NCBI GenBank assembly: GCA_002162815.1
Contig: MAAT01000021.1
Span: forward strand, 1 to 64,000
From: Gammaproteobacteria bacterium 53_120_T64
Lineage (GTDB): Bacteria; Pseudomonadota; Gammaproteobacteria; Pseudomonadales; Porticoccaceae
DNA length: 64,000 bases
Direction: 5' to 3'
Part shown: positions 1-64,000 of the stretch, piece by piece
Layout of the letters: each line of letters starts with the position of its first letter
Position numbering within the stretch: the first letter of the stretch is position 1
Notes under the pieces: generated by a model
What the model was told of the DNA's origin: nothing
The model's input: the letters and a program-made list of their open reading frames with translations, nothing else
Database searches by the model: none
Program-made: the position numbers and the translations under genes

Positions 1-711
1 CGTCACCGGTACTTCGGCGGTGGGGATTAAATAAAATTCATTGTCGGCGCGCAGCTTAAACAGGTCCTCTTCAAACTTCGGCAATTGACCGGTGCCGTAG
101 AGGGACTCACTGTTCACAATAAAAGGTACATGGACCTCGTTGTAGCCATTGTCCACCGTATGAGTGTTGAGCATAAACTGGATTAAAGCCCGGTGTAATT
201 GCGCTAGCTGGCCGTGCATCACCGCAAAGCGTGAGCCGGTGATTTTTGCCGCCACATCAAAATCAAGCAGACCCAGCTTATCGCCCAAATCGACGTGATC
301 CTGGATTGGGAAAGCAAAGCGACGCGCTTCGCCCCAGCGATTAATTTCAACGTTGTCGTCTTCTGTTTTACCGGCGGGCACCTCGGCATCGGGAATATTG
401 GGGATGCCACTGAGCAGGGTTTCAAGCTCAAGCTGCACACCTTGCAGACTCTTTTCCGCCACCTCGAGATCACTTTTTAACTGATCCACTTCAGCCAGCA
501 GCGGGGCAATATCTTCACCGGCGGCCTTGGCTTTACCAATGTTTTTGGAGCGACTATTGCGCTCGGCCTGCAGGGCCTCGGCATTAATTTGCAGGGATTT
601 ACGCTGGTTTTCAAGGGCTGCTATGGCGGCGACATCGAGAGTAAAGCCACGGACTTGGAGTTGTTCGGCAACGCGCTCGGGTTCAGAGCGGACGGTTTTC
701 GGGTCGAGCAT
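1..711 (-). CDS. serS: Seryl-tRNA synthetase, N-terminal part (cut by window edge)
   Basis: Cytoplasmic class II synthetase that charges tRNA-Ser. The frame opens with ATG at 711 (MLDPKTVRSEPERVAEQL) and stays open for 237 codons to base 1, so the stop lies outside the window. The first ~110 residues form the charged helical arm (ALENQRKSLQ, SKNIGKAKAAGED) that grips the long variable arm of tRNA-Ser. The start of the catalytic domain follows (FAVMHGQLAQLHRALIQFML, then the motif before class II motif 2, EFYLIPTAEVPVT). It is the last gene seen in the leftward run ftsK-lolA-rarA-crcB-serS, a common gammaproteobacterial order. Confidence 0.96.
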   Translation of the reverse strand, partial: MLDPKTVRSEPERVAEQLQVRGFTLDVAAIAALENQRKSLQINAEALQAERNSRSKNIGKAKAAGEDIAPLLAEVDQLKSDLEVAEKSLQGVQLELETLLSGIPNIPDAEVPAGKTEDDNVEINRWGEARRFAFPIQDHVDLGDKLGLLDFDVAAKITGSRFAVMHGQLAQLHRALIQFMLNTHTVDNGYNEVHVPFIVNSESLYGTGQLPKFEEDLFKLRADNEFYLIPTAEVPVT

Positions 712-782
712 GACGGGGTTTTCCTGAGTTTAAATCAACAGTTTTAGATCAACAGTTTAAATCGACGGTATAAATCGAACAG

Positions 783-1154
783 CTAAATAAGGCGTGTAAG
801 CGCAAGCCCGGTGAGCGTGCCGCCAAGGCATAGAAACAAGGTCAGCACGACATACAACAGCGCCAGCGCAAGGTGACCATTTTGCCACAAAGCCAGGGCG
901 TCGAGGGAGAAAGTCGAGTAGGTGGTAAAGGCACCGAGAAAACCGATCATCGCCAGCTCGCGCCACTGGCCGCTGAGCAGGGACTTTTCAACAATGATGA
1001 CATACAACACGCCCATCAGTAGTGAGCCCAGGACATTCACCACTAGGGTCGAGAGAGGGAAACGGCTGCCCTCGACCGGAAAAAGCACGGCGCCAACACC
1101 GTAGCGCCCCATCGCACCCAAGGCACCACCGAGGGCCACGGCTAACCAGGGCAC
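783..1154 (-). CDS. crcB: Fluoride exporter CrcB/FluC
   Basis: Small dual-topology inner-membrane fluoride channel of 123 residues, normal family length. Four hydrophobic segments are visible, along with the family signatures GGALGAMGRY near the N-terminus and GFLGAFTTYSTFS in the third helix, which carries the pore Phe/Ser/Thr residues. It starts with GTG at 1154 inside the end of rarA (13-base overlap), so the two are translationally coupled. No fluoride riboswitch can sit upstream in this arrangement. serS follows 71 bases downstream. Confidence 0.95.
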   Translation of the reverse strand: MPWLAVALGGALGAMGRYGVGAVLFPVEGSRFPLSTLVVNVLGSLLMGVLYVIIVEKSLLSGQWRELAMIGFLGAFTTYSTFSLDALALWQNGHLALALLYVVLTLFLCLGGTLTGLALTRLI

Positions 1155-2521
1155 GGCGGTTTGCCCTTATCGCCATAGCGCTGAATCGAACTGGCCTTAT
1201 TCAAATGGCGCAAATGGCGCAGCTTCTCGGCAATTTTTAATTCCAGGCCACGCTCGACGGGCTGATAATACTGCTTGTCCTGCAGGGCTTCGGGAAAATA
1301 GTTTTCGCCTGCGGCAAAGCCCTCCGGTTCATCGTGGGCGTAGCGGTACTCGGCACCGTAGTCTTGCTCCTTCATCAGCTTGGTGGGCGCATTGCGCAAA
1401 TGCAGGGGCACCTCGTGACTGGGCATGGAACGGACATCTTTCACCACCGCATTAAACGCGCTGTACAGGGCGTTGCTCTTGGCGGCGGCCGCCATATAGG
1501 CGATGGCCTGAGCGATGGCTAGTTCACCCTCGGGGCTGCCGAGGCGCTCCTGCACCTCCCAGGCGTCGAGGGCGATGCGCAGGGCGCGGGGATCGGCATT
1601 GCCGATGTCTTCACTGGCCATACGTACCACGCGGCGCGCGATGTACAGCGGGTCACAACCGCCGTCGATCATTCGCGCATACCAGTACAGTGCGCCATCG
1701 GGAGAGGAACCACGCACCGCTTTATGCAGGGCGGAGATTTGGTCGTAGAAATATTCGCCGCCCTTGTCAAAGCGCCGCGTGTCGGTGGTGATGACCTGCT
1801 CGACCTGGGCGCGCTCGATGACTCTTGCCCCACCCTCTTCGGCCAGTGACACAAAGTCACTGGCAATTTCGAGTAGATTGAGGGACTTGCGGGCATCGCC
1901 GTCGGCCGCGTTAACTAATAGGCTTAGGGCTTCATCACTAAGGCTTAATTTACCGGCGAAGCCACGCTCGGTGTCGAGCAGGGCACGCTGAATAACACCG
2001 ACAATTTGCTCCTTATCTAAGGCCTGTAAAACATAGACCCGGCAGCGAGAGAGCAAGGCGTTATTCAATTCAAAGGAGGGGTTCTCGGTGGTGGCGCCGA
2101 CCAGAACAATGGTGCCATTTTCGACGAAGGGTAAAAAGGCATCCTGCTGGGATTTATTAAAGCGATGCACCTCGTCGACAAATAATATGGTATTGCGCCC
2201 GTACTGTGCCCGTTCCGCCTCGGCCTGCTGGATGGCCGCGCGTATATCTTTGACCCCGGACAAGACCGCCGATATCGACTGAAAGCTGGCATTGGTGGTT
2301 TCGGCAATCAGCCGCGCCAGTGTGGTTTTACCCACCCCCGGCGGCCCCCAGAAAATCATCGAGTGCAGCTTGCCTCCGGCGATGGTATCGCGCAGGGGTT
2401 TGCCCGGCGCCAGTAAGTGTTGCTGACCAAAAAAATCATCGAGCTGGCGCGGTCGCATGCGCGCGGCCAAGGGTTGGTAGGATTCGTCTGCCGCTGACGA
2501 CGAAAACAACGACTCAGTCAT
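1142..2521 (-). CDS. rarA: Replication-associated recombination protein A (RarA/MgsA AAA+ ATPase)
   Basis: Cytoplasmic AAA+ ATPase of the clamp-loader clade that acts at stalled replication forks. The 459 residues include Walker A ([11 protein letters not shown], ~residues 59-69), Walker B ([10 protein letters not shown]), sensor 1 ([12 protein letters not shown]), the arginine finger (LLSRCRVY) and the C-terminal tetramerisation region ([20 protein letters not shown]). It overlaps lolA upstream by 8 bases (ATGACTGA) and crcB downstream by 13. The ftsK-lolA-rarA order matches Escherichia coli and Pseudomonas. Confidence 0.97.
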
Positions 2522-3170
2522 TTTGCAAGATATCGACGCCGGGGGGCGGAATAAAATTGAACAGTGCGTCTATTTGCTCGGCACTTAAGGCCGTATTGCG
2601 CTGGGCATTACTGAGCATAATTTCAGTGCGCTGGGCCAGGGAGTCGACAATTATGATTTGCGTCGGCATTTCACCCGCAAATACCAGCGTAATTTGTTCG
2701 TACAGGCCGGTCGAGGCCAGCGGTTTGAGCACGTAAGAAGTGCCCGCCTCTGAGCTACTCACGCTGACGCTATAGTTTTCTTCCAGCTGGTCGGCCCCGC
2801 CACCAAATAACATCGCTGGCGTATCGGCGACACTTTGCTGGAAGGGGCGAATAATCACTTGTTCTAAATCCGGGTCGTAAAGCCACAGCGTACTGCCGTC
2901 ACTGATCAGCCACTGCTCCATGGGCGGGGCGATAATCCAGCGCAGTTTTCCCGGCCGAGCCACGTACATCTCGCCTTCAGAGTTTTGTATTTGATAGCCG
3001 TCGGCGGAGAAAATGCTCTGACTGAAATCTGCTCGTAAAGTAACGAGTGGCTGCAATAGGGCTTTTAATCGCACAGCGGCGGCGTCATCGGCACGTACTG
3101 CTGGCGACAACAGCAAAGCCAGAACAACACAGAGTGAACCAACAAATCGAGGTACTGAATACTGACGCAT
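2514..3170 (-). CDS. lolA: Outer-membrane lipoprotein carrier protein LolA
   Basis: Periplasmic chaperone that takes lipoproteins from LolCDE to LolB. The chosen ATG at 3170 gives 218 residues with a clear signal peptide (MRQYSVPRFVG...LLLSPAVRA). A longer frame to 3230 would overlap ftsK and place the signal peptide internally. Family features are LVTLRADFSQ, a beta-sheet region with PGKLRWIIAPPMEQWLISDG and the STLWLYDPDLEQV segment. It starts 4 bases after the ftsK stop and overlaps rarA by 8 bases, so the three are probably one transcript. Confidence 0.95.
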   Translation of the reverse strand: MRQYSVPRFVGSLCVVLALLLSPAVRADDAAAVRLKALLQPLVTLRADFSQSIFSADGYQIQNSEGEMYVARPGKLRWIIAPPMEQWLISDGSTLWLYDPDLEQVIIRPFQQSVADTPAMLFGGGADQLEENYSVSVSSSEAGTSYVLKPLASTGLYEQITLVFAGEMPTQIIIVDSLAQRTEIMLSNAQRNTALSAEQIDALFNFIPPPGVDILQND

Positions 3171-3174
3171 CAAA

Positions 3175-5544
3175 TCAAGCCCCACGCTCTGGCACCAGCA
3201 CTTCGCGGCTACCGTTGGTGCCCATGCCACTGACTACGCCTGCGGCTTCCATCGCCTCAATCAAGCGGGCGGCACGGTTGTAGCCTACCCGCAACTTGCG
3301 CTGCACCGAGGAGATCGACGCACGGCGACTGGTCAGTACATAGTCGACGGCTTCATCGTAAAGGGGATCGGCTTCGGCATCGCCACTACCGCCCTCATCA
3401 TTACCATAGCCCGGCACGGGGATGGCACTGGTGGTGGCCTCGTCGGTGATTTGATCAATATATTCCGGTTTACCACGGGCCTTCCAGTCGGCGACGACCC
3501 GGTGAACCTCGTGGTCATCAACAAAGGCGCCGTGCACCCGAGTCGGTACGCTGGTGCCCGAGGGTAAATAGAGCATGTCACCGTGGCCGAGAAGTTGCTC
3601 GGCACCACCCTGGTCGAGAATGGTGCGCGAATCGATTTTTGACGAAACCTGAAAGGCGATACGGGTCGGAACGTTGGCCTTAATCAAGCCGGTAATCACA
3701 TCGACCGAGGGCCGTTGCGTGGCGAGAATCAAGTGGATGCCCGCTGCCCTCGCCTTCTGGGCAATACGGGCGATCAGCTGCTCGACCTTCTTGCCGACGA
3801 TCATCATCATGTCGGCAAACTCGTCGATCACCACCACAATGTAGGGCAGCTTCTGCAGCGCAGGTGCCTCGGTGACCGGCTCAGAAAAAAGCGCGACGTC
3901 CTCATCGGGCTGCCACAGCGGGTCGGTAAGGGGCTCACCGGCTTTTTCGGCCTCCTCCACTTTGCGGTTATAGCCCGCCAGGTTTCTCACCCCCAGCGCC
4001 GCCATTAATTTATAGCGCCGTTCCATTTCACCGACACACCAACGCAGGCCGCTGGCGGCATCGTTCATATCGGTAATCACCGGTGTCAGTAGATGGGGGA
4101 TACCATCGTAAACCGACAGCTCGAGCATTTTCGGGTCGACCAATATCAGTCGCACTTCTTCCGGGGAGGCCTTAAACAACAGGCTAACCAGCATCACATT
4201 GATGCCCACCGACTTACCCGAACCGGTGGTACCCGCCACCAGTAAGTGGGGCATTTTCGCCAGATCGGCAATCACCGGCTCACCGGAGATGTCGTGACCC
4301 AGTGCCATCGACAGCGGCGACTTCGCCTCATCGTAAACCCGCGAGGCCAGCACATCGCCGAGCATCACCATTTCGCGGTGCTCGTTGGGTATCTCGATGC
4401 CGATCACCGACTTACCCGGAATCACCTCGACCACTCGCACGCTGATCACCGCCAGGGAGCGCGCCAGGTCCTTCGACAGGCCACTAATGCGGCTGGCTTT
4501 AATACCCGCAGCAGGCTGTATTTCAAAACGGGTAATCACCGGCCCGGGCAGTACCTCAACCACCTCGGCACCAATACCAAAGTCCTGTAGTTTTAACTCG
4601 AGCAAGCGCGACATGGCCTCGAGGGCATCCCGAGAGAAACCCAAGTTATTATCCTCAGATGCCTGGTCGAGCAAATTTAAAGGCGGTAACGAGCCGTTCG
4701 GCACGTCCGTAAATAATGGCTCCTGCTTTTCCAGCTCGACACGCTTGCTCGGTGCGGGGGCAATAAGGGGCTTAGAGATAACCGGTTCTTTGCGCTTTTC
4801 TAATTTTTTCTTCTGCTGCTGGAACACCTCTGCGCGGGACTTTGACGCGGCCTCGGAGTTGCGTTTATCGCGGCGTTGATCATAAAACTCAACAATTATC
4901 GGCTGTAGCTTGTTATAGACCTGCAAGCAGAAGCGCCCACAGCTATCAACCAGGGCCAGCCATGACAGATCGGTAAATACGGTCACGCCAAACAGGAAGA
5001 TTGCCAGTAATAACAGCGTGCTACCGAGATAACTAAAGGCTGAGGCCGCAGCCTCGCCAACACTACTACCCAATATACCGCCAATGCCGTGGGGCAGGGC
5101 CGACTCACCACCGTGGTGGATTTCCATCAACGCCGTGGCGGAGACCATCACCAACACCAAGCCGATCAGACGCAGGATCAGGGTTACACCGTCAAAGCGG
5201 CTGTCTTCTATCTTGCGCTGCTGAAAGACATTCCAAGCCCGAACCGCGAGCAGCAGGGGGAAGAGGTAGGCCACGTAGCCACTCAGGGAGAAGAAAATAT
5301 CGGCCAGCCAAGCTCCGGCCGGGCCGGCAGCGTTGTGGGTAATGCCCTCGGCACCACCGGTGTAAGAAAAGCTAGCGTCATCTTTTGAGTAGGAGCTAAA
5401 GGCAATCATCAAATAAGCGCAGAGCACAATCCAGCCTATCAAGGCACCCTCTTGGCGCAGCAGCCGTTTGCGCAAAGACATTGTTTCCTGCTCATCGGCA
5501 CTCGTACGCGAACCAGTTTTGCTTTTAGTGGAAGCTTTACTCAA
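3175..5544 (-). CDS. ftsK: DNA translocase FtsK
   Basis: Septal DNA pump that clears chromosome termini and activates XerCD. The 789 residues comprise four N-terminal transmembrane helices (to ~residue 185), a short charged linker (~190-280, KKKLEKRKEP), the RecA-like motor with Walker A (GTTGSGKS, ~residue 436), Walker B (VVVIDEFADMMM) and LATQRPSVDVITG, and a C-terminal winged-helix gamma domain (SSVQRKLRVGYNRAARLIE) that reads KOPS sites. The linker is short, as in Pseudomonas-type FtsK. The gene is divergent from trxB across 198 bases. Confidence 0.97.
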   Translation of the reverse strand: MSKASTKSKTGSRTSADEQETMSLRKRLLRQEGALIGWIVLCAYLMIAFSSYSKDDASFSYTGGAEGITHNAAGPAGAWLADIFFSLSGYVAYLFPLLLAVRAWNVFQQRKIEDSRFDGVTLILRLIGLVLVMVSATALMEIHHGGESALPHGIGGILGSSVGEAAASAFSYLGSTLLLLAIFLFGVTVFTDLSWLALVDSCGRFCLQVYNKLQPIIVEFYDQRRDKRNSEAASKSRAEVFQQQKKKLEKRKEPVISKPLIAPAPSKRVELEKQEPLFTDVPNGSLPPLNLLDQASEDNNLGFSRDALEAMSRLLELKLQDFGIGAEVVEVLPGPVITRFEIQPAAGIKASRISGLSKDLARSLAVISVRVVEVIPGKSVIGIEIPNEHREMVMLGDVLASRVYDEAKSPLSMALGHDISGEPVIADLAKMPHLLVAGTTGSGKSVGINVMLVSLLFKASPEEVRLILVDPKMLELSVYDGIPHLLTPVITDMNDAASGLRWCVGEMERRYKLMAALGVRNLAGYNRKVEEAEKAGEPLTDPLWQPDEDVALFSEPVTEAPALQKLPYIVVVIDEFADMMMIVGKKVEQLIARIAQKARAAGIHLILATQRPSVDVITGLIKANVPTRIAFQVSSKIDSRTILDQGGAEQLLGHGDMLYLPSGTSVPTRVHGAFVDDHEVHRVVADWKARGKPEYIDQITDEATTSAIPVPGYGNDEGGSGDAEADPLYDEAVDYVLTSRRASISSVQRKLRVGYNRAARLIEAMEAAGVVSGMGTNGSREVLVPERGA

Positions 5545-5736
5545 TGTTTTTCTCGTCGCCGGTTGGTCGGTTTAGGTCTGATCTAGTACCTGCCATTCAC
5601 TGTTAAAACAAGCTATTGGGCGGATACAGCTCAGGGCCTATATTACGGGTAAAGCAGTCATCTTGCGTACTTGTTTGGCCTCGCAGGCCAGATTCATTAT
5701 CATAGCGCCCTTTCCCACCCATCTCTTCATTTGTGA

Positions 5737-6690
<954 letters not shown>

Positions 6691-6772
6691 TACCAGCGCC
6701 TGGAGAGCGGGGAGTAGACTTGCGCTTGTGCTATTTCAATTTGAGCCATCTCAAAGGAGCACCTGAAACAAC

Positions 6773-7495
6773 GTGAACCTGCCCCTGCTCGACCCCCTGC
6801 ACCCGGTATTCCCCAACCCCGCCACCGCGCTGGACTACCCCGATGGTTTGCTCGCCGCCGGTGGCAACCTGTCTGTCGCGACCCTGCTCAGCGCCTATCG
6901 CCAGGGCATCTTCCCCTGGTATGAGCGCGGCCAGCCCGTTCTCTGGTGGAGCCCCAACCCGCGCGCCGTTATCATCCCCGAGCAAATCCATATTTCAAAA
7001 AGCTTGGCGAAAACCCTGCGCCGGGGTGGCTACCGCATTACCAGCGACCAGGCCTTCTCAGCCGTTATCACCGCTTGCGCCGAACCCCGCCCCAATCATC
7101 AAGTGGAACCCGGTACCAACCACACCTGGATTAGCAGCGAGATGATCGACGCCTATATCCGTCTCTTCGAGGCCGGCCATGCCCACTCCGTAGAATACTG
7201 GCTCGACGAGCAACTGTGCGGCGGCCTTTACGGCCTGGCCATTGGCAAGGTGTTTTGTGGCGAGTCGATGTTCAGCCGCACCAGCAATGCCTCCAAAATT
7301 ACCTTTAGCCATCTTGCCCGCGGGCTCGATCAAGCGGGCTTTGCCCTCATCGATTGCCAGATCGAAAATGACCACCTCAATTCCCTTGGCGCCCAAGTCA
7401 TGGCCCGCGATGACTTTATTAGCACACTAAGCCAAACCGCTAATATCACAATAGACTGGCCTGCCAGCCTGATTTCTACTAAGGTCAAGACATAA
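6773..7495 (+). CDS. aat: Leucyl/phenylalanyl-tRNA-protein transferase
   Basis: Transfers Leu or Phe from tRNA to N-terminal Lys/Arg of proteins, creating N-degrons read by ClpS. Start is GTG at 6773, preceded by AAAGGAGC. The 240 residues carry the family motifs FPNPATALDYPDGLLAAGG, RQGIFPWY, WWSPNPRAVI, HTWISSEMIDAY and FCGESMFSR. With ate and the clpS-clpA pair within 5 kb, the bacterial N-end-rule pathway is almost wholly encoded here. Confidence 0.97.
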   Translation: MNLPLLDPLHPVFPNPATALDYPDGLLAAGGNLSVATLLSAYRQGIFPWYERGQPVLWWSPNPRAVIIPEQIHISKSLAKTLRRGGYRITSDQAFSAVITACAEPRPNHQVEPGTNHTWISSEMIDAYIRLFEAGHAHSVEYWLDEQLCGGLYGLAIGKVFCGESMFSRTSNASKITFSHLARGLDQAGFALIDCQIENDHLNSLGAQVMARDDFISTLSQTANITIDWPASLISTKVKT

Positions 7496-7573
7496 CGATA
7501 ATGCGCTAAGGCGAATCGCAGCCAGCCCATAGAGCGCATTATTAACCGCAGGCCAATATAGACAGGGCGCGAG

Positions 7574-8293
7574 ATGAGCAGAGATATCACCCCAGATTTG
7601 CATAAGATCCAACTCTATTTGACCGAGGCCCACCCCTGCAGTTATCTCCCCGACAGGAAGGCAACCACCGCCTTTGTCGACCCCAAGCACCCTCTCGATA
7701 CAGAAACCTATAGCCAGCTGTCAACACATGGCTTCAGGCGTAGCGGGCAATACATCTACACGCCTCGCTGTGCCAGCTGTAAATCCTGTATTCCGGTGCG
7801 CGTCCCAACCGCTGGCTTTAAGCCCACGCGCAGCCAAAAACGCTGCCTAAAACGCAATAGCGATATCACTGTAAAGCTGCAAACCAATATTGACCCGGAT
7901 GAACACTACGGTCTCTACCAAAAATATATCGACACCCGCCACAGTGACGGCGACATGTACCCTGCCACTGCTGCTCAGTACAGGGACTTCATCGGCAAGC
8001 CCTGGGACTGCACCCACTTTATCGAATTTAGACTCGACAACACCCTCGTTGCCTGCGCCGTTAGCGACTGGCTCGACGATGGCTTATCCGCCATTTACAC
8101 CTACTACGACCCGGCGCTAGCCACTCGCAGCCTGGGAACCTTCGCGATTCTGCAGCAATTACAACTGGCTCGTCGAGAGAGGCTCGACTATGTCTATCTC
8201 GGCTACTGGATTCGAGACAGCGCCAAAATGAGCTATAAATCAAAATTTCGCCCCAGCGAGCTGTATATAGAAAATCGCTGGCTGAAAATCTGA
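7574..8293 (+). CDS. bpt: Aspartate/glutamate leucyltransferase (arginyltransferase family, Bpt/Ate)
   Basis: Leucyltransferase acting on N-terminal Asp/Glu, the second arm of the bacterial N-end rule. The 239 residues start MSRDITPDLHKIQLYLT. A cysteine cluster (PCSYLPDRKA and RCASCKSC) and the C-terminal GNAT-like half (DGLSAIYTYYDPALATRSLG, YVYLGYWIRDSAKMSYK) are typical. It lies 78 bases after aat and before infA, the conserved order in pseudomonads. Whether it transfers Leu (Bpt) or Arg cannot be decided from the sequence; Bpt is expected in Gammaproteobacteria. Confidence 0.95.
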   Translation: MSRDITPDLHKIQLYLTEAHPCSYLPDRKATTAFVDPKHPLDTETYSQLSTHGFRRSGQYIYTPRCASCKSCIPVRVPTAGFKPTRSQKRCLKRNSDITVKLQTNIDPDEHYGLYQKYIDTRHSDGDMYPATAAQYRDFIGKPWDCTHFIEFRLDNTLVACAVSDWLDDGLSAIYTYYDPALATRSLGTFAILQQLQLARRERLDYVYLGYWIRDSAKMSYKSKFRPSELYIENRWLKI

Positions 8294-8553
8294 CGTCAAA
8301 CCCGCTTCCGTTTTTCGCCTTACTCGCCTCGCGACAAAACCTCAAAACGTTTTCGCCAATGGCCCTGGATCTCAAAAATACGACTGGCCACAACATCAGC
8401 ACCTCGGCCCATGTCCCGCTCACTAAATTTGGCTGGCGGGGCAATAGCATTCCGGGGGAAGTCCCTACGGGATACTTGGCTTTGCCAAGCGTGCATTAAT
8501 AGTGCACAATGCCGGCCCGTTGTTTACGAGCAGAGCTGGAGTCAGACAGTAGT

Positions 8554-8772
8554 ATGGCGAAAGAAGAGCATATCGAAATGGACGGCGAGGTCATTGATAC
8601 CTTGCCCAACACCACATTCCGCGTAAAGCTGGAGAACGGTCATGTCGTGACCGCCCATATTTCCGGAAAAATGCGTAAAAACTATATTCGTATTTTGACC
8701 GGCGATCAGGTGAAGGTTGAGTTGACGCCCTACGACTTGAGTAAAGGCCGGATAACCTATCGGGCACGCTAA
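8554..8772 (+). CDS. infA: Translation initiation factor IF-1
   Basis: OB-fold factor that occupies the ribosomal A site during initiation. The ATG at 8554 gives exactly 72 residues ([13 protein letters not shown]... TYRAR), the universal IF-1 length. A frame extension to 8509 is rejected because of this conservation. Family motifs include [14 protein letters not shown] and [15 protein letters not shown] strong terminator follows immediately. Confidence 0.98.
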
Positions 8773-8783
8773 AAATTCAATAC

Positions 8784-8815
8784 AAAAAAACCGGGCAACT
8801 CGCCCGGTTTTTTTT
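8784..8815. terminator. Bidirectional rho-independent terminator between infA and clpA
   Basis: A perfect 6-bp stem (ccgggc 8791-8796 with gcccgg 8802-8807, loop aactc) is flanked by seven A on the left and eight T on the right. It can end infA on the plus strand and clpA, which converges on it, on the minus strand. Confidence 0.93.
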
Positions 8816-8950
8816 CGCCTCGTTTTCTCTCACCCTACACGACAAGCGCTGATACACGCCATCCTGCACAGTAAGCGCTTATGCTATCGCCCACTTTCAA
8901 GCACAGCCCTCGGCGCTAACGCTCCAATCCGTTCTTGGGGCTTTTAAGGC

Positions 8951-11221
8951 TTACGTCGCGGTGACAATCTCGATGGCAATTTCGCCATCGACCAAGCTCA
9001 CCTTAACCGTGCCACCAGCGCTGGCTAAGTCACCAAACAACACAGCTTCGGCCAGAGGCTTTTTCAGCTTTTCCTGAATCAATCGCGCCATCGGCCGCGC
9101 GCCCATATCTTCATCGTAACCCTGCTCAGCGAGCCACTGGCGGGCATCTTCATCCACTTCCAAGCCAACCGACTTGTCATCGAGCTGAGCCTGCAGTTCC
9201 ACTAAGAACTTATCAACCACGGTGCCAATGACATCGGTGCCCAGAGATTTGAATTGAATAATCGCATCGAGGCGATTGCGAAACTCGGGGGCAAACATCT
9301 TCTTGATGCTTTCCATGCCATCACTGCGGTGGTCCTGATTGGTAAAGCCCATCGAGCTGCGGCTCATTTCACGGGCGCCAGCATTGGTCGTCATAATCAG
9401 GATGACATTGCGGAAATCCGTTTTGCGGCCATTATTGTCGGTCAGGGTGCCGTGATCCATCACCTGCAGAAGCAGGTTAAAGACATCGGGATGGGCTTTT
9501 TCAATTTCATCGAGCAAGACCACACAGTGGGGATGTTGATTCACCGCGTCGGTCAGCAGACCACCCTGATCAAAACCGACATAACCAGGAGGCGCACCAA
9601 TAAGCCGCGACACCGTGTGGCGCTCCATATACTCGGACATATCAAAGCGCTGTAATTCAACACCCAAGGTCAGTGCCAATTGCTTGGAGACCTCGGTTTT
9701 ACCGACACCCGTTGGCCCGGCAAACAGAAAGGAGCCAATCGGCTTACTGGCCTCGCGCAGGCCGGCACGGGCCAACTTGATGGCCGAATCGAGGGAATCA
9801 ATAGCCTCATCCTGCCCAAAGACCACACGCTTGAGTTTGTCGCCAAGATTGCGCAGCTGTTCTTTATCGGAGGAGGACACGCTTTTGGCCGGGATACGCG
9901 CAATTTTAGCAACGGTATTTTCAACATCGACCACGCCAATGGTTTTTTTACGTTTTGAGGGCGGCTGCAGCTGCTGGAAGGCACCCGCCTCGTCGAGTAC
10001 ATCAATGGCCTTATCGGGCAGAAAGCGATCGGTAATATATTTCGCCGATAACTCCGCCGCTGCTTTCAGCGCACCCTGGGTGTAACGCAGGCCATGGTGT
10101 TCTTCAAAGCGCGACTTCAGACCTTTAAGAATATCCACCGTCTCGGCCACCGAGGGCTCGGGAACATCAACCTTTTGAAAGCGGCGAGACAGGGCTCTGT
10201 CTTTATCGAAAATGCCCCGGTATTCCTGATAGGTGGTCGAGCCAATACAGCGCAACTTGCCTGAAGTCAGCAGCGGCTTTAGCAGATTGGAGGCATCCAT
10301 CACCCCACCCGATGCCGCACCCGCGCCAATAATGGTATGAATTTCATCGATAAACAGAATCGCGTGCTCTTCATCTTTTAATTCAGCGAGCAGACCCTTA
10401 AAGCGTTTTTCAAAGTCACCCCGATACTTGGTGCCGGCCAGTAGAGCGCCCATATCGAGGGAATAAATCACACTATTGGCTAGCGGTTCGGCAGCCTTAC
10501 CCTCGACTATAAGCTTTGCAAGGCCCTCGGCAATCGCCGTCTTACCGACGCCGGACTCACCTACCAGCAGGGCATTGTTCTTACGGCGGCGCAACAGAAT
10601 TTGTCCGACACGCTCCAGCTCAGCACTGCGACCCACTAAGGGGTCGATATAGCCCTGTTCGGCCTGATGATTCAGGTTGCTACTAAATTGCTCCAGCAGG
10701 GTCGCCTCCGGGGCAGCACTCTCTCCAGCCGCAGCGTCGGCGTTGGCCGGGTTCTCTTCCTCGTGCTGGCGCTCAGCTTGATTGGCGTATTTGGCGATGC
10801 CGTGGGAAATATAATTGACCAGATCAATGCGTGAAATATTCTGCAAGCGCAAAAAGTAAACCGCCTGGCTTTCCTGCTCGCTGAAAATCGCCACCAAAAC
10901 ATTTTCGCCCTGTACTTCATTTTTCCCGGACGACTGCACATGGAAAATTGCGCGCTGAATAACGCGCTGAAACCCCAGGGTCGGCTGGGTTTCCCTGAGT
11001 TCTCCGCCCTCCGGTAACAGTGGCGTAGTGGAGTCTATAAACTCGCTCAAATCATTGCGCAGCACATCGATGTCGGCACCACAGGCATGCAGCGCCTCAA
11101 CAGCGGAACCGTTATCGAGTAATGCCAGCAAAAGATGTTCGACAGTGACAAATTCATGGCGTTTGGTATTTGCACCCTGAAAGGTCGTATTCAAGGTGCT
11201 TTCTAAATCTCGGCTCAACAT
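8951..11221 (-). CDS. clpA: ATP-dependent Clp protease ATP-binding subunit ClpA
   Basis: AAA+ unfoldase feeding ClpP. The 756 residues consist of an N-terminal double Clp repeat (MLSRDLESTLN, HEFVTVEHLLLALL), a first AAA module with Walker A GESGVGKTA and Walker B ILFIDEIHT, and a second with GPTGVGKTE and VVLLDEIEKAHPD. The linker contains an IGV-like loop preceding VDVENTVAKIARIP. The gene starts 12 bases after clpS, which supplies its N-degron adaptor. Confidence 0.97.
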   Translation of the reverse strand: MLSRDLESTLNTTFQGANTKRHEFVTVEHLLLALLDNGSAVEALHACGADIDVLRNDLSEFIDSTTPLLPEGGELRETQPTLGFQRVIQRAIFHVQSSGKNEVQGENVLVAIFSEQESQAVYFLRLQNISRIDLVNYISHGIAKYANQAERQHEEENPANADAAAGESAAPEATLLEQFSSNLNHQAEQGYIDPLVGRSAELERVGQILLRRRKNNALLVGESGVGKTAIAEGLAKLIVEGKAAEPLANSVIYSLDMGALLAGTKYRGDFEKRFKGLLAELKDEEHAILFIDEIHTIIGAGAASGGVMDASNLLKPLLTSGKLRCIGSTTYQEYRGIFDKDRALSRRFQKVDVPEPSVAETVDILKGLKSRFEEHHGLRYTQGALKAAAELSAKYITDRFLPDKAIDVLDEAGAFQQLQPPSKRKKTIGVVDVENTVAKIARIPAKSVSSSDKEQLRNLGDKLKRVVFGQDEAIDSLDSAIKLARAGLREASKPIGSFLFAGPTGVGKTEVSKQLALTLGVELQRFDMSEYMERHTVSRLIGAPPGYVGFDQGGLLTDAVNQHPHCVVLLDEIEKAHPDVFNLLLQVMDHGTLTDNNGRKTDFRNVILIMTTNAGAREMSRSSMGFTNQDHRSDGMESIKKMFAPEFRNRLDAIIQFKSLGTDVIGTVVDKFLVELQAQLDDKSVGLEVDEDARQWLAEQGYDEDMGARPMARLIQEKLKKPLAEAVLFGDLASAGGTVKVSLVDGEIAIEIVTAT

Positions 11222-11233
11222 AGGCTACTCCCG

Positions 11234-11629
11234 CTACTGGTCGTCATCATCATTATCTTCGGAAGGTTCAATTTCACAGAGCAAGGGGTGCTCCTTTTCC
11301 CTGGCATAGCCATTGACCATACCCGCCTTAGTTTCAGCGACTTCTCGCGAAAAAATACCGCAAACCCCCCGCCCCTCGGTATGCACCTTTAACATAATTC
11401 GCACCGCTAGCTCCTGATCGTGGGAGAAGAACAGCTGCAGCACCTCCACCACAAACTCCATCGGCGTGTAGTCATCGTTCAGCAAAAAAACCTTATACAT
11501 AGAGGGTTTTTTCAACTTCGGTTTAACGGGCTCGGCAATAGCGGTGGTGCCACTACCGGCGTCATGGCTAGAGTCATCGTCACTTTGCAAACGTAGGCTT
11601 TTCATTCGTGGTTGAGTACTTTGTGTCAT
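11234..11629 (-). CDS. clpS: ATP-dependent Clp protease adaptor ClpS
   Basis: Adaptor that delivers N-degron substrates to ClpA. The 131 residues have a disordered N-terminus and the conserved core ([19 protein letters not shown], the Asn/Asp pair of the N-degron pocket, then [19 protein letters not shown]). The acidic tail ([11 protein letters not shown]) is longer than in E. coli. It is divergent from the cold-shock gene, the conserved cspD-clpS-clpA arrangement. Confidence 0.97.
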
Positions 11630-11746
11630 TGTTGGCAGGGCTGTATAAATAATGACAGCATACGCCGCTTACCAATAATTTTCATCATTGCGACCGGCAT
11701 TTGTCCGTCAAGCATCGGCGCAGTGCACAGCGCGTACGCAAAGAGC

Positions 11747-11775
11747 TTGACATATCTATAATTAGAGCTTAGAAA
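11747..11775 (+). promoter_or_regulatory. Candidate sigma-70 promoter of the cold-shock gene
   Basis: TTGACA at 11747-11752 is followed after 17 bases by TAGAAA, a weak -10. This would give a leader of about 100 bases before the ATG at 11880, in keeping with long leaders of cold-shock mRNAs. Seen as a sequence match only. Confidence 0.4.
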
Positions 11776-11879
11776 TAGGTTGATAAATCAATTGGTCTGC
11801 CCTGCCACGGATCGGTATGTACCAGGTAAGCCAGTTGTAAAACACTAACTATAAAAATAAATAGGTTCAGGAGGCGTCT

Positions 11880-12164
11880 ATGCCACAAGGTACAGTGAAA
11901 TGGTTTAACAATGCTAAAGGCTATGGCTTTCTACTTTCAGAAGAGAGTGGCGGCGACATTTTCGCGCACTACTCCGCGATAGAAATGGAGGGCTACAAAA
12001 CCCTCAAGGCCGGGCAAAGTGTTCTTTTTGACCTAATACAGGGCAGCAAGGGCGTACATGCCGCGAATATTCGCTCCAATGGCGCAGCCACCGCAGATAA
12101 TGATGAAGCCCCCACCTGCGGTTATGAGGCCCCCATTAATGCGGTTGAGAATTTCAACCATTAA
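11880..12164 (+). CDS. Cold-shock domain protein (CspD-like)
   Basis: Single-stranded nucleic-acid binding protein of 94 residues. The cold-shock domain fills residues 1-68 with RNP1 (KGYGFLL) and RNP2 (DIFAHYSAI). A ~25-residue tail, longer than in CspA, resembles CspD of pseudomonads, which inhibits replication. The ribosome site AGGAGG is 7 bases before the ATG. The position divergent from clpS-clpA matches cspD; the symbol is withheld only because several csp paralogues exist. Confidence 0.93.
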   Translation: MPQGTVKWFNNAKGYGFLLSEESGGDIFAHYSAIEMEGYKTLKAGQSVLFDLIQGSKGVHAANIRSNGAATADNDEAPTCGYEAPINAVENFNH

Positions 12165-12378
12165 GCGCTAGGCCGCCACCAAGCAAGAGACGCGCAATCG
12201 CCCCTTGTTTGTATAACTGAAGCCAATACCGACCCTCTGTAACAAGCAACCGGTCGTATTGGCTTGTCACTCCCATTCCGCCAGCAGAACCCTGCCTCGT
12301 GTGCCCCTCATACCCGCGCTGTAAAAAACCTTGCGGCTCCATTAAAATATGCGGCTCACAAACACTCCCACCCGAATC

Positions 12379-13011
12379 ATGGCCAAATTACTTCTGTTTA
12401 ATAAGCCCTATGGTGTCCTCAGTCAGTTCACCAGCGCCGACGGTCACCCCGGCCTCGCCGACTATATCGACATTAGCGAGGTCTACCCCGCAGGTCGACT
12501 CGACCGCGATTCCGAGGGCCTACTGCTGCTAACCGACGATGGTGCCCTGCAGGCACAAATCAGCAACCCGCGCTTCAAACTTGAAAAAACCTATCTCGCC
12601 CAAGTCGAGGGAGAACTCACAGACTCTGCATTGCAATGCCTATCGCAGGGCGTGACCCTCAAGGATGGCCCCACTCTTCCCGCCAAAGCTCGGCGGGTGC
12701 CCGAGCCCGGCATTTGGCCTCGATTCCCAGCCATTCGCGAGCGCAAAAACATCCCCACGACGTGGCTAGAGCTAACGATTCGCGAAGGCCGCAATCGCCA
12801 GGTGCGACGGATGTGTGCCCATGTCGGTTTTCCCGTACTACGCCTGGTGCGCAGTCAGATCGGCAGTTGGTCGGTTCGCGAACTGGCTCCGGGAGAGCAC
12901 CGGCAAGTCAACGTCGCCATGCCACCAGCCAAACCGCGCTCAAAACAGGCCCGCCCCGCGTCTCAGCAACGGCGCAAGCCCAGAACCACAGAGAAGAAGC
13001 GTTCCTCTTAG
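12379..13011 (+). CDS. rluE: 23S rRNA pseudouridine synthase RluE-type
   Basis: RsuA/RluB/E/F-family pseudouridine synthase; RluE modifies 23S rRNA U2457. The ATG at 12379 ([17 protein letters not shown]) is chosen because the family begins there; a frame extension to 12349 adds unconserved residues. The catalytic Asp is in [15 protein letters not shown], with [16 protein letters not shown] downstream. There is no N-terminal S4 domain, as expected for RluE. The C-terminal ~25 residues are a basic tail (KPRSKQARP). It sits 59 bases before nudJ, the usual order. Confidence 0.94.
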
Positions 13012-13070
13012 TATCAACGCCAAAAAACCATCCTTTCACACCCGCTCATTCCCTGAGCCCGGAGAACACC

Positions 13071-13517
13071 ATGCCCAGTCAAATTCACCTGACCGTTGCC
13101 GCTGTGGTGCACGGCAAGGGAGGCTTTTTATTGGTAAAGGAAAGGGACGGCGAGCGCGTCGTTATCAACCAACCGGCGGGGCATGTTGAGCCAGGCGAAG
13201 GCTTGCTGGAAGCAGTGAGGCGAGAAACTCTCGAAGAGACAGGCTGGCGAGTCGAACCGCGCGACCTACTCGACATTAGTATTTATACCTCGCCCCACAA
13301 TCACGTCACCTACTACCGTTTCGCCTTTCTTTGCGAAGCCCTCGCACACGACCCGCAAGCCGAACTGGATAGCGATATTATCGAGGCCCTGTGGCTTGGC
13401 GAAAGCGAATTGCGCGCCCGGCACGACGAAATGCGCAGCCCCTTAGTCATCAAGACTGTCGACGCTTATTGCAGTGGCACGCGCTATCCATTAGAGATCA
13501 TTAAGGATTATCGGTAG
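13071..13517 (+). CDS. nudJ: Nudix hydrolase, phosphatase NudJ
   Basis: HMP-PP/thiamine-PP and nucleoside-triphosphate hydrolase of 148 residues. The Nudix box is GHVEPGEGLLEAVRRETLEE (then TGW). The ATG at 13071 was chosen: it fits the family start (MPSQIHLTVAAVVHGKG), whereas the open frame back to 12636 runs through rluE. It lies between rluE and mnmA, as in E. coli. Confidence 0.95.
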   Translation: MPSQIHLTVAAVVHGKGGFLLVKERDGERVVINQPAGHVEPGEGLLEAVRRETLEETGWRVEPRDLLDISIYTSPHNHVTYYRFAFLCEALAHDPQAELDSDIIEALWLGESELRARHDEMRSPLVIKTVDAYCSGTRYPLEIIKDYR

Positions 13518-13562
13518 AATGGCAGTTTTTACTGCCACCGTCTCAGGTCATCACTGAAATCC

Positions 13563-14681
13563 ATGCCTAATCGTCAAAATCCTGCTGCCAATAAAGGCCG
13601 CAAAGTCATCGTCGGCATGTCCGGCGGTGTCGACTCCTCCGTGAGCGCCCTGCTGCTATTACAACAGGGCTACGAGGTGGAGGGCCTGTTTATGAAAAAC
13701 TGGGACGAGGACGACGGCACGGAATACTGCACCGCCAAGCAAGACCTCAGTGATGCCGAAAAAGTCTGCAAGACCCTAGGCATTCCCCTCCACAGCGCCA
13801 ATTTTGCCGCCGAGTACTGGGACAATGTCTTCGAGTATTTTCTCGACGAATACCGCGCCGGGCGCACGCCCAATCCTGACATCCTCTGTAACCGGGAAAT
13901 CAAGTTCAAGGTCTTCCTCGAATATGCCGAACTGCTGGGCGCCGACTTTATTGCCACCGGCCACTACGTGCGCAAGGGCCAAGACAATGGCGAGACCCTA
14001 CTGCTGAAGGGCCTCGACACCAACAAAGACCAAAGCTACTTTCTGCATGCCGTTGAAGAAAAGGCCCTGGCCAAAACCCTATTCCCGGTGGGCGAGCTGG
14101 AAAAGCCTGAGGTCAGGCGGCTGGCCGAAGAGCACGGCCTTATCACCCACAACAAAAAAGACAGTACCGGCATTTGTTTTATCGGCGAGCGCCGCTTTAA
14201 AGATTTTCTCGAGCAGTACATCCCCGCTCAGCCCGGGCCGATGCAGACACCCGAGGGCACTCAACTCGGCGAACACCAGGGTTTAATGTTTTACACCCTC
14301 GGTCAACGCGAAGGTCTCGGCATTGGCGGTGTTAAAACGGCCGACGAGGCCCCCTGGTATGTGGTGGCCAAAGATCTGCCCAACAACACCCTGATCGTCG
14401 CCCAGGGCAATAATCACCCCCTGCTATTCACCTCTGCGCTCAAGGTTACCCAGCTGCACTGGATCAACCCCCGGCCCAGTGGTGCAACATTTTCCTGCAT
14501 GGCGAAAATCCGCTACCGCCAGAGTGATCAAGCCTGCCATATTACCGTCAGTGAGGCCGGTGATAGCTGCATCGTCACCTTTGACGAACCCCAGCGTGCG
14601 GCAACGCCCGGGCAATCGCTGGTGATGTATCAAGATGATATCTGCCTCGGTGGCGGTGTCATCGAAAGTAGCTGGAACTAG
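13563..14681 (+). CDS. mnmA: tRNA-specific 2-thiouridylase MnmA
   Basis: Thiolates U34 of Lys, Glu and Gln tRNAs with sulfur from the Tus relay. The 372 residues carry the PP-loop motif ([12 protein letters not shown]), FMKNWDEDD, the first catalytic cysteine in [20 protein letters not shown] and the second cysteine in [12 protein letters not shown]-terminal beta-barrel follows. It starts 45 bases after nudJ and is followed by hflD and purB, the standard order. Confidence 0.98.
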
Positions 14682-14743
14682 AGAGCCTCTGACCAATTCA
14701 TGGACTCGTATCTTTCATCCAAAATGCTCAGAGGCTTCTCGCA

Positions 14744-15388
14744 ATGATCAAAACCCCAACACGCGACCAGGCCATTGCTCTGGCCGGGGTCTTTCAGGCC
14801 TGCCAATTGGTCGACAAGCTGGCGCGCACGGGCAGTATCCCCATCGCGCAACTAAGCATTGAAATCAACAGCCTGCTGGAGCAAAACCCGACATCGACCG
14901 AAGCCGTTTTCAGCTACGGTGATCACCATGCCGCTAGCAACCTTGAACTCGGTATCGAAACCATTCAAGCGCTGTTTCGCGACAAGTACAAAAATCGCAA
15001 TCCCGATTCCCTGCGCTATGTCATTGGGGTCATGCACTTACAGCGCAAGATCGGTAAAAACCCTGCGCTGCTCGAACAAATTGGCAAGGGCATTGAACGC
15101 GCCAAGGCTCAGGCCGAGCATTTCACCCTGAGCCACGACAATGTCATCGCCAATATTGCCGACGTCTACCAAAACACCGTCAGCACCCAGCGCTTTCGTA
15201 TTCAGGTCAGCGGCGGAGCCAACCATCTGCAGCAAACCACCGTCGCCAATCGCGTGCGCTGTCTGCTGTTTGCGGCCATTCGCGCCGCCATACTTTGGCA
15301 GCAACTGGGTGGCCGACGCTGGCATTTTTTCGTTTTTCGCGGCCACCTACTGCGCCACCTCGAAGCCCTGCAACAAGAGGCTCGGTAA
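14744..15388 (+). CDS. hflD: High-frequency lysogenisation protein HflD homologue
   Basis: Membrane-associated helical protein of 214 residues. In E. coli it binds the phage CII activator; its housekeeping role is unclear. Recognised by QAIALAGVFQACQLVDKLA near the N-terminus, YVIGVMHLQRKI, and RIQVSGGANHLQQ with AAIRAAILWQQLGGRR near the C-terminus. Its position between mnmA and purB supports the call. Confidence 0.94.
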   Translation: MIKTPTRDQAIALAGVFQACQLVDKLARTGSIPIAQLSIEINSLLEQNPTSTEAVFSYGDHHAASNLELGIETIQALFRDKYKNRNPDSLRYVIGVMHLQRKIGKNPALLEQIGKGIERAKAQAEHFTLSHDNVIANIADVYQNTVSTQRFRIQVSGGANHLQQTTVANRVRCLLFAAIRAAILWQQLGGRRWHFFVFRGHLLRHLEALQQEAR

Positions 15389-16945
<1,557 letters not shown>

Positions 16946-18163
16946 GTGCCAAGCTCACCTAACAGCACACGCTCTGAACAGTGGTTTGCCAGCTGTGGCG
17001 GGCTCGACAATTTTCTTGCCGAGTACTGGCAGCGCAAACCGCTGTTAATCCGCCAGGCCCTACCCGGCTTCAGTTCCCCCCTCGAAGCCGATGAACTGGC
17101 GGGACTGGCGCTGGAAGAAGAGATTGAGTCGCGGCTCATTGTCGAAAGTCAAACCTCGCCCCATTGGCGCCTGCAATGCGGCCCCTTTACGGACGATGAC
17201 TTTCAGGCACTGCCCGCCAGCCACTGGACCCTGCTGGTGCAAGCCGTCGATCAGTGGCTGCCCGAGGTTCACCACCTACTGAGTTATTTTGATTTCCTAC
17301 CCCAGTGGCGACTCGACGACATTATGCTCAGCTACGCCGCCGATCAGGGTAGCGTCGGCCCCCACTTCGACCAGTATGATGTGTTTTTACTGCAGGGCGA
17401 AGGCCAGCGGCGTTGGCGGCTCGGCCAGTTCTGCGATGCCAGCACCCCTTTACAAAAGGACTCGGAGCTGCGCATTGTCGACAATTTTGAAACCAGCGCA
17501 GAGTGGCTACTAGAACCGGGCGACATGCTGTATGTACCACCCGGGCTGGCCCACTGGGGCGTTGCCGAAGGCGAGTGTATGACCTACTCCATTGGCTTTC
17601 GCGCGCCCAGTGCCAGCGAGTTATTAAGCGATATGGCGACGGAGCTTTTAGCTCAAAACAGCCCAGCAGACGAACTTATTTACCGCGACCCCCCGCTCAC
17701 TCGCGCGATGGCAAAGGGCGCTATTGATGAGCGTTTTATCGATGAAATTAAAAACCTGCTGCTGCGCCAACTGGATGACAAGGAGCAACTCGCCCAGTGG
17801 TTTGCCCGCTTTATGACCACCCGAAAATACCCCGACCTGGAGCTAGACGCCGAACTCGATACAGAAGCTGAGTTTGCCAACGGCTGCCAAGCACCAACCC
17901 CGCACTCAGCAGAATCGGCAGCGGCACAACTCGACGGCGAGACACGACTCAATCGCCACCCCGCTTCGCGCTTCGCCGCACTGGCCAGTAATCCCGCCGA
18001 GCTAGCCGTGGACGGCGAGTTATACCCCTGCTCCCAGAGCTTCGCGACAACACTGGCCGACTCCCGCAGTTTTACCATCGCCGCTCTGGGTGCGCTGGAT
18101 AATCGCGATCAGGCCCTGCTCGACAGCCTATTGAGCAGCGGTAGTTTAGTCCTGGATATTTAG
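16946..18163 (+). CDS. roxA: 50S ribosomal protein L16 arginine 3-hydroxylase (JmjC/cupin)
   Basis: Fe(II)/2-oxoglutarate oxygenase that hydroxylates an arginine of ribosomal protein L16 (YcfD/RoxA). The GTG start abuts the purB stop. In the JmjC domain the Fe-binding HxD motif is in SVGPHFDQYDVFLLQGEG, with the distal His in VPPGLAHWGVAEGECMTYSIG. The winged-helix C-terminus (dimerisation/substrate) follows to residue 405. It is co-transcribed with purB by position. Confidence 0.94.
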   Translation: MPSSPNSTRSEQWFASCGGLDNFLAEYWQRKPLLIRQALPGFSSPLEADELAGLALEEEIESRLIVESQTSPHWRLQCGPFTDDDFQALPASHWTLLVQAVDQWLPEVHHLLSYFDFLPQWRLDDIMLSYAADQGSVGPHFDQYDVFLLQGEGQRRWRLGQFCDASTPLQKDSELRIVDNFETSAEWLLEPGDMLYVPPGLAHWGVAEGECMTYSIGFRAPSASELLSDMATELLAQNSPADELIYRDPPLTRAMAKGAIDERFIDEIKNLLLRQLDDKEQLAQWFARFMTTRKYPDLELDAELDTEAEFANGCQAPTPHSAESAAAQLDGETRLNRHPASRFAALASNPAELAVDGELYPCSQSFATTLADSRSFTIAALGALDNRDQALLDSLLSSGSLVLDI

Positions 18164-18281
18164 TTACGCTGACAGAGTAACACTGCACAGGCATAGCGCC
18201 AGACTGGCCACTGACCGCTGAGCCAGTCAACGGCGCTCATAAAAACAACAAGACACCTCGTGACCTCAAGGAATAAAAGCC

Positions 18282-19094
18282 ATGGAAAACCCTGAACTGC
18301 GCTACGCCTCCACCGTCATTCTGATTCGCGATTCCGACAACGGCATCGAGATGTTGCTGCAAGAGCGCAGTGGGAAATCGGAATCGTTTAGCGGTGCCTT
18401 TGTTTTTCCCGGTGGCAAAGTCGATTTACACGACGCCGACAAAGAATACGAGGCTCTCTATTCCGGCCACACCGACCCCGATGCCAGCGCCATTCTCGGC
18501 GTACCCAATAATGGCCTCGCCTACTGGATGGGGGGTATTCGCGAGTGTTTTGAAGAGGCCGGAATTTTATTGGCCTACGATAAGAGTGGAAAAATTGTTA
18601 GTTTTAACGCGCCTGAGGTTAAACAGCGTTTTATCGACTACCGCGAGGCTTTAAATAAAGGTGAAATGAGTCTACTGGAAATTTGCCGCAGAGAAGAGCT
18701 GACCCTCGCTACCGATCAAATGTACTATTACAGCCACTGGGTGACCCCCATCGTGATGCCCCGCCGCTTCGATACCCGCTTCTTTATTTGTCGCACACCC
18801 GCCGAGCAAGAACCCATTATCGACAACCATGAAGTAGTCTCTCAGTGCTGGATAAACCCCGCCGAAGCCCTGCGTAAACAGCGTGAAGAGGGCTTCCAAA
18901 TATTTTTTCCCACTATTAAAAACATTCAGGGCTTAACCGGGCACCAGCAAAGCCAAAGCCTGCTCGACGCCGTTGCCGCGTTTCGCGATCTGCCGCGAAT
19001 CCTACCCATTAAAGCCGAGAAAGACGGCGCGCCACCGCTGATACCCGGCGATGAAGGCTATGTGCATCGTGAAGTCGCCACCCCTCACTATTAA
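18282..19094 (+). CDS. Nudix hydrolase with interrupted Nudix box (NUDT7/NUDT19-like)
   Basis: 270-residue Nudix protein. The first half of the box (FPGGKVD) and the metal-binding half (IRECFEEAGILL) are separated by a ~40-residue insertion containing LAYWMGG. This arrangement is known in NUDT19 and coenzyme-A diphosphatase relatives. It is followed within 15 bases by a crotonase gene and then another, so a role in acyl-CoA turnover is plausible. The substrate cannot be read from the sequence. Confidence 0.88.
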   Translation: MENPELRYASTVILIRDSDNGIEMLLQERSGKSESFSGAFVFPGGKVDLHDADKEYEALYSGHTDPDASAILGVPNNGLAYWMGGIRECFEEAGILLAYDKSGKIVSFNAPEVKQRFIDYREALNKGEMSLLEICRREELTLATDQMYYYSHWVTPIVMPRRFDTRFFICRTPAEQEPIIDNHEVVSQCWINPAEALRKQREEGFQIFFPTIKNIQGLTGHQQSQSLLDAVAAFRDLPRILPIKAEKDGAPPLIPGDEGYVHREVATPHY

Positions 19095-19109
19095 TTGAGT
19101 AATAGAGAA

Positions 19110-19940
19110 ATGAGCGATAAAGCTGTCTGGTATGCCCGCTTAAGTGACAAAACTGTCGATGCTATGCCCTGCCTCGACAGGCCCCAGCACACCCTCATTG
19201 GACAAATTGTTTTTAATCGCCCGGCCAATCGCAACAGCCTGACAGCGGAGGTGCTTGAGGCCCTAAAGGTGGCCATCGCCGAGGCCAAGAACGACCGGAA
19301 TATTCGCTGTCTCATTATTACCGGCACCGGCAAAAACTTTTGCGCGGGCGGTGATTTTAAAGGTGGCGCCGAAAACTCAAGCATACCCTTTACCCAACAA
19401 GGGCTGATCGACACCTATAGCATTTGCATGGAACTGCTTACTCTAAAAGTGCCCGTGATTGGTGCCCTCAACGGCCATGCCATTGGCGGTGGTTTTGGTG
19501 TCGCCCTACTCAGTGACATTCGCGTCGCCAATAATGATGCCCTCTATGGCGCCAATTTCGCTCGCCTCGGCATGCACTCCGGCATGTCGCTGTCCTACAT
19601 ACTGCCGCGCCTTATCGGCCTGGCAAAGGCCAATGAATTGATGCTAACGGGACGACGCTTCAACGGTAGCGAAGGTGCAAGAATCGGTCTTTTTAACTAC
19701 GCCCTACCCCCTGAGCAAGTGTGGCCCAAAGCCCTTGAGTTGGCACAAGAAATCGCCGCCTGTGCGCCCAGTGCCGTGCAGTTAATGAAGCAATCGATGA
19801 TTAATAATCTCGACTGGGATCCCCATTCACGACTCGCCGAAGAGGCGCGACAGCAGTCGGCCAGCTTTGACAGCAATGACGCGCGCGAGGGTATTGCCGC
19901 CATGATGGAAAAACGCGAACCGATTTTTAACGGCACTTAA
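19110..19940 (+). CDS. Crotonase-fold protein (enoyl-CoA hydratase/isomerase family)
   Basis: Acyl-CoA-binding crotonase-fold protein. ATG at 19110 (MSDKAVWYARL) is preferred over TTG at 19095. The oxyanion-hole segments are GKNFCAGGDFKGG and GHAIGGGFGVALLSD. The two glutamates of true hydratases are not present: the first position reads GGGFGV instead of GGGCEL, and the second ANFARLGMHSG instead of PEILLG. It is therefore likely an isomerase, hydrolase or another acyl-CoA reaction. It belongs to a unit with the Nudix gene 15 bases upstream. Confidence 0.88.
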   Translation: MSDKAVWYARLSDKTVDAMPCLDRPQHTLIGQIVFNRPANRNSLTAEVLEALKVAIAEAKNDRNIRCLIITGTGKNFCAGGDFKGGAENSSIPFTQQGLIDTYSICMELLTLKVPVIGALNGHAIGGGFGVALLSDIRVANNDALYGANFARLGMHSGMSLSYILPRLIGLAKANELMLTGRRFNGSEGARIGLFNYALPPEQVWPKALELAQEIAACAPSAVQLMKQSMINNLDWDPHSRLAEEARQQSASFDSNDAREGIAAMMEKREPIFNGT

Positions 19941-20040
19941 ACAAGTGTTTTTTTACGTTTAAACATTTTAACTATTTCAACAACAAGCCATCCTCAGTAA
20001 TTAAGCCCGCAGTAATTAAGCCAACCACTGGAGCCACGCC

Positions 20041-20853
20041 ATGAGCAGTACGACCGAACAGAGTGATCGACATCCCGACGGACAAATTAGCACCGAGGTG
20101 CGCGGCAATATTTTTTTAATCGGTATCGACCGCCCCGAGAAATACAATGGTTTCACCCCGAAAATGTTTAGCGAACTGGCCGATGCCTACGCCGAGCTCG
20201 AAAATAATAGCGAACTCTGGGTCGGCGTCTTGTTTGCCCACGGCAAGCATTTTACCGCCGGGCTCGATCTGCCAAAATTTGCCGATGCCATGAAAAATGG
20301 TGAAGCCATTTTACCCACCAATGGCATTGATCCCTTTTCGCTGAAGCCGCCCTTTCGCACCAAGCCTGTGGTCGCTGCGATGCACGGCATCTGCTACACC
20401 GCCGCCATCGAACTGATGCTGGCCACAGAAATTGTTGTCTCGGCGAAAAGTGCCCGCTTCTCCCAGCTTGAAGTGGGCCGTGGCGTCATGGCCGCTGCCG
20501 GGGCCACCTTCCGCATGGTTGAACGCGCCGGCTGGGGCAACGCCATGAAGGTCTTGTTGACAGGTTATGAATTCAATGCCGAAGAAGCTCTGCGCTACAA
20601 TTTTATTCAGGAAATTGTCGACGACGGCGAAGAATTTAATCGCGCCCTAGAGTTGGCCGAAGAGATCGCCAAGCAAGCACCGTTGGCCGTACAGGCCACC
20701 CTACAAAGCTCCCGCGCCTATTACTTCGACAGCCCCAAGGCCGCCGTCGACGAGTTTATTCCGGTGATGAAGGCGCTGGCCAATACCGACGATGCCGCTG
20801 AGGGCGTACAGTCCTTTATCGAAAAACGCCCCCCGGTCTACCAAGGTAAGTAG
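20041..20853 (+). CDS. Enoyl-CoA hydratase/isomerase family protein
   Basis: 270-residue crotonase-fold enzyme. Substrate-binding FAHGKHFTAGLDLPKFA and GICYTAAIELMLATEI are seen. Both glutamate positions of hydratases appear to be kept (AAIELML and FSQLEVGRG), though the second oxyanion glycine stretch reads YTAA rather than GGG. It follows the other crotonase gene by 100 bases. Exact reaction unknown. Confidence 0.9.
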   Translation: MSSTTEQSDRHPDGQISTEVRGNIFLIGIDRPEKYNGFTPKMFSELADAYAELENNSELWVGVLFAHGKHFTAGLDLPKFADAMKNGEAILPTNGIDPFSLKPPFRTKPVVAAMHGICYTAAIELMLATEIVVSAKSARFSQLEVGRGVMAAAGATFRMVERAGWGNAMKVLLTGYEFNAEEALRYNFIQEIVDDGEEFNRALELAEEIAKQAPLAVQATLQSSRAYYFDSPKAAVDEFIPVMKALANTDDAAEGVQSFIEKRPPVYQGK

Positions 20854-20975
20854 CTAAGCGTAAGTACAGAACAGAAGCTACGCACTTGCGTTAATGGTGT
20901 AAGGGCTTACATCCTCTTCGGCTTCATCACCATTGAAACCGAAGGGGATGCCAATGCCCGACAACGAGTAGAGGC

Positions 20976-21431
20976 CTAGCCCGCCCAACCCTCTGCCAGC
21001 GACACCCAGTGATAGAGCTCGAAATCGCGGCGGGCAAACTTCCACTCACCCGCGACGCGGCGGTAGACATCGTTGTAGTGACCACAGGCCGTCACTGCTT
21101 GACCCGCGTCCACTAGGCGAATTTCGACCGCGCATAAGCGTATTTCGACCGCGCAATTGCCTGTTGCTTGATCACCATCAACGTCAATAACATGGTTTTG
21201 AATAAAGGGTTTGGGGGCGACCTCTTCGATTTTATCCCGATACAGTGCAGCCAATTGCTCCCGGCCACGAAATTCAAACTGTGGGGCCATAAGAAACTCG
21301 CCATCGTCGGTGAACATCTTGAGTAGCGCCTCGCAATCCTGCCTCACCACCGCATAGCAGTATTTGGCGGTTAATTCTCGAATCGCATCTTTGTCTTCAA
21401 GTACTTGAATACGCGCTGCTAAATCGGTCAT
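20976..21431 (-). CDS. SnoaL/NTF2-like protein
   Basis: Small alpha+beta-cone protein of 151 residues with the pattern of SnoaL-like domains (IQVLEDKDAIRELTAKYCYA, then LLKMFTDDGEF and WKFARRDFELYHWVS). A near-perfect 21-bp tandem duplication at about 21117-21158 doubles the seven residues CAVEIRL in a central strand. A single copy would be the family norm, so this may disturb the fold. It converges with the crotonase gene. Function unknown. Confidence 0.85.
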   Translation of the reverse strand: MTDLAARIQVLEDKDAIRELTAKYCYAVVRQDCEALLKMFTDDGEFLMAPQFEFRGREQLAALYRDKIEEVAPKPFIQNHVIDVDGDQATGNCAVEIRLCAVEIRLVDAGQAVTACGHYNDVYRRVAGEWKFARRDFELYHWVSLAEGWAG

Positions 21432-21628
21432 TGTTATATCCCTGTTATATTTATTGTCGACTCATAGTAAGCAGAGCGAACAGCATTCAGCAAGTGATTA
21501 GGGCTGGCAGCAAAGGGCTTAGCGACCAACAGCCGAGCCAGGGAAGCCTGTTTGCAGAGAGCCAGGGAACGAATGACGAAAGTACTTATCAAAGAAAAAA
21601 CCAGCCACCACGGGGATAAAGACTGCAC

Positions 21629-22267
21629 ATGACAATGCCGATTAACAGCACAGCGAAAGTAGCCTTAATACGTCTATTCACCCTCTTCACGATTTCCTGC
21701 CTGCTGTCGTTTCAGCTCAATGCCAAGCCACTGGATAATATTCAGCGGGCCATCTTTGCCGGGGGCTGCTTCTGGTGCATGGAGCCACCCTTCGATGCCC
21801 TAGAGGGCGTTATTTCAACCACCTCGGGTTATATTGGCGGACAGGTCAAAAACCCCACCTACAAGCAGGTATCCAGTGGTACCACGGGCCATACCGAAGC
21901 CTTAGAAATCGTCTACAACCCCGACAAAATCAGCTACCAGCAGCTACTCAGCACTTTCTGGCTGAACATTGATCCGGTCGATCGCGGCGGGCAGTTCTGC
22001 GACCGTGGCAGCCAGTATCGCAGTGAAATTTTTTACACCACGAACCAACAATATCAGCAGGCGACACAAAGTAAGCTGCAGCTCGATGCACGCGATGTAC
22101 TACCGGCCCCGGTGCATACCCCGATTAGTCCAGCCACCGAGTTTTTTCCCGCCGAGGCCTACCACCAGAATTACTATCAAAGAAACCCCAAGCGTTATCA
22201 GTTTTACAGCTGGAATTGTGGCCGCAAACAACGCCTATTACAGCTTTGGGGCAAGACCTACGACTAG
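21629..22267 (+). CDS. msrA: Peptide-methionine (S)-S-oxide reductase, exported form
   Basis: Repairs methionine S-sulfoxide. The catalytic GGCFWCMEPPFDALEGV is followed by SGYIGG, TGHTEALEIVYNP and FYTTNQQYQ. A hydrophobic N-terminus (LIRLFTLFTISCLLSFQLNA) suggests a signal peptide and a periplasmic location. ATG at 21629 is used; the ATG two codons on is equally possible. Confidence 0.95.
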   Translation: MTMPINSTAKVALIRLFTLFTISCLLSFQLNAKPLDNIQRAIFAGGCFWCMEPPFDALEGVISTTSGYIGGQVKNPTYKQVSSGTTGHTEALEIVYNPDKISYQQLLSTFWLNIDPVDRGGQFCDRGSQYRSEIFYTTNQQYQQATQSKLQLDARDVLPAPVHTPISPATEFFPAEAYHQNYYQRNPKRYQFYSWNCGRKQRLLQLWGKTYD

Positions 22268-22388
22268 TGCTAAGCCTTATTAAAGCTCACCAAAGATAGC
22301 GGGCACTGAGTAAACAGCGCAACGGTAGAATAAAACCCTGACCCAAGGTCTTCATGACGGCTTCAGAAACCGCATGCTCAGCAGCACC

Positions 22389-23258
22389 CTAATTAACCAC
22401 CAGCATATCCGTCTTCATACTGCGCAAAATGCGCTCCGCGGTATTGCCCAATAACAGTGCCTTTAAACCCCTATTGGCGGCACTGCCAATCACCAGCAGA
22501 GCATCATCTTGCCGAGCCCGCTGGCTCAACACCTCTTCAACCCGTCCGGTAACAATAACAATGTCGGCCGGGTTAAGCCCCAAATGCGCCGCCAGCTGCT
22601 GGGTTTTTGTCTTGGCAATCGCCAAAGTATCGAGTAAAAAATCACCGCTTATGGGTGCATTAACAATACCGGCATAAACTAGGGCTGGGTCGGGCACCAC
22701 ACATAACACCATCAGAGGTACGCCCTCGACCTTGGCTAGAGCGGCGGCATGGTCGAGCACCCGAGCACTGAGTTGTCGGTGCTCCAAATTACTGTCTAGC
22801 GCATCAATGCCCGCGATCACCTGTTTGCAGGCCCGCCGATCTTTAACCATCGCCAGTACCGGGCAAGGGGTGTCGCGGAAAAGATGCCAGTCATCCGGCG
22901 TATGGATGAGTATCGAGAACATCGGGTCGTGGCTCGCCATCATAACAATCAGGCCCGAACCATAATGCTGGGCTCTTTCGACAATGGTGGTATGTACTCT
23001 TGTCGTCCATTCGACATGCAGGGGGTAGTTTTTCCCCGCACACAGCTTATCGAGGCGCCCGCGTTCAGCCGCAACGATCTCTACTTTCATCTGGCTAAAA
23101 TCCTCAAAGTTAAGATACTGACTCAACTCACCCAGCTGGTCGTGTACCGTTACCAGCACCTCAAGGCCCGTATGAAAGCCTGCGGCAAGTTTTTCAGCTT
23201 TATCGAGAACCGACTCGGCGTCTTGCCAATGGTTAATCACAGCAAGTATATTTTCCAT
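22389..23258 (-). CDS. Universal stress protein, tandem Usp domains (UspE-like)
   Basis: Two Usp domains in 289 residues: residues 1-~140 (MENILAVINHWQDAESVLDK) and ~150-289 (CKQVIAGIDALDSNLEHRQL ending LLLGNTAERILRSMKTDMLVV). The C-terminal ATP-type motif GNTAERIL is clear in the second domain only. The ATG at 23258 is chosen over 23270. It is divergent from a HemN-like gene with an FNR-type box in between; in pseudomonads, ANR controls several Usp genes under low oxygen. Confidence 0.9.
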   Translation of the reverse strand: MENILAVINHWQDAESVLDKAEKLAAGFHTGLEVLVTVHDQLGELSQYLNFEDFSQMKVEIVAAERGRLDKLCAGKNYPLHVEWTTRVHTTIVERAQHYGSGLIVMMASHDPMFSILIHTPDDWHLFRDTPCPVLAMVKDRRACKQVIAGIDALDSNLEHRQLSARVLDHAAALAKVEGVPLMVLCVVPDPALVYAGIVNAPISGDFLLDTLAIAKTKTQQLAAHLGLNPADIVIVTGRVEEVLSQRARQDDALLVIGSAANRGLKALLLGNTAERILRSMKTDMLVVN

Positions 23259-23390
23259 CGATGACTCCACTTATTCTCTCTTGGTAGTTCAACCCTGAAT
23301 ATTTATAGCAAGCCGTTAATGACAGATGGCCGAGCCAATCTCGACGGCAAGTAGTACATACAGAATAATATACGAACGGCGCAGAACTGC

Positions 23391-23404
23391 TTGATACAAA
23401 TCAT
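23391..23404. promoter_or_regulatory. FNR/ANR-type operator
   Basis: TTGAT-ACAA-ATCAT matches 9 of 10 fixed bases of the FNR/ANR consensus TTGATnnnnATCAA. It lies between the divergent usp and hemN-like genes and 1.3 kb from an fnr/anr homologue. If it acts at -41.5 toward the right, transcription would start near 23439, which favours the downstream start (23488) of the HemN-like gene. Confidence 0.7.
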
Positions 23405-23487
23405 ATACCTCGCCAGCAATGCCCTCTAGGGTTGACCCCTATCTTATTAACGGTAGGGATGCCAAAAATGGCCACCCGACATCCTTG

Positions 23488-24684
23488 ATGACAAACTTTA
23501 GCAACGCAAAAATGCAACGCCCCCTGACCACCGGTTTTAAATCATCGCTGTTCCCCCTCTATGAAACTCATAGTGACGCACCAGAAGCCGAGGTGTTTAA
23601 CACCCCTATGCCGAGTAGCATCGAGCCAATGGGCATCAATATTTACTGCCCCCGCCAGCGCGTCGATGACTACGAACACCTGATATGCCAGGAGGTGACG
23701 CTGCGGCGTACCCACTACAACCGTCATCAACCGGTCAGTTCAGTGTGGTGGCTAGGCAGCCCCTTGCAGCAGTTTTCTCCCGAGGCGATTACCGAACTTT
23801 GTTTCCGCCTCAGTAGCTATTTCAGCCACCAGCGGGAGGACTCTACGCGAGGCATGGAGGTAACGCCCATGGAGCTGAACCCTAACAATCTGGCACTGAT
23901 GAAGGGCTTAAACTTTAATGCGATAAAGATCAATATCGACGCCAGTGTTGCCAGCGGCGACCGCAGCCTCTCAAACATCGCAGCGGCGCTGCAAATACTT
24001 GCCGACTACCAGTCATTTAATCTTAGCTGTGTCATCAAGTTCAGCGAGCAAAGCCACGCCAATTTCATCGACCGCCTACTGAATTTACTGGAGGCCTCCC
24101 ACTGCACCCACATTGAAGTCTCAAATCAGCAGGGCGGGCCGGTCTCTATCGAAGAGCAACAAGCCTGTCAAAACCAACTCGCCCGTATCAACCAGCACTT
24201 TGCAGACGTTGCTTGGCGGGCCTGCGGCAATAACAGTTTCTTTGCCCCCTGCCACAGCGTGGGTAATTTGCAGAAAGAGCTTAAGCTGGAGGCAGGCCCC
24301 TGGGGCTACCTAGACACGCGCATATCTCTTTGGCTCGGCTTTGGTGTCGCGGCACTGAGTTTGAAGGCCGGTAACTATCAGTACAACACCCCTTCTAACG
24401 ATCATTATGTCGCTCTACTCAAGCGACAAAAGCCACCCATAAGCCGTCATTTTTACTTACCGAGCGATAAAAAAACCAATGTCAGAATCATTCAAGCACT
24501 GCTCTGCGGGCACGCGATTGAATCCTCTAATCCCCAATTGAGCCGACAGCTCAGCGCACTCCTTCCCGGTGAATGGGTAACGATTAGCGCCGATAAAATT
24601 GCGCTCAGCAAGGAGGGCGTTATTAATCTTTCGACTATCTGTAACAAGCTCTTCGCGCCCCTAGATCAATCGGAAAAAACTTAA
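23488..24684 (+). CDS. HemN-like (coproporphyrinogen III dehydrogenase-related) protein lacking the radical-SAM cysteines
   Basis: The fold resembles oxygen-independent coproporphyrinogen oxidase: a block matching the TIM-barrel (VTPMELNPNNLALMKGLNFN, then AALQILADYQSF), the late LGFGVAALSLKAGNYQYNT and a C-terminal RIIQALLCGHAIE. Where HemN has its CxxxCxxC Fe-S motif, this protein reads GINIYCPRQRVDDYEHLI, with one cysteine. It probably cannot bind the cluster and may be a regulatory or haem-binding relative. The frame opens at 23419; 23488 is chosen from the FNR-type box position. fnr/anr follows 72 bases downstream. Confidence 0.75.
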   Translation: MTNFSNAKMQRPLTTGFKSSLFPLYETHSDAPEAEVFNTPMPSSIEPMGINIYCPRQRVDDYEHLICQEVTLRRTHYNRHQPVSSVWWLGSPLQQFSPEAITELCFRLSSYFSHQREDSTRGMEVTPMELNPNNLALMKGLNFNAIKINIDASVASGDRSLSNIAAALQILADYQSFNLSCVIKFSEQSHANFIDRLLNLLEASHCTHIEVSNQQGGPVSIEEQQACQNQLARINQHFADVAWRACGNNSFFAPCHSVGNLQKELKLEAGPWGYLDTRISLWLGFGVAALSLKAGNYQYNTPSNDHYVALLKRQKPPISRHFYLPSDKKTNVRIIQALLCGHAIESSNPQLSRQLSALLPGEWVTISADKIALSKEGVINLSTICNKLFAPLDQSEKT

Positions 24685-24756
24685 CCATTGCGGCTGCATT
24701 TACGCAAAGACAAGAGATTACAATAGATGATTAAGCTAACTAACAGAGGGTTGATC

Positions 24757-25473
24757 ATGTCACAACAGTGCCCACACAGTGTCGACATCAATTGCCGAGA
24801 TTGCCGTATGAATGCGCTCTGCCTACCCATCGCCCTAGAGCTGGATGAAGTCGACCGCCTCAATGATATTGTCCAGCGCGGACGCCCCCTGCACAAAGAC
24901 CACTACGTCTACAACTGTGGCGATGAATTCCGCTCGGTGTATGCCGTGCGCAGTGGCGCGATTAAAACCTACAGCGTTAATGACCAGGGCCTTGAGCAAG
25001 TCACCGGGTTTTATCTACCCGGTGAGATCTTTGGTATGGACGGTATCGCCCACACCCACCACATCAGTTCGGCAGTTGCCCTAGAAACCGCCGCCATTTG
25101 CGAAATCCCCTTCGGGCACATGGAAGAGTTGAGTATGACCCTGCCATCGCTACAACGCCATTTTTTCAAATTAATGAGCAAGGAAATCACCAATGACCAA
25201 CAGCTGATTGCCCTGCTCAGTAAAAATAGTGCCGAAGAGCGTGTCGCCACCTTGCTACTGAGCATCTCCGCTCGCAACGCCAAGCGCAAGCTGTCAAATG
25301 TGCGATTTCGCCTGCCCATGTCGCGAGCAGATATCGGCAACTACCTCGGCCTAAGCGTCGAAACTGTTAGTCGGATTTTCACTCGACTGCAAAAACAAAG
25401 CATTCTTAATGTCGATAAAAAAGAAATTGAAATTCTGGATATTCCCGGCTTGCAACAATTGGCAAACACCTGA
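24757..25473 (+). CDS. anr: Oxygen-sensing transcription regulator FNR/ANR
   Basis: CRP/FNR-family activator with a [4Fe-4S] sensor. The cysteine pattern NCRDCRMNALC (C-x2-C-x5-C) plus a fourth cysteine in TAAICEIPF matches FNR. A cNMP-type beta-roll, a dimerisation helix (LSKNSAEERVATLLL) and a helix-turn-helix with SRADIGNYLGLSVETVSRI follow. The recognition helix E--SR contacts TTGAT sites. The ATG at 24757 has GAGGG 6 bases upstream; the frame extends to 24727 without support. Confidence 0.95.
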   Translation: MSQQCPHSVDINCRDCRMNALCLPIALELDEVDRLNDIVQRGRPLHKDHYVYNCGDEFRSVYAVRSGAIKTYSVNDQGLEQVTGFYLPGEIFGMDGIAHTHHISSAVALETAAICEIPFGHMEELSMTLPSLQRHFFKLMSKEITNDQQLIALLSKNSAEERVATLLLSISARNAKRKLSNVRFRLPMSRADIGNYLGLSVETVSRIFTRLQKQSILNVDKKEIEILDIPGLQQLANT

Positions 25474-25801
25474 TTATTAGCCTGTGCTTAATGAACTAGC
25501 AGGCTCTGAAACGGAACGGGGTTCTGCTCGAGTGCTGCGGAGTTTGTCTTGGTAGACCACTGCCTTCGGATGAAAAGGGTCTTAGTTTGGAAGGGGCTTA
25601 GTTTGAAATCCGCTGTGTCTTACCAGCCCTGTCTTTTAGACACACCCCCGATAGTTAACTACCACCTTAATATAGGGCAACACGACTTCAGTATCGAGAA
25701 ATTTGAGTGGGCACTCCTATCGCACCCTGGATCTCCAACCAAAGGGACGCGTCCCTTTGGTTCTCATCTGGATTCAACACCCTTTCAGTCGCGACTTACA
25801 C
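25474..25801. other. Intergenic stretch with a long perfect palindrome
   Basis: No supported gene. Its main feature is a 26-base perfect palindrome at 25737-25762 (AACCAAAGGGACG on the left half), listed separately. The plus-strand open frames here come from a poly-pyrimidine run that is the antisense of the small Lys-rich gene. Confidence 0.6.
25737..25762. repeat. 26-bp perfect palindrome
   Basis: Self-complementary, centred on ACGCGT: left half AACCAAAGGGACG. It can fold as a hairpin or cruciform. It is similar in style to REP-like elements, or could end transcription of anr or of the convergent Lys-rich gene, although no T-tract follows on either strand. Confidence 0.75.
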
Positions 25802-25906
25802 CTATATTTTATTCGCTTTCTTTTCCTTTTTTTCTTTACGTTTTTCTTTCATTGTTTTTTCAGGTTTCTTTTTGGTTGCTTTTTTTGAATCTTGGCCTTT
25901 TGACAT
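25802..25906 (-). CDS. Small lysine-rich protein (34 residues)
   Basis: ATG at 25906 begins MSKGQDSKKATKKKPEK and continues with alternating Lys/Glu to a TAG at 25802. About half the residues are Lys. AAGGAG lies 6-7 bases upstream of the ATG, an excellent ribosome site. I recall short Lys-rich proteins with MxKGQDxKKxTKKKP starts in other Proteobacteria, of unknown role; nucleic-acid or ribosome binding would be a guess. Confidence 0.7.
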   Translation of the reverse strand: MSKGQDSKKATKKKPEKTMKEKRKEKKEKKANKI

Positions 25907-26151
25907 GAAACTCTCCTTTTACTTTGTTGGTAATATATTAAACATCTACTCAGCAGACTGCTGTTAGAACATAACACCTCAAACACCGAAGAAGAAGTGC
26001 TGCGTCCGGGTGCTTTGACTTGATACTAGACCATTGCGCATCAGAGGGCATCAGGACATCCATTATAATAGCCAAAGGGCATTAAATCTGCCCTCCTTAC
26101 TGTAAGACCATCTCTCGTAGAACTGCCACCCTTGACCATACTGACGCAACA

Positions 26152-26430
26152 TCAAATACACTCTCGACGACGAGCACCATATGACCAAGGCCAGAAGCCA
26201 GCAAGCCTCACTGGAGGCGACCCCCGAAGTGGGTGATTTTGTGGCACGAACTGATCGAGATGAACCGTTGAGAAAAGATGTTCTTGGGTGATCTCGGCGC
26301 CGCGACATAAGTCGTATCCGTGGTGAAGTATCGTCGCCGGCATTCTACTAGCCCCTGTTAGATTGCGGGACTTTTTCAAGAGCCTGTTAAACTCTTTGGG
26401 GTAGCGCTTGTAACTGCGTCTCTGCCCCAT
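26152..26430 (-). pseudogene. Degenerate IS fragments (IS3-type OrfA start joined to an IS1182/IS5-type transposase start)
   Basis: The frame begins MGQRRSYKRYPKEF, the style of an IS3-family OrfA N-terminus. After a stretch resembling an IS end (CTCTTGAAAAAGTCCCGCA) it continues GAEITQEHLFSTVHLDQFVP, like the N-terminus of DUF772-type transposases. Neither transposase continues. These are nested remnants at the left edge of the accessory island. Confidence 0.55.
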
Positions 26431-26791
26431 GGGGATTCAACGTACTCTCAAAGGCCTCGGCCTGCAATAAGTGTTTAGACCCGTATTGTTGCTTTGCGGT
26501 GATCTCGGGCATGGTATTTTCCAACGCTGAAACATACGGATGATGCCAAAAGAAAACCCGATATTTTAGGGCTAGATGGCCGGACGCTGACTCAAGAGAA
26601 CACAAAATATCAGATTACAGATAGTCCACAATAGGCCCTGGTTATTCCAGTATTGACCAGGCCTTATAGCCATTACTTAGCTGCTATAATCCGACGATAC
26701 TAGCAAACAATTCTATGAAGAGAAAAAACAAACTTCGATATACCCTCATCGAGAGGCCCGCAGCTAGCGCTGCTAGTTTCAGGCCGGTAAC
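26431..26791. other. Intergenic stretch upstream of the kinase gene
   Basis: No supported gene. Minus-strand frames here look like further IS debris. The last ~100 bases are likely the promoter and leader region of the kinase gene, but no clear -35/-10 pair stands out. Confidence 0.4.
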
Positions 26792-28210
26792 ATGTCATTG
26801 AAGACCAACCCCGATAGCAGTGCAGAAACAGATGACACTCTAGTCACCAGCAAAGCGACTATCGTTCTCAAAGAGCGCTTCGTGCTCGAAGAAATGCTCG
26901 CCCGTGGCGGCATGGGCATGGTTTATAGGGCGCTCGATCTGCGCAAAGCCGAATACAAAGATCGCAAGCCCCACGTCGCCATAAAAATATTAAACGATGA
27001 ATGCAAAAGCCACCCCGACTTTTTTATGGCCCTGCAACGCGAGGCAAAAAAGGCGCAAAGCCTCGCCCACCCGAACATCGCAACGGTGTATGACTTTGAC
27101 GCCGATGGCGATACCGTCTTTATGACCATGGAATACCTCTCGGGCCAAACCCTGGATGTGTTTATTAAGGAGAACCCACCTTCACCGGCAAACTATCCGC
27201 AGCTGTTAAAAATAGTCGAGGACATGGGCCGGGGGCTCGCCTATGCCCATCAGAACCATATCGTGCACTGCGACTTTAAGCCCGGTAACGTTTTCATCAC
27301 CGACAAGGGCACTGTAAAAATTCTCGACTTTGGTATTTCCCGAATCGCCCGCCCAGCCGAGCAGCATGATCTCGACGCCACCATCTTCGACGCTGGCAAA
27401 TTCGGTGCCCTAACCCCCTCCTACGCCAGTTGCGAAATGCTTGAGGGCAGCGCACCCGACTTACGAGACGATATCTACGCCCTCGCCTGTATCACCTATG
27501 AGCTGCTGACCGGCCGCCATCCTTTTGGCAGAGAAAAAGCGACACTCGCCCGCCACAAGAAAATGCAGGCAGAGCCCATCAAGGGGATCAACAAAAGGTG
27601 CTGGAAAGGTATTCTGCGAGGTTTAGAGTTCAAGCGCCAGGCCCGCACCGCCAGTGTCGATCAATATCTTGACGATATAAAGCGTGAATCTATTTTTCTC
27701 GCTGCGTTAACGCCGTGGCGATTAGGCCTCGGGCTCACCTTTGGATTGATCATTGCTGGCCTTGCCTTCCTCGCGTTGATAGGCGCCCCATGGTTGATGG
27801 ACAAACCCAATGGCGCGACCAATAATGTCAGCCCAACGATGGTCAGAGAGAATAGTTTAAAAAGTGCTGCCGACCAGCAAAGTAGTAGAGCTCCTCTAAC
27901 AGCCCAAGAACAGGCAAAAATTGCTCGCCTTTTAGAAGTCGCCGAGATTCACTTCATCGTCGGCCGCATCATCGACCCACCGGGTAGCAATGCCTATGAG
28001 GCCTACCGACAAGTCCTAAGTATTGACCCCGGCGATCGACAGGCACAAACGGGTCTGGTTGCCATCGCCGACCACTACCAGCAATTAGCCCAAAAAAGCC
28101 TTAGCAATAACCAACGCGAAAAAAGCCAAGCCCTGATAACCCGCGGCCTAGAAATACAACCGTCCCACCCAGGTCTTAGGGCTTTACAACACCGAGCCGA
28201 CAATCGTTAA
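26792..28210 (+). CDS. Membrane-anchored Ser/Thr protein kinase with C-terminal TPR-like region
   Basis: 472 residues. The Hanks-type kinase domain covers ~28-300: Gly loop ARGGMGMVYRA, Lys65 in VAIKIL, catalytic Asp161 in HCDFKPGN (non-RD: Cys replaces Arg before Asp), DFG at 179-181 and a DDIYALACI APE-distal segment. One transmembrane helix at ~311-336 (LGLGLTFGLIIAGLAFLALI) is followed by a TPR-like extracytoplasmic part (AYRQVLSIDPGDRQAQTGL). It is intact, and the only intact kinase in the island. It probably controls the FHA and envelope proteins downstream, which is an inference from context. Confidence 0.9.
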   Translation: MSLKTNPDSSAETDDTLVTSKATIVLKERFVLEEMLARGGMGMVYRALDLRKAEYKDRKPHVAIKILNDECKSHPDFFMALQREAKKAQSLAHPNIATVYDFDADGDTVFMTMEYLSGQTLDVFIKENPPSPANYPQLLKIVEDMGRGLAYAHQNHIVHCDFKPGNVFITDKGTVKILDFGISRIARPAEQHDLDATIFDAGKFGALTPSYASCEMLEGSAPDLRDDIYALACITYELLTGRHPFGREKATLARHKKMQAEPIKGINKRCWKGILRGLEFKRQARTASVDQYLDDIKRESIFLAALTPWRLGLGLTFGLIIAGLAFLALIGAPWLMDKPNGATNNVSPTMVRENSLKSAADQQSSRAPLTAQEQAKIARLLEVAEIHFIVGRIIDPPGSNAYEAYRQVLSIDPGDRQAQTGLVAIADHYQQLAQKSLSNNQREKSQALITRGLEIQPSHPGLRALQHRADNR

Positions 28211-28750
28211 TGCCTCATCGCCTCAAGTCTTAATAGCCTCATAGCAGCGTTTCTTAAGCCCCTGCTGCCAAGCTACTGCCCTCCTAGCTAGAAGCAACAC
28301 ACCTCAAGGCTAGCTGCTAGCAAATTCGACGATGGCTGTTAATCACGCTCTAAGGTGTGTCCCCGATCAGTAATACCCACACGGCTTGGCCCTAGGCTTT
28401 ACAGGCGTATTAGGAATACCGAGCACTTGAATGGCCCCGTCGGCAGACTCTGTGTGCCACTAGCGCAGTGCACTAATTTAGTTTGTTTTTAGAACAAATT
28501 CCTGAACATGTTTCAACGCCCACTTTTTCGGCTCCGCACTGTGAAATCACCCTTCACACCCACCGACACGAAGCAAAGGATCATGTCTAGGCAATAGATA
28601 TTAGGTTATCACTTCGGCAAACCCAACCCCTTGCTCAACTACTCACAAAGGCATTAAACGCTGCCCTGTCATAGACCTCGACCCTAGAGGGCTCGCAAAA
28701 CGTGATTGCCATTACAGCCCTCCCTCGGCTGTAATATAAGCCAAGCCTTA
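28211..28750. other. Gene-poor stretch of 540 bases
   Basis: No coding frame with recognisable product. A perfect 9-bp inverted repeat (attacagcc 28711-28719 / ggctgtaat 28727-28735) lies just past the stop of the convergent hydrolase gene; it could stabilise transcript ends but lacks a T-tract. Confidence 0.4.
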
Positions 28751-29632
28751 TTATTGAGGCAGGACGAATACGCTGTCGTCGCCCTCACTAGGAGGGGCTT
28801 TTCCAGACTCGACAGCGCCACTCCAGGCCAATACCTGCGGCCACACCTGCGGCCAACAACAGCCGTGATCATATTCGGCCACCTCCAGCAATCGTGAGTT
28901 TCTTTGCTTTGAGGTAAAGGCTGTAACAAATTGTTTTAGGATATTTCCATCTTCTTCCCCGACCAGATGCAGCTGCTCAATAGCGGGATTCAAGGCTGTA
29001 CTTTTGACCGGGTTAATAGAGCCCGTTAAGGGCGTATAACCATGATATTCAGCCCAGGCATCAATATCCAAATTACCGGCAACAGTGACCACCGCCAGGG
29101 TCTCAGGAATACGTGCCGCCAATAATACGGCCAGCGTACCGCCCCCGCTATAACCGAAAATCGTCACGCCCGCTATCTGCTCCGCAGTAATTATTTGCGC
29201 CAATACCCCAGTCATACTCGCCACCACTGTTTCGGAATAGCGAGCCCCCGTCCACAAACTGGGGTGACACGATGGACTCGCGTAAAAACCGTGGTAACAG
29301 GGGCGACCGAGATACAAACTAGGCTGCTCATCCTTGGCCATCAGTTTCAGTACCAACGGCGCGCGCGATGTCGGGTCTTCGGCGATCACTGTGGAGCGAA
29401 GCCAGGGGCGGCCATCACCGGCTAAGTACACATGCAAAACCGATTTTCTGAGTGCCAGTGACGGGCGGTTGCGATAAATCTGGTGTTTGAAGCCCCGCGC
29501 CATCACCACATCGCCAACAAAGCCCAACTTAGCGGCCTGCCGATAGCTGCGCTCGCTGGGCGTTGAGCAGCCACTTAATACAAGGGCTATCAGGTAGAGC
29601 GTCGCGCAGAAAAAGATTGTCAGTGACCGCAC
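28751..29632 (-). CDS. Alpha/beta-hydrolase-like lipoprotein
   Basis: 293 residues with signal peptide and lipobox (LIALVLSGC, Cys at ~22), so it is likely an outer-membrane-anchored periplasmic protein. The nucleophile elbow GYSGGGTLA, a candidate acid in LVGEEDGN and the His in EYDHGCCWPQ fit an alpha/beta hydrolase (serine) fold. Substrate unknown. It sits on the minus strand between the kinase and the secreted paralogue family and may belong to neither. Confidence 0.8.
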   Translation of the reverse strand: MRSLTIFFCATLYLIALVLSGCSTPSERSYRQAAKLGFVGDVVMARGFKHQIYRNRPSLALRKSVLHVYLAGDGRPWLRSTVIAEDPTSRAPLVLKLMAKDEQPSLYLGRPCYHGFYASPSCHPSLWTGARYSETVVASMTGVLAQIITAEQIAGVTIFGYSGGGTLAVLLAARIPETLAVVTVAGNLDIDAWAEYHGYTPLTGSINPVKSTALNPAIEQLHLVGEEDGNILKQFVTAFTSKQRNSRLLEVAEYDHGCCWPQVWPQVLAWSGAVESGKAPPSEGDDSVFVLPQ

Positions 29633-30114
29633 TTTACCTCCCTATTATCGCAACCAACGCTAATCCGTAAGCAGCCCCATAGCCCTATTCATCGAGCATT
29701 AAGCCCTCGAGCCACTCGATTATTAAGCCACAAGCGCCAAGTTCACGCTCAATACCCAAGGCCAAAAACCCAGTGCGGGTAGAACATTGTCAGCAGTAAG
29801 ATATGGTACGTACGGAACTGATCCGTCCCAACAATACTGAACACCTCGTTAAGCGAGTAAAATTGCTAACTGAGGTGAACCATGACCAAGAAAGTACAAT
29901 CCCGGAGACTTCTACAGGGCGACAGAGAGTGCTGTCGTAAACTAAAAACAGCGCCTTCAACATTAGTTGAAGGTTTCATCCTGCACTTTTCGTTCGACTA
30001 CTGCGACGGACCCTGCAGATGTCGCTCTGCAGACATAATCAAACAGCACGTTGGTACTCTTACGCTACTAGCCGCGTTAGGGTGACCGACACTATGCGTC
30101 AGCCATGGAGCAGA
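29633..30114. other. Intergenic stretch with a possible IS3-like 67-codon remnant
   Basis: A 67-codon frame at 29882-30085 starts MTKKVQSRRLLQGDRE after a good ribosome site (GAGGT) and an imperfect hairpin (ACCTC ... GAGGT, 29843-29876). The start recalls IS3-type OrfA proteins, but the rest does not. I treat it as debris; otherwise nothing is recognised. Confidence 0.3.
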
Positions 30115-31065
30115 TTACCAACTGTGGAAGTCGCTCTTGGTCGCGGGCCTCTCCGTCAACTGATCAAAAGGTACCCGGACTGCCAGTTTTCTCACCAGCA
30201 AGACAGCACCATCCAGATAAGCCTCACCGTGCCAGTTGAGCTCGCTCATCGCGCGGCGCAGATTACCTAATAGACGAGCATCACTTAGCTCGGTCTCGTA
30301 ACGTAAGTCATGGCTCAACCCGGTACTGTGAATCCACTCATGGCTCCGGTACCCAGAGAACACCTCCGCCAGATAATGCTCCATTTGTGCCAACTCATCG
30401 GCACTGACATTGTCCAGTTTCAGACTGACCGCGTGAGCCGGTGGGCCGATGAAGGCTCTATCAACGGAGGCCATAAGCTCGTCTGAATCTTTCATATTTA
30501 CCGCTTCTAGCAGAGCGCTTAGCTGCGCACCCAGCGGTTGCGCCAATACCGATGCCTGATCGAGTAGCTTATTTTCACTGCAACGGCGGTCACAGTCCGG
30601 TCGCACCCGAAGCGGCGGGATCTGCCCCGCCAGACTGACCTGCCCCAATGACTTACCACTATTCACATCCAATAACTGGCCCCGTGCGCGTGGCTGCAGC
30701 TCGGTGCTATAGTCGCCGATCTGTTTACGCACTACCGATACTTCGATCAGTGCCAGGGTATCGATAGCACTTGAGCGGCCATTATGACGGGCAAGGTCGA
30801 TCCAAGCCTGCTTGTTTAGTCTCTTCCCCTGCAAATCGGCACTCTCAGCCAGCACACTGCGATCAAAGACACGATGGCCGGCACTGTTAAGTTGGCCGCT
30901 CACCTCATCGGCCACCCCCCGGCCCAATTTTTCAGCAGCCGGACTTAAGCGCCCCTGTGAATCGACTACCACCAGAATATTGCGGCCCGTGCCAGCACTC
31001 TGCATCCCAGAGCAGGCACTGAGTGACAGCACGATGAGAGAGGCACTAAAAAGACGAAAAAGCAT
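30115..31065 (-). CDS. Secreted lipoprotein, paralogue family A (FlgO/CsgG-like N-terminal half)
   Basis: 316 residues; signal peptide and lipobox (IVLSLSACSG). An alpha/beta N-terminal half (ILVVVDSQGRLSPAAEKLG, VADEVSGQLNSAGHRVFDR) resembles FlgO/CsgG-type periplasmic domains. The C-terminal ~80 residues (DELAQMEHYLAEVFSGYRSH, LRRAMSELNWHGEAYLDG) match the protein at 39264-40220 strongly, and both end in Ser-Trp. A third, broken copy lies at about 31922-32309. Likely a periplasmic component of the island system; function unknown. Confidence 0.8.
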   Translation of the reverse strand: MLFRLFSASLIVLSLSACSGMQSAGTGRNILVVVDSQGRLSPAAEKLGRGVADEVSGQLNSAGHRVFDRSVLAESADLQGKRLNKQAWIDLARHNGRSSAIDTLALIEVSVVRKQIGDYSTELQPRARGQLLDVNSGKSLGQVSLAGQIPPLRVRPDCDRRCSENKLLDQASVLAQPLGAQLSALLEAVNMKDSDELMASVDRAFIGPPAHAVSLKLDNVSADELAQMEHYLAEVFSGYRSHEWIHSTGLSHDLRYETELSDARLLGNLRRAMSELNWHGEAYLDGAVLLVRKLAVRVPFDQLTERPATKSDFHSW

Positions 31066-31231
31066 GGTACGATCCTTGTTTTTGATAGTTTCCTAACACT
31101 ATAAGTAAGGTTCAGGGCTGTTTTATAAAAAAATCTGTAGCCTGAGCACCATAGCAATAATTTTCTTTATAACCCTTCCATAGAAGCAGGGAAAGCCCCA
31201 ATCAGGATTAGCGACGGATCGTATCAGTAAG

Positions 31232-31930
31232 TAGCAAATATTCAAGCAACTCGGCTCTGGCTGTTTCGGCGCGGTGTACCTATGCCACGACAAGGCCATG
31301 CGGCGCGATGTGGCGATCAAACCCAAAGACGAGAAGCTGATCGCTTTCGCCACTAGCCCTGCCGAAGAAGGGCTGGCGGTGCTGCGCGGACGTTTTGTGC
31401 GTGAGGCACGCATTCTGGCCCAGCTGGATGACTGTACCTATATCGTCAATGCGCTGGGGTTGCTGGTACAGATCTTCGAGGGCATGGCTTAGCCCATCAG
31501 CACCAACAGATCCATCGCGATATCAAACCCGCTAACATCCTGCTGACCGAGCGCGGCGAAATCCGTATCGCCGATTTTGGTATCGCCAAAGCCCCCCCCC
31601 CCCCACGGCCAGCACTCCACCGTCTCGCAACTTGGCATTGGTTCGCGTAATTACATAGCCCCGGTGCAGCGCGAGAGCGTCAAACAAGTCGATGCCCGCG
31701 CCGACGTCTGTGCCCTGGGAGTGCTGTCTTACCGGATGATCATCGGCAAGCTGCCCAGCGGCCGCTACGCCGTCCCCGAGGTACGGGTTCCGGCGCTGAG
31801 AAAGGCGCTCAATCAGGTCATACTGACGGCACTGACCGAGGCCCCAGCCGGACGCTATGCCGACGCCCTGTTGTCAGCCTTTCAAAGAGGCCTGTGCAAA
31901 AGGTCTTATCCAGCCGTTTACCCGCTTTGA
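31232..31930 (+). pseudogene. Broken Ser/Thr kinase gene (copy 1)
   Basis: Fragments of a Hanks kinase in shifting frames: the Gly loop (LGSGCFGAVYL), RRDVAIKPKDEKL and [15 protein letters not shown]; then a deletion; then [16 protein letters not shown] with DFGIAKAP; then, after a run of 13 C (31592-31604), [18 protein letters not shown] and VDARADVCALGVLSYRM. In-frame stops and at least two frameshifts rule out a full product. It is closely related to the broken kinase at 50386 and the scrap at 42813. Confidence 0.85.
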
Positions 31931-32309
31931 GGCGCTGTTCGACCACCACGAAGATCAGCGTATTGGTCTACGGTTGCTTGATGCTGCGGGCAATATCGAT
32001 CAGCTCTTCGTTAGAGCGACGCGTGCGCCCCTGCACATAGCCCTCATAAGTGATCACCTCTTCGTCGAACACCTGTAGACCTTGCTCGGCTAAGCTACCA
32101 GCAAACCCAGCCAACCCAGCCAACACTTTTTGTGACTACTGTTCACTGCGGGGGAGCGTATGGATCGCGGCATCTTCGGCCATGATAAGGATATTCTGCG
32201 ATGCCGACACTGGCCCTGCTCCCAACAAGCTACTCAATAGCAGTGCCGCCAGCAAACTTATCGCACTAAAATAAGAATCGCGACTTAATAACATCTCTAA
32301 TCCTTTCAT
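31922..32309 (-). pseudogene. Broken copy of the secreted paralogue family
   Basis: Read from ATG at 32309, a signal-peptide-like start (AISLLAALLLSSLLGAGPVSA) is followed by NILIMAEDAAIHTLPRSEQ, a stop, then LAEQGLQVFDEEVITYEGYV and RSNEELIDIARSIKQ, another stop, and TNTLIFVVVEQRLK. This parallels the N-terminal half of the 39264-40220 protein (LLVLAETHD, AAGFDVFDEMAVTYG, NGELVDIAKN). A short 9-base tandem repeat (acccagcca) lies at about 32105-32130. The C-terminal half is missing. Confidence 0.75.
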
Positions 32310-32397
32310 GTTTTATTGATAATACCCAACAATGTCAGCACAATGCAGGATTGCATAAGTGGAATTTATTACCTATTTCAAGCCCAATCAAATACTT

Positions 32398-33621
32398 ATG
32401 CTAAGCGTTCATGTAAGGGTCTGCCGTATTTTTACTCACCGCCAACACATTGTTCGCATCTTTGTTGCACCGACATTCAGCCTCACGTTTTTTATGGCTC
32501 CGCTACATGCTCAAGGGTTAACCGAGTTCGACAGCCAAGTTCACAAGGCCGGTAGCGCCGTACTGGTCGAGCTATTAAACCGACACTCTCGCGAATTTGC
32601 GCCCTATCTGGATTCAGATAAGGATTCGATGGGTATCGCTATTTACGATATCGTCACCACACCCTCAACCCTACCTGCGGCAGATCGTCGTACCTTTTTT
32701 GCCAGCGCACTGGATCAGGCCGGAATTAAGGTACTGGTGCCAGGAGATAACGAGGAGTATTACCAGCGTCTGCTCAACTCGATCGATATCGCAGAGGAGG
32801 AGGAGGCCAATGGCTCTCGTGAGCTGGGTAGCACCGATATTGAAGGCGCGCATCTCCAAGGTGAGTTGATCCTCGAAGATCGATTATTCTGGGGCACTTT
32901 ACGCGGTATCATCCTAGTCACCGATCTGACCCAGCGCCAGCAACTGCTCGACCAGCATTTTGAAGCCACCACACTGACCAGCGCAGGCCGTGTTAGCCTG
33001 GTGGCGCTGCTGTTAATCAGCCTACTGCTTTTTGAGCTTACTCGGGTATCTCGTTTACAGAGACGTGTCTCGGTCGCTAAAAACAATCTACTTCCCCAGG
33101 AGGGTTTAGGCTACCTGACACAAGCCCCTAGCCACCCCTGGTTTCGGAACCGGGTACTGCTCGAAGCCAGACATTGCTTCGAGGAGGCGATCAAACAGGC
33201 TGAAAACTCACTCAGTGAAGTACAGATGGCCCTGCATAACGGTGAGTTTGCACTGGCCCGTGGGTCGCTCGAAAAGGCGTTAAACCATAACCGCGAACGC
33301 GCAGCAACACTGATCGATCGGGCGCGCGCACTGAAAAGCCAACAACCGTTTGAGGCATTGGCGCTGCTGCATCAGGCTCGCGAGCTGAATCCGGATATGG
33401 AAGCCGACCTGCTAACCGAAATCGCTCTGCTGGAAGTGCGTAAGCAATCCGGCGTAATGCGCCCGCCAGAAACGAGTCAGAACAACAACGCGGAAGGCGC
33501 CCAAGCCCAGCGACTGCAACTCAACGCCGAGCACGAAACGCTGGTACACAAACTGGCACCCTGCACCGGCAGCCTGATTGTAAGCGGCCCTTGGGGAGCT
33601 GACCCTGCATACCCAACCTAA
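32398..33621 (+). CDS. Membrane protein with periplasmic domain, TM helix and TPR-like region (frameshifted before an FHA domain)
   Basis: Signal-like N-terminus (IVRIFVAPTFSLTFFMAPLHA), a periplasmic domain to about residue 190, a transmembrane helix (LVALLLISLLLFELT), and a cytoplasmic helical/TPR-like part (FALARGSLEKALNHNRERA, LALLHQARELNPDMEADL). The frame ends at 33621, but a +1 shift near 33590 opens into ELTLHTQPKLMLGRLSS, the start of an FHA domain. The ancestral protein was probably signal-periplasmic-TM-TPR-FHA. The GTG at 32359 is an alternative start. Confidence 0.7.
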   Translation: MLSVHVRVCRIFTHRQHIVRIFVAPTFSLTFFMAPLHAQGLTEFDSQVHKAGSAVLVELLNRHSREFAPYLDSDKDSMGIAIYDIVTTPSTLPAADRRTFFASALDQAGIKVLVPGDNEEYYQRLLNSIDIAEEEEANGSRELGSTDIEGAHLQGELILEDRLFWGTLRGIILVTDLTQRQQLLDQHFEATTLTSAGRVSLVALLLISLLLFELTRVSRLQRRVSVAKNNLLPQEGLGYLTQAPSHPWFRNRVLLEARHCFEEAIKQAENSLSEVQMALHNGEFALARGSLEKALNHNRERAATLIDRARALKSQQPFEALALLHQARELNPDMEADLLTEIALLEVRKQSGVMRPPETSQNNNAEGAQAQRLQLNAEHETLVHKLAPCTGSLIVSGPWGADPAYPT

Positions 33622-33986
33622 ATTGATGTTGGGACGTCTCAGCAGCCGCGAAACCACCGACATCGCGGTGCAACACCGCCGCGTCTCACGCCCCACCAAG
33701 CAGACTCGACCGGTTCGCCAACGTGGTGGTTTCTGGATCGAAGATCGTGGCAGTGCCAACGGCACCGATCAAGTCCAGCACGAATGCAACGAGACCACCT
33801 CGCTTAAGCGACCGACTGCTGCTCTGCTCCGACGGTCTGACCGATATGGTTAGTCACACGGAGATCAATACCGTTTTGAATCAAAAAAAGAGCACTGACG
33901 CGATCAAAGCCTTGATTCAAACCGCCATGAATGCCGGTGGTAAGGGCAACACTTCGGTGATCATCGTTTATAACCGGAGCTATTAG
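33604..33986 (+). pseudogene. FHA-domain and PP2C-phosphatase remnants
   Basis: At 33604-33768 the frame LMLGRLSSRETTDIAVQHRR-VSRP plus GGFWIEDRGSANGT is a recognisable FHA phosphothreonine-binding domain, out of frame with the gene before it. A different frame at 33798-33986 gives RLSDRLLLCSDGLTDMVS and GGKGNTSVIIV, the C-terminal third of a PP2C-type phosphatase. A deletion appears to have joined two genes. With the kinases this shows the island once carried a complete kinase/phosphatase/FHA circuit. Confidence 0.8.
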
Positions 33987-34032
33987 TGGAAACCACCCGC
34001 AGATACAAAATTTTAAAAACTGGAAACATGAA

Positions 34033-35493
34033 ATGCAAAAAACATTGAAGAAATATTTTTTCTACTATGTTGGTGCAGCTCTGTGCTTTTTATCATCGAC
34101 TGCTATAGCCATGAATAGTGGCACTAGCGTTGCGCACGAACACGCATCTGAAATTATTAATAGCCTAAAAATAAATAACACACAGAGTCGAAAGATAAGA
34201 TTATCTCTAATTCCTTTCGAAAAAGATAAAACTCCTATTTCTATTGAATTGGCAAACAGATTTTATAATGAACTACTATCCGCTCTAATTGAAGAAAGCA
34301 ATTCAAAAATAGAATACGTTTCAAACAAAGACGTTAAGCATATAGCAAACCAGCTATCATTTCAGAATGATGATTACGAAAAAGGTCTTGAAGTGGCTCT
34401 ATCAAGCATCAAGGATGTTGATGGGTTGATCATAGGAAGTATATTCCTCAACAAGGACAAGATAAGCAGCTCATTCAGAGTCACAAGTATGAATGGGAAA
34501 ATTCTAGCAACCACGCAAGCTAGAAATCTAAACCTAAAAATAACGCATATCGATGTAGGCTCAACTTATTTAAGCATGACTGAAGCACTTGACGCGGCCG
34601 CACGATACATTAAGAGAAATGCGCCATGGATGAAAGAAGCTAATTATGAAGGCATATATTACCAAAACTCCGGAATCCAAACACAAGCCAGCCTGTACTT
34701 CAAAGACACTATATTCAAATCCCTATCGGACCAATACTTCAAGCTTGTCAGCGACAAAAGGCTTATGATTTACGAGACAGAGTCATCTAAAAAAATAGGA
34801 CGAAGTAGAGGGCTTAAAATAACTTCGAACAATACTGATAGCGCAGCAAGTAGAAATAAAGAAAGCTACAGTATAAAAGGAAAATACTGGCTACATAAAG
34901 AACATCTAGAAATTAGAATTTTATTATCGAATAAATTAAATGAAAAAATAACATGGAGGGGAATGATAGATTACAGAGGACTCCCAGGGGATATAGAACT
35001 AGAACCGAAATATAACGACATAGATCGCACAAAAGATATGACAAGCCAGATAGGATTGGAATTAAGCAGCTTGCATGGTTTTGATCCTGAGTATCGCATT
35101 GGAGAAAAACTGCAACTTATCATAAGAGTTAGTAGAGACTCGTGGGTCTATTGCTACTACAAACAAGCAAACGGCGATAGTATTCAGATTTTCCCAAATC
35201 CATTTTTCTACAGGAATAATAGAGAACCCCTATTACTGGCCGGCAAGTCATACCTCCTGCCCGGAGACGGCATGTTTCCGTTCGATTTTGAGATAACCAA
35301 ACCGACGGGAGTTGAAGCTGTAAAATGTTTTGCTTTATCAAGAAATGTGACAAACGATTTACCTGAAATTCTATCTGGCAACACAATGTCGCCAATTCCA
35401 AAAGAGATATTTAAAAACATTAGCGACATATTCATGTCCATAAAAGACGTATCTATTACAGAAAAAACAATGATTATATCGGTGTTTGAATAA
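34033..35493 (+). CDS. Secreted protein with C-terminal DUF4384-like domain
   Basis: 486 residues with a signal peptide (FYYVGAALCFLSSTAIA). The N-terminal half (IRLSLIPFEKDKTPIS, LADRFYNELL-like) resembles periplasmic FlgO/CsgG-type domains. The C-terminal ~110 residues match the DUF4384 style: YRIGEKLQLIIRVSRDSWVY, then IQIFPNPFF and LLAGKSYLLPGDGMFPF. That domain commonly accompanies caspase-like peptidases, and one is encoded three genes downstream. The gene starts an AT-rich four-gene operon (34.0-38.9 kb) unlike its GC-richer neighbours, suggesting separate acquisition. Confidence 0.8.
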   Translation: MQKTLKKYFFYYVGAALCFLSSTAIAMNSGTSVAHEHASEIINSLKINNTQSRKIRLSLIPFEKDKTPISIELANRFYNELLSALIEESNSKIEYVSNKDVKHIANQLSFQNDDYEKGLEVALSSIKDVDGLIIGSIFLNKDKISSSFRVTSMNGKILATTQARNLNLKITHIDVGSTYLSMTEALDAAARYIKRNAPWMKEANYEGIYYQNSGIQTQASLYFKDTIFKSLSDQYFKLVSDKRLMIYETESSKKIGRSRGLKITSNNTDSAASRNKESYSIKGKYWLHKEHLEIRILLSNKLNEKITWRGMIDYRGLPGDIELEPKYNDIDRTKDMTSQIGLELSSLHGFDPEYRIGEKLQLIIRVSRDSWVYCYYKQANGDSIQIFPNPFFYRNNREPLLLAGKSYLLPGDGMFPFDFEITKPTGVEAVKCFALSRNVTNDLPEILSGNTMSPIPKEIFKNISDIFMSIKDVSITEKTMIISVFE

Positions 35494-35516
35494 AAATACG
35501 AAACGAGGGTTTTATT

Positions 35517-36182
35517 TTGACGAAAATTATTTATGTTATCACTCTGTCTTTACTATCTATAGGCTGCTCATCAACACCAAACTATTTGAGCAGCACTGAA
35601 ATTACAAAAAGAGACAATCAGACAAAAACTCTTATCACTGAATTTGAAGTTATGGAAATAAAACCAGAACTAGAGTCACAAAGTGGAATAAAGTACGATA
35701 TTTCTTTGATACCTAAAAATGTAAAAATAAAGAAAGCCACAATTACATTAGGCATTAAAAATAAAACTGTTATGGCGCGATCCCTTAGCGGTGCATCAGC
35801 AGCAGACTTGACCTATATTATAGTGCCAACAAACTTCCACGGTTCCTCAACAAAGTCTAAAAAAGCACCTTACTCCTATGCTACAAGCTCAAACATTGAG
35901 TATGAAACAAGCTCACTGTCTTTACTTGAACGGATAGGAGGTAGTAGTGGCGGTAAAGTAAAATACCATTCGAAGAACGAAGGAATTGATGAATGGGACG
36001 TCACTGAATCACTCAAATACTATGTTAACAACAACAAAGCATTCACTTTTAAATTCTCGCAACCATCCACGTGGTATTTTGATAGTACGATTTTTTCAAA
36101 CTCAGTTGCCATTCTAAAGACATCACCCAAGAGTTTGTCAGAAGACGGGAATAGTACTTTTTTAACTGTTTATTATAACTAG
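35517..36182 (+). CDS. Lipoprotein of unknown function (possible jelly-roll domain)
   Basis: 221 residues from TTG at 35517, with GAGGG about 9 bases upstream; lipobox SLLSIGCSS. Two stretches (VKIKKATITLGIK and WDVTESLKYYVNNNKAFTFK) resemble the strands of jelly-roll domains that carry a 'D-V-T' motif. AT-rich like the flanking genes. No function can be assigned; it is probably a surface or periplasmic part of the same operon. Confidence 0.7.
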   Translation: MTKIIYVITLSLLSIGCSSTPNYLSSTEITKRDNQTKTLITEFEVMEIKPELESQSGIKYDISLIPKNVKIKKATITLGIKNKTVMARSLSGASAADLTYIIVPTNFHGSSTKSKKAPYSYATSSNIEYETSSLSLLERIGGSSGGKVKYHSKNEGIDEWDVTESLKYYVNNNKAFTFKFSQPSTWYFDSTIFSNSVAILKTSPKSLSEDGNSTFLTVYYN

Positions 36183-36191
36183 GATAGCACC

Positions 36192-37058
36192 ATGAAAAAA
36201 TTATTTATTTTGTTACTTGCAATGTCGACTCTATACGGGTGCACACCTCTTGCCGTAAGAACTCAAAACCTGGTTATCCCACAAAATGAAAAACCAAGTA
36301 GCATTATAGGGTTCACAACAAGCATTGCTTTAGATAATCATCCAGATTACGTTAGTTATTCTGACTCCAAGATAAACCAACTGGACATGATCAACATCAT
36401 CGAAGACACAAAGTTATTCAACACAGATGAAACAGCCTACATAGCAAAATCATTATCTGAAATGAGCGCAAAATGGGCAGAGCCATCTAACGTCATTATT
36501 TCTTTATATGAAAAGCCACAGGCTAAATTTAAATTCATTACAGTAGAAGAGTGGGGAAAAGTCTTTCAAATATCGTATGAAGTGAATGAAAGCTGGTTGA
36601 AGCAAACAGGACGAGCTCTTGCTCAGAAAATGCTCCTATATTCTGGAGGTGTCCAAGTAAAAATCAGGCGGCGATATGATACCAATGGAAACCTGGTAGC
36701 GGCGCGTGATGTACCTACTACTATAAGTAGATTTTCTGATTATGGTTTTATTTACAGGGGCAAAGAGCTCGACAAGGAAAACATTGAACGACTTAACACT
36801 GGAATTTGGACAAAAGACGCCATACGAGACCTGCTCGGACCACCAACAGAAGAGCGGATGCTAACGGACGGATCGAATGTAATTCTATACCATTATAAAG
36901 CATGGGGGAGAAGCAAAGCCCACTTGGCAAACCCTCTCTCTGTTCTCGTTAAAGATAAAATCAGACATACGCAAATCCTCGAAATAAGATTGGTTAACAA
37001 TCAAGCAACGGAACACGGATTCGATGAATGTAAAGATGATTGTCCCGAAATACTTTAA
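36192..37058 (+). CDS. Lipoprotein with C-terminal BamE/SmpA-like segment
   Basis: 288 residues; lipobox LLLAMSTLYGC. Residues ~205-255 (RLNTGIWTKDAIRDLLGPPT, then DGSNVILYHYKAW) fit the SmpA/OmlA-BamE pattern (G-x-T-x-x-x-V-x-x-LG-x-P ... W-x-Y). The N-terminal 200 residues are not recognised. It overlaps the caspase gene by 35 bases, which argues for coupled expression. Confidence 0.7.
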   Translation: MKKLFILLLAMSTLYGCTPLAVRTQNLVIPQNEKPSSIIGFTTSIALDNHPDYVSYSDSKINQLDMINIIEDTKLFNTDETAYIAKSLSEMSAKWAEPSNVIISLYEKPQAKFKFITVEEWGKVFQISYEVNESWLKQTGRALAQKMLLYSGGVQVKIRRRYDTNGNLVAARDVPTTISRFSDYGFIYRGKELDKENIERLNTGIWTKDAIRDLLGPPTEERMLTDGSNVILYHYKAWGRSKAHLANPLSVLVKDKIRHTQILEIRLVNNQATEHGFDECKDDCPEIL

Positions 37059-38886
37059 CTTCTTCAAGCTGTTCAATATTAAGGTGGTGCTATCTTGCAT
37101 CACCTTAATATTGATTAACACTCCAATATCTCAAGGTGCGACTAATGATAGGAATAGCAGGGGCATAGAGATTAAAGAAAAGCCGTCTACGAAAGGCACC
37201 TCAAGCAAAGAAAACAAATCGATTTATGATAGCATTCATGCATTGGTCATAGGTATAAATGAATATGATGATAGAAGAATACCTTCTCTGCAATATGCAA
37301 TAAACGACGCCTCTAGCATCCTAAAAACTCTAGAAAAAACAGGCGTAGCATCTAGCAATATAATTTTTATTGAAGGAAAAAATGCGACGAAAACCAACAT
37401 ATTATCGGCCATTAAAAACACCCTAAAAAACAGACTTAAAGAAAACGATGGCTTAGTTGTTTTTTTTGCAGGCCACGGCGTACACACCACGCGAAAGAAG
37501 ATTTCCGGCGAGGTCGTCGAACAAGGTTATTTGTTACCATATAATGCGAAAAACGATCAGATTTCGTCTACAGCCATCTCGCTTCAACTGCTTAACGATC
37601 TACTTATGGACTTGCCTGCTAAGCATGTTTTATTGACCATTGACGCTTGTTATAGCGGGTTCGCCCTTAACAGATCATCCAACAACTCTTTTATATCAAG
37701 TTTGGCATCAAAACAATCTAGATTTGTAATAACAGCAGGGGGAAAAGGCGAGCAAGCTTTAGAGGTCGCGGGTCATGGTATTTTCACTGAAAAGCTGATT
37801 GAGGGGCTATCAGGTTTCGCCGACTTAGACATTGATGGATTTGTTACCGCTTCCGAGCTGGGAACCTACCTTAAATCGGCAGTTTCCAAATCTTCAAATG
37901 GATCACAAACACCTATATTCGGTTCATTATATGGGGAGGGTGAATTTATATTTGATGTAAAAAGAAGCAGGCCAGGCTACCGAAAAGAAATGCGTAAAGC
38001 ACTAACAGGAAAAAACCTTTATGACTCTGAATACGATGCAGGCCTTTATTTATTCGACCAAGGGAAGTATAAAGAGGCAAAAAATCGATTTAAAAAAGCC
38101 TTGATGTATCGACCCAGCGATTATTGGGCTAGCCAAAAAATAACCTACATTAATGCATTCCAACCGCTTAAAGAAAGTATAGTTCTTGCAAATAACACAG
38201 TCATGCACTTGATCAAAGCAGACTCGTTTGTGATGGGAAATAATTTGTCTCATACCGACCAAGAAAAACCACGGCGCATTGAGTTCATACAGGATTTTTA
38301 TATTTCATCCAACGAGGTTTCTTTGAAGGAATATTCATACTTCTTAGAACAAAACAAAACCGTCTCGCCTCCTTTATATTTCGACATCCAGTCATCTTAT
38401 GGTGATCTAACTCTACCAGTCCAAGGTATATCCTGGGATCAAGCTGATTTATTTTGCCGATATTACGGCGCCAATCTCCCTACAGAAAAAGAGTGGGAGT
38501 ATACCGCCAGAGGTAGCAGCGGGAAAAGGTATATCACCGGTAGCAACATCCCCAACAACGACATAACCAATTGGTATAATGACAATAAATATAGGAATAT
38601 ATCACCACCCGGTCGCTTCCCTCTGGACAAAACAGAACAGGGGATTTATGACATGATGGGGAATGTAAAGGAGTGGGTCAGAGATGTTGATGATGGGTAT
38701 ATTTTGCAACAAATCCCTGTTGATAAAACAGGGCGTAGCTACAAGGTTGTAAGGGGCGCTAACTACAAGACAAGGAGCACGAACATGCTTCAATTAAGTA
38801 ATCGCGAATTTAGGTATCCAAATACGGGTTACATTGGTATTGGATTTAGATGTTCAAAAACACCATCCATTCAAGACTATGAATGA
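37024..38886 (+). CDS. Secreted caspase-like peptidase fused to EF-hand, TPR and FGE/SUMF1-like domain
   Basis: 620 residues. An N-terminal hydrophobic segment (~20-38) suggests export. The caspase (peptidase C14) domain is ~65-310, with HALVIGINEYDD, the catalytic His151 in FFAGHGVH and Cys209 in TIDACYSGF. A canonical 12-residue EF-hand loop (D267-x-D269-x-D271-G-...-E278) is built in. Then a TPR-like unit (YLFDQGKYKEAKNRFKKAL) and, from ~395, a sulfatase-modifying-factor domain (LPTEKEWEYTARG, GIYDMMGNVKEWV, GIGFRC). FGE active-site cysteines are absent, so this domain is probably binding rather than catalytic. Confidence 0.88.
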   Translation: MNVKMIVPKYFNFFKLFNIKVVLSCITLILINTPISQGATNDRNSRGIEIKEKPSTKGTSSKENKSIYDSIHALVIGINEYDDRRIPSLQYAINDASSILKTLEKTGVASSNIIFIEGKNATKTNILSAIKNTLKNRLKENDGLVVFFAGHGVHTTRKKISGEVVEQGYLLPYNAKNDQISSTAISLQLLNDLLMDLPAKHVLLTIDACYSGFALNRSSNNSFISSLASKQSRFVITAGGKGEQALEVAGHGIFTEKLIEGLSGFADLDIDGFVTASELGTYLKSAVSKSSNGSQTPIFGSLYGEGEFIFDVKRSRPGYRKEMRKALTGKNLYDSEYDAGLYLFDQGKYKEAKNRFKKALMYRPSDYWASQKITYINAFQPLKESIVLANNTVMHLIKADSFVMGNNLSHTDQEKPRRIEFIQDFYISSNEVSLKEYSYFLEQNKTVSPPLYFDIQSSYGDLTLPVQGISWDQADLFCRYYGANLPTEKEWEYTARGSSGKRYITGSNIPNNDITNWYNDNKYRNISPPGRFPLDKTEQGIYDMMGNVKEWVRDVDDGYILQQIPVDKTGRSYKVVRGANYKTRSTNMLQLSNREFRYPNTGYIGIGFRCSKTPSIQDYE

Positions 38887-39263
38887 CCTTTGAGACAAAG
38901 AGAACAAACTCCACGTCTAAGCGAGAGATTATATTAGGTTATAGTCTCTCGCTCCAAACAATTATCAAGGTATCCATATCGTTTGTTTAAGCGACTCAAT
39001 ACGACGATCATGGCACTACAGTTGTTCTTTTCCGTAATACAGATAGAGCCGGCGCCTTTCGAGCGAGCCATGACCGGAGTCCTCACAAGCTTTCGGAAAA
39101 GCTCACTCCTGAAGAAGTTGCTCGCCTGCTTAATTCAGCTTCGAACCGTTATTGGCCAATATTTCGCAATCTCATCGGCCCAACACTCTTTCCGTCAGTT
39201 TTACTGATATAGCCAGACAAGTGCGTGGCCGACCTAAAGCCGGCGCTGCTCTTATAGAGTGAT
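38887..39263. other. Intergenic stretch with terminator-like hairpin and a possible integrase scrap
   Basis: A perfect 9-bp inverted repeat (agcgagaga 38920-38928 / tctctcgct 38945-38953) follows the caspase stop and may end its operon. At about 39010-39200 one plus-strand frame reads LSEKLTPEEVARLLNSA, a motif style of tyrosine recombinases (L-T-x-E-E-V-x-x-L-L). Too short to prove. Confidence 0.35.
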
Positions 39264-40220
39264 TTACCAACTAGAAAGGTTTTCCTTCTGCGCCACCCGG
39301 CTACTACGCTTGGCAGAATGCTTCACCGTAACTACATTGCCATCCATAAAGACCTTACCGTCCCAGCCCAGCTCTTCCATGGCACGGTGCATATTCCGTT
39401 TGAGTTTGGCGGAAGAAATGGTGGATACGTAGTCGTAGGTATGGCTCATTCCAACGGAGTTGACCGGCTGATGGTCACGGTAGCCGGAGAACACTTCAAC
39501 CAGGTACTGCTCCATCGCGATCATCTGATCGGCGTCGATATTCTCAAACTTTAGCGAGTATGTTTCCGGGCCATTCGCTGCCGCATAACCATCGCTGTCG
39601 GCGTAGCCGCCCTTATCGTGGGCCAAAAGTTGTGCCAGTTCGTTACCCACCGCCTGACCGATAGGATGGGCATGGTCCCCGACCTTCTCTAGTACGCAGT
39701 CACGCTCCTGACACTTGGTCGGGTGGAGCCGTAGCTCACCACCGGGATTGACCAGCTCGTAGGTTCCCAGGAACCGCCCCGATTGGGCATCGATCAAACG
39801 GCCGCTGACGCGTACCCGCGCCTTGTTAGAATAGCCCATTTCCGTAATATTGACGTAGACCTGATAGGTGGCGACGGCGCGCACCAGCAACTTACGATCG
39901 GTACCGGGATAGGTGGAGTTGTTCTTGGCAATGTCCACCAACTCACCATTAGTCAGCCGGCGTTCATCGGTGTTCATGGTGCCGTAGGTCACGGCCATCT
40001 CATCAAACACATCGAAGCCTGCGGCATTCATCTGCTCTTGAATGGCATCACGTACCCGGCGGCTAACGCGATTATCGCGACGCAGACTATCCGGATCATG
40101 GGTTTCAGCCAGTACCAACAGAGTAGTACGATTGCCGGCCTCTGCAACCGTGGCCAGCATCGATCCCATAGCAACAGTACAGGTCAGTACGGCGGTGGTC
40201 AGAATTTTAAACTTTCTCAT
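39264..40220 (-). CDS. Secreted protein, paralogue family B (FlgO/CsgG-like N-terminal half)
   Basis: 318 residues from ATG at 40220 (MRKFKILTTAVL), chosen because AAGGGA lies 6 bases upstream; a frame extends to 40235. The signal peptide ends near TVAEA and there is no lipobox. The C-terminal portion (MIAMEQYLVEVFSGYRDHQP, MHRAMEELGWDGKVFMDGN) is the twin of the 30115-31065 lipoprotein. Two cysteines (KCQERDC) are shared with its paralogue (DCDRRC). Both lie on the minus strand facing a kinase copy or system operon. Confidence 0.82.
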   Translation of the reverse strand: MRKFKILTTAVLTCTVAMGSMLATVAEAGNRTTLLVLAETHDPDSLRRDNRVSRRVRDAIQEQMNAAGFDVFDEMAVTYGTMNTDERRLTNGELVDIAKNNSTYPGTDRKLLVRAVATYQVYVNITEMGYSNKARVRVSGRLIDAQSGRFLGTYELVNPGGELRLHPTKCQERDCVLEKVGDHAHPIGQAVGNELAQLLAHDKGGYADSDGYAAANGPETYSLKFENIDADQMIAMEQYLVEVFSGYRDHQPVNSVGMSHTYDYVSTISSAKLKRNMHRAMEELGWDGKVFMDGNVVTVKHSAKRSSRVAQKENLSSW

Positions 40221-40415
40221 GGTCATTCCCTTCATTGGTATTGCTGTTTCTCTAGACTATGACAGGGCCAGAGGTTTTTTTCCTATTCGAAACTCAAACC
40301 TCCGCGCTGCCTATTCGATTGACAACGACAGCACTCAGCGCCGCACCACTTGCTATCAGATAGATGTTTTTTTGCATGCTGCCTTGAAACCATTTTTAAA
40401 TCAACTGAATAGCGG

Positions 40416-40841
40416 CTAGGCAGGCTGTTCTGGTGTATCGATAGAGCTTGGTTGTGGCTCACCCTTGAGCTCATTGTATAAGTGAAGACGTAACCCAAGT
40501 CCAAACAGGCACAATCCCATAATGAACCAGGTAATCCAATGGGTCATCGCCGTCTGCAACATACTCTCAAACAGCTCAACCACCGCTTGCCAGTTATTTA
40601 ACCGAAAGCGACCGTCTATGTCAGCAAAGTCTTGCGTCAAGACAACGAATCCGCGTAAAACGAAACCTGCTGCTGCAAAGCCACCGACCCAGGCGGTCAT
40701 CGTGATAATGGCTATACGATGAAATATATACGTCAGTAAGAAGCAGATCGCGCCGACCCCTTCACCAACCCAGGTTTGTACCGGCTCCCGGGAATAATCC
40801 AGATTGTCGTTGAGAACAAGATCGAAACCAGCGGCCGCCAT
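40416..40841 (-). CDS. Small inner-membrane protein
   Basis: 141 residues from ATG at 40841, which overlaps the preceding stop by one base (TGATG), so translation is coupled. Three or four hydrophobic segments are visible (AICFLLTYIFHRIAIITMTA, WVGGFAAAGFVLRGFVVL, HWITWFIMGLCLFGLGLRL). No family recognised. Third gene of a leftward trio of small membrane proteins. Confidence 0.7.
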   Translation of the reverse strand: MAAAGFDLVLNDNLDYSREPVQTWVGEGVGAICFLLTYIFHRIAIITMTAWVGGFAAAGFVLRGFVVLTQDFADIDGRFRLNNWQAVVELFESMLQTAMTHWITWFIMGLCLFGLGLRLHLYNELKGEPQPSSIDTPEQPA

Positions 40842-41164
40842 CAAGCAGGCACCGGTCGTTGCCTCGGAAACGCTCTGGCCTTGCAACAAACAGCAACTGT
40901 AATAACCCAGAACGCACCCATCAACAAACCACCCAGAATAGCGCCGATGACACCGTAGCTCTGGCCACCCATTGCCGTGCCAAGCATTCCACCAGCATTA
41001 CCTCCCCAAGTAAAATCGGTTGCCCAGAGAATAAACTGACGAATCTTCAGACCCCAGAAACACCATAGCAAAGATAAACTGATGCAACCCAGTAACAAAA
41101 CGATAACCAGCGGATGATTCTGGTTGCTCTGTAGTAGTATGTTCGCGTAATTCCCTGGCTCCAT
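40841..41164 (-). CDS. Small glycine-rich membrane protein
   Basis: 107 residues. Two to three hydrophobic segments: PLVIVLLLGCISLSLLWCFW and a Gly-rich helix pair (GGMLGTAMGGQSYGVIGAIL) with GxxxG-like packing motifs. No family recognised. The gene is coupled to the next one by a TGATG overlap and preceded 45 bases upstream by another small membrane protein. Confidence 0.65.
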   Translation of the reverse strand: MEPGNYANILLQSNQNHPLVIVLLLGCISLSLLWCFWGLKIRQFILWATDFTWGGNAGGMLGTAMGGQSYGVIGAILGGLLMGAFWVITVAVCCKARAFPRQRPVPA

Positions 41165-41209
41165 AAAGCCCTCCGATGAGAAAGGGGATAAATAGATGCG
41201 GGGTTCTAT

Positions 41210-41413
41210 CTACGTCACCCTGCCGCTAAAATAGCGCCAGAGTTGCCGCTCACGCTCCTGCCGCGCGGTGTCTTCAACTATGCACAGCCATTTACGTGCA
41301 AGCCGAATGGTGTAAAGACTGATCAATGGGATAGACATTAAAGCCATCGACAGCACAAAAAAACAAACGTACTTACCGAAGTGCGGAGGGTGTTTCTTCT
41401 TAGCAGTCATCAT
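41210..41413 (-). CDS. Small single-pass membrane protein
   Basis: 67 residues with one hydrophobic helix (YVCFFVLSMALMSIPLISLY) and a basic/acidic tail. First gene of the leftward trio, divergent from the ExbD-like gene. No family recognised; supported by position and coupling rather than by homology. Confidence 0.5.
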   Translation of the reverse strand: MMTAKKKHPPHFGKYVCFFVLSMALMSIPLISLYTIRLARKWLCIVEDTARQERERQLWRYFSGRVT

Positions 41414-41572
41414 CTAAATCCTTTTATTTATTTCTTTTTATTTGTTACTAGCCGTTGTCGGCCTCAGCGTTCGCTATGTAATGACCACAACACTTTTTCA
41501 AAAGACAACCCCTTGCCAAAAATCACACCAATCCTTTCATACCTCTTCGCAACACCTATTTGAGTACACGCC

Positions 41573-42010
41573 ATGCACGACAATCTGGAGCAACAAGCTA
41601 TCACCGAGGTCGCCCTGGCGATGGGGATGGCATTTTTTGCCCTGATGGTTCTGGCGTTAGTGGGTCTGAACGCTCCCAGACCAGCGGGAGATGCTGCCCT
41701 GCCAGAGCTAGCCGAAAGGCACCGGGTTAGCCGAAACCAACCGACGTGGCAAGCAAGCGAGCAGGCATCGAAAAAACCACCGCCGCTACAATTGTTGATC
41801 TATTACCAGGGCCGTTATTTCGACCAACAACTCAAGCCGATCAACCCAAAGCAGGTCAGGATCACAATTGATAGGAGGCCCCTGCTGGCGGTAGCCCCCA
41901 CTTTGTCATTAAACGAAGCCATCGACGCCAAACAAGCGTTACCGATGGACGAACTGCAACTCACCGTACTGGACCAGCGCTGGCTTGACCGACTGGAGGC
42001 GATGCCATGA
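41573..42010 (+). CDS. ExbD/TolR-like single-pass membrane protein
   Basis: 145 residues: a short cytoplasmic N-terminus, one transmembrane helix (VALAMGMAFFALMVLALVGL), a proline-rich stretch and a small periplasmic domain (QVRITIDRRPLLAVAPTL, DELQLTVLDQRWLDRLEAM) in ExbD/TolR style. The helix lacks an obvious Asp for proton coupling. An ExbB-like gene is encoded 12 kb away in the same island. It overlaps the transglycosylase gene by 4 bases (ATGA). Confidence 0.55.
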   Translation: MHDNLEQQAITEVALAMGMAFFALMVLALVGLNAPRPAGDAALPELAERHRVSRNQPTWQASEQASKKPPPLQLLIYYQGRYFDQQLKPINPKQVRITIDRRPLLAVAPTLSLNEAIDAKQALPMDELQLTVLDQRWLDRLEAMP

Positions 42011-42711
42011 ACCGATTAAAAGTTACAACTTTGCTACTGTTGATGCTTGCAAGCTCACTGGCGCAGGCGTTCAATAACGACTGGAGCAAAGCCCAAGTTC
42101 AACAACGACTGATCACCGAAGCACAACGCCAAGGCGTATCACCGGCGCTGATTATGGCTGTGGCGCGGGTCGAATCCAATTTCAATCCGCTAGCGCTGTC
42201 CAGCGCCGGAGCCCGCGGGGTGATGCAAATCATGCCCGCCACAGCCAGCGGTGAACTGGGCGTCTCGCCAGCACAACTGTATGACCCAGCAGTCAATATT
42301 GAAGCTGGGGTACGCTTTATCCGCCAGTTACTACACCGCTATGGGCGTGAAGAGATCGCCCTGTCACATTACAACGGCGGCTCGGCGGTCAACAGTCCGT
42401 TTGGATTGCGTGTTATCCCCGCCACCCGTCAATACGTCAGCGATGTGCAGCGCCATAAACGCCATTTCGCCGACCAGCCGTGGCTCGCAGCAGGCTTTAA
42501 CAGCGAGGTCCGCAGAGGAGTTAACAGCGACCGTCAGCCGCTCTCAACCGTGCAGTTATCAACGGCTCGTAACACCATGATCAAACGTCTGCAGCGCTTA
42601 CAGGCCCGCTACAAACAGCCGCCCTCTAACGAGCCCCGCCAGCAACAGCCCAGCAGCTTTGACAGCAAGGGCAACATACGTAACTACAGCAACCTCTGGC
42701 AAGCCTGGTAA
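42007..42711 (+). CDS. Lytic transglycosylase (SLT domain)
   Basis: 234 residues; signal peptide (LLLLMLASSLAQA). The SLT fold is clear: catalytic Glu56 in VARVESNFNPLALSSAGARG, VMQIMPATA, YDPAVNIEAGVRFIRQLL and IALSHYNGG. It cleaves peptidoglycan and would open the cell wall for an envelope-spanning assembly. The C-terminal third is Gln/Ser-rich and probably flexible. Coupled to the ExbD-like gene. Confidence 0.92.
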   Translation: MNRLKVTTLLLLMLASSLAQAFNNDWSKAQVQQRLITEAQRQGVSPALIMAVARVESNFNPLALSSAGARGVMQIMPATASGELGVSPAQLYDPAVNIEAGVRFIRQLLHRYGREEIALSHYNGGSAVNSPFGLRVIPATRQYVSDVQRHKRHFADQPWLAAGFNSEVRRGVNSDRQPLSTVQLSTARNTMIKRLQRLQARYKQPPSNEPRQQQPSSFDSKGNIRNYSNLWQAW

Positions 42712-42812
42712 AACAGGTAGCTAGTACCAGTAACTGATTGAAAAACAGGCAGAACAACGGCATTATCTACGGTTATTTTGGATGCACGCAGACTCACCCA
42801 CGGACAGTATTG

Positions 42813-42965
42813 ATGGATCAATTGAGGCGCTACAATATTCTTAAACGCCTGGGACAGGGCAGCTTCGGTGAGGTATTTCTCGGCCACGATCAAATAATGC
42901 AGCGCAATGTGGCTCAGCTCGAAGACAACCCCTATATCGTCAACGCACTGAACTATCAACCTATT
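42813..42965 (+). pseudogene. Kinase scrap (copy 2, internally deleted)
   Basis: Starts like the kinase at 50386 (MDQLRRYNILKRLGQGSFGE), continues VFLGHDQIMQRNV and then jumps, through a deletion, to AQLEDNPYIVNAL, a later segment of the same kinase. Only ~50 codons remain. Confidence 0.8.
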
Positions 42966-43152
42966 GGCCAAATACAATCGATGAGGCCATTACGACCCAT
43001 GGTGGCACGTACCTGCGCCATATAGTAATCCGCCGGGGTACTGCCTTGTCTTTTTTCAAACCAAGGATAGCCGGGCATATAGCTTTCACGCCACTCAAAA
43101 GCGCTGTAATTAACACCGCTAGCCAATGCGTTAAACGGGTATTTTGATATTT
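42966..43152 (-). other. Unassigned fragment on the minus strand
   Basis: The minus strand reads through without stop as YPFNALASGVNYSAFEW, then SYMPGYPWFEKRQGSTPADY and MAQVRATMG. It looks like the tail of a lost gene rather than random sequence, but I cannot name it. Confidence 0.3.
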
Positions 43153-44874
43153 ATGAACCGTATTCATCCCCAAACAAACTGCGCACTCACCAGCCTGCTC
43201 AGCGCCCTGCGCCAGCAACAGGATACCGATCATCCCCGCTACAGCACCGCTACCTGTGACTGGCTCGACCGGCTGATCCTGACCCGCAGCTATGCCAGTG
43301 CTCTGCTGGAGCTGAGTCACTGGCTCAGTGGCCTAGCTTACCCCGACAAGAGCGCTAGCAACATCACGGGCCAGCCGGCCGCCCCCGCCCTGCTAATTGC
43401 CGAGCTGCTGACCCTGAAACGGGTACGTAGCGCCAACTTGCAGGCCCTAGCACAACGCATGGCGCCACAACGCGTGCATGGAGATGCGCTGGTCTGCGCT
43501 TATTCCGAGGGCGACTTTGGTGTCAGCGGATCGCGGGCAGTCAAATTGGTTGCACTGCTCGACTTCCTGGTCAGTGCGCTCTATCCCGCGTTGGTCGATG
43601 CCTTGAGCCAGCGATTACAGCAGCCCTTCAACCGCAAGGCCAGCGAACGGCTGGCTAACGACCTGGCCAAGTGCCTGTATGATTTTCTGCAACCTCACCT
43701 AGAACCGGTGCAGGCGATGAGCAAGGCCCGCAACCTGCGCCAGTGGTTGCGCCAGCACAATCCTGACACGCAGCTGCTGCAGCAGACCCTCGATGATCCC
43801 GCCGTGCTCGGTTTCTGGCAAGGCCAGCTCGACGATTCCCAAGGGGATTTCCGTACCTTTGGATCGGTGGCCGATGCCTTCTTTCGGCTCGATCAGGCAC
43901 TGCAGATCCAGGCCGCCGAACAGGCCATGATCACGGCGCTGCGCTGGGGCGGTGACCATGAAGCCAACGAAGTAGAATTGGGCGTTGAAGAGACCGCAAC
44001 TGACTCGGACTGGGAGGGTGCGGTTGATCGGTTTGATGACGCCCTAGCCCCTCCCGAACCACTACAGTGGCTGGAACGACTCGACGAGTCCCCGGCCTGC
44101 CAGATCAAGTTTCTCAACAAACAAGAGCGCGAACAGTTGCTGCCGCTATGCCAGGTGGGCAACAGCCTGCAACGGCTGCCGCTGACCCTGCTGCGCAAAG
44201 CTTGTTTCGGTCAGCAGCAAAACCGCCTCACCGAAGCATTGCGACGCAAGGAAACCTCGGCGCGTATCGCCATGCTGATAGACGGTGACGAGCTAGACAG
44301 TTACCGCGACCGACTACAAGCCCATACCGAGCTGCAAAACCGCCTGCAGCGTACCTTGCTGGCCTGTGGCCATGCACTATTCCAGGTCGATGTGCCCGCC
44401 GCACTGGCCGCGCTCGATGCCGCGCTGGGCGAGGCGTTTCGGGAGGAGCTACGCGAGGCATTTGGCGATGCGGGGTGCCCCCTGGGGGACGCCGAGACTA
44501 ACAGCCACAGCCTGATCGCCGCACTGTGCCAATCCTTAAGCCGTCAATCTACAAACAGGCCATCCAATAAGGACCAGACAAATGACGACAGCCCGCTGGC
44601 GGATACCCTGTCTAACGCCGAGCAGGCTTGGAAGCACCTCAACCGGGCCGGTTTCAAGGTGATCCCCACTGCTGACAGCGATGCCGCTGAAGGATTCGAG
44701 CGCGGTAGCGAAGTGCTGGCCCAACTGTTGAGCAGTTGCAGCCAGGCCCAGCGCTGCTTGACGCTGGCACTGCAACAGAGTGGCGGTGATGATGAAGGAG
44801 CGGCTATTTTTAGCGCTGATCGTTCCCTATTCAGTACTATGTTCCAACGCTTATACGGTAGCCACCATGACTGA
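43153..44874 (+). CDS. Conserved-looking cytoplasmic protein of unknown function (573 residues)
   Basis: No signal or membrane segment. Mostly helical and Leu/Ala/Gln-rich, with an acidic middle (ELGVEETATDSDWEGAVDRF). ATG at 43153 is preferred over TTG at 43144. Not recognised. It is the first of four tightly linked genes (43.15-50.34 kb): it overlaps the next gene by 8 bases. Its codon use fits a long-resident gene, and the frame is intact. Confidence 0.75.
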   Translation: MNRIHPQTNCALTSLLSALRQQQDTDHPRYSTATCDWLDRLILTRSYASALLELSHWLSGLAYPDKSASNITGQPAAPALLIAELLTLKRVRSANLQALAQRMAPQRVHGDALVCAYSEGDFGVSGSRAVKLVALLDFLVSALYPALVDALSQRLQQPFNRKASERLANDLAKCLYDFLQPHLEPVQAMSKARNLRQWLRQHNPDTQLLQQTLDDPAVLGFWQGQLDDSQGDFRTFGSVADAFFRLDQALQIQAAEQAMITALRWGGDHEANEVELGVEETATDSDWEGAVDRFDDALAPPEPLQWLERLDESPACQIKFLNKQEREQLLPLCQVGNSLQRLPLTLLRKACFGQQQNRLTEALRRKETSARIAMLIDGDELDSYRDRLQAHTELQNRLQRTLLACGHALFQVDVPAALAALDAALGEAFREELREAFGDAGCPLGDAETNSHSLIAALCQSLSRQSTNRPSNKDQTNDDSPLADTLSNAEQAWKHLNRAGFKVIPTADSDAAEGFERGSEVLAQLLSSCSQAQRCLTLALQQSGGDDEGAAIFSADRSLFSTMFQRLYGSHHD

Positions 44875-45433
44875 ACCCCCCCAAAACCACACTGGTGACG
44901 AACGACTGGACCAGGTCTGCGCCGGACTTGAGCGAGCCCAGGGCCTCAAAGACAGTCCGGTTTCGCCCTCAATCTTAGCCAGTACGCTGCTGAACTACCT
45001 CGGCCAGCCGCAGCCGACCCGCAACTTTAGCATCGAGAGAGCCCTGCAGACCGACCCCGGTCTGCAACAGCTGGCGCAGGACTACCTGAAGCGGAACGCA
45101 CTGGCCCGGCTTGGCAGACGCCGCGCCGCCGACGAGGGGATGGATGCCGCATCGGGAGAACGCCGCCAGAGCGGACTGTGCCTGAAGTGGCGTACCTCGC
45201 GGGCCGATGCTCAGCAGTTCTACCTAATTCTGGAGCTGAGCGCCCCGCTTGCGGTTAGTGACGGCGAACCCTACTCCCTCTATTTGCAATCCACTGAGAG
45301 CGGCCTGCACCGATTAGATTTTCCCGCCTTACAAAACGGCTGCAGTCAGTTGATCCGCAGCCACGACGACCCGGCCGTGATCGCCCTACGCCACAACGAC
45401 ACCCAGCTATCTCTAATCAGTTACCGGAGCTAA
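44867..45433 (+). CDS. Small cytoplasmic protein of unknown function
   Basis: 188 residues from ATG at 44867 (MTEPPQNHTGDERLD), overlapping the upstream gene by 8 bases; the open frame back to 44780 is a shadow of that gene. N-terminal helical part (TLLNYLGQPQPTRNFSIERA), then a beta-rich C-terminal half (GLCLKWRTSRADAQQFYLIL, ELSAPLAV) that may be a small ligand-binding domain. Not recognised. Confidence 0.72.
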   Translation: MTEPPQNHTGDERLDQVCAGLERAQGLKDSPVSPSILASTLLNYLGQPQPTRNFSIERALQTDPGLQQLAQDYLKRNALARLGRRRAADEGMDAASGERRQSGLCLKWRTSRADAQQFYLILELSAPLAVSDGEPYSLYLQSTESGLHRLDFPALQNGCSQLIRSHDDPAVIALRHNDTQLSLISYRS

Positions 45434-45440
45434 CCCAAGG

Positions 45441-46862
45441 ATGAGCGTTGCTATTTATATCGCCACCACCCAGGGGCCGGTGCGCATCGTGCGTCTGACC
45501 GCAGAGGACCCGGATGTGCAATCGGTAGTATGCCGCTACGGCAGCGCCGAACCCTTACCGATCTCGCCGCTGTATCAGGGCTTTGTCAGCCGAGGCAGTG
45601 GCCTGATCGAAAAACGCACCAGCCACGGCGCCTGGCGGCTTGATCTGAGCGACACCATAGAGCAAGGCAACAGTTGGCAACTGGCGGTCACTCTGGCCCA
45701 TGAGCTAAAACAGCAGGGCCTGCTGGCCGAAGGGGATAGTGATAGCAATACGCTGATCTGGGCCACCGGCGCGATCGATCCGGTTGAGCAACGGGTGCAG
45801 ACTGTAGAAAGTATCACCGATAAACTCAACCGCAGTCGCGAGCTGATCCGCTGCTGGCAGCGTAACGGCAAAGTCATCAAACTCCTGTTGCCGGAAGCCA
45901 ATCAAGATGCAATTCCGCAAGGTTGGATTGAAACAGAAGGTTTAGACCCCGCGCTCGTCAGTCTGCATGCTGTGGGTACGCTGGAACAAGCCATTGCACT
46001 GCTGCCCGAAACAGCGCAGGGTTCGATACAGACATCAGCTCCAGCATCAACACAGACGCCGGTAACTCTCGCCAGCCTCCCCGCTACAACTCCGGTTATC
46101 AAGCCAAGGTCGCGTTGGGGTATAGCATCAGCCGTTGCCCTACTCATTGCCGCTGTCGCCACGGTGACATTGAATCAGTCACGAGAGGAGGCAACCATAG
46201 AGCCGATGCAGTCGCAACAGGCCACGCTACTACCCAGTCGCACCAAGACTCAACCCGCAGCGTTGGTCGAACCAACCTCCAGGTCTGCTCCCGTTTTACC
46301 CGGTAACAATGCCCCGCCACTGGCCCCGCACACGGACCGCTTGCCAGCCCAAGTGACGCTAGCGATAGCGCCTGAGTTGATCCTTAGCTACCGCAACCCA
46401 AACACATCGTTCACCGATGGTTTGCATTGTGGGGCCTCTCCTAAACAGCAAACTGTCGAAGCCCTTAACGGAATATTTCCTGATAGTGCCCTGTCAGAGC
46501 TATGTGAAATACGCATCGTAGCCAGCGGTTCCGAAGGGGAACTAAATGCAATGCTGTACCTGCAGGCTATCGCGCTGGATTCCGGTACAGAGATTCCTAT
46601 TGAGTCGTTATCAGCACCCGGGCAGTGGCGAATCTCGCTCCCCAAGAACCGTGAGCAGTCTCGTGAATATGCAATATGGCTGATATCAGGCGATCAAGTT
46701 CGTCAATCGTTAGCGCTGTTATCAGCGGCAGAGCAGAGTCATTTGAGGGGCGATGCGCTGATGCAGGCCATCAACAAAAAAATCGATTCTTTGGGACGAT
46801 CCTATCAGTTTGGACGTCATCGACTTAATGCCGCTTCAAATCGGCACACAGTCGACAGATAA
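45441..46862 (+). CDS. Membrane protein with Lon-type (S16-like) N-terminal domain
   Basis: 473 residues. Residues ~60-165 resemble the Lon proteolytic fold: GNSWQLAVTLAHELKQQG at the serine position, then ATGAIDPVEQRVQTVESITD-KL and VIKLLLPEANQDAIP, parallel to Lon's TGE...GGLKEKLLAA...VLIP-EN. A Ser and a nearby Lys exist but not in the exact Lon context, so activity is uncertain. A transmembrane helix at ~230 (ASAVALLIAAVATVTLN) leads to a periplasmic C-terminal domain of ~220 residues. The gene starts 7 bases after the previous stop. Confidence 0.65.
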   Translation: MSVAIYIATTQGPVRIVRLTAEDPDVQSVVCRYGSAEPLPISPLYQGFVSRGSGLIEKRTSHGAWRLDLSDTIEQGNSWQLAVTLAHELKQQGLLAEGDSDSNTLIWATGAIDPVEQRVQTVESITDKLNRSRELIRCWQRNGKVIKLLLPEANQDAIPQGWIETEGLDPALVSLHAVGTLEQAIALLPETAQGSIQTSAPASTQTPVTLASLPATTPVIKPRSRWGIASAVALLIAAVATVTLNQSREEATIEPMQSQQATLLPSRTKTQPAALVEPTSRSAPVLPGNNAPPLAPHTDRLPAQVTLAIAPELILSYRNPNTSFTDGLHCGASPKQQTVEALNGIFPDSALSELCEIRIVASGSEGELNAMLYLQAIALDSGTEIPIESLSAPGQWRISLPKNREQSREYAIWLISGDQVRQSLALLSAAEQSHLRGDALMQAINKKIDSLGRSYQFGRHRLNAASNRHTVDR

Positions 46863-46876
46863 CGGAGATCTGTAAA

Positions 46877-49800
46877 ATGCGCAAGGATCTGGTAGTGATG
46901 AGGTTAGTGATTTCTGTTTTTTTGCTTGCTCTGGCTGTCCCATCAATGGGAGCGCAGCTCTTGGACTCAAAGGACTATACCAGGCTATCAAAGTACGGCC
47001 CTTATACGATCGCCGTCAAAATCGACAATATGTCGCCAGAAAACCGGACTTATTATGGCTCGTTGCCGTTATTTGGTAATTACACCAATGGCAACGTTGC
47101 ACTGATAAGCCATATCGAAGCCATACAGGTAACGGATCAGGACGGAAGGGTGCTGAGTTGGGTTGATGCATCAAGCATCTTAGCGAAGGTGTTGGACCTG
47201 CCTGTCGTTTCAGAACCAATCATTCCAGGATCTTACGAGTTCACAAATCTTAAAAACGGTAGCCACTTTCTAACCCCTGAGTCATTTTCCATGCTCTTGG
47301 TGGGAAAGATACCAATTCATATGTCACAAGTACGACGCGTACTCTATAAGGCTGTGATTTTAGATGCTATCGCATTGAAAGAAGCCAAGAATGTGAAGGC
47401 TATTACTATTACTGAAGGAGGATTGAGCACCTATGCGGCACTGGCATCCTTTGGTGTGGTTGATGCTTCACTCTCAGGGGGGATGGGTGTCTATGAGCAA
47501 ATACGAACCATCTCTGACACTGCGCGGGCCCTACAACATGGCAGCCCGACTGCAGCCATTGCGGCCAAAGTTTCTAAGAGAGTAGGTGACAGCAAGCTCG
47601 GCCAATTTTCAAAAGGTTTAGGATTGCTAGCTACCAGTTTAGAGTTCGCATCCAACTATCGCGATAAACAAGCGGTGAACGCGTACCTGGCAGAAGTCGC
47701 AAATGACCTGTCTTTGTTAATCAGCATCAACGACCTGAGGGAGCTGATCAAGAACTCACCTAGTCACGATCCTGCCATGGCGCAAGGGATTGAAGACGCT
47801 ATCGATGAGCTAATAAAACTCAGCCAATCCCGCTTTAGACAAATGGCCACATCAGGTACTCATGCTTCCATAAAAGCAGCACCGTCGTTGGCAGCATTAG
47901 TAGGTAGAAGCATTGCTACTGGGGGTGCTAGCTTGGTGATCAGAGAGTTCATCGAATTAGGTGTGACCCTCACCGAAGGTACCGTTGATGTGTTAAAAAT
48001 TTCTGCATTGGTGACTCTGGGAGAGTTTATGCGGGGGCACTTGGACGTGTTGACCGTTGGCGCTTTAGTGGGCATAACCTCTGCTACGGATATCTCTGTG
48101 CGGGAGTTAAAAGGGTTGCGCCGTCTTATCTCTCTGGAGGCTACTGCGAGAGTGTATGGTTTTGCCTGGGGGGAACGCTGGTCAGACGCAAACAGTATTG
48201 CTGATTTTGGCAAAGGCATCGGCCTCACGATCGCCTCCTTGAGAGCGTCATGGTCTGATCAAGGCGTCAATAAAGAAGATTACTTGTCGCAATTACGACG
48301 CAGAGCCGAGGATTACAATGAATATATGGCGCTCATGGAGCAGATACCCTTAAGCCTGAAACAGATTGATGATCAGTGTTTGTACCTCGAAGAGAACCAA
48401 CAAGATACCCAGCGGCTCCCTTCCCGCTGTAGCCATAGAGGCATAAGCCAGGCCCTTTTACTGCTCATAGACAACTCCGGCAGCATGAAAAAAAATGACC
48501 CTCAATATTTGCGCAAGGTGGCCGTACAAAAAATTATCGATATAGCGCCCGAAGGCACCAAGATCGGTATTATTGGTTTCCAAAATAACGCTTCTGTCAT
48601 TGCCAACCCCACCCAACTGGATAACTACAACGGCGCTGACCGCCAGCAGCTCAGAGATAGCACTGATAAGATTCACCACAATGGCGGTACCAACATACGC
48701 GAAGCGCTGAGCCTAGCCGCAGCGCAACTACAGCCAGGGGAGATAACGTCGATTATTTTACTGAGTGATGGCGAGGACAAACAATGGCACGGCTCCCCTG
48801 GCAACCTGCCTACGGATGTGACCGTGCATGCCATCGCACTCTCGGCCAACGCCGATACGCAAGCGCTGCGGGCGGTTGCTCAAGCTACTGGAGGCCGCTT
48901 CGATACGGCTCAGAGTGGTCGTGACCTAGATCGAATTTTTCAGACCCTGTTTGAGCAGTCCACCCAGCAGGAGCTGAACCAGTTTACCCAAAATAGTATC
49001 AGCCCCGGCGAGAACCATATGTTCAGTGTTGATGTAGAGCCGGGTGCTGACGCGATTTACTGCAAGGTCGACTGGCCCGGAAGCGATATCGATCTGTTGC
49101 TGATATCGCCCTCAGGGAAACGTATAGATACCGCCCAGGCCGTCAACCAAGGTCATGGGGTCGAGCGCCCCACTTACGACATGATTGAGATTAAACACCC
49201 TGAACCCGGACGGTGGAAAATACGGGTGCAGGCGGTCGATGTGGATCCGAACGGAGAGACTTACACCCTGCGAACCTCAACCAGCGGCGATCTGCGCAAA
49301 GCTCAGTGGCAAGTCCCAACCGGAACACCCGCCATCAACGATTACACGGCAATCAAAATCAAGATGGCCGACACTCTCTGGAAGCAAGCCTCTGTCACCG
49401 TTTGGGACGACCAAGGTCAGCAATTGAGCCGTAGCGACGTGGCCACCTCGGTTGACGGCCAAGTGCCTTTGCCTGTGCTGAATCGAGCGGGGATGCACCG
49501 GGTGCAGATCGTCGCTCAGGGGATCACCAACGAGGGGCACCGGGTAAGCCGCAGTTTTGATCAATCCATTCGCTTTTCAAAAGCCGTCGCTCAGCCCAAG
49601 TCAAAACCACAACCGGTCAAACCGCCTCAGCCAGTGGTTGAGCGTTTGCGTTCAATGTCCCTTAACGCGTATCTGAACCAGCCCCAAGTGGCGGTTTCTG
49701 CAGGTCATCAACCGTCCGTAGCGTTAGCTACCGCAACAATCAAGACCCAGCCAGATGCGAAGTATGAACCGCCTCGCCGTGCCACCACCACAACATTTAA

Positions 49801-50335
49801 TGCCAACCAGATCTTTGATGCGCTGACGGTCACCAACAACGGCATAGACAGTCGGCGTATCAATTTGGATATCCAGTTCGAGGTCAATTCAGCAAGACTC
49901 AGTGATACGACGCGGGAACAACTTCAGCAGCTTGGCGAAGCACTGAAACGTGTCGGAGCTAACACGTTCGAAATTGCTGGCCATACCGATAGCTCTGGTA
50001 GCAACAGTGCCAACCTTATACTCTCTCGCATGCGCGCCGCCAGCGTGCGAACCTATTTGCTGGATAACTTTGGGTTAAGCACCAGCAAACTAGCCGCAAC
50101 GGGATACGGTGAACGCTTCCCTCGTTCAGGGCGTGCAGCACAAGACCCGCTCAACCGCCGGGTTGAGGTTGTCAACCATGGCAAATGGATCTCTGTCAGT
50201 GAAATTGAAGCACAGGCTTCGAAAAAAGTGCGAGGAGAACAACGCAACACTGCGCCTACCCCCGCACGTCAGCAAATGAACAAAGATAAAAAACCTGCGG
50301 CCAAAAAATTGCAAAAACTCAATGATTATTTTTAG
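46877..50335 (+). CDS. Large secreted protein with VWA, PPC-like and OmpA C-terminal domains
   Basis: 1152 residues with a signal peptide (LVISVFLLALAVPSMGA). Residues 30-500 are unrecognised and contain two hydrophobic patches. The VWA domain (~525-690) keeps the MIDAS motif DNSGSM plus GGTNIREAL and LLSDGEDK. A pre-peptidase-C-terminal-like beta domain follows (~704-800, GSDIDLLLISPSG, PEPGRWKIRVQ). An OmpA-type peptidoglycan-binding domain (~990-1105) reads IQFEVNSARLSD, GHTDSSGSN and NRRVEVVN. It is therefore tethered to the cell wall with an adhesive domain. GGAG lies 10 bases upstream of the ATG. Last gene of the four-gene operon. Confidence 0.9.
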   Translation: MRKDLVVMRLVISVFLLALAVPSMGAQLLDSKDYTRLSKYGPYTIAVKIDNMSPENRTYYGSLPLFGNYTNGNVALISHIEAIQVTDQDGRVLSWVDASSILAKVLDLPVVSEPIIPGSYEFTNLKNGSHFLTPESFSMLLVGKIPIHMSQVRRVLYKAVILDAIALKEAKNVKAITITEGGLSTYAALASFGVVDASLSGGMGVYEQIRTISDTARALQHGSPTAAIAAKVSKRVGDSKLGQFSKGLGLLATSLEFASNYRDKQAVNAYLAEVANDLSLLISINDLRELIKNSPSHDPAMAQGIEDAIDELIKLSQSRFRQMATSGTHASIKAAPSLAALVGRSIATGGASLVIREFIELGVTLTEGTVDVLKISALVTLGEFMRGHLDVLTVGALVGITSATDISVRELKGLRRLISLEATARVYGFAWGERWSDANSIADFGKGIGLTIASLRASWSDQGVNKEDYLSQLRRRAEDYNEYMALMEQIPLSLKQIDDQCLYLEENQQDTQRLPSRCSHRGISQALLLLIDNSGSMKKNDPQYLRKVAVQKIIDIAPEGTKIGIIGFQNNASVIANPTQLDNYNGADRQQLRDSTDKIHHNGGTNIREALSLAAAQLQPGEITSIILLSDGEDKQWHGSPGNLPTDVTVHAIALSANADTQALRAVAQATGGRFDTAQSGRDLDRIFQTLFEQSTQQELNQFTQNSISPGENHMFSVDVEPGADAIYCKVDWPGSDIDLLLISPSGKRIDTAQAVNQGHGVERPTYDMIEIKHPEPGRWKIRVQAVDVDPNGETYTLRTSTSGDLRKAQWQVPTGTPAINDYTAIKIKMADTLWKQASVTVWDDQGQQLSRSDVATSVDGQVPLPVLNRAGMHRVQIVAQGITNEGHRVSRSFDQSIRFSKAVAQPKSKPQPVKPPQPVVERLRSMSLNAYLNQPQVAVSAGHQPSVALATATIKTQPDAKYEPPRRATTTTFNANQIFDALTVTNNGIDSRRINLDIQFEVNSARLSDTTREQLQQLGEALKRVGANTFEIAGHTDSSGSNSANLILSRMRAASVRTYLLDNFGLSTSKLAATGYGERFPRSGRAAQDPLNRRVEVVNHGKWISVSEIEAQASKKVRGEQRNTAPTPARQQMNKDKKPAAKKLQKLNDYF

Positions 50336-50385
50336 AACATCGAATCGTTGTTCGCATCTGAAACCGGTATGAAATGAAATTGTAA

Positions 50386-52320
50386 ATGGATAAGATCGGA
50401 CGTTATCAAATTCTTAAACCCCTGGGACAAGGCGGCTTCGGCGAGGTGTTCCTCGGCCACGACCCGGTGATGTGGCGATCAAGGTATTGCGTCACAAAGA
50501 TGAAAACCTGATCGCCTTCGCCAACAGCTCCGATGAAGAGGGGCTGGCCGTACTGCGGGAGCGCTTCCTGCGTGAGGCACGCATTCTGGCCCAACTCGAA
50601 GACAAGCTCTATATCGTCAACGCACTGGAGCTTGGTGAACTCGACGACGGCAGCCCCTGGTACACCATGCCGTTCGTGCCCAGATCACTGGCCGATGAAC
50701 TCGGCAAGGATATCTTCGACGAACACGCGCTGGCAGAGCTCAGTGATGCCAAGTAGCCCAAGGCGTTGACTGTTGACCGGGCGCTCGACCTGCTGGAACA
50801 GACCCTCAATGGCATGGCTCCCGCACATAAGGCCAGGCTGATCCACCGCGATATCAAACCCGCCAACATCCTGCTGACCGAGCGCGGCGAAATCCGTATC
50901 GCCGACTTCGGCATCGCCAAGGCTCCCGACGGGCAGCACTCCGCCGTCTCGCAACTTGGCATCGGTTCGCGCAATTACATGGCCCCGGAGCAGCGCGAGA
51001 GCACCAAACATGTCGATGCCCGCGCTGATGTCTACTCGCTTGCCGTACTGACCTACCAGATGCTGACCGGCAAGCTGCCCACGAGGCGCTACGCCGATCC
51101 CAACGACCACTGCGCCGCGCTCGGAAGTGCACTCAACAGGGTTATTCTCAAAGCGCGATCGGTAAATAAGTGCGGACGTTTTCAGGATGCCGCTGAGTTT
51201 AACGCGGTACTTAAGTCTGCCCGTTTGCAGCAACAACAAAGTGACAGTGACACCCAGACCTACACCGACGTCAGCCCCGCCACCACCAGTACGATCAGCC
51301 CACGATTGCAACCGCTGGCGCAGCTGATCGACAGACATTGCTAGAGCACGGCCAGCTTGACCCCAAGCAGGCCGAGATCAACGGCATGGCCCGGGACTGG
51401 TCCTGACCGAAGCACAACTCGACGCCCTGCAACAGCAGATTGAGGAACAGCTGGACGAATCATTGACCATCCTATGCAACCTGCTCGGGTTGATTAATGA
51501 ACAGGATCAGCAGCAAAATGAACGTCCGCTGGACGAACCTCAACGTCAGGCACTGAACCAGGTCGCCGCGCTGGTGGGCAAAGACAGACACTGGGACGAG
51601 CAACGCCTCAAAACGCCGTTGCCGCTCCGCGCAAGCTGGCCAAACCGCTGGCGACAGCCGCACTGACGGTATTCATCCTGACCGGTAGCTACGCCGGTTA
51701 CGACTATTACCAGGATCAGGATCAGCAGGCCGTGCAGAACGAAGCGACCGCCTGGCAGCAGGCGCAACGACTAAACAATGCCGACGGCTACCGGCTCTAT
51801 CTGCAAAGCTGGCCCCCCACCGGGTCTGCCGATGCTCTGCTCCTTAAAGAGCTGCACGCCGAATTCAGCGAACGCGATCAACATGCATGGACCAAGGCAA
51901 AAAAGCCAATAGAGCTTCCGTCTGCCAACGGAGTCAGAATGGGAGTACGCAGCAAGATCCGGCAGCACACCCGCCTACAGTTGGGGTAACAGTAGCGGCA
52001 ACGGCAACGGCAACGCCAACTGTGATGGCTGTAACGGTGGTTTTGATAACTCAAAAACCGCCCCGGTGAGCCACTACGCCGCAAACGCCTACGGTCTCTA
52101 CGATATGCACGGTAATGTCACGGAGTGGACAGCGAACATCTATTACAGCGATTACAACGGTGTACCAAGCGATGGCAGCGCCCCAGGCGAGGCGGACCGT
52201 GTTCACCGTGGCGGCTCTTGGTTCTACAATCCATACTTCTTGCGTTCGGCTGGCCGTAACTGGAGCAACCCGTCGAGTCGGAACTACAGTATCTGTTTCC
52301 GTCTCGTCCAGGATATTTAA
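50386..52320 (+). pseudogene. Broken Ser/Thr kinase - FGE/SUMF1 fusion gene (copy 3, DGR-type target)
   Basis: Begins MDKIGRYQILKPLGQGGFGE, loses frame near 50480 by a small deletion, resumes as VAIKVLRHKDENLIAFANSS, meets an in-frame TAG at 50754, then continues in the same frame with [26 protein letters not shown] and MAPEQRES to 51344. Further shifts follow, then a transmembrane segment (PLATAALTVFILTGSYAGYD) and, from 51919 in one clean frame of 134 codons, an FGE domain (RLPTESEWEYAARSG, YGLYDMHGNVTEW, RGGSW...). The original was a receptor-like kinase with an external FGE domain. The end resembles a DGR variable region. Confidence 0.88.
52200..52320 (+). repeat. Candidate DGR variable region at the 3' end of the FGE domain
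   Basis: The last 40 codons read VHRGGSWFYNPYFLRSAG, RNWSNPSSRNYSI and CFRLVQDI. FGE-type DGR targets typically end RGGSW-N-N-N...LRSA-N-R-N...N-P...-R-N...I-G-FRLV, with AAY codons in the template repeat replaced at variable sites. Here the constant positions fit and the variable ones are Phe, Tyr, Gly, Trp and Ser. No second (template) copy was seen in the window. Confidence 0.65.
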
Positions 52321-52403
52321 CTTTGATCTTTGTACTTTTTCACTTTATTCGATCCGGCGCGGCTGGTTCGCTATGACAGAGCCGTTCGGCGCAGCCGATC
52401 TGT

Positions 52404-52431
52404 TAGGGGGGCGCAAGGGGGCTCCCCCCTA
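52404..52431. repeat. GC-rich hairpin downstream of the variable region
   Basis: TAGGGGGG (52404-52411) pairs with CCCCCCTA (52424-52431) around a 12-base loop, 84 bases after the FGE stop. DGR target genes often carry a hairpin shortly after the variable region that raises mutagenic homing. It could instead be a terminator without T-tract. Confidence 0.5.
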
Positions 52432-52600
52432 TGTCGATTTAGCCACTATCAGCGCCTAATTTTGACCAGAGACCCACGAGTTACAGCCTTGTCACTACAC
52501 GGCTTCGAGGCAGCTTAGCGTGGTCAACATGGGTGCTGAACACTGTTCAAAATAGCGCGTTTATCAACAGAGATGACGCTAGATGGGGGCACCCATGCCC

Positions 52601-53230
52601 CTAACAGTCAGGAATTTTCACCATTTTAAGTTTCAAAACAGCATCATCCTGCTTCGAATTAAAAGCTCGTTCGAATACCGCCTCAAGCGATCTTGGCATC
52701 AAGCGTACAAGGCGGTATGTCCCGGCTGTCGATCCGGTTTGCAGTGCGTTTTCCTCCGACATCACCGCGCCTTGTACCAACCGCAGGTAGGGCGAGTAAT
52801 CGTCCAGCTTGATTGCTCCAGATGCGCTGGCGAACTGTAACCCTCCATCCGTTTTTAACAGCGCACTGATCATGCCATGACATTTGAGCTTGTCGTAGAT
52901 GACCTGGCGTTCTGCCTCGCTGTTAGGCCAGATAATTTCGGTCCAAGCAGGAGCAGAGACTCCCACAGAGGGGCTGTCAGGCTTTCGCTGTGGTATCGGT
53001 ATATCCAGTTTATTAACGTTCAATTGTTGAGGCGTGGTCTTTGCTTGCGGTTGGAGTACGGGAGGTGCGGGTAACTGCTGGACCTTGAGGGCGTGTTGTT
53101 TCTGGTCAGACTGATGCGACGGTTCCTCCGTGGTCGGTTTTGAAGTGGGACTCCAGATCGCCACCAGCAGCACCAAACCGATGGCACCGCTAGTAGCAAG
53201 ACTCCAACAGACATTGGTACGGTTATTCAT
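52601..53230 (-). CDS. TonB-like single-pass protein with proline-rich spacer
   Basis: 209 residues: N-terminal transmembrane helix (GAIGLVLLVAIWSP), a Pro/Gln-rich extended stretch (~55-110, PAPPVLQPQAKTTPQQ, DIPIPQRKPDSP), and a C-terminal domain (~115-209) with two conserved-looking cysteines (KLKCHG and IPDC at the end). The layout is TonB/TolA-like, although no TonB C-terminal motif is seen. Last gene of a leftward six-gene operon containing an ExbB-like gene. Confidence 0.65.
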   Translation of the reverse strand: MNNRTNVCWSLATSGAIGLVLLVAIWSPTSKPTTEEPSHQSDQKQHALKVQQLPAPPVLQPQAKTTPQQLNVNKLDIPIPQRKPDSPSVGVSAPAWTEIIWPNSEAERQVIYDKLKCHGMISALLKTDGGLQFASASGAIKLDDYSPYLRLVQGAVMSEENALQTGSTAGTYRLVRLMPRSLEAVFERAFNSKQDDAVLKLKMVKIPDC

Positions 53231-53263
53231 CGCTGGCTAATTCTATTGTCACTAAATACGCAC

Positions 53264-53791
53264 TTAATGTCCCAGCACTCGTAACGCCATCTGCTGCGAG
53301 ATCGTTTGCAGACGCTGGATCATGATGCTTTCTGATGTCTGCGCGGCGTTGACCTCTGATATTGATGCCGTCTCGGTATGACTCGCCAGTTGTGGGATTA
53401 CCATTGTCTCACTATGCCAACCAAGCAACGAATCCGACTGATCAATACCGCTGCGCTCGGAAGATGATAACTGCTGCTCAGCCACTAAAGATCGCTCTCG
53501 CAACGGGCCTGAATCCTGCCATCGCAGACGCTGAGTCAACTCATCCACCTGTTGCTGCAACGCTTGCAGTTGAACCTGCTGCGCCTCGTTGCCGATTAAC
53601 CTCTGCTCTAGGTGAGCCAGCTTTTCAGTCCATTGATGGGACATCTTCGCCAGAGTATCTGTGGCCGGTGCAATATTCTGTTGCGCCACGCCAGGTACGA
53701 CACTCAGCTGTTGCTGCACCCAGGGATGGTCCTTTAGCGCCAGATAACCGATGGCGGCCAGTACGGCGATATTAAAGATCAGATTACGCAT
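53264..53791 (-). CDS. Membrane-anchored coiled-coil protein
   Basis: 175 residues from ATG at 53791 (MRNLIFNIAVLAAIGYLAL), which has AAGGAG 8 bases upstream; the open frame to 53845 overlaps the preceding gene. One N-terminal transmembrane helix, then a Gln/Leu-rich coiled coil (QVQLQALQQQVDELTQRL). Probably a periplasm-spanning partner of the ExbB-like protein. Not recognised. Confidence 0.72.
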   Translation of the reverse strand: MRNLIFNIAVLAAIGYLALKDHPWVQQQLSVVPGVAQQNIAPATDTLAKMSHQWTEKLAHLEQRLIGNEAQQVQLQALQQQVDELTQRLRWQDSGPLRERSLVAEQQLSSSERSGIDQSDSLLGWHSETMVIPQLASHTETASISEVNAAQTSESIMIQRLQTISQQMALRVLGH

Positions 53792-53837
53792 GGCGATACT
53801 CCTTAGGGTTGTTGTCGTGTCTGTTTTGTTGCGCAGT

Positions 53838-54362
53838 TTAAACATGACGCAACCGTTTCTCGGTCAACGATAACCAGGCGCGTAACAACGCCGCTGTCGG
53901 CAGGCCAACCACGCTGGTCATAAAAGCCATCGAAAACTGCTCGGCCAGTACCCGGATCATCTCGGGTGCGTTATCGGCGCGCATCGGTTGCTCTGACAGG
54001 GAGCCAACACCAAGGCTGATCCCCAGCAAAGTGAAGGTCAGCGCCAACGTGGCGATCCCGGCAGCTGATTGCTGCCCTGCTTCAAACCAGAACTCGCACT
54101 GCACGGCGGTGCAATTCACGAGACGTTGGCGGCTGACGACAGCGGCCAATATCAGCAACACGTAGGCCATAATAAAAAGGTCGCCGAACAACACTTGCGC
54201 AGCAGCGATTAATTCGCCAGGTTGCCGGGTACTGACCGCGACAAGGGCCGCCATGAGGATAATCATCAAACCAAGAAGCCGACTGAGCGAGCGCCCCCAT
54301 GACGATGGCTCTACTGCGCAATCAGCGTCTATCGGCACGGGTTCACTTTTTGACTGACTCAT
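53838..54362 (-). CDS. ExbB/TolQ/MotA-like proton-channel protein
   Basis: 174 residues from ATG at 54362, overlapping the upstream stop by 4 bases (ATGA). Three transmembrane segments: LLGLMIILMAALVAVST, LFIMAYVLLILAAVVS, and a third pair split by a loop: ATLALTFTLLGISLGVG and EQFSMAFMTSVVGLPTAALL. The T-L-L-G-I-x-x-G ... A-F-x-T-S-V-V-G-L-P pattern is the MotA/TolQ/ExbB signature. With the ExbD-like and TonB-like genes, it suggests a proton-driven envelope machine. Confidence 0.75.
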   Translation of the reverse strand: MSQSKSEPVPIDADCAVEPSSWGRSLSRLLGLMIILMAALVAVSTRQPGELIAAAQVLFGDLFIMAYVLLILAAVVSRQRLVNCTAVQCEFWFEAGQQSAAGIATLALTFTLLGISLGVGSLSEQPMRADNAPEMIRVLAEQFSMAFMTSVVGLPTAALLRAWLSLTEKRLRHV

Positions 54363-54784
54363 GGCCGCCACCCTATCTGTGCCTGTAAAATCGACTGTGT
54401 TGTCAAATTCTGCTGATCCAGCCAATGTTCGATAATCAGTTTGCGTTTTTCACGCGAGGCATAGACCAAGAACGTCAAGTCATAGTTCGCAAAAGCGTTT
54501 CTAACCAGCGGTGATGTTGATGGGTTATTGGTCAGTCGCGCATCGCGAATAATCATCGGTTCCAGGACCTGCAGATTACGCCTGACGTCTTGGTATCTAC
54601 TGGTTACAGAACTTTCTTCCCTCGATGGTGATAACAGTATCTGCAACAATTGCGCCCGCTCGCGTTCAAGGTGCTCAAGGGTCGTCACCATCATATCCGA
54701 GCCGGCGTTGGCAGCTATCGATAGTAGGGACAGTAGGAGAGTCAAGGCGCTAGTTCGGCGCGCGGTATTAATTAGCGTTGTCAT
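54359..54784 (-). CDS. Small periplasmic protein of unknown function
   Basis: 141 residues; signal peptide (LTLLLSLLSIAANA) followed by a helical region (DMMVTTLEHLERERAQLLQI) and FANYDLTFLVYASREKRKLI. A ribosome site (GAGG) precedes the ATG. Coupled to the ExbB-like gene. Not recognised. Confidence 0.7.
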   Translation of the reverse strand: MTTLINTARRTSALTLLLSLLSIAANAGSDMMVTTLEHLERERAQLLQILLSPSREESSVTSRYQDVRRNLQVLEPMIIRDARLTNNPSTSPLVRNAFANYDLTFLVYASREKRKLIIEHWLDQQNLTTQSILQAQIGWRP

Positions 54785-54793
54785 GATTCCACC

Positions 54794-55675
54794 TCAATCG
54801 ATAAAGAGTTCGGTTATAATGGCTGGTGCATATCGCCGTGCCGCTACGATTCCTTCTTTAGTACCGTTCAACTGCCCCAGACTTAGTTCGTGTTCCAAGG
54901 CTTCGGCATCCAGGCTGACGAGCTGTGCCATTAAGGCCAGCATCTGTTCCTCCTGCTCGATTAACGCCAATTCGGTTTGTGATTGCAGGATCAGCTGACG
55001 GAGAAAATTCTCACGAGTTAGCGGATGCCCGTCGATCGATGACTCAAGGTTAAGCGAATGCTGTTGAATAGCGCGCTGCAGCGCTTTCATTTCTCCAAGA
55101 TTATCTCTATACGCATTCTGGTATGCCGTTGAGCCTTCCTGCTCAAAACCGTCACTCACCTCATCTACCATCGCCAGTGTCCGTTGTAATCGCTGCTGGG
55201 CGGCATGTTGCTGTGTCAGCAATTGTTGCGCTTGCGGTTGCTCATATAGCATCCGTCTACCCTGCTGTTGTTTATGCAGAATCTGCTGGTAAAGCTGCGA
55301 TCTCTTCTGCTGCGCTGAACGCCGCAATTTGAGCTGCTGTTTCATCAAGTCAACATAACCACTTTTTTCTGTAACCAGTTGAAAACGCGCATCCAGCTTT
55401 GCATCTCCTTCGGTTTCAGGAACAGTCTGTTTTAAACTTGTTAATTCAGCTGCTTTGACCTCAAGCTGCTGATCTAACCCTTTGAGTTCATTGCCCAAAG
55501 GTGAAACGCTAAAATCACGCTCCACGGCCTGCTCGATATATGCACTGGGTAGGGTAATCAACCGCTCGCTTGCAACAGGATTCCAACTCTCCTGAGTAGT
55601 AGACGCCGAGACATATTGACCGGTATAAGCCAATACTGTAGTGAGTATCCATAACGCTAGGCGTTGACGGTTCAT
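54794..55675 (-). CDS. Periplasmic coiled-coil protein
   Basis: 293 residues; signal peptide (LALWILTTVLAYTGQYVSA) and a long Gln/Leu/Glu-rich coiled coil (residues ~60-180, QQLEVKAAELTSLKQTV, QKRSQLYQQILHKQQQGRR). Periplasmic coiled-coil partners (TtpC/DUF3450 type) occur with ExbB-ExbD-TonB in Vibrio and Shewanella; this may be an analogue, though homology is not claimed. A very strong ribosome site (AAAGGAGG) precedes the ATG. Confidence 0.75.
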   Translation of the reverse strand: MNRQRLALWILTTVLAYTGQYVSASTTQESWNPVASERLITLPSAYIEQAVERDFSVSPLGNELKGLDQQLEVKAAELTSLKQTVPETEGDAKLDARFQLVTEKSGYVDLMKQQLKLRRSAQQKRSQLYQQILHKQQQGRRMLYEQPQAQQLLTQQHAAQQRLQRTLAMVDEVSDGFEQEGSTAYQNAYRDNLGEMKALQRAIQQHSLNLESSIDGHPLTRENFLRQLILQSQTELALIEQEEQMLALMAQLVSLDAEALEHELSLGQLNGTKEGIVAARRYAPAIITELFID

Positions 55676-55686
55676 GGTCGCCTCCT

Positions 55687-56196
55687 TTAATGGCTGAGCC
55701 AGTAAGATTTACGATTGAGCTCAGCATCCAGTGAACGCGAGATGTTCATCTGCTTGATGCGACTGTTTGGCAAGACGGAGTGGTTGATCAGTAGATCAAG
55801 ACTATCGACAACCGATGAGCCATCCGCCAGGTAAAGGTCTTGCCCCGGGTATTGTGATTGCATCTGTGTCATTGATTGCTGCGCAGCAGCGAAATCACCG
55901 GCACGAATAAAGTTCAATATCGCCAAAGCGCTGAGACGCTGATTATCAGCAGAAGCGACTGCATCCGCCCCGATACAGCGCTGGGCCAACAAAGCGGAGG
56001 CATGATATTTGGCGGCACTTTGCTGTTCGGATGCGTGAGCATCAAGCTGAAGCACCTGTTGCTGGCAATCTGCAAACGAAGATGTCTGCTCTTTCTGTTT
56101 GGGTGATAAATCCTGACAGCCTGCCAGGATTCCTAAGGCCGCACCCATCAACAGCGTGTTGATGCCATACACGCGAAGCGTCGTTAAGTTGTTCAT
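55687..56196 (-). CDS. Lipoprotein of unknown function (TPR-like)
   Basis: 169 residues from ATG at 56196, chosen because AAGGGG lies 6 bases upstream (an ATG two codons earlier touches that site). Lipobox GILAGCQD. The middle (HASALLAQRCIGADAV, ALAILNFIRAGDFAAAQQSM) has TPR-like helix pairs. First gene of the leftward operon 56.2-52.6 kb; 11 bases before the coiled-coil gene. Confidence 0.72.
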   Translation of the reverse strand: MNNLTTLRVYGINTLLMGAALGILAGCQDLSPKQKEQTSSFADCQQQVLQLDAHASEQQSAAKYHASALLAQRCIGADAVASADNQRLSALAILNFIRAGDFAAAQQSMTQMQSQYPGQDLYLADGSSVVDSLDLLINHSVLPNSRIKQMNISRSLDAELNRKSYWLSH

Positions 56197-56384
56197 AACC
56201 ATCCCCTTGAAAGCTGTTCAAGGGGGGGTATGAAATGACCAGGGCAGTTTTTAGTGTTTGAAAAGGGGGGCCTATGGTGCTAATGACGTCCGGTTACTGG
56301 AAAAAACATTGATACATCAGGCTGGTAAAATCTCCTCTAAAATGTCGGCAATGGGCGCTAAGCGGAATGATTACAGTTTTTCTA

Positions 56385-56625
56385 AAGTGAATCGCCCCGG
56401 GTTGATCGGAGGCTAATTTTCTTGAGAGGATTAGCTAATGAACAGACGACCTGGATATACCGAAGAAATACGTGAGCGCGCTATACGCTTGGTGCTAACA
56501 AGCGAACATGAACATTCGACCCGCTGGGGCGCTAGACAGTCGGTGGCTGCAAAAATTGGCTGCACACCCTAAACACTAAGAACATGGATCAACAAGATTG
56601 AGGTGGATTCGGGCGCGCAGCCTGG
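56385..56625 (+). mobile_element. IS3-family left end and broken OrfA
   Basis: A GC-rich end-like sequence (TGAATCGCCCCGGGTTGATC at ~56387) precedes an OrfA start at 56438 (MNRRPGYTEEIRERAIRLVL, TSEHEHSTRWGARQSVAAK, IGCTP) that hits a stop and resumes TLRTWINKIEVDSGAQPG. OrfB and the right end are missing. It marks the right-hand edge of the island. Confidence 0.8.
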
Positions 56626-56870
56626 GGTTACTACTGGTCAAGCTGTTCTGGTCAACGGGACAGGCCTCATCACTGGCCGATATTGCCCGACAGAACAAGA
56701 TCAACCCGACCTATGTTGGACGTATTTTACAACTGGCTTTTCTAGCGCCCGATATCATGACAAAAATCATTCAAGGTAAGGTACCGGAATATCTCACCTT
56801 GGAACGCCTCAAAGGTGTAGACCTGCCATTAGATTGGCAGATGCAACGCCGCCTGTTTCATCTCACCTGA
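56626..56870 (+). pseudogene. C-terminal fragment of a large serine-recombinase-associated protein
   Basis: VKLFWSTGQASSLADIARQ, NKINPTYVGRILQLAFLAPD and LTLERLKGVDLPLDWQMQRR resemble the helix-turn-helix C-terminal part of resolvase-type recombinases found on mobile elements (E-K-I-x-x-S-Y-V-x-R-x-L-x-L-x-x-L-A-P-D-I). The catalytic part is absent, replaced by the IS3 fragment. Confidence 0.65.
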
Positions 56871-57216
56871 CAACCCCGGTACATTATCGACACGCTCGTC
56901 ACTACGCACCGGCAAAAGCCGATTTGAGACACTTTCTTAAAAAGAAGGATAAACGGCCTATCAGCCGACTCATAAAGCCAGCAGAGACGCCAATGCGACT
57001 GAATAAAAAGCCCTCTTCATCACGCCCCCTGCGAACATAACCTGCGCCCGACACAATCCGCTAAATCATAAAAAGCGTCTCAAACACCCCGACAGTAAAT
57101 TCATCCCCCTGCAAGCCCCTGAAAATAGGCAAGAATTTAGAAATAAACTGCTATTTAAGGCTTAAACGAATGCATGGAGAGCTACAACTACGAAGAAAAT
57201 CTAGTACCAGACACAC
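56871..57216. other. Intergenic debris between recombinase fragment and tRNA-Ser terminator
   Basis: No coding frame recognised. It probably contains the junction of the island with the chromosome, but no direct repeat of the tRNA-Ser 3' end was seen here or near 25.5 kb by eye. Confidence 0.4.
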
Positions 57217-57244
57217 AAAAGCCCGCCTTTATGGGCGGGCTTTT
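57217..57244. terminator. Rho-independent terminator after tRNA-Ser
   Basis: gcccgcc (57221-57227) pairs with ggcgggc (57234-57240), flanked by AAAA and TTTT. It reads as a terminator on both strands and lies 50 bases past the tRNA-Ser 3' end. Confidence 0.88.
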
Positions 57245-57293
57245 GACTAAAGAAAAACCTATTACTGCATATACATCAATAGGTTAGACTATA

Positions 57294-57381
57294 TGGCGGT
57301 GAGGGAGGGATTCGAACCCTCGAAGCCTTACGACTTACACACTTTCCAGGCGTGCTCCTTCGGCCACTCGGACACCTCACC
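57294..57381 (-). tRNA. tRNA-Ser (GGA)
   Basis: 88 bases including the encoded CCA. Acceptor stem GGTGAGG / CCTCACC, anticodon loop CTGGAAA with anticodon GGA (plus-strand tcc at 57345-57347), a long class II variable arm and a T-loop GGTTCGAATCC. Its 3' end faces the accessory island, the usual orientation for tRNA-targeted integration. Confidence 0.95.
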
Positions 57382-57546
57382 GTAATGCATTCCACGCAAT
57401 ATTTAGACTTCAAACACCTCAGTCTGTGCCTGTGGAAGCGGCGGCCACTCTACCCAAATCGGGCTTAAAAGGCAATCTTGTTTTCGCTCTTCGCCACTTT
57501 AAATCCGTATTAACAACATCTATACCATTGCCGGCTGAGGCTTTAA

Positions 57547-57768
57547 CTAGCAACCTCGCGTCACGACGGGGTCGTCGTCATCCATCGACTCGACCAGGTA
57601 CTCCAGTTCCTGAGCAACATCACCGATGCTGCGGTATTTTAGGTAGCGCTCGACCACCGCCTGGATGATGGCACGACCCATGGCATCACTGTCCATCTCA
57701 CTGCTTTGACTGGCTACTTGCCAAGCCTGCTCAACTATTTCATTCCCGTAAACGGACTCTCCAGACAT
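57547..57768 (-). CDS. Small acidic protein of unknown function
   Basis: 73 residues (MSGESVYGNEIVEQAWQVAS ... ESMDDDDPVVTRGC), rich in Asp/Glu. AGGGGAG lies 7 bases upstream of the ATG. It follows rimI on the same strand and looks like a conserved chromosomal gene, but I do not recognise it. Confidence 0.65.
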   Translation of the reverse strand: MSGESVYGNEIVEQAWQVASQSSEMDSDAMGRAIIQAVVERYLKYRSIGDVAQELEYLVESMDDDDPVVTRGC

Positions 57769-57860
57769 CGCGCGCTCCCCTCATTGATTATTTTTGAGCA
57801 CAGCATTATAACCAACGGCCATTGCGGGACATTGATATCCCTCAAGTTGCGGGTGCTAAA

Positions 57861-58337
57861 TCATGCCGGCGTCAGATCGCAGCGCATTATCCAAGCATCT
57901 TCACGACCACTCTCGCCGTGATAGTAGGCTTTGCGCTCACCGACATGGCGAAAGCCTCTGCCTTCATACAAGGCAATGGCGGGAAAATTACTGACCCTAA
58001 CTTCAAGAAATAAACTCAGCGCAGTCGCCGCGATCTCCGCAAGACAATAGTCCAGCAGACAGGCACCCAGGCCCTCGCCTTGAAAGCTGCTTTTGACCGC
58101 AATATTTAATAGCTCGGCTTCGTCGAGAACCTGATTAAAAATCAAAAAACCCACCAGCCTGTTACCCTTACACAGTACATAGCTACGATGGCTCTGCAGG
58201 CTATCGCTAAACTGCTTGCCGCTCCAAGGAAAGGGGGAAACTTCACTTTCGATTTTAATCAAACCAGGGATATCGTCGGCTGTTGCCGGGCGCAGTGTAA
58301 AACCCTTGCCAATCATCAATAAATCACAGTCTGCCAT
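57861..58337 (-). CDS. rimI: Ribosomal protein S18 alanine N-acetyltransferase
   Basis: GNAT acetyltransferase of 158 residues. The acetyl-CoA-binding loop reads VKSSFQGEGLGACLLDY, the family-typical ESEVSPFPWSGKQFSDSL lies near the N-terminus, and LEVRVSNFPAIALYEGRGF with RKAYY near the end. ATG at 58337 has AGGG upstream. It lies 5 bases after the holD-like gene, the order holD-rimI seen in E. coli. Confidence 0.94.
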   Translation of the reverse strand: MADCDLLMIGKGFTLRPATADDIPGLIKIESEVSPFPWSGKQFSDSLQSHRSYVLCKGNRLVGFLIFNQVLDEAELLNIAVKSSFQGEGLGACLLDYCLAEIAATALSLFLEVRVSNFPAIALYEGRGFRHVGERKAYYHGESGREDAWIMRCDLTPA

Positions 58338-58342
58338 AAGCC

Positions 58343-59176
58343 CTAATCAGCACCACGCAAATGACGCAATGCCTGCCAAACCTCTCGTTTACGGAGAGGC
58401 TCTGCCAGCATCGCCTGGAGTGAGAGCGTGAAGATAGTTTCTACCCCAGCGGCTTCAGACACACAGGCCTCATCCAATAGACCAGCAGCATCTTCACCCA
58501 GCGCCAACAACCACCGATAGGGCCGCACCTGCTGACGGCCCAACAGGAACATACTTAATTGAGTTTTTGCCCCAGCCAAGGTGCTATCGCCACCGGGCTT
58601 CAAGGGCCACTCGATCAGCTCCGCGGCTGGTAGGCCATTGGGCAGCTGACCAATGGCGCGTAAAATATTGGTGAGTAGCTCGAGCTGCACTCTGCTCGCC
58701 CGCTCTCCATAACCAAAGCCGTTAATCACCAGGACCTCATCACTGACCTGCCAACAAGCCAAGCTAACGCGGGTCTCGCCCTGCTCCTCAAGTGAACCTT
58801 TATCTGGCTCGTCTATCTTTGACGCACCATTGTGAGGAATACTTGCCGGCGCAACCTTCTGCGGTTCTTTGGCAGCTTGTGAGGCTAAGACCCCATGCAC
58901 ATCCTCTACCAGCGCCGATACAGGCTTTATAGCTGCGGTCTCCCCTTGTAGGGTTTCACGCAGGCTCGCCAGTGAGCGAATCACCTCTCCCTGGCTAGCT
59001 TGCCCACTCGCCGGGCTTGCCCCGATGTCTCCCTGGGACGGCGCAGTACGACGAGTCGATGATGCACTAGCCGCGCTGTGACTGACCGCCGCAGCGAACA
59101 CTGCCTCGCCGGGCAGGCGCTGTCGATACTGATGAACACCCAGCATCGACAGGTACCAGTCCCGCTGTTCCGTCAT
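58343..59176 (-). CDS. holD: DNA polymerase III psi subunit-like protein (HolD-like), long form
   Basis: 277 residues. The N-terminus MTEQRDWYLSMLGVHQYRQR closely follows the E. coli HolD start (RDW-x-L-x-x-LG-x-x-Q), the part that binds chi and SSB. A low-complexity Ala/Ser/Gln linker (~35-120) and a C-terminal domain (LACWQVSDEVLVINGFGYGE ... LLALGEDAAGLLDEA) make it about twice as long as the E. coli protein. Position directly before rimI supports HolD; the C-terminal domain's role is unknown. Confidence 0.75.
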   Translation of the reverse strand: MTEQRDWYLSMLGVHQYRQRLPGEAVFAAAVSHSAASASSTRRTAPSQGDIGASPASGQASQGEVIRSLASLRETLQGETAAIKPVSALVEDVHGVLASQAAKEPQKVAPASIPHNGASKIDEPDKGSLEEQGETRVSLACWQVSDEVLVINGFGYGERASRVQLELLTNILRAIGQLPNGLPAAELIEWPLKPGGDSTLAGAKTQLSMFLLGRQQVRPYRWLLALGEDAAGLLDEACVSEAAGVETIFTLSLQAMLAEPLRKREVWQALRHLRGAD

Positions 59177-59216
59177 TTAAGCGCGGCCATAGAGGCTAAC
59201 TGTTGCATTAACTCGC

Positions 59217-60761
59217 TTAAACACCATCGAGCTGTGGATGCATGCGGTCGGGGTCAGCCATAATATTGACCGCATTGAGGTAGGCCTTGGCACTGGCCAC
59301 CAGAATATCGGTATCCGCGCCCTGACCATTGACTATGCGTCCATCCTTAGCCAATCGCACGGTGACCTCACCCTGGGAATCGGTACCATCGGTAATCGCG
59401 TTGACCGAGTAAAGCTTCAGCTCGGTATCACTCTTCACCAGCTTTTCAATGGCTTTAAAGACGGCATCAACCGGCCCGCTACCATCGGATTCAACAGGGT
59501 GATCCTTACCCTGATTGCGCAACACCAACTCGGCCTGGGGTGGACGACCCGTCTTCGTGGCAATATCCATCGACACCAACTGATAGCTCTCTTCCGCTTC
59601 ACCCATTTGCACGTCGGAGACCAGGGCCTGCAAGTCTTCGTCATAAATTTCGCGTTTTTTATCCGCCAAATCTTTAAAACGTAAGAAAGCGGTATTCATC
59701 TCAGATTTATTATCGAAGGTAATGCCCAGCTCTTCCATGCGCGCAGAAAATGCCGCGCGACCGGACAACTTACCGAGCACCAAGCGATTGGTATTCCAGC
59801 CGACATCTTCGGCCTTCATAATTTCGTAAGTTTCGCGAAACTTCAGCACACCGTCCTGGTGAATACCCGACTCGTGGGCAAAGGCATTGGCGCCCACCAC
59901 GGCTTTATTGGGCTGTACCGGAAACCCGGTAATGGTCGAGACCAAGCGGGATACGGGCACAATGTGCTCAGTATTAATACGCGTCTCGAGGGCGTAAATA
60001 TCTTTGCGCGTGCGCAAAGCCATGACGATTTCTTCGAGGGAGGCATTACCCGCCCGCTCGCCGAGACCGTTAATCGTACATTCAACCTGGCGTGCGCCGT
60101 GCAACACCGCCGACAGTGAATTTGCCACCGCTAATCCGAGATCATTGTGACAATGCACGGAAAAAATCGCCTTGTCGGCATTCGGTACATTGGCGATCAC
60201 CCGGCCGATCATTTCACCGTATTCATCGGGCGAACCGTAGCCAACGGTATCGGGAATATTAATGGTGCGGGCACCGGCATCGATCACCGACTCGACCACC
60301 TTACACATAAAATCAAATTCGGTACGACTGCCGTCTTCGAGGGAAAACTCAACATCATCGACAAAATTACGGGCTATTTTAACCGCGCCAATCGCCTGCT
60401 CCAGCACCTCTTCGGGATTCATCTGCAGCTTGAATTCCATGTGAATCGGCGAAGTGGCAATAAAGGTGTGAATACGTGGTGCCACGGCATTTTTCAGGGC
60501 CTCGGCGGCGCGTTCAATATCGCCATGGGTGGTGCGCGCCAGGCTACAAACACTGGCATCTTTAATCGTGTCGGCGATACTTTTAACGGCCGCAAAATCA
60601 CCCTCGCTGGAAATGGCAAATCCAGCCTCTATAACATCGACACCGAGCTTTTCGAGGGACTTGGCAATACGTAATTTTTCTTCTTTGGTCATCGCGGCGC
60701 CGGGGCTTTGCTCACCGTCGCGCAAGGTCGTATCAAAAATAATTAAACGTTCACTGCCCAT
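59217..60761 (-). CDS. leuA: 2-isopropylmalate synthase
   Basis: First committed enzyme of leucine synthesis. The 514 residues are a type I LeuA of E. coli style. [18 protein letters not shown] carries the metal and catalytic residues; [17 protein letters not shown] is the metal-binding Hx[19 protein letters not shown] follows; the C-terminal LeuA dimer domain (residues ~390-514) binds leucine for feedback. A candidate leader peptide with a leucine cluster lies 109 bases upstream. Confidence 0.97.
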
Positions 60762-60779
60762 GACAATACTCCATCAACT

Positions 60780-60795
60780 CCCGCCAATTGGCGGG
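60780..60795. repeat. 16-bp perfect palindrome just before leuA
   Basis: CCCGCCAATTGGCGGG is self-complementary and lies 19 bases before the leuA ATG, on its mRNA. It could fold next to the ribosome site (ATGGAG) and affect leuA translation, or be part of the attenuation region. Confidence 0.6.
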
Positions 60796-60847
60796 CAAAA
60801 ATTTAAACTAGGATTTTCCTCTCTTAAAGAGAAGGATGCAAAACAAA

Positions 60848-60872
60848 TGAGGTATAACGTAGATGCCCCTCA
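60848..60872 (-). terminator. Candidate leucine attenuator terminator
   Basis: On the minus strand, TGAGG at 60872-60868 pairs with CCTCA at 60852-60848 and is followed by a U-rich run (TTTGTTTTGC). It overlaps the stop codon of the leader peptide. A competing hairpin (TGCCC / GGGCA) uses the same bases. Only a short stem, so a tentative call. Confidence 0.4.
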
Positions 60873-60965
60873 GGGCAGGAGAAGGCGTAGCAGGCAGGCA
60901 GCGGCGCGCGAAGCTTGTTGCAAGCCTTGCGAGGAACCGTTGTTAGTCGAGCGATTAATGTTCAT
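60870..60965 (-). CDS. leuL: leuA leader peptide (leucine attenuator)
   Basis: 31-residue peptide from ATG at 60965 to TGA at 60870. It begins MNINRSTNNGSSQG and ends ACLLRLLLP, with five leucine codons in six near the stop, including one CTA. This is the classic layout of a transcription-attenuation leader for leucine genes: ribosome stalling at the Leu cluster under leucine starvation would alter downstream folding. It lies 109 bases ahead of leuA, same strand. Confidence 0.7.
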   Translation of the reverse strand: MNINRSTNNGSSQGLQQASRAAACLLRLLLP

Positions 60966-61167
60966 TGCTGCCTTTACTGTAGGGCTGTTGTACTTTTGCC
61001 TGCGCTTTGCTCACCCTTAGATTGGCGAAAAAGCGACAGTACGAGATAGGCTATTCAAACAAATTTTTTCACAACTGCCAAGCCCCCGATTAAATTAGGG
61101 GCGAAATCATTGATAAACCGTGGCTTTGACTCGGCATAGAGTCGCCTTATCGACGGCAGAAGTACGT

Positions 61168-62028
61168 TTAGTCAGTCGACTTGCGAATAAGTTTTAGCCA
61201 GCACCAAAAGACCGGGCCGGACAAGGCATAGAGGGCCGCCAATGACAGTAGTGCCGGGCCCGGCTCAATGGCCACGACCACCATCCCGACCACCACTGCC
61301 AGGAATGTCACAAAGGGCACGTGGCCCTTGAAGTCAAAACCCTTCAAGCTGTGATAGCGGCAATTCACCACCATCAACAAACCCGATATCCCCGTTACCA
61401 GAAAAGCCACCATCGCGCCTATCGCACTCGGTTCCAAGTCGTGACCGACCCACACCATACCGGCGACAAGGGCGGCGGCAGAGGGGCTGGCCAAACCAAC
61501 AAAGTAGCGCGAGTCGGCCGATTCAACCTGCACATTAAAGCGCGCTAGGCGCAATGCTGCACAGGAGACGTAGAGGAAGGCCGCAGCCCAGCCGACCTTA
61601 CCGAGGTCCGATAACATCCAGCTGTAGCAGACCACCGCCGGTGCCACGCCGAAGGACACCATGTCGGAGAGGCTATCGTACTCGACCCCAAACTCACTCT
61701 CAGTATTGGTCATGCGCGCGACGCGACCATCGAGGCCATCGAATACCATGGCGACAAAAATAGCGATGGCCGCCGCTTCAAACTTGCCATCCATAGAGGC
61801 GAGAATGGCATAGAAACCGCTGAACAGAGCCACGGTCGTGACCAGGTTGGGCAGTAGATAAATGCCCCTGTGGCGCGGTGCCTGGCGCTCAGCCTTCGCC
61901 TCTTCCTGCTCCAGCTCCTCGGCCGGCTCCAACAACACATTGACCAGCGCCGAGACAGAACCAGGTTCGTTATTTTTGCTCGTGGAGCCATCCGTATTCT
62001 GCTCTGCCGAATCCTGACTATCAGACAT
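61168..62028 (-). CDS. pssA: CDP-diacylglycerol-serine O-phosphatidyltransferase
   Basis: Inner-membrane enzyme that makes phosphatidylserine. From ATG at 62028 it has 286 residues; the open frame to 62124 starts just beyond the terminator and is not conserved. A charged N-terminal ~55 residues precedes multiple transmembrane helices and the CDP-alcohol phosphotransferase signature DGLDGRVARMTNTESEFGVE-YDSLSD, with all metal-binding Asp present. It is of the Bacillus/Pseudomonas membrane type, commonly found next to ilvC and leuA. Confidence 0.93.
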   Translation of the reverse strand: MSDSQDSAEQNTDGSTSKNNEPGSVSALVNVLLEPAEELEQEEAKAERQAPRHRGIYLLPNLVTTVALFSGFYAILASMDGKFEAAAIAIFVAMVFDGLDGRVARMTNTESEFGVEYDSLSDMVSFGVAPAVVCYSWMLSDLGKVGWAAAFLYVSCAALRLARFNVQVESADSRYFVGLASPSAAALVAGMVWVGHDLEPSAIGAMVAFLVTGISGLLMVVNCRYHSLKGFDFKGHVPFVTFLAVVVGMVVVAIEPGPALLSLAALYALSGPVFWCWLKLIRKSTD

Positions 62029-62125
62029 CGTCTGTCGGTACTCCCAATCACTTACAATTTGATCGCGACCCAAGCAATGGACCACAACGCTAAAAATAGT
62101 GCTGGCATCATACATTTTTGGCAAT

Positions 62126-62154
62126 AAAAAAGCGGCAAGCCAAAGGCTTACCGC
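62126..62154 (-). terminator. Rho-independent terminator after ilvC
   Basis: On the minus strand GCGGTAAGCC pairs with GGCTTGCCGC (one G-U pair) around TTT, followed by TTTTTTA. It lies 66 bases past the ilvC stop. A second GC hairpin (cggggctc 62178-62185 / gagccccg 62194-62201) lies in between. Confidence 0.9.
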
Positions 62155-62219
62155 TCAATTAAAGCTCAACTATCTGTCGGGGCTCAATCAACCGAGCCCC
62201 GAGCCGTTGAAACTTACGT

Positions 62220-63341
<1,122 letters not shown>

Positions 63342-63355
63342 TTATAACCTGTAAC

Positions 63356-63847
63356 TTATATCTTTAAAGATTTCTCACCGCGCATCAGCCCACAAACACC
63401 GGTGCGCACCACCTCGAGAATCGTCGCGTCACCCAAGGCCTCGATAAAGGCATCCAGTTTAGCGCTCTCACCCGATATTTGGACCACATAAGTAACCGGG
63501 CCAACATCGACGATCTGGCCGCGAAAGATATCGACGCAGCGTTTGATTTCAGCCCGCGCCGCACCACTGGCCCTGACCTTGAGCAGCATTAATTCACGCT
63601 CAATATGCGTGTCTTCGCTCAAGTCGATGACTTTAACAACATCAATTAACTTGTTCAGTTGCTTGGTGATTTGCTCAATTTTGTGGTCGTTACCCCTGGT
63701 CGTCAGCGTCAAACGTGAGAGTGTTTCATCTTCTGTTGGTGCGACACTCAAACTGTCAATATTGTAACCACGCTGAGAGAACAAGCCCACTACGCGCGAC
63801 AGAGAACCTGGCTCATTTTCAAGTAACACGGAAATTAATCGTCTCAT
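63356..63847 (-). CDS. ilvH: Acetolactate synthase, small (regulatory) subunit
   Basis: 163 residues. ACT domain at the N-terminus (MRRLISVLLENEPGSLSRVV, GLFSQRGYNIDSLSV) binds valine for feedback; the second domain (VKVIDLSEDTHIERELMLLK, RTGVCGLMRGEKSL) is typical. Its ATG shares one base with the ilvI stop (TAATG), so translation is coupled. Confidence 0.97.
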   Translation of the reverse strand: MRRLISVLLENEPGSLSRVVGLFSQRGYNIDSLSVAPTEDETLSRLTLTTRGNDHKIEQITKQLNKLIDVVKVIDLSEDTHIERELMLLKVRASGAARAEIKRCVDIFRGQIVDVGPVTYVVQISGESAKLDAFIEALGDATILEVVRTGVCGLMRGEKSLKI

Positions 63848-64000
63848 TAGGTGCGCTCCGTTTTACTCAACCACATATCGCGCATGGAACCCGGCGCCAC
63901 GTGCATCGGATAAACGTGTTCGTGATGGTCAACGCTAATATCCATAATCACCACACGATCTTTCAGTGCGAAGCACTCTTCCATACGGCTTTCAAGCTCG
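63847..64000 (-). CDS. ilvI: Acetolactate synthase, large subunit, C-terminal end (cut by window edge)
   Basis: 51 codons before the TAA at 63847: SRMEECFALKDRVVIMDISV, then DHHEHVYPMHVAPGSMRDMW and a C-terminal LSKTERT. This is the end of the thiamine-diphosphate-binding third domain of the catalytic subunit. The start lies beyond 64000. It overlaps ilvH by one base. Confidence 0.95.
   Translation of the reverse strand, partial: ELESRMEECFALKDRVVIMDISVDHHEHVYPMHVAPGSMRDMWLSKTERT

Follow-up and report, generated by a model that had tools for sequence, protein, structure and literature searches.

The stretch of DNA analysed here (the window) comprises 64,000 nucleotides of Gammaproteobacteria bacterium 53_120_T64 and lies on contig C40 of an assembly of 2.95 Mb in 76 contigs that is 93.56% complete. 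Within it, a broken Ser/Thr kinase gene is followed on the same strand by the end of a formylglycine-generating-enzyme-like (FGE) domain with a segment resembling the variable region (VR) of a diversity-generating retroelement (DGR), by a short tract behind the stop codon and by a hairpin. The features are:

50386-51905, + strand, Ser/Thr kinase pseudogene with stalk, interrupted by a TAG at 50754 and by repeated shifts of frame
51916-52320, + strand, open frame up to TAA for the C-terminal portion of an FGE domain, N-terminal part absent
52207-52305, + strand, VR-like segment RGGSW...FRL, with TGG at 52261 against AGG in four templates of the same class
52321-52346, + strand, post-stop tract CTTTGATCTTTGTACTTTTTCACTTT, identical at 22/25 bases to the post-VR sequence of the DGR locus L219
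52404-52431, no strand, GC-rich hairpin with an 8-bp stem, a DGR role being unsupported by its loop and spacing

The kinase starts with MDKIGRYQILKPLGQGGFGEVFLG at 50386 and its kinase coding part covers 50386-51344. The Pkinase profile (PF00069) matches at 50766-51341 (E 1e-27, 97.7 bits against a curated cut-off of 31.7), and the gene is broken by five frame changes, near 50465, 51335, 51400, 51615 and 51905, and by the in-frame TAG at 50754; the frameshifts and the nonsense codon reported in an earlier reading of the bare sequence (the sequence-only reading) are thereby confirmed. A hydrophobic stretch in the stalk is read as a membrane span. Relatives of the kinase occur in other genomes of the same order with 37-45% identity, and a search of plasmid DNA with the whole gene as query gave matches mainly to the kinase. 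Directly upstream lies a gene (46877-50335) whose 1152-aa product has a von Willebrand A domain and an OmpA domain. This neighbour has a match in only one of 57 relatives, and a partial one, and therefore a comparison of strains at this locus is impossible.

Behind the frameshifted kinase, an open FGE frame of 134 codons runs from FRLPTESEWEYAAR to RGGSWFYNPYFLRSAGRNWSNPSSRNYSICFRLVQDI and ends with TAA at 52318-52320, as the sequence-only reading had it. In a profile search that read through stops, FGE-sulfatase (PF03781) matches at 51901-52308 (E 1.2e-32, 113.4 bits against a curated cut-off of 23.3), and the best FGE match has 49% identity. The profile match spans positions 110-254 of 255; approximately the first 110 positions are absent and the open tail is, therefore, an incomplete domain. 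The N-terminal FGE part is lost exactly at the junction with the kinase, where the frame also shifts. A kinase-FGE fusion, as proposed from the sequence alone, is likely but has a damaged junction, and because the N-terminal FGE part is lost there, it is less sure that kinase and VR were one gene.

The VR-like segment lies at the 3' end of the FGE domain, the position that a VR has in targets of the C-type-lectin/FGE fold. It is consistent with a VR and by itself non-diagnostic. The motif RGGSW...LRSA.R...FR, which had been taken as a hallmark of DGR targets, is ordinary FGE sequence, common to FGE tails at many loci without a nearby DGR, and we rejected it as evidence. The codons at the supposed variable sites, which had been cited as AAY-derived, do not decide the matter: at 13 aligned sites the window has NNY codons at 12, and all six DGR-linked VRs of equal length have 12-13, but a count of 12 is likewise attained by 16 of the 46 other FGE tails (counted on the 33-residue tails among 58, with six template rows set aside).

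Templates from the same class were also compared with the segment. One of them is that of L219, a DGR in genome G676 with a template, a reverse transcriptase (RT), Avd (bAvd) and two FGE targets. TGG at 52261 is one adenine change away from the AGG in the templates of L219, L220, L221 and L224. TGT at 52294, in place of a conserved glycine, and TCG at 52273 are not obtained by an adenine change from any template seen. Compared to the L219 template, the window differs at 16/31 adenine sites and at 17/68 other sites. Agreement with foreign templates at non-adenine sites was rejected as a discriminator, the window ranking 25 of 65 in a comparison that counts the short duplicate loci L205-L211 as other tails although they lie within DGR loci.

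Two further arguments of the sequence-only reading did not hold up. The 8-bp hairpin is real, with arms TAGGGGGG and CCCCCCTA at 52404-52431, and was thought to aid mutagenic homing. However, it starts 83 bases past the stop and has 12 bases between its arms, while the hairpins of phage-related DGRs, as given in the available text of PMC3240598, have a GC-rich stem of 7-10 bp and a 4-nt GRNA loop and lie 4-34 bp after the VR; we therefore rejected it as a DGR hairpin. Its folding was equalled or surpassed by 24 of 200 shuffles, comparable stems (8 bp, at least six G/C per arm, loop of 3-12) occur at six separate sites in the 64 kb, and it has a few bases in common with a hairpin after the second VR of L219. 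As for the diversified end, said to have stayed clean while the rest decayed, if 5 or 6 lesions fall at random on 1,935 bp, the 402-bp end stays free of them with P = 0.31 or 0.25, respectively. An undamaged end is thus expected by chance and selection to keep it clean is not needed.

What sets the locus apart is the tract behind the stop codon. The 45 bases that follow the stop contain four CTTT, and CTTTGATCTTTGTACTTTTTCACTTT occupies the same place relative to the stop as the sequence after the L219 VR. The L219 targets, one of which lies next to an AAA ATPase and to a TIR protein while the second has no other Pfam domain, are followed by TATTTGATCTTTGTGCTTTTGCCCTTTGC and TCTTTGATCTTTGCGCTTTTGCCCTTTGC, and the identity of 22/25 bases is to TATTTGATCTTTGTGCTTTTGCCCTTTGC. 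Among 42,640 segments of the window (both strands, every third base), a score this high was reached only by five that overlap the tract. Behind stop codons, a score of at least 18 was reached by none of 3,101 open reading frames (ORFs) from loci outside the list of FGE-type DGRs, a set that includes loci with DGRs of other target types. It was reached by 6/315 ORFs in DGR loci, of which four are from L219 (two loci, two frames) and those of L182 and L021 are independent, and by 1/141 window ORFs, namely the FGE tail frame. For the window, the length requirement was less strict and ORFs of 100 codons from stop to stop were accepted, because the FGE tail frame has only 71 codons past its first ATG. 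At least four CTTT after the stop were found for three of the 3,101 ORFs (L036, L047 and L066), each at the end of an FGE gene; the end of L066 is CTTT-rich and has a low similarity score to the tract.

A CTTT-rich tract follows the target stop in most of the FGE-type DGRs that we recognised by their template, VR and adenine-biased differences (L021, L174, L175, L181, L182, L197, L198 and L199). It was first seen in L021 and L175 and later in L197, L198 and L199, which had been chosen for another reason; L174 has a looser, T-rich form and was counted as lacking it. At least three CTTT in the 45 bases after the stop are present in 8 of 13 DGR-linked VRs compared to 4 of 45 other FGE genes (L011, L012, L036 and L047). 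In this count, L202 was taken as DGR-linked by its RT match and template-like peptide, with no TR/VR pair displayed, and the 45 others are those of 58 with a stop within 15 codons, the group including L176 and L012, which look DGR-related. Among the eight DGR loci of the class that have FGE targets of the RGGSW type, four (L204, L219, L223 and L224) have VRs with at least three CTTT, and the VRs of the other four (L213, L220, L221 and L225) have at most one. None of the eight has CTTT after its template frame. In phage-type DGRs with other targets, the tract was absent by eye.

The search for DGR RTs in 369 genomes of the class gave 13 positives. A degenerate tract pattern, built from the window and L219 and run on the same 369 genomes with up to three mismatches, gave 13 matching places, distributed over 11 genomes; with the reversed pattern as a control there were four such places, each in a different genome and listed without mismatch numbers. 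At no more than two mismatches, all six places are at FGE-type VR ends, three of them being exact matches in the pattern's own sources, i.e. the window and the two L219 VRs of G676. The other three are L244, a bare VR end that is also in G676; L236, an FGE gene whose VR contains a frame change; and L237, a near-copy of L236 from the same genus, available for its last residues only. The genomes of L236 and L237 are not among the 13 RT-positive ones. At three mismatches, 1/7 places is at an FGE-type VR end, namely L235 in the DGR-bearing genome G528, which has an in-frame stop in the VR and a protein ending in FRLAQDI compared to FRLVQDI in the window. The remaining six are not behind FGE genes, and two of them are in DGR-positive genomes (G639 and G587). 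The FGE ends that are independent of the pattern's construction are, thus, L235, L236, L237 and L244, and L235, L236 and L244 are damaged or fragmentary. These three may represent additional DGR fossils of the class.

The association of the tract with DGRs is incomplete. L036 and L047 carry the tract, and of their genomes, G108 gave no match to the RT query and G110 a weak one (E 3.9e-9). Perhaps these genes are fossils as well, or perhaps a DGR is not required for the tract; with no clear DGR RT in these genomes, the tract may therefore not prove a past DGR. CTTT-rich repeats also occur out of DGR context. Of two scans of viral sequences with the pattern, the first gave nothing and the second L182 and L183, which have the same DGR VR, as well as a plain repeat (L245). 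In the window, at least four CTTT within 45 bases occur on the + strand at just one further place, 25793-25864, with a CTTT-rich repeat at 25793-25820.

Neither a DGR RT nor a template was found in the assembly. No match to the DGR RT query was obtained at E 1e-6, and the single match to RVT_1 was rejected as a DGR RT, being a 57-codon piece that we read as the remnant of a group II intron. Searches of the assembly for a template, by BLAST with 52190-52330 and by a pattern with free variable codons and up to three mismatches, returned only the VR itself. An RT match of some sort at E 1e-8 was obtained in 13 of the 96 relatives. The SQ motif together with a TR/VR pair is present in only one genome (G089) among the 12 RT loci scanned (L105-L116), further RT matches being without a locus. 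Part of what the sequence-only reading had named as refuting it was observed, in that neither an RT nor a template was found in the genome itself and only one clear DGR, with another type of target, among the relatives. This DGR (L105/L121, from the same order) has one template and two VRs that differ from it with 11/11 and 12/13 differences at adenines. It and the DGR of G105, the genome of L027, are real by their TR/VR pairs but were rejected, the targets of both falling outside the RGGSW type.

Based on these data, we consider it probable that the 3' end described here is the fossil VR of an FGE-type DGR, orphaned and decayed. That it is a former DGR target is supported because the tract matches the post-VR sequence of L219 and sits at FGE-type VR ends; the sequence-only reading had reached the same idea, but from features that do not decide it and without the tract. 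In our model, a DGR with RT, Avd and template repeat would once have made copies of its template that were erroneous at adenines, and such a copy would have been written into the VR at the end of the kinase, the FGE domain of which would have acted as a ligand sensor. The tract would have been part of the target site or would have travelled along with it. The cassette would have been lost, or left elsewhere when the target moved, or would lie within the unassembled 6% of the genome, and the gene would then have decayed. Before its decay, the target would probably have been a kinase in the membrane whose FGE sensor was hypervariable.

A special case of this model is that the VR of a separate FGE target was brought behind the kinase pseudogene by a deletion and that the kinase itself was never diversified. 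We regard this as unlikely, though worth keeping in mind, and its probability is contained in that of the fossil VR as a whole. It would account for the absence of the N-terminal FGE part exactly at the junction and for the frame change there, and it has a counterpart in the second FGE target of L219 with its lack of other Pfam domains. The kinase-FGE protein L155 lacks the tract, which also speaks for this case. On the other hand, among kinase-FGE fusions L012 (718 aa) has the tract whereas L155 does not, and in the window the order and strand of kinase and FGE part agree.

By contrast, we hold it improbable that the gene is an ordinary kinase-FGE pseudogene that was never a DGR target, with a C-terminal motif that is general and a T-rich tract that is due to chance or is a degenerate terminator. 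The motif and the codon pattern do occur in FGE tails unlinked to DGRs, the assembly has no detected RT or template and L155, which is the nearest full-length kinase-FGE protein, has no tract. However, the combination of score and place that the tract reaches was not seen at any of the 3,101 ORF ends outside the listed FGE-type DGRs, and the six near matches (up to two mismatches) in the 369 genomes are all at FGE-type VR ends, even if half of these defined the pattern. Least probable, by a little, is that the pseudogene is a remote target still receiving copies from a DGR in the unassembled part of the genome, for which the incompleteness of the assembly and the trans activity reported at incomplete loci in Thiohalocapsa (available text of PMC10907252) leave some room, but against which stand the 76 contigs without a detectable RT or template and the upstream breakage of the gene, with which new variants would have no product.

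A fossil of a kinase target would be of a kind already known. According to the text available of PMC7517822, cyanobacterial DGR targets combine a Ser/Thr kinase domain with a C-type-lectin (CLec) VR and have remote and RT-less paralogues, among them all3226, in which a remnant of TR-VR homology persists while no RT lies nearby. Similar to the window, these targets have a kinase followed by a VR-bearing domain of the FGE/CLec type; the gene in the window differs in being a pseudogene from another lineage for which no template was found. Degenerate DGR loci and remote targets are described for Thiohalocapsa PB-PSB1 and possible DGR fossils for Nanoarchaeota (portions of PMC10907252 and PMC4372165, respectively). 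As in the window, these VRs have no nearby RT and are read as fossils or as remotely diversified. However, according to the same portions, those genomes have other DGRs, while the search of the genome analysed here revealed none, and it is the tract, not a TR/VR pair, on which our assignment is based. DGR-linked FGE-type domains in conflict systems have also been published (seen in part of PMC7159879). Thus, as far as these partial texts go, kinase-CLec targets, RT-less paralogues, degenerate loci and fossils are already in print.

Also close to the window is L219, which shares the LRSA of the FGE tail and the tract and whose template has AAC codons. It differs in having a template, RT and Avd as well as two open target genes, which lack a kinase domain. 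L155 (genome G339) and L012 from Acaryochloris, by contrast, resemble the window in having Pkinase and FGE domains, in their case in one protein; both are open, unlike the window, and the tract, with three CTTT, follows only L012.

From its position, the tract may belong to the site at which cDNA is integrated, or may travel along with that site. We propose more tentatively, and with slightly less than even confidence, that the target sites of many FGE-type DGRs, in cyanobacteria and planctomycetes as well as in this class, include it as a so far undescribed cis element that outlasts the decay of cassette and gene. No description of a CTTT tract was found in the available parts of PMC3240598, PMC3521204, PMC6642488, PMC4372165 and PMC10907252, a limited look that leaves the absence unproven. 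If the tract is such a durable cis element, then the VR-like end in the window, L235, L236/L237 and L244 are fossils marked by it, and orphan kinase-FGE and caspase-FGE genes with a tract, such as L012 and L036, are former or remote targets.

DGRs are usually detected by their RT and template and, therefore, targets that lack both go unseen. With orphaned VRs as such already known, the useful part of our observation is the tract as a tracer of DGR fossils. A post-VR sequence that outlives the cassette would make the fossils countable, and with them the frequency at which bacteria gain and abandon the targeted hypermutation of sensor proteins. For the source genome, it would mean that the kinase or an FGE protein was probably once a hypervariable receptor.

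The window and its genome contain further genes of these families. At about 31274-31930 lies a second kinase piece of the same kind, shorter and more broken; over 92 residues it is 61% identical to the first, and it was not found to be followed by an FGE part. The genome has two further FGE genes, one on contig C58 and the other a caspase-FGE fusion in the window (37024-38886). This fusion is an open frame with no tract after its stop; L036 is a caspase-FGE gene that has the tract.
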